From Bacteroidota bacterium (GTDB taxonomy: Bacteria; Bacteroidota; Bacteroidia; Palsa-948): a stretch of 33,316 nucleotides of DNA. Both the position numbers and the translations under genes were made by a program. The notes under the pieces are model-generated. The model did not search any database, was not told the DNA's origin, and saw only the letters and a program-made list of their open reading frames with translations. Of this stretch, positions 1-33,316 are shown in pieces. Position 1 is the stretch's first letter; every line of letters begins with the position of its first letter. The stretch lies in assembly GCA_016213435.1 (NCBI GenBank), contig JACRAL010000113.1, forward strand, positions 1 to 33,316, read 5' to 3'.

Positions 1-90
1 GAGGAAGTGATTCAACGATATATTCATGAGCAAGGGACTGATAAGGGGACGTACAAAAATTTTCATAAGAATCAATTGCGTCTATTTTAG
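1..90 (+). CDS. C-terminal end of a probable IS200-like / REP-associated tyrosine transposase (partial)
   Basis: Frame 1 is open from the window edge to a TAG at 88-90 and gives 29 residues ending in NQLRLF. The pattern of a helix with YIHEQG, then a basic stretch and a final QLRLF, resembles the C-terminus of single-strand Y1 transposases (IS200-like, REP-associated RAYT class) in Bacteroidota. The catalytic HUH and Tyr motifs would lie upstream, outside the window, so the family call rests only on this tail. A REP-like hairpin follows 20 bp downstream, as expected for a RAYT or the right end of an IS200-type element. The call is inferred and moderately uncertain. Confidence 0.45.
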   Translation, partial: EEVIQRYIHEQGTDKGTYKNFHKNQLRLF

Positions 91-110
91 TATAATGTAT
101 TTGTATTGAT

Positions 111-133
111 ACCTCGCAGCTCTGCTGCGGGGT
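111..133. repeat. REP-like GC-rich hairpin
   Basis: ACCTCGCAGC (111-120), loop TCT, then GCTGCGGGGT (124-133) form a 10-bp stem with one wobble pair. It lies 20 bp after the stop codon of the probable Y1 transposase. It could be a REP element mobilised by that transposase, the subterminal hairpin of an IS200-like end, or the transcription terminator. There is no good T tract, so the first two are favoured. Confidence 0.6.
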
Positions 134-267
134 CATTCATGGTTGTTGAATTTATATACAAAGTAAAAACATCACTACGCCAAACCATGTCGCGATGTAA
201 AATAATTATAGGATAATTAATGCAAGTTTCTACCAATGAGCATCAATGGATAAACTAATGCAAAAAA

Positions 268-377
268 TGCGAAAAGATGCGAATAACACGAATATTTTAT
301 TCGCATCATTCGCATAAATTCGTGTTTTGGCATTATGTTCAGCTGCTGTTTACTGCCTGTTGCCTACTTTTTTTATG
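268..377. repeat. Composite dispersed-repeat region upstream of the glycosyltransferase
   Basis: Two interleaved inverted repeats are visible: GATGCGAAT (276-284) with ATTCGCATC (299-307), and AACACGAAT (285-293) with ATTCGTGTT (318-326). A CTGCTGTTTACTGCCTGTTGCCTAC-type direct-repeat tract follows at about 341-366. Such motifs are typical of non-coding dispersed repeats in Bacteroidota. They argue against coding use of the long ATG-initiated extension from 277. The remaining 134-267 shows no gene or clear signal. Confidence 0.55.
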
Positions 378-390
378 TAAGTTTGATTTA

Positions 391-1260
391 ATGAAAGTCT
401 CTGGTTTTACATTCGTGCGCAATGGAGTAAAGTATGATTACCCGATCGTGGAGGCGATCAAATCCATTCTTTCCGTTTGCGATGAATTTATTGTTGCTGT
501 TGGAAATTCAGATGATGATACATTAGGTTTAATAAAATTTATTGGCTCACCTAAAATAAAAATTATCGAAACTATTTGGGACGACACCTTGCGCGAAGGC
601 GGAAGAGTCCTTGCGGTTGAAACCGACAAAGCGTATCACGCTATTTCTCCTGATTCTGATTGGGCATTTTATATTCAGGCGGACGAAGTGTTTCACGAAG
701 ATGATCTGCCAAAAATAAAAGAAGCGATGCTGAAATACAAAGATGACAAACGCGTGCAGGGGCTTGTATTTAATCATATTAACTTTTACGGCACATTCGA
801 TTACTATGCCGATTCACGCAAGTGGAATAAGAAAGAAGTACGCGTGATACGCAACGACAAATCCATCTCCTCATGGAAAGATGCGATGAGTTTTCGTCAG
901 GAAGGGAAAAAACTTAAGGTGAAATTTGTGGATGCGCTCATCTATCATTACGGTTGGGTGAAATCCCCGTTGGCGCAGCAGAAAAAAAGAGAATCGTTCA
1001 ATAAGTTATGGCACGATGACGAGTTTGTGAAAAAAAATATTGAAGCCCCTGAATTTGATTATTCTAAGATTGATTCGCTGGCAACATTCCATGGTTCGCA
1101 TCCAAGCGTCATGCACGAACGTATTGCACGACAAAACTGGAAATTTGAATTTGATAAAAGCAAAGCAATGAAAACCTCACTTCGGCTGAGAATATTGAAT
1201 TATATTTACCAGAAAACCGGAATTCATATAGGAGAATTCAAGAATTATATTCGAATTTAA
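391..1260 (+). CDS. Glycosyltransferase, GT2-like
   Basis: This is a 289-residue soluble protein starting MKVSGFTFVRN, the usual beginning of a small GT2-like family that has a Rossmann-type GT-A fold. The segment SDWAFYIQADEVFHEDDL (about residues 92-109) holds the expected acidic DxD-like metal/nucleotide-sugar site. No signal peptide or membrane helix is seen, so it probably acts in the cytoplasm on surface glycan or glycolipid precursors. The donor and acceptor are unknown. An in-frame ATG at 277 would add 38 residues, but that stretch is made of dispersed repeats, so the start at 391 is chosen. The next gene begins 1 bp after the stop, suggesting cotranscription. Confidence 0.75.
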   Translation: MKVSGFTFVRNGVKYDYPIVEAIKSILSVCDEFIVAVGNSDDDTLGLIKFIGSPKIKIIETIWDDTLREGGRVLAVETDKAYHAISPDSDWAFYIQADEVFHEDDLPKIKEAMLKYKDDKRVQGLVFNHINFYGTFDYYADSRKWNKKEVRVIRNDKSISSWKDAMSFRQEGKKLKVKFVDALIYHYGWVKSPLAQQKKRESFNKLWHDDEFVKKNIEAPEFDYSKIDSLATFHGSHPSVMHERIARQNWKFEFDKSKAMKTSLRLRILNYIYQKTGIHIGEFKNYIRI

Positions 1261-1261
1261 T

Positions 1262-2365
1262 ATGTTGAGCTCAGAAGAACAAAACCGCTACTCCCGTCAC
1301 ATCATCATGCCTGAGATTGGAATTGAGGGACAGGAAAAACTCAAACAGGCAAAAGTGTTGGTTGTTGGTGCCGGAGGGTTGGGTTGTCCTGTACTGCAAT
1401 ATCTCACAGCAGCGGGAGTCGGAACAATTGGAATTGTGGATGATGATGTTGTGGATGAGTCGAATCTTCAAAGACAAATTCTATTTTCTTCAGAGGATAT
1501 TGGAAAATCAAAAGTTGAAGTTGCATCTAAAAAACTTTCTCTATTGAACCCTCACTGTCAACTGCCAACTGCCAACTGTCGACTCTCTTCTGCAAATGCA
1601 CTGGAAATAATTAAGGACTACGATTTAATAATTGACGGCTCCGATAATTTCCCAACCCGATATTTGGTGAACGATGCCTGCGTGATGCTGAACAAACCGC
1701 TGGTGTTTGGTTCTATATTTAAGTTTGAAGGACAAGTGAGTGTTTTTAATTACAGGAACGGTCCAACTTACCGCTGTCTTTTTCCTGAACCTCCTGTTGA
1801 TTCTCCTAACTGTGCCGAAATCGGAGTGCTTGGCGTTCTGCCGGGGATCGTTGGCACACTCATGACAAATGAAGCGCTGAAAATAATTCTCGGAATCGGA
1901 TCAGTTCTTTCAGGAAAACTTTTTGTTATGGATGCACTGAATTGTCAAACACAAATAATTTCTTTCGGGAAGAACCTCGAAAATTTTAATATCAAATCAT
2001 TTACCGATTATGATGCATTCTGTACTACTCCCCTCTCCTTTGGGAGAGGGGTAGGGGGTGAGGTCAAGCAAGTTTCTGTTTATGACCTCAAGAAACTTTT
2101 TGACTCCAAAACAGATTTTCAGCTGATAGATGTGCGGGAAGTAAACGAGTATAAACTTTCAAATATAAAAGGCGAAAATATTCCTCTTGGCTCTGTCGAG
2201 AAAAATACTGATAGGATTTCCCGCAGCAAACAAGTGATCATTCATTGCAAGAGCGGAGCAAGAAGTAAAAAAGCAATCGAACTCCTTCAGCAGAAATACG
2301 GATTTACCAATCTTTATAATCTTACAGGTGGAATAGATGCATGGAATAAGATGCCCCGACCCTAA
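1262..2365 (+). CDS. MoeB/ThiF-type adenylyltransferase with C-terminal rhodanese domain
   Basis: This E1-like enzyme would adenylate the C-terminal GlyGly of a sulfur carrier (ThiS or MoaD) and could pass sulfur to it. Residues 1-250 are the E1 domain, with VVGAGGLGCPV (34-44), DDDVVDESNLQRQ (60-72) and DGSDNFPTR (125-133). Residues 270-367 are a rhodanese domain with active-site Cys329 in HCKSGARS. The layout matches MOCS3/Uba4-like fusions. The Zn-binding CxxC pairs of MoeB are not intact: the first reads TYRC (169-172) and the second is not seen. Two repeats are read in frame: a CAACTGC-type tract (1556-1582, residues 99-106) and a palindrome (2027-2064, TPLSFGRGVGGEV) in the interdomain linker. 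It is a plausible partner for ThiS at 21847, because no other E1 is seen here. Confidence 0.85.
   Translation: MLSSEEQNRYSRHIIMPEIGIEGQEKLKQAKVLVVGAGGLGCPVLQYLTAAGVGTIGIVDDDVVDESNLQRQILFSSEDIGKSKVEVASKKLSLLNPHCQLPTANCRLSSANALEIIKDYDLIIDGSDNFPTRYLVNDACVMLNKPLVFGSIFKFEGQVSVFNYRNGPTYRCLFPEPPVDSPNCAEIGVLGVLPGIVGTLMTNEALKIILGIGSVLSGKLFVMDALNCQTQIISFGKNLENFNIKSFTDYDAFCTTPLSFGRGVGGEVKQVSVYDLKKLFDSKTDFQLIDVREVNEYKLSNIKGENIPLGSVEKNTDRISRSKQVIIHCKSGARSKKAIELLQQKYGFTNLYNLTGGIDAWNKMPRP
2027..2064 (+). repeat. Palindromic dispersed repeat, in frame in the E1-rhodanese linker
   Basis: CCCCTCTCC (2030-2038), loop TTTG, GGAGAGGGG (2043-2051), then TAGGGGGTGAGG. The same core recurs near 12304, 17763, 21578 and 26789. 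Here it encodes TPLSFGRGVGGEV without a frameshift, between the adenylyltransferase and rhodanese domains. Confidence 0.85.
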
Positions 2366-2376
2366 AGGGAGAAGTA

Positions 2377-3006
2377 TTATTCTATAGGTAAATTCAACTC
2401 AGCAAATTTCTCTTTCACTTTCAGAAATTCCTGCAAAGGATTTTCTGTTTTCCAGATTGCGGTGTCAAATGCCATACCTGCAAAGCCCATTTCATGTGCT
2501 TTTTGGATTTTATCAATCGAAACCCCTCCTCTTGCAATGACTTTATACTTGGTCTTTTGGAGAAAGGGTCTGAGATTATTTTCCGTAAATCCTGCCTGAG
2601 ATTTTCCGGATGGGGAATCAAATACGGGAGAAATGAAAACATAATTATAGCGGAGGTTTTTTTCGTAAAGTTTTCCTGCATAGCGGAATGTAGTTGTGAT
2701 CTGGATTTTGTTATTCCGGAACTTGAACCATTTTTTCTTGAGCCACAGTCTGACTTTGTTTTTTTTATGAGAACGGGTAATGTAAATGCCTTTCAGGTGA
2801 AACTTTATTGCAAGTTCGTGATGAGTGTGAAGGACGATTCGTTCGTGATATTTCTGAGGGATATCCGAAATAAATTGTTTTAATTCACGTGTGGAAAATT
2901 TTGTTTTTCGCAAATGATAGGTAGGCAAACCCTCTTCAAACATGTGTAACAGGAGAGGAATCTCTGAGTCTTTTGGTTTGGATGGAGATATTAGAATCAG
3001 TTTCAT
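2377..3006 (-). CDS. ThiE/TenI-like protein, divergent
   Basis: A 209-residue TIM-barrel protein of the thiamine phosphate synthase/TenI superfamily. It begins MKLILISPSKP and keeps YHLRK (30-34), FISPVFDSPSGKS (124-136, the place of the GPxxxTxTK phosphate motif) and ARGGV followed by GFAGMAF. The catalytic HLG segment of true ThiE is replaced by GIYITRSH (73-80), and a strongly basic insert follows (KKNKVRLWLKKKWFKFR). It resembles the gene at 26467 more than the canonical ThiE at 29034. It may be a TenI-like thiazole tautomerase or have another role; synthase activity is doubtful. Its start overlaps the end of the GGGP synthase by 4 bp, indicating translational coupling. Confidence 0.7.
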   Translation of the reverse strand: MKLILISPSKPKDSEIPLLLHMFEEGLPTYHLRKTKFSTRELKQFISDIPQKYHERIVLHTHHELAIKFHLKGIYITRSHKKNKVRLWLKKKWFKFRNNKIQITTTFRYAGKLYEKNLRYNYVFISPVFDSPSGKSQAGFTENNLRPFLQKTKYKVIARGGVSIDKIQKAHEMGFAGMAFDTAIWKTENPLQEFLKVKEKFAELNLPIE

Positions 3007-3740
3007 ATAAATGAATGAATTGCTTTTGAGATGTTTCTTACAAGGGCACTGTCTTTCTCGATTGCGTTGCCCACCACAATCATGTCTGCCCCTGATTTGC
3101 AGAGTTCTATCGCTTTGTCCGGGGAATCAATTCCTCCGCCAACAATAACCGGAGTTGAAATATTCTTTTTGACTTCTTTAACGATGGATAGATTCAAAGT
3201 ATTTTTTGCTCCGCTTCCCGCTTCAAGATAGATCATCTTCATGCCGAGCAGTTCGCCCGCAATGGCAGTGGACACCGCAAGGGTTGCATTCGAACTTTTT
3301 ATAGGAGAAGTGCGTGTAACTGCCTGAGTAGAGATCTTTTTTCCTCCACCGATCAAAATGTATCCTGTGGGAATGATCTCGAGTTTTGATCTTTTTAATT
3401 GCTGCGCTGCGCGTATGTGTTCGCCAATGAGGTAATCCGGATTTCTTCCTGAAATAAGTGACAAAAGCAAAATGGCATCGGCTTTCCCGGATATTTGTTC
3501 CCTGCTTCCGGGAAAAATTACAAGCGGGATTTTCGTGAGTGTGCGAATCGTATTAACGCATCGGTGAAAGTTTTCTTTCTTCACCCTGCTTCCTCCGATA
3601 AAAATATAATCAACGTTTGCCTTGTACGCTTCCCGGATCACTTCAGGGAAAAACTTGTCAGGGTCAACGAGGACGGAGAAGAGTTTTTTTCCTTTCTTTT
3701 TACTCTTGAGGATGGATTTATAAATCCCTGACTTTATCAT
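3003..3740 (-). CDS. Geranylgeranylglyceryl phosphate synthase-like prenyltransferase (PcrB/GGGPS family)
   Basis: A 245-residue TIM-barrel enzyme that would join a polyprenyl diphosphate to sn-glycerol-1-phosphate to form an ether-lipid precursor. Visible family motifs are FSVLVDPDK (21-29), FIGGSRVKKE, PTGYILIGGGK, IYLEAGSGA, PVIVGGGI and MIVVGNAIEKD. These are the glycerol phosphate and prenyl-binding loops. Bacterial members occur in Bacteroidota (group II enzymes) as well as the heptaprenyl PcrB of Firmicutes. It is the middle gene of a minus-strand operon: 20 bp after the PPTase and overlapping the ThiE-like gene by 4 bp. The prenyl chain length cannot be judged from sequence alone. Confidence 0.88.
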   Translation of the reverse strand: MIKSGIYKSILKSKKKGKKLFSVLVDPDKFFPEVIREAYKANVDYIFIGGSRVKKENFHRCVNTIRTLTKIPLVIFPGSREQISGKADAILLLSLISGRNPDYLIGEHIRAAQQLKRSKLEIIPTGYILIGGGKKISTQAVTRTSPIKSSNATLAVSTAIAGELLGMKMIYLEAGSGAKNTLNLSIVKEVKKNISTPVIVGGGIDSPDKAIELCKSGADMIVVGNAIEKDSALVRNISKAIHSFI

Positions 3741-3760
3741 AAAATGAATGCGCGAATATA

Positions 3761-4429
3761 CTAATCCTCATTAATTACATACGCCAGCATATAACTGTCA
3801 TCGCCTGACCCGATAGCTATCGGGTTCAGCTTTTCGTATTGGAGTGTGAAAGATCTTTTTGTTGAAGATTTATTTATCCACCCACGTATGATTCCTTTAT
3901 CAGCAGAGTAGCGAAATGGTTCCACTGCCAGGTTTTCTTTAAATGCCAGTTCTTTCTTGCCATACAGTTTATACAGCGATTCTTTTGCGCACCAATACAC
4001 GGTAAGTTGTTCGACCATGTTTTCTTTCTGCAAGGACTTTAGTTCTGCAGCGCTCATAAATTTTTCTTTTATCCTTAAAACCTTGGTCTTGATAAGTTCA
4101 ATGTCTATTCCGGTTTCATGTTCATCCAGAATAATTGCCAGAAGATTGTGAGAATGAGAAATGGAAATATGTTTCTTCGAATTTTTAAGAAAAGGTTTGT
4201 TGTGCTCATCATAAATGATCCGGATATCTTTCTCGTTTGAGAGTTGTTCGGCCAGTATTCTTGCTGTTAGCCATTCTTTCTTTCTGTGCTCGTAAGAAAA
4301 GGAGTTCAGCACAAACAAATCAACTTCAGAAAGTTGTTTCATCTTAAGGAGTTCGTCCAGCGATTCGGTGATATGCCAAATGCCGATTTTTCCGTTGTTC
4401 CGGACTTGCTCTATGTTATATAATGGCAT
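3761..4429 (-). CDS. 4'-phosphopantetheinyl transferase superfamily protein
   Basis: A 222-residue Sfp-type transferase that would move the phosphopantetheine arm of CoA onto carrier-protein serines. The Mg/CoA motifs GIDIE (107-111) and WCAKESLYK (146-154) are intact. The start at 4429 (MPLYNIEQ) is preferred to the in-frame ATG at 4462, because MPL followed by KIGIWHI is the common beginning of the Bacteroidota family. Near the C-terminus, KLNPIAIGSGDD is encoded across a palindrome (3809-3824), apparently an in-frame repeat. The gene is divergent from gdhA and heads the PPTase-GGGPS-ThiE-like operon. Confidence 0.85.
   Translation of the reverse strand: MPLYNIEQVRNNGKIGIWHITESLDELLKMKQLSEVDLFVLNSFSYEHRKKEWLTARILAEQLSNEKDIRIIYDEHNKPFLKNSKKHISISHSHNLLAIILDEHETGIDIELIKTKVLRIKEKFMSAAELKSLQKENMVEQLTVYWCAKESLYKLYGKKELAFKENLAVEPFRYSADKGIIRGWINKSSTKRSFTLQYEKLNPIAIGSGDDSYMLAYVINED
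3805..3829. repeat. Palindromic element CCCGATAGCTATCGGG inside the PPTase gene
   Basis: The perfect 16-bp palindrome CCCGATAGCTATCGGG (3809-3824) is flanked by CTGA and TTCAG, extending the pairing with one bulged base. The same 16-mer forms the centre of the 50-bp palindrome at 17710-17759. It is read in frame as part of LNPIAIGSG. Confidence 0.75.
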
Positions 4430-4567
4430 TTTGCAAAACTGATAAAAAATGACTAAAATCATCTTATTATCTCACTTTAAAAGAAAATTAAATGTCTTTT
4501 CTGATTACAAAATAATTTTACTTTTACAGCGCATTCAGGAAAAATAATCAACCACAAACAAATTTAT

Positions 4568-5965
4568 ATGGCTACACTTACAGCAGTAAAACCAGCGAAA
4601 GCTAAATCGAATGGAAGCAGCAAAGTGGAAAATGAGATCCACAAATTTATGGCAAAGGTTGCCGCAAAAGATCCTAACCAGCCCGAATTTTTACAGGCGG
4701 TGATGGAAGTTGCGGAAGCGGTGATTCCATACACCATGGAACACACAAAATATGCAGACGCAAAAATTCTTGAGCGTATTGCAGAACCGGAACGCGTAAT
4801 TCAATTCCGTGTGCCTTGGTTAGATGACAAAGGTCGTTTTCAAATCAACCGTGGATTCCGTATTCAAATGAACAGCGCCATCGGTCCTTATAAAGGCGGA
4901 TTGCGTTTCCATCCTTCGGTGAATCTTTCCATCCTCAAGTTTTTGGCTTTCGAACAAGTGTTCAAGAACTCTTTGACCACACTTCCAATGGGAGGTGGTA
5001 AAGGAGGTTCTGATTTTGATCCAAAAGGAAAATCGGATAATGAAGTGATGAAGTTCACACAATCGTTCATGACCGAACTTGCAAAACATATTGGCGCTGA
5101 TACAGACGTTCCGGCCGGAGATATCGGAGTGGGAGGGCGCGAGATCGGTTTCATGTTCGGACAATATAAAAGAGTACGTAATGAATTTACAGGAATTCTT
5201 ACCGGAAAAGGACTTGCGTATGGAGGAAGTTTGATTCGCCCTGAAGCAACCGGTTACGGATGCGTATATTTCGTTCAGGAAATGCTGGCTACCAAAGGCG
5301 ATTCTTTCAAAGGAAAACGCGTAGTGGTATCGGGTTCAGGAAACGTGGCGCAATACACCATTGAGAAAGTAAATCAACTCGGTGGAAAAGTGGTTACCGC
5401 TTCTGATTCTGAAGGATATATTTACGACAAGAACGGAATCAACGCGGAGAAACTTGCGTTCATCATGGAATTGAAAAATGAAAAACGCGGACGCATTAAA
5501 GAATATGTGAAAGAATTTAAATCGGCAGAGTTCCATGCAGGAAAAACTCCCTGGGGAGTTAAATGCGATGTGGCTCTTCCTTCTGCTACTCAAAATGAAT
5601 TGAACGGTGCAGATGCAGAAATGCTGGTTGCAAACGGGTGCATTGCAGTGGGCGAAGGCGCGAATATGCCAAGCACACCTGAAGCAGTAACTGTTTTCCA
5701 AAATCATAAGATCATGTTTGCGCCCGGCAAAGCATCTAATGCCGGTGGTGTTGCAACATCGGGGTTGGAAATGAGCCAAAACTCTCTGCGTTTGTCATGG
5801 ACACGCGAAGAAGTTGACCAACGCCTGCACGGCATCATGAAGAGCATTCATGCCAGTTGCGTGAAGTACGGCAAAAGCGGCAACCATGTTGATTACGTGA
5901 AAGGCGCTAACATTGGCGGCTTTGTAAAAGTTGCCGATGCGATGATGGCACAGGGAATGGTATAA
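4568..5965 (+). CDS. gdhA: Glutamate dehydrogenase, NADP-type hexameric
   Basis: A 465-residue enzyme, slightly longer than the E. coli protein (447) because of an Ala/Lys-rich N-terminus. It interconverts 2-oxoglutarate plus ammonium and glutamate in the cytosol. [15 protein letters not shown] (105-119) is the substrate site. [19 protein letters not shown] (139-157) carries the catalytic Lys145. [20 protein letters not shown] follows, and [12 protein letters not shown] is the dinucleotide-binding turn. Overall similarity is to the NADP-specific, anabolic class. It stands alone, divergent from the PPTase across 138 bp; a near-consensus -7 box TACTTTTA is at 4519-4526. A repeat and a strong terminator follow the stop. 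Confidence 0.95.
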
Positions 5966-5966
5966 T

Positions 5967-6059
5967 ACCTCACCCCCTGCCCCTCTCAGCCTCATCCGTC
6001 CTTCGGACACCTTCTCCAAAGGAGAAGGGAAGTTGAAGAGAGTTTTTAGGAGAGGGGAG
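5967..6059. repeat. Composite palindromic dispersed repeat after gdhA
   Basis: Starts ACCTCACCCCCTGCCCCTCTC immediately after the gdhA stop and ends in GAGAGGGGAG. Inside are the hairpins GTCCTTCGGAC and CCTTCTCC-AAA-GGAGAAGG. It is the reverse orientation of the CCTCTCC/GGTGAGG family seen elsewhere, with an internal insertion. Confidence 0.7.
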
Positions 6060-6069
6060 TAAAAAATAC

Positions 6070-6107
6070 AAATCCCTCAGTCCGTTTGGATTGGGGGATT
6101 TTTTTTT
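6070..6107 (+). terminator. Rho-independent terminator of gdhA
   Basis: AAATCCCTCA (6070-6079) pairs with TGGGGGATTT (6092-6101) over 10 bp with one wobble, and a run of nine T (6099-6107) follows. It lies about 105 bp after the gdhA stop, beyond the dispersed repeat. Confidence 0.85.
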
Positions 6108-6187
6108 GGCTGTTTCTCCCCCTCCGGAGGCAACCGTAGGTTGGGAACGAAGTTCGGGGGGAGGATTTTTGTGGCGGACCGAAGCTC

Positions 6188-6415
6188 AAGCGTTAACATT
6201 GTGAAGAAACACATGCTTTATCACAATCCAAGCGTTGACATTGTGAAGAAGCACATGCTTTATCACAACTCAAGCGTTAGGATTGTGAAGAACCACATGC
6301 TTTATCACAATCCAAGCGTTGACATTGTGAAGAAGCATATGTATTATCACAATCCAAGCGTTGACATTATGAAAAACCATTAGTTTTATCATAATTCAAT
6401 CATTGGCATTGAGGA
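6188..6415. repeat. Tandem array of 42-bp hairpin units
   Basis: Five full 42-bp units start at 6188, 6230, 6272, 6314 and 6356, with a decayed sixth from 6398. In each unit ATTGTGAAGAAGC and GCTTTATCACAAT form an imperfect 13-bp stem with loop ACAT, and a constant AAGCGTTGAC-type linker separates the stems. The period is a multiple of three, so an ORF (6141-6383) reads a 14-residue repeat NPSVDIVKKHMLYH up to a TAG in the fifth unit. The last units decay and no signal peptide or domain is visible, so it is listed as a repeat rather than a gene. Confidence 0.85.
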
Positions 6416-6630
6416 GAGAGAATTACAGGGCTTAAGCAGAAAGCATAAAGGATGTGCAGATTCTGTATTTTCTATGTCTCTTCGCGTCTTTTCGGTGATT
6501 TTTTTGTCCAGGCAGTTCTCCTATTAAGGGGCTCTGCGCATAACTCACCAGAGTCCTCCGATGAACATCGGAGAGACTCTGCAGGAACTAAAATATTTTT
6601 TTGTTTCTTCTGTTTTTTAAAAATAGTTTC
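6416..6630. repeat. Dispersed-repeat material with a strong hairpin
   Basis: No gene is seen here. CAGAGTC (6549-6555) plus CTCCGATG (6556-6563) pair with CATCGGAG (6566-6573) and GACTCTG (6575-6581), giving a 15-bp stem with one bulged base. A T-rich tract follows at 6595-6618. On the minus strand the text around 6450-6510 reads ACCGAAAAGACGCGAAGAGA, a style typical of Bacteroidota dispersed repeats. The hairpin could also act as a terminator. Confidence 0.55.
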
Positions 6631-6638
6631 TATCTTTG
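6631..6638 (+). promoter_or_regulatory. Bacteroidota-type -7 promoter box for the AIPR gene
   Basis: TATCTTTG matches the TAnnTTTG consensus exactly. It lies 66 bp before the ATG at 6705, which would give a leader of about 60 nt. No strong -33 box is evident. Confidence 0.5.
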
Positions 6639-6704
6639 AGATGTCTATTCAGAGTTGTCATGGCAAGAATGCTATCGACATAAAAACTGTGGTAGGCAGA
6701 CATA

Positions 6705-7895
6705 ATGAAAACAAATACATCCGCGCGAAAGCGCAATGAGTCCTTTTATTTGGACTTTCACTCGATCAGGAACATAAGTTGTCCTGAAGACACACAAAAC
6801 AATCGTAAAGTTTTTCTCGGTCAATGTTTAATCCAATCGATTATTCCTTTGCCAACCGATGAAAATGTGCGCAACTATCTTGTTGATGCTGACGGAAAGC
6901 AAAAAAGATCGTACACTTCCGTTCATAAAGCTATTAGAGAGACATTAGTGAATGCCTCAGAAAATTTCAATGTTCTTAATTCTGGTGTTACGATTGTTGC
7001 TAGAGATATGATAATTGATGAAAAAACTAAAAAGATAGAGTTAATTAATCCAAGTATTATTAATGGAGCACAAACACAAGGAGTAATTTCAGATTACATT
7101 TTCTCGATCCCTTTGGATACCCATATTAAATGTGAAATTATCATTACAGATGATGATGATTTAATTTCGGAAATTTCCATAGCTAGGAATTTTCAAAATG
7201 ATGTTACTAGACTTTCAATAGTAGGCAAGTATGGGATGTTTGATGAATTGCAAAAAAGAATTCAGAAGGTTCTTCCAGAAGCAAGGTTGAGAAAATCTGA
7301 ATCCGAATTTCCTTCTGATGATGTAGTTGATACAGAGAAATTGTTGCAAGTAATTACCGCATTAATTCCTAAAGAACTATGGTTAAAAAAGAATGAGCAA
7401 GAAGACCCTAATAAGGTATATACTTATAGCATGAAAGCAAGATGTTTGAAGGATTTTCAAGAGATGCATGAAAAAGCTGCAGATAAAAAAGATCCTGATT
7501 ATGAGCAATATAAAAATCTATACGACTTCTTCTTAGATATTGCTCCAGATGCACATTTGTTGTATGAAAAATGGAAAACTCATCAAGCTTTCAGAGGTTC
7601 TGGCTTAAAATGTCTTGAAAGAGATGGAAGAATAATAACTGATATCCCTGATGGAATTATTTTCCCAATTATTTCTGCTCTCTCAGTATTTGCTGAGAAA
7701 TCGGAAAATCATTGGAAGTTAAATATTCCACATGATATAATTGATCAAGAACTAGCAAAAACTGCCAAATCAGTGCTTATGGATTTTGCTAAACATAATC
7801 CACAAACAATGGGCAAAAGCAAAGCTTGTTATAGCTCGTTATTACAAATATCATCTTTATACAAAAAACTGACATCTGAGAAATTGTTTGTTTAG
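6705..7895 (+). CDS. AIPR-family protein (abortive-infection phage-resistance associated)
   Basis: A 396-residue protein without signal peptide. The segment from FNVLNSGVTIVARDM (88-102) to ELINPSIINGAQTQGVISDY (112-131), then ISIARNFQNDVTRLS (157-171), matches the hallmark of the AIPR family (PF10592): NNGITI, then NPQIVNGCQT, then a polar N-rich helix. Family members are named from a lactococcal abortive-infection protein and are often near restriction-modification genes. Biochemical activity is not established. Here it stands alone, with its own promoter box and terminator. It is visibly AT-richer than its neighbours and flanked by repeats, suggesting horizontal acquisition. It is shorter than many AIPR proteins. 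Confidence 0.7.
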   Translation: MKTNTSARKRNESFYLDFHSIRNISCPEDTQNNRKVFLGQCLIQSIIPLPTDENVRNYLVDADGKQKRSYTSVHKAIRETLVNASENFNVLNSGVTIVARDMIIDEKTKKIELINPSIINGAQTQGVISDYIFSIPLDTHIKCEIIITDDDDLISEISIARNFQNDVTRLSIVGKYGMFDELQKRIQKVLPEARLRKSESEFPSDDVVDTEKLLQVITALIPKELWLKKNEQEDPNKVYTYSMKARCLKDFQEMHEKAADKKDPDYEQYKNLYDFFLDIAPDAHLLYEKWKTHQAFRGSGLKCLERDGRIITDIPDGIIFPIISALSVFAEKSENHWKLNIPHDIIDQELAKTAKSVLMDFAKHNPQTMGKSKACYSSLLQISSLYKKLTSEKLFV

Positions 7896-7908
7896 TTATA
7901 ATAAATGG

Positions 7909-7944
7909 GGAGGAAGGATATTTTTTTATTCTTCCTCCTTTTTT
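7909..7944 (+). terminator. Rho-independent terminator of the AIPR gene
   Basis: GGAGGAAG (7909-7916) and CTTCCTCC (7931-7938) form a perfect 8-bp stem around a T-rich loop, and six T follow. It begins 13 bp after the AIPR stop. Confidence 0.85.
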
Positions 7945-7977
7945 ATGACAGTTGTGCAATTTGTTTTCATTCTGCCA

Positions 7978-8370
7978 CTACTTCCCAAAATTCTTCTTGC
8001 TCAACTCATTCACCACTTCTTCATACACTTCGTTCAGCAGTTCGGGATGGGCAATATAAAAGGTTAAACTTTCTTCGTATTGCTTTTTGGTGATGGTATC
8101 TTTCTCGAAAACCTGCTGAAAGTTGATAGTTGCCTTTTGGGTTGAATCAGCAAATGCGTTTGGGTTTGCTTCCGCTTCTGCAAGGTGAATATCGGTGAGT
8201 ACCTGCGCCATTTTTCCTTTGGGCAGGACGTTGGGAGGGATAGAGATTGCTTTCTGTCCGCAGGAGAAAAGAGCAACAGATAACGTAATTGCGAGGAACG
8301 AAGTGACGAAGCAATCTCTGAGATTGCTTCCCACCACAGGTCGGGATTGCAATGACGAATGTCTTTCCAT
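7978..8370 (-). CDS. Small DUF4296-like lipoprotein
   Basis: A 130-residue protein. LPKGKMAQVLTDIHLAEAEAN (about 49-69) resembles the core of DUF4296 lipoproteins of Bacteroidota, whose function is unknown. ITLSVALFSC (residues 28-37) gives a lipobox-like site, so Cys37 would be lipidated. The preceding part of the signal peptide (about residues 5-29) is encoded by a dispersed repeat (8287-8358), giving an unusually long n-region with Arg and Cys. The ATG at 8370 is the only ATG available upstream of the lipobox. A perfect TACCTTTG box at 8375-8382 lies so close that the mRNA would be leaderless or nearly so, unless a downstream GTG/TTG is used. It is divergent from the barrel gene. Confidence 0.7.
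   Translation of the reverse strand: MERHSSLQSRPVVGSNLRDCFVTSFLAITLSVALFSCGQKAISIPPNVLPKGKMAQVLTDIHLAEAEANPNAFADSTQKATINFQQVFEKDTITKKQYEESLTFYIAHPELLNEVYEEVVNELSKKNFGK
8287..8358. repeat. Dispersed repeat inside the lipoprotein signal peptide
   Basis: Contains the 23-nt palindrome GAAGCAATCTC-T-GAGATTGCTTC (8308-8330), flanked by GCGAGGAACGAAGTGAC and CCACCACAGGTCGGGATTG. From memory this GCGAGGAACGAAGTGACGAA type is found as an interspersed repeat in several bacterial groups. It is read in frame by the DUF4296-like gene. Confidence 0.75.
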
Positions 8371-8374
8371 GCGG

Positions 8375-8382
8375 CAAAGGTA
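8375..8382 (-). promoter_or_regulatory. -7 promoter box for the DUF4296-like lipoprotein
   Basis: On the minus strand the sequence is TACCTTTG, a perfect TAnnTTTG. It ends only 4 bp before the annotated ATG, so the transcript would start at or just inside the start codon. Confidence 0.45.
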
Positions 8383-8419
8383 AAATGATACTTCATAAAC
8401 AGAAAAACAAAATTTAGAT

Positions 8420-8427
8420 TACTTTTG
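8420..8427 (+). promoter_or_regulatory. -7 promoter box for the barrel protein
   Basis: TACTTTTG matches TAnnTTTG and ends 24 bp before the ATG at 8452. An upstream in-frame ATG at 8425 overlaps the box, which argues against that start. Confidence 0.5.
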
Positions 8428-8451
8428 TTTATCAATAAAAAGAATTCGGAA

Positions 8452-9852
8452 ATGAAAAAAATACTTTTTACATCTGCCATCTTACTTCTTGCTACTTACT
8501 TTTCTTTTGCTCAGGTTGATCTTGGTCTCCCCGGTGCCACCGGAATGGGCGGTGTGGCGAACGGGATCGTAAAGGATTGGGAATGCATTGGTGTAAATCC
8601 AGCCAATCTGGGATGGAAGAGCAATCACCGGTTTTCTATGAGCGCCTTGATTTTTGGCATAAGCGTTCAATCCAGTGCGCTTGATTACAGCCAGCTTAAA
8701 GCAGCGATGCTTCACCCCGCAGATACTTTCTCCACTGCTAATAAAAGCAATTTTGCATCGTTATTTTCCGGGAAGGATGGATTGAATATGCAGGCAAATT
8801 TAAACTGGCTCACATTTTCTTTTGTTGTTCCGAAAGTGGGTGGGTTCGCCATGAATTTGCGCGACAGGACGTATGGAAACGTTACGCTCAATAAAAATGC
8901 TTCGGATATACTCTTTCTGGGAATCAATGCTCCTATTTTTCAAGATACAGCCGCTTTACGTACTCAAGACATTTCAACAGTCTTTGATGGATCCAAAGTC
9001 AGTTATATGCATTACCGCGAAATGAATATTTCCTATGGAAGAAAAATTTTCAGCTTTGGCGGAATCATGGATTCAAATGCTGTTTCTATTTATGGCGGCA
9101 TCGGTTTCAAATATTTATGGGGGCTTGGAAACTTCCAAATGATTGCCGATAACGGAGTGCTTACCGGTCATTCTTCTTTTTCTTCTCAATATGGGATTAA
9201 CTACGGAAACGTTCAAAATTTTACTCCTCAAACTTCTGCCGGATTATTTCCTTCCGTAGGAAACGGATCTGCTTTGGATCTAGGCATTGGCGTTGGAGTA
9301 GGAAAAATAAAATTTGCTTTTTCCGCCACCGATCTCGGCAAGATCACTTGGAATAAAAATGTGTTAACTGCACAGGATACTTTGTTGCCGGACACTTCGC
9401 GATTCAATTATGCCGGAATTAATTCATGGGATCTTTCTAAGCAAGCAAAAAATCTGTTCAACGACAGCGGCTTGGTGAAATTCAAACCCGGAAGTTCATA
9501 CTCAACAAAACTTCCTGCTAAATTCAGAATGGGAGTGGGGTATCAGATTGCAAAAAGGCTTGCTCTTGGAGCAGACTTAGTGATGCCTTTGAACAATGAT
9601 CCTACAAATCTTAAGAATGCATATTTTGCAATTGGCACTAAGATTGAACTCGCATCTAATCTTCGCATCTGTTTTGGTGTTGCCGGAAACTCCACGTATG
9701 GAGTTTCAGTCCCGGCTGGAATAACATTCGGACATTTCTTCAGGGTATTGGAATTAGGTATTGCCACCAACGACCTGCTTACCTACATTAATCACGGAAG
9801 TAATCCGAACATTTCTTTTGCGATGGCATTGTTCCGCTTTAATGTTAGATAA
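8452..9852 (+). CDS. DUF5723-like outer-membrane beta-barrel protein
   Basis: A 466-residue exported protein. MKKILFTSAILLLATYFSFAQ is a clear signal peptide. The mature part begins VDLGLPGATGMGGVANGIVKDWECIGVNPANLGW, as in PorV/FadL-like Bacteroidota barrels of the DUF5723 type. Repeated alternating strands (for example IYGGIGFKYLWGLGNFQ and FRMGVGYQIAKRLALGADL) and a strand-like C-terminus ISFAMALFRFNVR support an outer-membrane barrel. Substrate is unknown. The start at 8452 is chosen for the signal peptide and because the -7 box lies upstream. The SDR gene follows after 9 bp, so they may share a transcript. Confidence 0.75.
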   Translation: MKKILFTSAILLLATYFSFAQVDLGLPGATGMGGVANGIVKDWECIGVNPANLGWKSNHRFSMSALIFGISVQSSALDYSQLKAAMLHPADTFSTANKSNFASLFSGKDGLNMQANLNWLTFSFVVPKVGGFAMNLRDRTYGNVTLNKNASDILFLGINAPIFQDTAALRTQDISTVFDGSKVSYMHYREMNISYGRKIFSFGGIMDSNAVSIYGGIGFKYLWGLGNFQMIADNGVLTGHSSFSSQYGINYGNVQNFTPQTSAGLFPSVGNGSALDLGIGVGVGKIKFAFSATDLGKITWNKNVLTAQDTLLPDTSRFNYAGINSWDLSKQAKNLFNDSGLVKFKPGSSYSTKLPAKFRMGVGYQIAKRLALGADLVMPLNNDPTNLKNAYFAIGTKIELASNLRICFGVAGNSTYGVSVPAGITFGHFFRVLELGIATNDLLTYINHGSNPNISFAMALFRFNVR

Positions 9853-9861
9853 GCTAAAAAC

Positions 9862-10668
9862 ATGAGTACATTCTTTGAAAACAAAGTAGTCTGGATAACG
9901 GGAGCATCTTCAGGTCTTGGCGAAGCCCTTGCCAAGGAATTTGCTGTGGGAAAAGCAAAACTTGTCTTATCAGCACGTAGAGAGTCCGAATTGGAGCGTG
10001 TAAAAAAAGAATGTGCAATACATATTTCTCCAGAAAATATTTTAACTCTTCCGATGGATGTTGCCGAACTTTCAAACGTAAAAACGGATGTGCAGAAAGT
10101 AATTCAGAAATTCGGAAGAGTAGACATTCTGCTGAACAATGCTGGAATTGCGCAACGTTCTTTTGCCGGGGATACTCCAATCGAAGTGGAACGGACAATC
10201 ATGGAGGTGAATTATTTTGGTGCCATTATTCTGACCAAAGAAGTTTTACACGTGATGCGCAGGCAGCAATCCGGAAACATTGTTGCGATCAGCAGTGTGA
10301 TGGGAAAATTTGGATATCCGGGTCGTTCATCCTACAGCGCTTCCAAGCATGCGCTTCACGGATATTTCGAATCGCTCCGTATAGAGGAGAATAAAAACAA
10401 TATTCATGTTCATGTTATTTGTCCGGGCTATGTAAAGACAAATGTTTCTTATAACGCGATCACAGAAACAGGAAAGAGCCATAATCAAATGGATAAAGGA
10501 CAGGAAAAAGGCATGGATCCAAATGTTGCAGCAAGAAAAATCCTCAATGCCATACGAACTAACCGCTTCGAAACATTTTTTGGGGGAACGGAGCTTCTTG
10601 CGCTTACCTTAAAGCGGTTTCTTCCGATAATTTTTTACAGGTTGGTTGTGAGAGCGGGGAAGAAATAA
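9862..10668 (+). CDS. Short-chain dehydrogenase/reductase (SDR), DHRS7-like
   Basis: A 268-residue classical SDR. WITGASSGLG (11-20) binds the cofactor and NNAG (92-95) is the structural motif. The catalytic set is Ser144/145 with Tyr158 and Lys162 (YSASK). ARRE after the second strand suggests NADP(H). PGYVKTNV (188-195) is the usual post-catalytic loop. The C-terminal hydrophobic-basic tail (LKRFLPIIFYRLVVRAGKK) could touch the membrane. The substrate is not predictable. It lies 9 bp after the barrel gene and converges with the TonB-like gene, with 4 bp between the two stops. Confidence 0.88.
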   Translation: MSTFFENKVVWITGASSGLGEALAKEFAVGKAKLVLSARRESELERVKKECAIHISPENILTLPMDVAELSNVKTDVQKVIQKFGRVDILLNNAGIAQRSFAGDTPIEVERTIMEVNYFGAIILTKEVLHVMRRQQSGNIVAISSVMGKFGYPGRSSYSASKHALHGYFESLRIEENKNNIHVHVICPGYVKTNVSYNAITETGKSHNQMDKGQEKGMDPNVAARKILNAIRTNRFETFFGGTELLALTLKRFLPIIFYRLVVRAGKK

Positions 10669-10672
10669 TTCT

Positions 10673-12370
10673 TTAGAAAACCATCGTTACCCCTGCCAAG
10701 AAGTTAAACTTATAGCTTGGGTAGTTATTCCAGAAGTAATAGCGCGCAAATACAAGGTTGTTAAGGTTTAGGAAGGCAGAAAGTTTTTTACTGTAGCGAT
10801 ATTCAATGCCGAGGTTTGCATCCACAATGGTTTTCATCACATTTCTTTTTGATGTGGTGATAGTTATACCCGATCCTTGTCCTTGCAGTGGCGAATAAGA
10901 AAATCTTTTTCCGTATACAAACACATCGGCATTTACCACGATCTTGTTTTTCAGGTTGTAGTTTGCAGTTAAGGTGGACTGCCACAGCGGTTTGTGCCAT
11001 GGCTCAAGTTCCTTGGTCATGCCGTATTTGTTGTAATCCCCTTTCGCAATGATTTTTATCTTTTCAGTGTGCTGGTACTGAAGTTCTCCGTGAACATTCC
11101 ATAGGGTAACATCATCGTATACTGTATTGAAACCGCTTTTTAAAGAATCGGAGTTGTCGTTCACGAAAAAAATCATATCATTTATTTTGCCGAAGGAGGT
11201 GCGCGCATTATATGAAACTGTTTTGCTGATGCTTCCTTTTATTCCGCCATAGATGTCCCATTTTGTGCTGGCATTTTTCATGCCAGCATTCGGAACAATG
11301 AAAGGATTTTCACCTGAGAGCGTGTTGAGGGAGTTCTTTTTCAATCCTCCGGTTAGTCCTGCATAGGGTACAATAATGTTCTCCACTACATTGTAGTTGA
11401 AATCTATGTTTGGGTAAAGCAAAAAGCGGCTTTCTGAATTTTGCTGAGCATCAATCACTATGTTCATGCCGATGCGTGTGTTCCATTTTTCCCATGAGGC
11501 ACTCATGTGGGGATTCAATGCAACGATGGCAGAATGACCGCTGAATGTATCAAATTTGTTAGCGTAATAATCTACAAGCACAGGAATGTGTACCAGGTAT
11601 TTTTTATAGTATTTGCTGAAATCTCCTTCTGCCCGTAAATTATTTTCAGATGATTTGTAATTGTCTGTCAGATTGTAATATTTCAGTTTGAAAATATAAT
11701 TTGCATGAATGGAATCCGTGTAATGGCTTTGAAGGGCACTATTTCCGCCTATGCGGGAGTAATATTGTTTTGTGGCATTTTTATTTTCCGGATAAACCGC
11801 ATTAGTGTCGTAGCCGTAATAGTGAACAAGATTCCGGTTGTAATCCAAATTTCCCGAGAGTGTATGCTTGCGTAGGAATTTTTTTCCGTAAAGTTCGATC
11901 TGGTTATCGCTGAGTCCGCTGAATCCATATCCTTCGGATGTTGCTTTGGAAGAAAAATGTTTCAGATGGATGCCATATGAAATATTTTTAGAACGAAGAT
12001 TATTGTAGAAAATTTCCGCGTATGGAGTATTGTAATTTCCTCCTCCGATCTTTACCAATGAGCTGTAAAGCTTTGTGAGGGGCTCGCCCACCATTTTTGC
12101 AGGCTTGAGCGGATCCATATTAAAAGGCGTAAAAACTTTCTTTGCACTAATCGCATAATGAAGTGCCGGTGGAGGCGGAACGGTATCTTTTACCACAGGC
12201 ATGTCGTTCATTTTGAAAGCATCTGCAATCGTTGGCTGGAATGAGTTCACTATGATAAATGTGGTGTCCTTGAGGATTTTCTGACAAAAAGCCTCACCCC
12301 CAGCCCCTCTCCTGCAGAGAGGGGAGAAAAATGCTAGTACTACAAACAACAGTTGTTTTATGATTTTCAT
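10673..12370 (-). CDS. TonB-dependent-receptor-like outer-membrane barrel protein
   Basis: A 565-residue exported barrel. After the N-terminal MKIIKQLLFVVLAFF come about 100 residues with a Pro run (VPPPPALHY), then many amphipathic strands. It ends NLVFARYYFWNNYPSYKFNFLAGVTMVF, with the terminal Phe typical of outer-membrane barrels. It resembles the barrel part of TonB-dependent receptors, but no typical plug domain or carboxypeptidase-like N-domain is visible, so active transport is uncertain. Residues 16-27 (SPLCRRGAGGEA) come from a dispersed palindrome inserted at the end of the signal peptide. It is 56 bp downstream of the TPR gene and probably cotranscribed with it. Confidence 0.75.
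   Translation of the reverse strand: MKIIKQLLFVVLAFFSPLCRRGAGGEAFCQKILKDTTFIIVNSFQPTIADAFKMNDMPVVKDTVPPPPALHYAISAKKVFTPFNMDPLKPAKMVGEPLTKLYSSLVKIGGGNYNTPYAEIFYNNLRSKNISYGIHLKHFSSKATSEGYGFSGLSDNQIELYGKKFLRKHTLSGNLDYNRNLVHYYGYDTNAVYPENKNATKQYYSRIGGNSALQSHYTDSIHANYIFKLKYYNLTDNYKSSENNLRAEGDFSKYYKKYLVHIPVLVDYYANKFDTFSGHSAIVALNPHMSASWEKWNTRIGMNIVIDAQQNSESRFLLYPNIDFNYNVVENIIVPYAGLTGGLKKNSLNTLSGENPFIVPNAGMKNASTKWDIYGGIKGSISKTVSYNARTSFGKINDMIFFVNDNSDSLKSGFNTVYDDVTLWNVHGELQYQHTEKIKIIAKGDYNKYGMTKELEPWHKPLWQSTLTANYNLKNKIVVNADVFVYGKRFSYSPLQGQGSGITITTSKRNVMKTIVDANLGIEYRYSKKLSAFLNLNNLVFARYYFWNNYPSYKFNFLAGVTMVF
12290..12328 (-). repeat. Palindromic dispersed repeat in the TonB-like signal peptide
   Basis: CCCCTCTC (12304-12311), loop CTGCA, GAGAGGGG (12317-12324), with CCTCACCCCCAG on the outer side. 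Read on the minus strand it gives SPLCRRGAGGEA, in the same frame and direction as the copies at 2027 and 26786. Confidence 0.85.
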
Positions 12371-12387
12371 TTTATATTCTTTAAGTC

Positions 12388-12420
12388 CTCTGTCCTCTCC
12401 CTGAAGGGGAGAGATAGAGA
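12388..12420. repeat. Palindromic dispersed repeat between the TPR and TonB-like genes
   Basis: CTCTCCC (12395-12401), loop TGAA, GGGGAGAG (12406-12413), followed by ATAGAGAGGG. It fills most of the 56-bp spacer between the two minus-strand genes. It lacks a T tract on the minus strand, so termination is not implied. Confidence 0.7.
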
Positions 12421-12426
12421 GGGAAA

Positions 12427-15400
12427 TTATTCCTGCTTATACAAAGTCGAATCTTTCGGGTTCTCCGGTGTGAATTGTATATTCAGATCTTCTGTTTTCT
12501 TTTGTTGCTTTTTATCCTGCTCTGCTTTTTCCAGCTCGGCAATTTTGTTCAGCTTTTCTTTTGCCACTGCAATGAATTCCGCGTTACTTGATTTATCGAT
12601 CAGCTTCTGCAGTGCGTATTTCGCATTAAAGAAATCTTTTAACCCTGCATAATCATCGGAGAGAAGGATAAACCCTTTGCCAACCCAATACTCATAGCTG
12701 GGTTCCTGGCTGATCAGTTCAAAAACAGTTTTTTGAGATTCCTTGTATTGCTCATTCAGGAACTGAACATAAGCAATGTTGTATTTTGCTTCAGCATTTT
12801 TTTCGCTGGTGGTCAGGTAAGTAACATTCAGAAACTCCTTTGTTGCCATGTCGTAATATTTTATTTCCGAATAACATTTTCCTATAATGAGATGTGCTTC
12901 TGCTTTTATATCGTTTGAAACTTTTTCAAGGGTCGTCACTTTTTGGGCAGCCATTTTTGCCGAATCATAATTCGCAAGCAGCCACTGACAGCGCATTTCT
13001 CCAATCCTAGCTTCATTTACATTAGCGGGATATTCTGCAACCTGTGCAAGACGAATGTATTGAGGTAAGGCATTTTGGTAATTTTTGTTTTTGAAATTAA
13101 TGGAAGATGCTTTTAAGAGCGATGATTCGGTGAATTGATTGTAAGGCTTCCCAATCACATATTGGTATCCACTAAGTGCAGCATCCTGATTTTCTGCATT
13201 GTAATCACACTCGGCTTTGTAATACATTGCATGGGTCATAAAAATTCCATCAGGATATTTTGTGATGTACTTTGTGAAATATTTATGCGCGTTCTCGCAA
13301 TCGTCTTTGTCATAATAATCAAACGCAACATCGTAATTACTCGAATCAAGAGAAGCGAGCGAAACAGCGGCATATGGGATGTTTTTTAATTTTGTTTCGT
13401 ATCCCTCCATGTCACTTTTTGCCCTGTAAATATCCTTCATTGCACGGATGGCTTCAAAAGCTTCATTTGTCTTTGGATAAGCAGCCAAAACTTTATCAAG
13501 CGTTGCGAGCGCGCCATCAAAGTCTTTTTTCTCTGACTGAATCAAACCAATCTGCAGGAGAGATTTTCCGGTATAGGAACACTCGGGATGCTCAGCTACC
13601 ACTTTTTTGTAGTACGCAAGTGCATTGTCTTCATTTCCTAATTGCAAGTAAGTGGCAGCAAGTTCAAATTTTCCAGCAGCTTCGTATTTTGATTTTCCCG
13701 AATAGTTTGTCAAAAATTCTGACAGTGTTTTTGCTTTTGCTTCACGTTTTCCTATTAATCCCAGTGCAAGCGATTTTTGGTACATGGCATAATCCACATC
13801 GCGTTTTCCTGTCTTCAGCGCTTCATCATAATAATCCACTGCATTGTTGTAATCTTTTGTCATAAAGAAATTGTCTCCGATCCTCAGGTAGGCATCGTTC
13901 ATTTTTTCTTTCGGCTCGCCTGATTTTAATCCTACATATTTTCTGAACCATACATTCGCTTCAGTATAATTTGTCTTTTTGAAATTGGCATAACCGAGAT
14001 TGTAATTCGCAGCGTAGAACTCGTTGTTGTTGATCGCTCCGGGAGAGGAAAGAAATGTTTTATATTCCGTGATGGCTGAATCTAACTTAAAAGCAACTCC
14101 GTCTTTTTCGGCTAATTGATAGAAAGATTCTCCTTTCCAGTAATGAGCAAGCGAAGTAAAATCCCTGTTAGAGGGATGCGTCAGCGATTTATTCAGATAA
14201 GAGATGGCTTCCTGCGGATGATTATTACTATACAATTGAAGTCCCCGCATAAAAGCGATTTTCTGATATGCGCCTTTCATTTCATCGTTAAGCGCTTTTA
14301 TGCTTTCAATGGATGTCATTGCTTCCTGGTAATTTTTTGTGGACAGATAAACGCTTACTAGATATTTATAACACTCATCAATACGCGGAGAGTTTGGATA
14401 TTTATCAATGTATTGATGCAGTGCAAGGATCGCTTCATTAAAAGGGCTGAAAGAAAGTTCATAGCAGAGTTTTGCGTAATTGAACAACGCGTCTTCTGTT
14501 ATAGTCTTGTCCAAATCTAATTTTGCAGCTATCTCAAAACAATTTTTTGCCAGCATCTTTTCTGCTTTTCCTCCCGTGTATGGCGACCTTTTAATATAGC
14601 AATCTGCCAGGTGATAATATGCGTTTTGGGCAATGGAATCGTTTCCTCCCGTGGCATTTGGGAAACACTCCACTGCCTTTATGTAATCCGCGCTGTTGTA
14701 ATAAGCAAACCCGAGTTGATACCATTCAGGACGTTTGAGATAACTCGCGTAACTTTTATATTTTTCAAGATAAGGAAGAGATTCTTTGTATCGAGAAGTC
14801 CGGTAATACGATTCTCCGATGATTTTTGTTAATTCCACAACCCGTTTGGTAGTTGAATCGAGAAGCGGAATGGCATAGGCTATTGCGCTGTCGTATTTCT
14901 GCTGGAGGTAAAATATTTGTGCAATATAATAAGGAACGATCGGTCCGAAATTTTCGTTTTTCTTTAGTTTCACGAAATGCTGCATCGCTGTCTGGTAGTT
15001 TTTTTCTAAGTAGGAAATATGTCCGAAGTAATAAGTAGAAGGCGCTGCGTACTTGTTATCAATATCCTTTATCTCGAAGAAATCTTTTTTTGCTTTTTCC
15101 ATGCTGTCTTCCTCAAAATAGCTGTAGCCGCGCTTGAAATAAAGTTCCGAAAGTTCTTCGTTGTTCAGGTCATACACATCCACTTTTGAGAACCACTCCA
15201 GGGCTTTGTTGTATTGCTTTTTTCGGTAATTGTATTTCCCTAAATGAAAATAAACCGCTTGCACTCTCGGACCTTCAGGATGATCGGCTATAAAGCTTTT
15301 CAGAAGCAATTCGGCATCTTTGTTAAAAAGTTCCAGTGCGCAGAGTGCAGCGTAATATTCTGCATCAACTCTAACCAGATTGTTCGGTTCGTTTTGATAG

Positions 15401-15585
15401 CGATTCGAAATTCTTGAAAATTGCTTTTGTGCAGACCCAAATTTTTGTTTCTGGAAAAGTTCCAGTGCTGATTTGAAATCAGCATCGGGATGAGTATAGA
15501 TGGCGGTCTGCTGAGAAAATACAGCGATGCAAATCAGGAATAGAATTCCGATGAGAAAAACATACAAAGCAGAACGCTTATCCAT
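12427..15585 (-). CDS. Large periplasmic/envelope tetratricopeptide-repeat protein
   Basis: A 1052-residue protein. MDKRSALYVFLIGILFLICIAVFSQ is a signal peptide or anchor. Almost all the rest is TPR-like helical hairpins, for example YFHLGKYNYRKKQYNKALEW, YRIGDNFFMTKDYNNAVDYYDEA-type units and YYKAECDYNAENQDAALSGY, spaced about 34-37 residues. The last 40 residues are Lys/Glu/Gln-rich and end in STLYKQE. No enzyme domain is seen. It is probably a scaffold for envelope protein assembly. The TonB-like barrel downstream suggests the two work together. It is divergent from ftsE, sharing a 155-bp upstream region. Confidence 0.85.
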   Translation of the reverse strand: MDKRSALYVFLIGILFLICIAVFSQQTAIYTHPDADFKSALELFQKQKFGSAQKQFSRISNRYQNEPNNLVRVDAEYYAALCALELFNKDAELLLKSFIADHPEGPRVQAVYFHLGKYNYRKKQYNKALEWFSKVDVYDLNNEELSELYFKRGYSYFEEDSMEKAKKDFFEIKDIDNKYAAPSTYYFGHISYLEKNYQTAMQHFVKLKKNENFGPIVPYYIAQIFYLQQKYDSAIAYAIPLLDSTTKRVVELTKIIGESYYRTSRYKESLPYLEKYKSYASYLKRPEWYQLGFAYYNSADYIKAVECFPNATGGNDSIAQNAYYHLADCYIKRSPYTGGKAEKMLAKNCFEIAAKLDLDKTITEDALFNYAKLCYELSFSPFNEAILALHQYIDKYPNSPRIDECYKYLVSVYLSTKNYQEAMTSIESIKALNDEMKGAYQKIAFMRGLQLYSNNHPQEAISYLNKSLTHPSNRDFTSLAHYWKGESFYQLAEKDGVAFKLDSAITEYKTFLSSPGAINNNEFYAANYNLGYANFKKTNYTEANVWFRKYVGLKSGEPKEKMNDAYLRIGDNFFMTKDYNNAVDYYDEALKTGKRDVDYAMYQKSLALGLIGKREAKAKTLSEFLTNYSGKSKYEAAGKFELAATYLQLGNEDNALAYYKKVVAEHPECSYTGKSLLQIGLIQSEKKDFDGALATLDKVLAAYPKTNEAFEAIRAMKDIYRAKSDMEGYETKLKNIPYAAVSLASLDSSNYDVAFDYYDKDDCENAHKYFTKYITKYPDGIFMTHAMYYKAECDYNAENQDAALSGYQYVIGKPYNQFTESSLLKASSINFKNKNYQNALPQYIRLAQVAEYPANVNEARIGEMRCQWLLANYDSAKMAAQKVTTLEKVSNDIKAEAHLIIGKCYSEIKYYDMATKEFLNVTYLTTSEKNAEAKYNIAYVQFLNEQYKESQKTVFELISQEPSYEYWVGKGFILLSDDYAGLKDFFNAKYALQKLIDKSSNAEFIAVAKEKLNKIAELEKAEQDKKQQKKTEDLNIQFTPENPKDSTLYKQE

Positions 15586-15717
15586 TTTGTGGTAAGAAAA
15601 TTATTGAGCATAAAATTATGTCGGGAACAGGAGTGAAAATTCTTTCAAAAATCTACTTATCAACGTGGGGTTGTTGAAAGCGGAAGGTGTTTAGAAGCCT
15701 TTTTGTTAAGGGAAATG

Positions 15718-15725
15718 TAACTTTG
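15718..15725 (+). promoter_or_regulatory. -7 promoter box for ftsE
   Basis: TAACTTTG matches TAnnTTTG and ends 15 bp before the ATG at 15741. The in-frame ATG at 15687 lies upstream of it, supporting the shorter start. Confidence 0.5.
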
Positions 15726-15740
15726 CGTAAATTTTCATTC

Positions 15741-16436
15741 ATGTCTCTATATACAATCATAGAATTAAGCAAAGCATCCATCTTTCAAAAGCACAACCTT
15801 GTGCTCACGGATGTTTCGCTTACCATTGATAAAGGTGAGTTTGTGTATCTTATTGGAAAAACAGGAAGCGGCAAGAGCAGCTTGCTGCGCACGCTTTATG
15901 CCGACATTCCGCTTTTGCAGGGCGAAGGGAAAATTGCAGGGTATGACCTGAAAAAAATAAAACGAAAAGAAATCCCGTTCCTTCGCAGAAAATTGGGTGT
16001 TGTCTTTCAGGATTTCCAACTGCTGCCCGACCGTTCCATAAATGATAATTTGTTTTTTGTAATGAAAGCTACCGGCTGGAAAGATAAAGAGCAGATGCAG
16101 CAACGCACGCAGGCGGTTTTGGAAAAAGTGCATTTGGGGACGAAAGGATTCAAACTGCCTCATGAACTTTCGGGAGGCGAACAGCAGCGGGTGGTTATTG
16201 CCCGTGCTCTTGTGAATGAACCTGAAGTGATACTTGCCGATGAGCCCACCGGAAATTTAGATACAGAAACTGCCCAGGAAATTGTTGGATTACTCCACGA
16301 AATCAGCAAGACAGGCCGTGCAGTGGTGATTGCTACACACGATTTTCACCTATTCGAATATTTTAAAGGAAGAACGATTCGGTTTGAGGGTGGGAGGATT
16401 TCGGATTCTAAAACAGCAGAAACAACAATTGCTTAA
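15741..16436 (+). CDS. ftsE: Cell-division ATP-binding protein FtsE-like ABC ATPase
   Basis: A 231-residue ABC ATPase. Walker A is GKTGSGKS (39-46), the Q-loop is [11 protein letters not shown] (89-99), the signature is LSGGEQQR (143-150), Walker B is ILADEP (164-169) and the switch His is in ATHD (198-201). The phrase [13 protein letters not shown](I/V)xxN is characteristic of FtsE, which with FtsX controls peptidoglycan hydrolases at the septum. No ftsX is adjacent, as is common in Bacteroidota. An alternative is a LolD-like lipoprotein-release ATPase. The start at 15741 ([10 protein letters not shown]) is preferred. The 3' end overlaps the convergent glycosyltransferase by 29 bp. Confidence 0.78.
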
Positions 16437-17526
16437 TATTTTGCCTGTTTGAGAATTTCTCTTCAAGAACCTTCTCTCGTTTTTTTTTCTCATCCTCGCT
16501 AAAAGAAATCGTCATCAATCGCAAAATCTCTTTTTTCATTTCGGATATTGAATCTGCCGTATGGCACAGCACTTCAAGTCCGGTATTAGAAACCATTGGA
16601 GAATTTACCATGCAATGCCTTCCGGTATAAAGAGCAGAAAGCAATTTCAGTTTTATACCCGTTGCCTGGAAAGTTGGGAGGATATTTATCTGGGCATTTT
16701 GAATAAGAGAATAAATTTCTTGTGTTGAAATGTTTTCTTGTAACTGAATATTTTTTTTGCTCTTCAGTGCGTTTTTTAATTCAGCGGAGGCGCCATTTCC
16801 TGCAATTATCAGAGTTGTATCGATGTCGTTGAAAATTTCATTTACAAGATAAAGAGCCGCTTTGTTATTTTCTCCTACCGCTAAACTTCCGTGATACAAG
16901 GCAAAATCTCCCTTCCCTTCTTTAATCTCGATCTTATCGTGCGGATGGAAAGCCATGATGTTTGAAACGTTCTTGTAGTTGCCGGAAAGATATTGTGTAT
17001 CTGCAGGAGAGATCGCGGCAATTACATTTGCTTTATGAAGAATGGATTCAAATTTTTCAAGCTTTTTCGCTTCACTTTCAAAATATTTTCTGCGGAAGAA
17101 CTTTTTCTCCACCAGGGCAAGATTAGCGTAGTAGTTGTGCTCGATGTTGTGCATGCGTACAATCTTTTTTCTGTCCTTTAATCTTACATCGCTCAAATGA
17201 AAACAGCAATGCAGTCCTTCAAAAAGAATGGGAGAGTCCTTCTTCAGTAAGTTTTTCACCAACTCTTCAGACGAACGACTGGCGACAATGTAAGGAAGTG
17301 AATTAAAAAGTAAATGCTTGCTCGCTTTTCTTTGGTAATAAAAAACTTCCTCGCAGTATTTTTTAAGTTCTGTTTTCTGTCCGCGTCCGTATTCAAAACA
17401 ATGGAGCGTAATTTTTATTCCTTCTTCGTGAAGCGACTTCAGCTTATAATAAACATCAATCACGCCTCCATAATCAGGAGGAAAGGGAACATCAAAAGCA
17501 ACGATATGAATATGTTTTAAGTTCAA
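16408..17526 (-). CDS. Glycosyltransferase, GT4-like (GT-B fold)
   Basis: A 372-residue cytoplasmic protein. The N-domain starts IHIVAFDVPFPPDYGGVIDVYYKLKSL, with the Gly-rich turn of GT-B enzymes. The C-domain has FALYHGSLAVGENNKAALYLV, TTLIIAGNGAS and INILPTFQATGIKLKLLSALYTGRHCMVNS, the nucleotide-sugar site of GT4-like transferases. Its likely role is in surface polysaccharide or glycolipid assembly; donor and acceptor are unknown. It runs alone between two convergent or spaced genes, and its end overlaps ftsE by 29 bp on the opposite strand. Confidence 0.8.
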   Translation of the reverse strand: MNLKHIHIVAFDVPFPPDYGGVIDVYYKLKSLHEEGIKITLHCFEYGRGQKTELKKYCEEVFYYQRKASKHLLFNSLPYIVASRSSEELVKNLLKKDSPILFEGLHCCFHLSDVRLKDRKKIVRMHNIEHNYYANLALVEKKFFRRKYFESEAKKLEKFESILHKANVIAAISPADTQYLSGNYKNVSNIMAFHPHDKIEIKEGKGDFALYHGSLAVGENNKAALYLVNEIFNDIDTTLIIAGNGASAELKNALKSKKNIQLQENISTQEIYSLIQNAQINILPTFQATGIKLKLLSALYTGRHCMVNSPMVSNTGLEVLCHTADSISEMKKEILRLMTISFSEDEKKKREKVLEEKFSNRQNIKQLLFLLF

Positions 17527-17636
17527 GATGAAAAATACAAATCAGAGACAATTAATTTTTCAAGGGAAACAAAAATACAAAATCATCATTACGGGGAGCG
17601 GAGTGCCGGAACTGAAAAACATTCCTCGCCACTTCG

Positions 17637-17700
17637 TGTGCGCTCCCTTCAAAGGGGGGCAAACCCCGATGCTCCCAATGGTCGATCGGGACAGGCAGCC
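17637..17700. repeat. Dispersed-repeat fragments between atpD and the glycosyltransferase
   Basis: CTCCCTTCAAAGGGGGG is followed by CCGATGCTCCCAATGG and CGATCGGGACAGGCAG. These are short GC-rich, partly palindromic pieces unlike coding sequence. The rest of the 269-bp gap (17527-17795) holds no gene that I can support, apart from the palindrome and repeat listed next. Confidence 0.45.
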
Positions 17701-17709
17701 AACGCTATC

Positions 17710-17759
17710 AAACTAAAAGCCCCGCTCCCGATAGCTATCGGGAGCGGGGCTTTTAGTTT
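17710..17759. terminator. Perfect 50-bp palindrome, probable bidirectional terminator
   Basis: The 25-base arm 17710-17734 is an exact reverse complement of 17735-17759, with no loop. The arm runs AAACTAAAAGCCCCGC to TCCCGATAG, and the centre is CCCGATAGCTATCGGG. It lies 37 bp beyond the atpD stop. The outer A/T ends give a short TTTTAGTTT on either strand, suitable for weak termination both ways. Confidence 0.75.
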
Positions 17760-17760
17760 C

Positions 17761-17795
17761 TTCCCTCTCCTTTGGGAGAGGGACTGAGGGTGAGG

Positions 17796-17798
<3 letters not shown>
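17761..17798. repeat. Palindromic dispersed repeat touching the atpD stop codon
   Basis: CCCTCTCC (17763-17770), loop TTTG, GGAGAGGG (17775-17782), then ACTGAGGGTGAGGTCA. The final bases contain the atpD stop (TCA on plus, 17796-17798), so the repeat abuts or supplies the end of the gene. Confidence 0.8.
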
Positions 17799-19349
<1,551 letters not shown>

Positions 19350-19391
19350 TTATTTGGAAAACATAAAGAAAAAATTATTAGGTAATTTTCA

Positions 19392-19399
19392 TACATTTG
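19392..19399 (+). promoter_or_regulatory. -7 promoter box for the secreted hypothetical gene
   Basis: TACATTTG matches TAnnTTTG and ends 47 bp before the ATG at 19447. Confidence 0.4.
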
Positions 19400-19446
19400 A
19401 TAACATGAATAGCTTACAGAACATAATTTATTAATTAGTTGTAATC

Positions 19447-19929
19447 ATGAGAACCGTCTTAATAATAATGATGATGTATATTGCAAATGCAATATATGGA
19501 CAAATAACTCCATATGTTTCTATATCCAATGAAAAACAAGTAAGGAAAGATGTAAAGCAATATGAATCAAAACAAAATAGAAGAAATGGATATATTGTTT
19601 CCGAAGTAAAATATGGGGATACATTAACTATTAAAATAATAGGAATAGAAACCATAGTTAGAAAACTCACCTTTGATGAATCTAATCATTGCGATTTTGA
19701 TCAGATAATTTTTTCCTGCGACTCATGTGCCTTAGCGCACGTTGATGCAACATTGAAAAGCAAAGAATATAAATGGAAAAAAATTTCAGAGAATAAATAT
19801 TTATCTAAATATTTTTGGCGAACTGAACTTGCTTTAACTTTCAATGTTCAAAACTTCTGCAGCATTATGACCTTCAAACCATCCATGCTTGCTAAAGAGG
19901 AGTATAAAAAAATGTACGAAGGGAAATAA
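19447..19929 (+). CDS. Hypothetical secreted protein
   Basis: A 160-residue protein that I do not recognise. MRTVLIIMMMYIANAIYGQ looks like a signal peptide with cleavage before or at Gln. The mature protein is Lys/Tyr-rich, with a predicted strand segment (YIVSEVKYGDTLTIKIIGIET) and four cysteines: HCDFDQIIFSCDSCALAH and FCSIM. These could form disulfides in the periplasm. The codons are AT-rich compared with ribF next door, and no repeat is embedded. It ends 16 bp before ribF, but a promoter-like box of its own suggests independent transcription. Confidence 0.65.
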   Translation: MRTVLIIMMMYIANAIYGQITPYVSISNEKQVRKDVKQYESKQNRRNGYIVSEVKYGDTLTIKIIGIETIVRKLTFDESNHCDFDQIIFSCDSCALAHVDATLKSKEYKWKKISENKYLSKYFWRTELALTFNVQNFCSIMTFKPSMLAKEEYKKMYEGK

Positions 19930-19945
19930 CTGTTGATTCCATCTA

Positions 19946-20875
19946 ATGAAAATCTACGAAGGCATAGAAAAATTCACCGGAGCGAAAAATCCAGCTGTTA
20001 CCATCGGTACCTTTGATGGTGTTCATCTGGGACATCAGAAGATAATTCAGCAACTGAAAGAAGCCGCGAGATCCATTAGTGGAGAGTCTGTAATCTTTAC
20101 TTTTTATCCGCATCCCCGCATGGTTCTTTTTCCGGATGATGACAGTCTGAAACTTCTTTCCACGGAAGAAGAGAAAAGAGAATTGCTGGAGAAATTTGGT
20201 GTGGATCATCTCATCGTTCACCCATTCACCAAAAAGTTTTCCCGCATCACTTATACAGAATATGTGCGAGACATACTCGTGAACAAGCTCAAGGTAAAGA
20301 AACTCATCATAGGCTACAATCATCATTTCGGCAGAAACCGAGAGGGCTCGTTCCAGCAGTTAAAGAAACTTGCTCCTGTATATGGATTTAAGCTGGAAAA
20401 GATCGCTGCACAGGACATCAACAAAGTGGAGATCAGTTCCACCAAGATCCGTAAAGCACTGGAAGCTGGCGATATCAAAACTGCAAATAAATTTTTAGGA
20501 TATGCATACTCGATTAAAGGCAAGGTTATTAAGGGAAAAGGATTAGGAAAAGGACTTGGATATCCAACTGCAAATATTCAAATTGAGGATAAACATAAAC
20601 TGATTCCAGCGGATGGAATTTATGCGGTAACTGTTGAATATGATAAGAAAATATACAAGGGGATGATGAACATTGGTTTTAATCCTACAGTTAGCAAGGA
20701 CGAAAAAAAAACTATTGAAGTGAATATCTTTGACTTTGAAAATGATATTTATGGTGAATCCTTGAGAATATTTTTCAAACAAAAGATTCGGGAAGAAAAG
20801 AAATTCGATTCGCTTGAAGCACTCACAAAAGCAATTGGCGGAGATAAAGAAAAGGCGTTGAAAATATTGCAATGA
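19946..20875 (+). CDS. ribF: Bifunctional riboflavin kinase / FAD synthetase
   Basis: A 309-residue enzyme. The N-terminal adenylyltransferase has TIGTFDGVHLGHQ (19-31), YNHHFGRNREG (124-134) and ISSTKIR (163-169). The C-terminal flavokinase has KGKVIKGKGLGKGLGYPTANI (191-211) and YKGMMNIGFNPT. It converts riboflavin to FMN and then FAD. Length is normal for the family. No FMN riboswitch is visible upstream. Its stop overlaps an ATGA that could start the next ORF, but a later start for that gene is preferred. Confidence 0.95.
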   Translation: MKIYEGIEKFTGAKNPAVTIGTFDGVHLGHQKIIQQLKEAARSISGESVIFTFYPHPRMVLFPDDDSLKLLSTEEEKRELLEKFGVDHLIVHPFTKKFSRITYTEYVRDILVNKLKVKKLIIGYNHHFGRNREGSFQQLKKLAPVYGFKLEKIAAQDINKVEISSTKIRKALEAGDIKTANKFLGYAYSIKGKVIKGKGLGKGLGYPTANIQIEDKHKLIPADGIYAVTVEYDKKIYKGMMNIGFNPTVSKDEKKTIEVNIFDFENDIYGESLRIFFKQKIREEKKFDSLEALTKAIGGDKEKALKILQ

Positions 20876-20952
20876 AACCAAGTCCCATCCTAAACGAGCT
20901 ACGCTCCCAACCTTCAGTTGTCCGAAGGGAAGAACCTTCATGCCCTCATTTA

Positions 20953-21573
20953 ATGAAAGGATGGATGTGTGTGATAGTTTTTTTTATTCTCCCTTCCCTT
21001 TGGGAAAGGTCGGGGATGGGCCTTCATGCCCAACTTCTCGACACGGCTGCTCTTATGGCTCAACCGGTTTATGATGATCTCAATCAAGCCCTCCAGCGTC
21101 CAAACAATATTTATCGCCTGAGTTTAAGAGGAAAGAAACTGAAATCTTTCCCCATGGAAATTCTTAAGTTAAAAAACCTTCAAGAGTTGGATATAAGCAG
21201 AAATAAACTTGATTCGCTTCCGGAACAAATAGGCGTTTTGATCAATTTGCAAGTTCTAAATGTTTCGGGAAATAAGTTACAATACCTGCCTGATTCCATT
21301 GGAGAATTAAAAAATCTGAAAAAACTTGTTGGCTCGCGAAATAATCTGATGGAAATTCCCAAGCGTATTGGCGACCTGAAAAATCTTGAAGTGCTTGACC
21401 TGTGGCAGAATGACCTTTCGGTTTTTCCGGGTGAAATGAAGAAACTCACAAAACTCCAGTGGATGGATTTGCGGGTGATACTTATCAATGATGAGACCCA
21501 GCAGCGTCTTCACGAGATGCTTCCGAAAACGGTCATTCATTTTTCTCCAAGCTGCCATTGCGTAACGGGGTAG
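20953..21573 (+). CDS. Secreted leucine-rich-repeat protein
   Basis: A 206-residue protein with about five or six 23-residue LRRs between residues 55 and 180, for example LQELDISRNKLDSLPEQIGVL, LQVLNVSGNKLQYLPDSIGEL and LEVLDLWQNDLSVFPGEMKKL. It is the LxxLxLSxNxLxxLP type. The N-terminus MKGWMCVIVFFILPSLWERSGMGLHAQ is a signal peptide carrying an in-frame repeat (about residues 14-26). An earlier ATG at 20872 overlaps the ribF stop, but the added 27 residues are encoded by repeat-like sequence, so 20953 is favoured. Partners are unknown; LRRs usually bind proteins. Confidence 0.75.
   Translation: MKGWMCVIVFFILPSLWERSGMGLHAQLLDTAALMAQPVYDDLNQALQRPNNIYRLSLRGKKLKSFPMEILKLKNLQELDISRNKLDSLPEQIGVLINLQVLNVSGNKLQYLPDSIGELKNLKKLVGSRNNLMEIPKRIGDLKNLEVLDLWQNDLSVFPGEMKKLTKLQWMDLRVILINDETQQRLHEMLPKTVIHFSPSCHCVTG
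20985..21030 (+). repeat. Palindromic dispersed repeat in the LRR signal peptide
   Basis: CCCTTCCC-TTTG-GGAAAGGT followed by CGGGGATGGGCCTTCATGCC is a diverged relative of the CCTCTCC/GGAGAGG family. It is read as LPSLWERSGMGLHA, in a different frame from the SPLxxRGxGGE copies. A related tract with TCCGAAGGGA lies just before the gene (20880-20945). Confidence 0.65.
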
Positions 21574-21575
21574 TT

Positions 21576-21612
21576 TTCCCCTCTCCTTTGGGAGGGGGGT
21601 TAGGGGTGAGGT
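21576..21612. repeat. Palindromic dispersed repeat before the thiamin operon
   Basis: CCCCTCTCC (21578-21586), loop TTTG, GGAGGGGGG, then TTAGGGGTGAGG. It starts 2 bp after the LRR gene stop. Confidence 0.8.
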
Positions 21613-21667
21613 GTTCATAAAATATCTTTTCGTTTTCTCCATTATTTTTCCATCTTTACAAACGAAA

Positions 21668-21752
21668 CTTATGGGGGTGTCGTGACGTTGTGGTCGCGAC
21701 TGAGAAGATACCCTTAGAACCTGATGCAGGTAATGCTGCCGAAGGAAATAAG
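21668..21752 (+). ncRNA. TPP riboswitch (THI element)
   Basis: The aptamer has all landmarks: GGGGGTG near 21673, CTGAGA (21700-21705), TACCC (21709-21713), ACCTGAT (21719-21725), then GCAGGTAATGCTGC and GAAGGAAA. P1 closes by CTTAT (21668-21672) with ATAAG (21748-21752). A T run follows directly (21758-21764). It lies about 95 bp before thiS and should repress the thiamin operon when thiamin pyrophosphate is bound. Whether the switch acts on transcription or translation is not clear from the sequence. Confidence 0.95.
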
Positions 21753-21846
21753 AGAAGTTTTTTTCCTCTCATTTTCTTGTAGGTTTAGGCACGGATTACA
21801 TTAATTCAGATCAAGTATTGAGTGACGATTTGTGCAATTAATGACT

Positions 21847-22046
21847 ATGAAAGTTTTTGTAAATGATAAAGAACAAGACTTAATCTCGGAGAAATCTCTG
21901 GGACAGATCCTCTTGAAAACAATTAGGGACACTAACGGCATTGCTGTGGCAGTAAATAACTCGGTGATTCCAAAAAAAAAATGGGAACAATTTGAATTGA
22001 AAGAAAACGATAAAATATTAATCATAAAAGCAACACAAGGCGGATA

Positions 22047-22047
<1 letters not shown>
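21847..22047 (+). CDS. thiS: Sulfur carrier protein ThiS
   Basis: A 66-residue ubiquitin-like protein ending in the obligatory GlyGly (KATQGG), which is adenylated and thiocarboxylated to donate sulfur for the thiazole ring. It has the normal beta-grasp order: MKVFVNDKEQDL, the central helix, IAVAVNNSVIPKKKW and NDKILIIKATQGG. The start at MKVFVND is chosen over two ATGs 9 and 15 bp upstream because it matches the family. First gene after the TPP riboswitch. Its TAA overlaps the next ATG (TAATG). Confidence 0.93.
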
Positions 22048-25810
<3,763 letters not shown>

Positions 25811-25934
25811 AATGTATGAAGGACAGAAGTATTTGTTTGGATGTTTCCCTCCGGATTGCGCTTTCGCCACACGCTTTTTTGTCAAATACAAAAGAGTTCA
25901 AACAAATAGATTAATCACTAAGGAAAAAAAATAA
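25811..25934. repeat. Intergenic inverted repeat between thiC and the reductase gene
   Basis: TATTTGTTTG (25830-25839) and CAAACAAATA (25899-25908) are perfect 10-bp inverted repeats, 59 bp apart, flanking GTTTCCCTCCGGATTGCG and an ACACGCTTTTTT tract. It is probably a small non-autonomous or dispersed element. This is the largest gap inside the thiamin operon, so it could contain an internal terminator or promoter, but none is convincing. Confidence 0.5.
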
Positions 25935-26465
25935 ATGAGAAAAGTGGTTTTGTACATCGCTGCTAGTTTGGATGGATACATTGCAAAAGAAAATGGTGAT
26001 ATAAGTTTTCTTTCAGTAGTAGAAAGTAAAGGAGAAGATTATGGCTATGGTAATTTTGTTAAAACTGTCGATACAGTAATAATGGGAAGGAAAACATATG
26101 ACAAAATATTAACTTTCGGAATTAATTTTCCGCATAGTGATAAAAAGTGTTACGTGATTTCAAAAACAAAGAAAGGAGCGTACAATAATATTGAATTTTA
26201 CAATGGAGATATTGCGGGGCTTATAAAAAATATTCGCAAGATAGATGGTTTGGATATTTTTATTGATGGCGGTGCAGAAATTGTCTTTGAGTTGATGAAA
26301 CTAAATATAATTGACAGATTTATTGTATCTGTCATTCCTGTTTTTCTCGGCACCGGAATTACATTATTTAAATCGGGGCGCATGGAGCAGAATTTGAAAC
26401 TGATTCATAGTGCTGTCTATCCAAGTGGACTTGTGCAATTATGGTATGAACAGAAGAATAACTAA
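25935..26465 (+). CDS. Dihydrofolate-reductase-family protein (RibD C-terminal-like)
   Basis: A 176-residue soluble protein of the RibD C-terminal/DHFR-like family. It starts MRKVVLYIAASLDGYIAKENGDISFL; VIMGRKTYDKIL (48-59) is the NADPH-binding segment. DIFIDGGAEIVFELMKLNIIDRFIVSVIPVFLGTGITLF is the standard second half. Such proteins are NAD(P)H-dependent reductases of undefined substrate. A role in pyrimidine or folate-like chemistry near thiC is possible but unproven. It stops 1 bp before the ThiE-like gene. Confidence 0.85.
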   Translation: MRKVVLYIAASLDGYIAKENGDISFLSVVESKGEDYGYGNFVKTVDTVIMGRKTYDKILTFGINFPHSDKKCYVISKTKKGAYNNIEFYNGDIAGLIKNIRKIDGLDIFIDGGAEIVFELMKLNIIDRFIVSVIPVFLGTGITLFKSGRMEQNLKLIHSAVYPSGLVQLWYEQKNN

Positions 26466-26466
26466 C

Positions 26467-26985
26467 ATGCAACTCATTGTCATATCCTCGCCCACCGATG
26501 TTCCCAACGAACACGAGATCATAAATTCCTTGTTTGAAGAGGGATTGGAAATGTTTCAACTGCACAAGCCCACCTTTTCTAAAGAAGAAATAAAACAATT
26601 TGTTCAGCAAATCCCGTTCAAATACCACAACAGGATTTCTTTGCACTCTGATTTTCCAAAATTTCATTCTCTAAAAGAACTTGAAGAGCATAAAGAAAAG
26701 TATGAATATGCTTTTCTCTCTCCAATCTTTGACGGCATTTCAAAAGTCGGCTACAAATCCAACTTCGATTTGCAGGATCTCAAAAACTCCCCTCTCCTTC
26801 GGAGAGGGGTCGGGGGTGAGGCTCTCATCGCGCTTGGGGGAATTGACGAAGATAAAATCGAAATTTGTAGCGAAGTGGGTTTCGCAGGAGTTGCAGTTCT
26901 CGGAGCAATATGGAAAAATAGCTCACCAGTTGAAAAATATAAAAGTTTAAAAGCCAAATGCCAAAAGAAAGACCTTGTGTTTTAA
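26467..26985 (+). CDS. Shortened ThiE/TenI-like protein
   Basis: A 172-residue relative of the ThiE-like protein at 2377. The first 60 residues align closely: LFEEGL, HKxxFS, IKQF, IPxKYHxRIxLH. About 40 residues around the HLG region are then missing, and it rejoins at YAFLSPIFDGISKVGYKS (81-98), followed by ALGGI and GFAGVAVLGAIWK. A palindromic repeat adds NSPLLRRGVGGEA (about residues 108-120). Without the HLG segment and with a shortened barrel, thiamine phosphate synthase activity is doubtful; TenI-like or regulatory use, or decay, is possible. The end overlaps thiD by 28 bp. The start at 26467 (MQLIVISS) matches its paralogue. Confidence 0.72.
   Translation: MQLIVISSPTDVPNEHEIINSLFEEGLEMFQLHKPTFSKEEIKQFVQQIPFKYHNRISLHSDFPKFHSLKELEEHKEKYEYAFLSPIFDGISKVGYKSNFDLQDLKNSPLLRRGVGGEALIALGGIDEDKIEICSEVGFAGVAVLGAIWKNSSPVEKYKSLKAKCQKKDLVF
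26786..26823 (+). repeat. Palindromic dispersed repeat in frame in the ThiE-like gene
   Basis: CCCCTCTCC (26789-26797), loop TTC, GGAGAGGGG (26801-26809), TCGGGGGTGAGG. It encodes SPLLRRGVGGEA, the same frame as the copies at 2027 and 12290. Confidence 0.88.
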
Positions 26986-27734
26986 GCATTGCCGGTTTTG
27001 ATCCCAGCGGAGGTGCGGGCGTGCTTGCCGATATCAAAACATTTGAACAGCACAAAGTGCTTGGAATGGGTGCTGTTACCGGATTAACATTTCAGAACGA
27101 TTCTGAATTTGACGGAGTAAAATGGATTGAAACGGATGAAATCATAAAACAGACTGAAGTTTTGACAAGGAAATTTAAGTTTGAGTTTATTAAAGTTGGA
27201 TTGATAAAGGATTTGCAAACACTTGAGGTTGTAATCTCAAGTCTCAAGTCTCTCCGAAAGGAGTCCTTCGGGCAAGTCTCAAGTCTCAAGATTATATGGG
27301 ACCCGATTTTGAAAGCAAGCACAGGATTTGAAATTCATAAAGCAATTGATAAAAAGAAAATAGCAGATATCTACAAAAATATTTATCTCATTACTCCAAA
27401 CACAGATGAAATAAAAATTCTGACAGGAGAAATTGACGAGATGCAAGGCGCAAAGGAGCTTTCAAAATATTGCAACGTCCTGCTGAAAGGCGGCCATCGT
27501 GAAAAGAAAAAAGGATATGACTATCTGTTTACAACTGACGGTAAAATATTCTCTTTTCGTCCAAAGAAAATTTCAGAAATCGGCAAACACGGAAGCGGAT
27601 GTGTATTATCTTCGGCAATCACGGCAAATCTGGCGAATGGGAATGATCTTCAGCGTTCCTGCTTGAAAGGGAAAGATTATGTGACGAAATATTTAATGAG
27701 CAGTAAAACATTATTAGGCTATCATAAATCTTAA
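26958..27734 (+). CDS. thiD: Hydroxymethylpyrimidine/phosphomethylpyrimidine kinase
   Basis: A 258-residue ribokinase-like enzyme that phosphorylates HMP and HMP-P to HMP-PP for coupling by ThiE. LSIAGFDPSGGAGVLADIKTFEQHKVLGMGAVTGLTFQND (9-48) is the substrate-binding half. WDPILKAS, LITPNTDEIKILTG, LLKGGH and KHGSGCVLSSAITANLANG give the ATP/anion-hole half. Residues about 93-111 (SSLKSLRKESFGQVSSLK) come from a tandem AAGTCTC-type repeat (27235-27290) read in frame. It overlaps the preceding gene by 28 bp and ends 2 bp before the first carbonic anhydrase, so it is firmly in the operon. Confidence 0.93.
   Translation: MPKERPCVLSIAGFDPSGGAGVLADIKTFEQHKVLGMGAVTGLTFQNDSEFDGVKWIETDEIIKQTEVLTRKFKFEFIKVGLIKDLQTLEVVISSLKSLRKESFGQVSSLKIIWDPILKASTGFEIHKAIDKKKIADIYKNIYLITPNTDEIKILTGEIDEMQGAKELSKYCNVLLKGGHREKKKGYDYLFTTDGKIFSFRPKKISEIGKHGSGCVLSSAITANLANGNDLQRSCLKGKDYVTKYLMSSKTLLGYHKS
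27235..27290 (+). repeat. AAGTCTC tandem repeat inserted in thiD
   Basis: TCTCAAGTCTCAAGTCTC opens and CAAGTCTCAAGTCTCAAG closes the element, flanking a hairpin CCGAAAGGA-GTCCTTCGG. It is read in frame without a stop. Confidence 0.75.
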
Positions 27735-27736
27735 CT

Positions 27737-28375
27737 ATGGAACAATTATATCAAAATCTTCTTCAGGGAAACAAGGATTGGGTTGCAAAAAAACTCAAAG
27801 AAAACCCTGACTTCTTCAAGGAATTAGCCAAAGGACAAAACCCTCCTGTATTGTGGATCGGCTGCTCTGACAGCCGTGTTCCGGCAAATGAGATTACAAA
27901 TACGAAGTCAGGAGAAGTGTTTGTGCACCGCAACATTTCCAACATGGTAGTTCATACTGATACCAACATGTTAAGCGTGCTTGACTTTGCTGTGAATATT
28001 CTTGAAGTGAAACACGTGATTGTGTGCGGTCACTACGGATGCGGAGGCATTCAGGCTGCTATGAGCCACAAACATTTCGGAGGTGTAATTGATAACTGGC
28101 TTAGAAATATTAAAGATGTGTATCGCCTTCATAACAAAGAACTGGATGAGATAAAAGATCCAAACTTGCGTGACAGAAGATTGACGGAGTTAAATATTTT
28201 CGAACAGGTTTATAATCTCTGTAAAACTTCCATCATCCAAAGTGCATGGGAAGCTCATAAACGGCCGCATGTGCATGGATGGGTATACGATGTTTCGCAT
28301 GGACTGATAAAAGATCTGAATGTAACTGTGCGAGATCAGTCGGAAATGCATAATATTTATAAGATAGATTTCTAA
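27737..28375 (+). CDS. Beta-class carbonic anhydrase (first of tandem pair)
   Basis: A 212-residue zinc enzyme interconverting CO2 and bicarbonate. Zn and active-site residues are Cys43, Asp45 and Arg47 in CSDSR, and His99 and Cys102 in CGHYGCGG. No signal peptide, so it is cytoplasmic. It is normal length for the plant-like beta class. It begins 2 bp after thiD and ends 10 bp before a paralogue about 65% identical over the first 110 residues (counted by eye). Position implies expression from the TPP-riboswitch operon. Confidence 0.93.
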   Translation: MEQLYQNLLQGNKDWVAKKLKENPDFFKELAKGQNPPVLWIGCSDSRVPANEITNTKSGEVFVHRNISNMVVHTDTNMLSVLDFAVNILEVKHVIVCGHYGCGGIQAAMSHKHFGGVIDNWLRNIKDVYRLHNKELDEIKDPNLRDRRLTELNIFEQVYNLCKTSIIQSAWEAHKRPHVHGWVYDVSHGLIKDLNVTVRDQSEMHNIYKIDF

Positions 28376-28385
28376 ATTTATTTTC

Positions 28386-29027
28386 ATGGAAAAATTTAAC
28401 GAAAAGCTTTTGCGCGGAAACAGGGAGTGGGTGGAGCAAAAACTTTCGGAAGATTCAGAATATTTTAAAATGCTTTCGCAAAGCCAGCATCCGCTTGCAT
28501 TATGGATTGGCTGTTCCGATAGCCGCGTTCCTCCGAACGAAGTTACACGCACTCACCCCGGTGAGTTATTTGTTCAGCGTAATATCGCCAACATGGTCAT
28601 TCACACGGATATTAATTTGCTTAGCGTACTTGATTATTCGGTGAACATACTCGGTGTGACACATGTAATCGTATGCGGACATTACGGCTGCGGTGGCATC
28701 AAAGCAGCCATGAGCAGTATGACATTCGGACTGCTTGACAATTGGCTTCGTAATATCAAGGATGTGTATCTGCTTTATGAAAAAGAACTTGATGGCATCT
28801 CCGACCAAACAGAAAGAGAAAGGAGATTGGTGGAACTGAATGTCATAGAACAGGTACGTAACCTGTGCAAGACGTCTATTATACAAAATGCGTGGAAGCT
28901 GCAAAAACACCCGCATGTGCACGGATGGGTGGATGATATTTCAAATGGACTGATAAAAGATATGGGTGTATCTGCAAGAAGCAATGCGGAGATGCATAAG
29001 ATATATAAATATGATTTTCTTCCCTGA
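28386..29027 (+). CDS. Beta-class carbonic anhydrase (second of tandem pair)
   Basis: A 213-residue paralogue of the preceding gene, with the same zinc ligands (Cys43, Asp45, His99, Cys102) and Arg47. Insertions and length match almost residue for residue, so the two arose by tandem duplication. Differences cluster in the first helix and around residues 110-150. It could have different bicarbonate regulation or oligomerisation. It is followed after 6 bp by thiE. Cytoplasmic. Confidence 0.93.
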   Translation: MEKFNEKLLRGNREWVEQKLSEDSEYFKMLSQSQHPLALWIGCSDSRVPPNEVTRTHPGELFVQRNIANMVIHTDINLLSVLDYSVNILGVTHVIVCGHYGCGGIKAAMSSMTFGLLDNWLRNIKDVYLLYEKELDGISDQTERERRLVELNVIEQVRNLCKTSIIQNAWKLQKHPHVHGWVDDISNGLIKDMGVSARSNAEMHKIYKYDFLP

Positions 29028-29033
29028 ATATTT

Positions 29034-29726
29034 ATGAAAGTTGAAATTTCCCGCTTGCATTATATCACACAAGATGTTTTTGGATTCACTCACGCACAGC
29101 TTGCAGAGTTTGCTTGCAAAGGCGGGACAGATTGGGTGCAGCTTAGGGTGAAAAATAAACCGTATGAAGAATGGTTAAAGATTGCACAAGAAACAAAATT
29201 AGTTTGCCTGAAATACAGAGCGAAGCTTGTCATCAATGATAATGTACAACTTGCTAAAGAAATTTCTGCCGATGGAGTTCATCTTGGGAAAGAAGATATG
29301 CATCCGAAAGAAGCGAGAAAAATTTTGGGAAATGGTTTTATTATTGGAGGAAGTACGAACAATACGGAAAATGTACGAAGGCAGATGGCAGATGGATGTG
29401 ATTACATCGGACTTGGTCCTTTTCGTAATACAACTACAAAAGAAAAACTAAATCCAATCCTTGGATTAGATGGAATCATAAAAATTGCAGAGCAATTCGG
29501 AAATAAAATTCCAATTATTGCAATCGGAGGAATAAAACTTGATGATGTTGCATCGCTTATGCAAACAGGAATTCACGGGGTAGCGGTTTCTTCGGGAATA
29601 AATCTGGCTGAGGATAAAAGTGCAGCAGCAGGAAAATTTGTGGATGCACTCATTTCAATAAAAAAACTCCCCTTAGTTCCCCTTTACAAGGGAGAGACTA
29701 AGCAGCCTTCAACCTCTTCAATTTAG
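29034..29726 (+). CDS. thiE: Thiamine phosphate synthase ThiE
   Basis: A 230-residue canonical enzyme joining HMP-PP and thiazole phosphate. Motifs are [10 protein letters not shown] (34-43), [24 protein letters not shown] (64-87), [20 protein letters not shown] (the diphosphate loop) and IPIIAIGGI, then GVAVSSGI. It is the only one of three ThiE-like proteins in the window with all catalytic segments. The last 20 or so residues ([19 protein letters not shown]) are encoded by a palindrome-like repeat and by the antisense of the clpX end, so the original stop seems to have been lost. It overlaps clpX by 29 bp, convergent. Confidence 0.93.
29666..29700. repeat. Repeat-like sequence at the thiE 3' end
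   Basis: CTCCCCTTAGTTCCCCTTTACAAGGGAGAG contains the hairpin CTCCC..CTT-TACA-AGGGAG and resembles a diverged palindromic element of the same flavour. It joins the thiE body directly to the clpX stop. Confidence 0.5.
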
Positions 29727-30948
29727 TGCGGCTGAGTTTATCCTTTGCATAGGAAAGAGAAATGTGAAGTTCTTTTACTTTTCCTTCCGATGGAATTTCA
29801 AACATTGCATCGTTCATCACACCTTCGCAAAGAGAACGTAAGCCGCGAGCGCCAAGTTTATATTCCATTGCTTTTTCTACAATAAGATCCAACGCATCGT
29901 CATCAAAAGTAAGCTTTACTCCATCCATTTCAAATAATTTCATGTACTGCTTGACGAGCGCGTTCTTCGGATCGGTAAGGATTTGCTTCAGGGCACTCTC
30001 ATCCAAAGGAGATAAATAAGAAATCACAGGCAATCGTCCGATCAACTCCGGAATCAATCCGAATTTTTTCAGATCGAGCGGTGCGATATATTGTAAAATA
30101 TTTTCTCTGTCAGTCGCATCGTTTTCTTGTGAAGCAGTATAGCCCAGCGATTGTGGTTTTATTCTTCGTGCAATCACTTTATCGATTCCATCAAACGCTC
30201 CACCGCAAACAAAAAGAATATTGGAAGTATCTACCTGTATCATTTTTTGTTCAGGATGCTTGCGTCCGCCTTGCGGAGGAACATTTACAATAGAACCTTC
30301 CAAGAGTTTCAGCAATCCCTGCTGAACTCCTTCGCCCGAAACATCTCTTGTGATGGAAGGGTTATCGCTCTTGCGTGCGATCTTGTCGATTTCATCTATG
30401 AAAACTATGCCACGTTCTGCCGCAGTAACATCGTAATCCGCAACCTGGAGAAGCCGTGCGAGAATGCTTTCCACATCTTCACCTACATATCCTGCTTCGG
30501 TAAGTACCGTTGCATCAGCCATGCAGAAAGGGACGTTGAGAATTTTTGCGATGGATCTTGCCAGCAGCGTTTTTCCGGTTCCGGTTTCTCCGACAAGAAT
30601 CACATTTGACTTTTCTATCTCAATCTCATCCGACTTTGTAGTTGTTCTTTTTGGCTTCTGGGAAATACGTTTGTAATGATTGTAAACTGCTACCGACAAA
30701 ACCTTTTTTGCATCGTCTTGCCCAATCACAAATTCATCCAGATGTTTTTTAATTTCAGCAGGCTTGATAAGATTCAAAATAAAATGCGCAGACTTCCCGC
30801 CTTTGGCTTTCAATTCCTGTTTTACCACAAGGTTCGCCTGTTCCACGCAATGATCACAGATATGGCCGTCAAGCCCTGAAACCATTACGTTTATATCCTG
30901 CTGATCGCGCCCGCAGAAAGAACATTTTACATTTTTCTGAACGGCCAT
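29698..30948 (-). CDS. clpX: ATP-dependent Clp protease ATP-binding subunit ClpX
   Basis: The 416-residue AAA+ unfoldase that feeds substrates to ClpP. The N-terminal zinc-binding domain has Cys9, Cys12, Cys31 and Cys34. Walker A is GETGTGKT (120-127). [39 protein letters not shown] holds Walker B and the pore/sensor region. [13 protein letters not shown] is the sensor-2 arm. Length is normal. It starts 3 bp after the clpP stop, so the two are cotranscribed. Its 3' end overlaps thiE by 29 bp on the opposite strand. Confidence 0.97.
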
Positions 30949-30951
30949 AAA

Positions 30952-31650
30952 TTATTTTTTGTTTCCTCTTACTAAAATTTCATCCACCATTCCGTAATCT
31001 TTTGCTTCTTGAGCGGTCATCCAATAATCACGGTCACTATCGCCCCAAACTTTTTCATAGGTCTGTCCGCTGTGCTTTGCGATGATCTCATAAAGTTCTT
31101 TTTTCAACTTCTGAATTTCGCGTGCAGTGATCTCGATATCGGATGCTTGTCCTTCTGCTCCGCCCATTGGCTGGTGGATCATGATGCGTGCATGAGGAAG
31201 AGCGCTGCGTCTGTTTGCTGCTCCTGCACACATAAGAACTGCTCCCATAGATGCAGCCATGCCTGTGCAAATGGTCGCAACATTCGGAGCGATGTATTGC
31301 ATTGTGTCATAAATACCGAGACCTGCATATACCGAACCTCCGGGAGTATTCAGATAAATTTGAATATCTTTTTTTGCATCTACTGATTCAAGAAAAAGCA
31401 ACTGTGCCTGAATGATGTTCGCCACATAATCATTGATTCCAACGCCCAGGAAAATTATTCTGTCCATCATAAGACGGGAAAACACGTCCATGGTTGCAAT
31501 GTTCAACTGGCGCTCCTCGATAATAGTCGGAGAGATATATGATTCATTGCGGATGGCTGCATTGCTCAGCGATGTGTAACGGTCAAAGGTGAGACTGCTG
31601 ATGCCTTTGTGTTTAGTTGCGTATTTGCGAAATTCATTTTGGTCGAACAT
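30952..31650 (-). CDS. clpP: ATP-dependent Clp protease proteolytic subunit ClpP
   Basis: A 232-residue serine peptidase. The catalytic triad is Ser134 (TGMAASMGAV), His159 (MIHQPMGG) and Asp208 (DRDYW). The N-terminus is about 25-30 residues longer than E. coli mature ClpP, consistent with a propeptide and common in this phylum. It forms a tetradecamer degrading proteins unfolded by ClpX, encoded directly downstream. tig lies 127 bp upstream on the same strand, the usual tig-clpP-clpX order. Confidence 0.97.
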   Translation of the reverse strand: MFDQNEFRKYATKHKGISSLTFDRYTSLSNAAIRNESYISPTIIEERQLNIATMDVFSRLMMDRIIFLGVGINDYVANIIQAQLLFLESVDAKKDIQIYLNTPGGSVYAGLGIYDTMQYIAPNVATICTGMAASMGAVLMCAGAANRRSALPHARIMIHQPMGGAEGQASDIEITAREIQKLKKELYEIIAKHSGQTYEKVWGDSDRDYWMTAQEAKDYGMVDEILVRGNKK

Positions 31651-31675
31651 AGTGGATTGATTTATTAATTGATTT

Positions 31676-31776
31676 ATATATCTACTAAATTACTAATCTG
31701 TACTAATGTACTAATAACAGCCAAGTGTATTTGGGATTTCATTAGTAAACTAGTAGTCATTCGTAATTTAGTAGGA
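31676..31776. repeat. Inverted-repeat spacer between tig and clpP
   Basis: CTACTAAATTAC (31682-31693) and GTAATTTAGTAG (31763-31774) are a perfect 12-bp inverted pair, with extra ACTAAT/ATTAGT direct motifs between them and AACAGCC pairing with GGCTGT at the edge. It could be a long hairpin attenuating tig-to-clpP transcription, or another dispersed repeat. No T-rich terminator is visible. Confidence 0.6.
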
Positions 31777-33120
31777 TTAGTGGCTGTGAGTATTTTCTTT
31801 TTTAAAAAATTCATCGTAAGAAAGTTCTTTCTTCTCAATGGTAAAAGTATTTTTGAAAAGGTCGATCAGTTTCTGGTCATATAGTCTGTCGTAAGCACCT
31901 CTTACTTGTTTCTCATCTTCCAGAACTTTTTTTACATGTTCTTTCACTTGTTCTTCCGTGGCATTTTGCATTCCGCGTTTTGTGAGATTCATTTTTACTA
32001 CATTCACAATGAATTGCTCCACTTCTTCAGCAGGCACAACCACTTTGTATGTTTTTAAAAGATGATTTTCGATCAACTGCCATTTGAGTGCACCGGAATA
32101 GGAATGGTATTCCTTATCCACCTGCTCGTGCGATATTCTTTCTTTGTTGGTTGCAACCAGATATCTTTTCAAAAAACTTTCAGGCAAGGATAAATTTGCT
32201 TTTTTCAGAAGAGATTCGATCACTTCATTAAAGAATTTTCTGTCGCTGTCACCAATGAACATAACACCAAGTTCTTCGCGTATTTTGTTTCTGAATTCTT
32301 CTTCGCTGTGCACTTTATCCGGTCCATATATCTTATCGAACAATTCCTGATTAATTTCAGCAGAAACAATGCGGCTGAGGTTCCTTAAGCGGAATTGAAG
32401 AGTTATGTTCTTAAGTTTATCAGCAGGAAGTTCCAATATCTCAACAATATATGAGGTATCATCTGCCAGATTGTTAAGAATTACTTTATCCTCAACTTTC
32501 AGACCGGTAAGTTTTTTTTTGTTTTCTGCATTGGAAATCTTGGCAATGTCAACAAGCGTTGTTTTAAAAATTCCTCCCGGCACCACATTTCCTGCGGCAT
32601 CTACTTCGGTGAAATCTCCTGCCAAAACATCTTTGTCTTCCGATGCTTCGGGATGAATTACCTGACCGTAATTTCTGCGGAAATAATCTACGTGTTTATC
32701 GATCAGTTCATTGTCCGCCTTCACGGTGTAGTAGGGATATTTATCTTTAGCCGAAAGTTCCACATTCATTTTTGGAGCGAGTCCCAGATCATATTGAAAT
32801 TCAAAATCGGTCTGATGATCAAAATCAACATGCACATCATTTTTAGGAAGCGGATTTCCAAGAATATCGATCTTGTTCTCGGAAATATATTTATGAAGAG
32901 ATTCAGAAAGCATTTCATTGATCTCTTCCACCAATATCTGTTTGCCAAAACGCTTTTTCAGCATATCCACCGGAACTTTTCCCGGACGAAATCCTGGCAG
33001 ATCAACTTTCTTCTGATACTTTTTTAAAGCAGTATTATACCTGTCGGAATAATCCGCCTGAGCAATTTTTACCTTTAAAACTGCGTTCAAATCATCGATG
33101 TTTTCCTTGACAATATCCAT
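31777..33120 (-). CDS. tig: Trigger factor
   Basis: A 447-residue ribosome-associated chaperone. The ribosome-docking loop is PGFRPGKVP (42-50). An N-domain, an FKBP-like middle region that looks strongly diverged (about 130-230) and a long helical C-domain follow. The low conservation of the PPIase region is typical of Bacteroidota trigger factors, so isomerase activity is doubtful. The start MDIVKENID at 33120 is chosen over the ATG at 33141 because the -7 box lies across that upstream ATG. It is the first gene of the tig-clpP-clpX cluster. Confidence 0.92.
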   Translation of the reverse strand: MDIVKENIDDLNAVLKVKIAQADYSDRYNTALKKYQKKVDLPGFRPGKVPVDMLKKRFGKQILVEEINEMLSESLHKYISENKIDILGNPLPKNDVHVDFDHQTDFEFQYDLGLAPKMNVELSAKDKYPYYTVKADNELIDKHVDYFRRNYGQVIHPEASEDKDVLAGDFTEVDAAGNVVPGGIFKTTLVDIAKISNAENKKKLTGLKVEDKVILNNLADDTSYIVEILELPADKLKNITLQFRLRNLSRIVSAEINQELFDKIYGPDKVHSEEEFRNKIREELGVMFIGDSDRKFFNEVIESLLKKANLSLPESFLKRYLVATNKERISHEQVDKEYHSYSGALKWQLIENHLLKTYKVVVPAEEVEQFIVNVVKMNLTKRGMQNATEEQVKEHVKKVLEDEKQVRGAYDRLYDQKLIDLFKNTFTIEKKELSYDEFFKKENTHSH

Positions 33121-33138
33121 AATGATGTAAATGAATAG

Positions 33139-33146
33139 CAAAGATA
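33139..33146 (-). promoter_or_regulatory. -7 promoter box for tig
   Basis: The minus strand reads TATCTTTG, a perfect TAnnTTTG, ending 18 bp before the ATG at 33120. It overlaps the alternative ATG at 33141, which decides the start. Confidence 0.55.
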
Positions 33147-33183
33147 AGAGATTTATGCACTTGCTATTGCGAGCAGGCAGGTT

Positions 33184-33315
33184 TTACGCATTATAATTTA
33201 ATAGTGTTTTCAAGTATGCAGTATCGTAGTTGGCTCTTAGTTTTTTATGGGTCATTGAGAGTTTGGATTCTATTTCTTGGTTTAACAGATTGATTGCAAT
33301 TTTATTTGTGAGTGC
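33184..33315 (-). CDS. C-terminal end of an unidentified protein (partial)
   Basis: The minus strand is open from the window edge for 43 codons to a TAA at 33184-33186. It gives a charged, helical-looking tail (IESKLSMTHKKLRANYD and LKTLLNYNA). The family cannot be recognised from this piece. It lies upstream of tig on the same strand, with 63 bp and a promoter box between them. It could be a chance ORF, but the composition looks protein-like. Confidence 0.4.
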   Translation of the reverse strand, partial: ALTNKIAINLLNQEIESKLSMTHKKLRANYDTAYLKTLLNYNA

Positions 33316-33316
33316 A

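Follow-up and report, generated by a model that had tools for sequence, protein, structure and literature searches.

A short AIPR gene in the genome of a Bacteroidota bacterium is, judged from its relatives and their surroundings, probably a mobile anti-phage factor that works as a single gene and belongs to a short AIPR subfamily, a reading in which we have moderate confidence and for which the mechanism is putative. The gene (6705..7895, forward strand) lies in a window of 33,316 nucleotides, the whole stretch of DNA that was analysed. It appears to be a self-contained, horizontally acquired gene and may be cargo that is swapped among prophages, plasmids and defence islands; its likely role would be protection of the carrier against competing phages. 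An earlier note on this DNA had proposed a candidate single-gene defence element. The gene does stand alone, and the finding that some relatives are carried by phages and others neighbor known defence genes makes a defence role likelier than it was from sequence alone, but the two-sided repeats and the convincing promoter of that proposal did not hold up.

Gene identity and transcription signals

The 396-aa protein matches the PF10592 (AIPR) profile at 94.7 bits (E 1.1e-26; Pfam cut-off 25) over residues 53-362, which correspond to profile positions 3-297 of 308. This profile search, suggested in the earlier note, places the protein in AIPR far above the curated cut-off, which was also exceeded by the relatives scanned (4/4). 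The PADLOC AbiU model is matched only at positions 247-405 of 537, and the PHROG "Abi alpha-like" also matches; both matches cover only the part that corresponds to the middle of these longer proteins. An AIPR-type stretch of MzaE from the MZA system (NF041935) is recognizable at residues 71-128, but the score of 15.7 bits versus a cut-off of 1050 places the protein outside MZA, and none of the other MZA genes was noticed. No second AIPR gene was found in the genome (single copy).

The gene had been credited with its own promoter and terminator. A terminator-like hairpin with a T-run is indeed present at its 3' end (7907..7940, forward strand), although three such sites were found in the region versus 1.9 +/- 1.6 expected, and thus for this hairpin the position alone is suggestive. 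The promoter is weak. The consensus of the Bacteroidota-type -7 box is TAnnTTTG, and TATCTTTG (6631..6638, forward strand) is a possible, weak instance, one of 32 matches to the consensus on both strands of the whole window. There is no TTG 17-23 nt upstream of this box, and sigma-70-type sites are not in excess of those in shuffled sequence (6 versus 8.2 +/- 3.2). Thus, no convincing promoter was identified.

Genomic setting and probable acquisition

Upstream of the gene lie glutamate dehydrogenase and a hairpin resembling a terminator (6070-6101). The downstream neighbors are a DUF4296 gene in the opposite orientation, a 475-aa ORF that matches no Pfam family, and a gene for a short-chain dehydrogenase. 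A Pfam family scan of 18 window ORFs (including the AIPR gene, and a subset of all ORFs) agrees with the earlier description in that core-type genes flank both sides and no restriction-modification gene is among the ORFs covered. No defence neighbor was identified among the ORFs scanned.

The glutamate dehydrogenase and DUF4296 genes are separated by 2,012 bp, versus 147 bp and 154 bp in two sister genomes (G005 and G006) and about 80 bp, read off a genome comparison, in a third (G001). Relative to these three genomes, where the two flanking genes lie side by side, the extra DNA extends approximately over 6103..7976 and carries this single gene, consistent with its description as stand-alone. 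In G002, G003 and G004 the two flanking genes are apart. A close copy of the AIPR gene was identified in none of the other genomes of the genus (0/6), and there was no match at E 1e-15 in other genomes of the phylum (0/394). Thus, the gene is not conserved at this site, and the comparison with gene-free sisters that had been suggested yields an empty junction in 3/6 and an island of one gene. The third codon position GC content (GC3) is 0.257, versus a mean of 0.405 +/- 0.035 for 17 other window genes. The simplest reading of these comparisons, relative to independent losses, is that the gene was probably gained at this site by horizontal transfer. We also considered whether the junction is a defence hotspot. 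The DNA beside the flanking genes in G002, G003 and G004, judged from an ORF listing and tblastx, contains ordinary or TPR genes, and the junction is therefore not called one.

The region between glutamate dehydrogenase and the AIPR gene is rich in repeats. A 42-bp tandem array of 5.4 copies (6187..6411), the units of which fold as palindromes, was found nowhere else in this genome and in none of the other genomes of the genus (0/6). Its last unit is altered on both arms (ATTGTGA/TCACAAT to ATTATGA/TCATAAT), and the array can also be read as an open frame encoding repeats of 14 aa. We considered and rejected a role for the array as a regulatory or RNA element, given that there is no Rfam match in 5900-8000 and that the array is absent from all six sister genomes and from the DNA upstream of the four relatives checked; we set it aside as a local minisatellite. 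A dispersed hairpin-type repeat (6494..6581) has seven more copies elsewhere in this genome, and a second dispersed intergenic repeat is at 5980-6059. Both of these recur on another contig of the genome (C154), at most ~300 bp apart. Downstream of the AIPR gene no comparable repeat was found. A 16-nt imperfect inverted pair (6701-6716 / 7959-7974) is the sole candidate boundary repeat and may be due to chance. Thus, of the repeat-bounded island described previously, the upstream repeats stand, but with repeats on that side only the island is not bounded by them.

A subfamily of short AIPR proteins

The window protein and eight relatives of similar length, 44-56% identical to it, form a short subfamily (n=9). 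Of the relatives, three come from genome records (one of Melioribacter, one labelled Verrucomicrobia and one of Lysobacterales), one is on a Tritonibacter plasmid, and four are on IMG/VR contigs (L041, L042, L043 and L044). Among Pseudomonadota genomes a match was seen in only one more, G514 (2/398 including the centre); its coordinates are identical to those of the L044 record, and it was counted once. Viral scans using the single window sequence and using the AIPR of sister genome G003 returned no matches; a repeat viral scan recovered the same four phage-contig loci.

The AIPR of G003 is a different protein of 629 aa, encoded elsewhere in that genome (L031, contig 21, 2876-7209), with a TdeIII type II endonuclease on one side and an N6/N4 methylase on the other; the gene beside this locus is presumably mnmG-like. 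Over the corresponding part, the G003 protein and the window protein share only 28% identity. The conserved core is shared, as are the NGxQT and NxQN motifs, but it begins at residue 53 in the 396-aa protein and at residue 277 in the G003 protein, with ~50 and ~275 residues ahead of it, respectively. The window protein thus lacks the long N-terminal region of canonical AIPR/AbiU proteins and, among the 18 ORFs scanned, the adjacent restriction-modification genes of the restriction-linked forms. The absence of these parts, which accompany the G003 AIPR, could mean that the gene is a functionless leftover from the decay of a larger AIPR/restriction island. This is very improbable given that the reading frame is unbroken, with a terminator-like hairpin after it, and that all eight relatives, despite the divergence, have the same short length and invariant motifs. 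Thus, we conclude that short is the normal form of the subfamily.

In a tree of the subfamily, phage-contig copies pair with non-phage ones: L042 and the copy on the Tritonibacter plasmid are 89% identical, and L043 and the Lysobacterales copy are 77% identical. This pairing indicates exchange of short AIPR genes between phages and hosts.

Gene neighborhoods of the relatives

Defence-type genes occur near three of the four non-phage relatives. The Tritonibacter copy adjoins a DRT UG13b defence reverse transcriptase (425 bits) and a SLATT protein; no paper treating UG13 and SLATT together was found (open-licence PMC papers). Upstream of the Lysobacterales copy (L004), past an IS21 copy, are SIR2 (568 bits) and HerA (885 bits), and downstream are a BglII-type endonuclease, an MT-A70 methylase and a MobA relaxase. 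The region from 1662 to 13145 of this locus is dense in defence genes (SIR2-HerA, IS21, the short AIPR, MobA, MT-A70, the BglII-type endonuclease and WYL). At L003, a PLD nuclease-like gene is 180 bp upstream of the short AIPR. For the Melioribacter copy (L002), we identified only a weak HD/dGTPase match, below the Pfam cut-off, and a GIY-YIG gene.

The phage contigs encode an integrase (L041 and L044), terminase and portal proteins (L043) or head genes (L042). All four were drawn from a virus collection, and they therefore establish carriage by phages rather than enrichment in them. In the prophage region of L044 (4413-8902), the short AIPR adjoins a Schlafen AlbA_2 gene and two small proteins without a Pfam match, with an integrase near this group. 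No neighbor family recurs between the nine loci (blastp of 752 stop-to-stop frames). One blastp pair was the only candidate for a conserved partner gene, and it was rejected, as its coordinates overlap the antisense of the AIPR start.

The finding of four of the eight relatives in phage contigs, and the close pairing of phage and chromosomal copies, would also be expected of an accessory gene of phages that works in their favor, in counter-defence or host take-over, and was stranded on the chromosome after prophage decay. Passages of PMC12704722 propose that phage ParB-fold fusion proteins are perhaps anti-defence. We regard this as the main rival, yet an unlikely one: the non-phage relatives sit for the most part (3/4) with defence-type genes, and at the window locus the ORF is intact and no prophage remnant was identified among the ORFs scanned.

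Structure prediction and motif conservation

From 8 sequences, AlphaFold2 gave a model of the window protein with modest confidence (pLDDT 68, pTM 0.55) that includes a predicted ParB/sulfiredoxin-like core at residues 27-169 (6783..7211, forward strand). A Foldseek search of the PDB returned nothing at E 0.001, the best match being a pNOB8-like ParB N-domain (E 0.03). In a second look at the fold, ranks 1-9, 11 and 12 are ParB, Noc, PadC, KorB or sulfiredoxin (Z 7.7-5.1, residues ~23-169), and SspE and an entry for DndBCDE-DndI are lower in the list. The best superposition (Z 7.7) has an rmsd of 3.8 over 103 residues. In a viral structure library, an AIPR protein is the best match, followed by DndB-like, GmrSD N-terminal and ParB entries. 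Given that the Z values are below 8, we consider it probable, rather than proven, that residues ~27-169 adopt the ParB/sulfiredoxin fold of DndB and SspE. Searches of the PDB using phmmer and hmmsearch gave no meaningful match. An hhalign comparison of 8 AIPR with 15 ParB sequences (15/20 fetched; five were dropped as the motif filter saw no GERR-type box) gave Prob 0.3, and thus no detectable profile similarity.

Two motifs are conserved in this core. NGAQT (residues 120-124; 7062..7076, forward strand) is located at the place of the ParB GxxR and the SspE DGQQR, an equivalence drawn from the order of strand and helix in the model and from a by-eye alignment. The strand-G-helix segment has NG[A/S]QT in 9/9 members and GERR in ParB, with threonine replacing arginine. 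RNFQND (residues 161-166; 7185..7202, forward strand), at the place of ParB box III, EN[I/L/V]QR (ENxQR), is identical in 9/9 members. Passages of PMC13251355 describe the arginine of DGQQR in SspE as needed for GTP hydrolysis and defence, and in passages of PMC12704722 GxxR-to-A mutants provide the negative control where NTP binding by the ParB fold is assayed. The short proteins lack the arginine that characterizes active ParB, DndB and SspE NTPases, and threonine at this position throughout suggests, given the modelled fold, a binding-only or otherwise altered pocket.

The likeness to known systems is partial. ParB and Noc CTPases are structural neighbors of the model at Z 6.5-7.7 and share the box III-like NxQ motif, but the window protein lacks the GxxR P motif and an HTH_ParB match. 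The predicted fold of residues ~27-169 is also that of DndB and SspE (ParB-like superfamily, DUF262), and the N-terminal domain of DndB is assigned to AbiU1/AIPR in passages of PMC3506569. Unlike SspE, the short AIPR proteins have no HNH domain, and the scanned ORFs of the window include no phosphorothioation genes.

The C-terminal part (residues 174-396; 7224..7892, forward strand) is predicted to be mostly helical (pLDDT 74 and pTM 0.78 when modelled alone by AlphaFold2). It has no PDB match below E 0.32, and its best second-look match, residues 335-529 of SspE (Z 4.3), is near noise and is a hint only. A HEPN identity was rejected, as there is no Pfam HEPN match and R-x(4-5)-H strings picked out by eye are not in one column of the alignment.

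The modelled ParB/DndB-type fold and the palindromic array upstream raise the question of a DndB-like, nucleotide-modulated transcriptional regulator, perhaps acting on that array; DndB is described as an ATP-dependent repressor in passages of PMC10853773 and PMC12704722. We consider such a regulator improbable. No such array is present upstream of the relatives checked (0/4), Pfam identifies no DNA-binding domain, and there is no constant neighbor to regulate.

Proposed function and implications

For an anti-phage factor encoded by one gene, the favored reading, we suggest that the N-terminal ParB/sulfiredoxin-like core would sense a ligand that comes from the phage, whether a nucleotide, modified DNA or a protein, and that the helical C-terminal part may carry or relay the effect. 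As the arginine used by SspE for NTP hydrolysis is threonine in every member, ligand binding would be expected without classical GTP/ATP hydrolysis. A bolder version, which we put forward tentatively and consider doubtful, is that the stripped-down AIPR core is a complete, partner-free, one-gene anti-phage switch: a ParB-fold sensor converted from GxxR to GxQT in which binding alone would trigger the protein's own helical C-terminal effector, and which would move between prophages, plasmids and chromosomes of several phyla.

No experimental anti-phage test of the short subfamily was recognized in the literature (open-licence PMC papers). According to passages of PMC3506569 and PMC2292703, AIPR genes are rated as defence genes largely by their position beside restriction systems. 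The short, partner-free, phage-carried subfamily is a minimal AIPR construct, and the invariant NGxQT motif offers a single residue for testing. If the short protein fails to protect, the missing N-terminal region would be the suspected effector. If it protects alone, the AIPR core itself would be active, and the view of AIPR as a restriction accessory would need to be revised.
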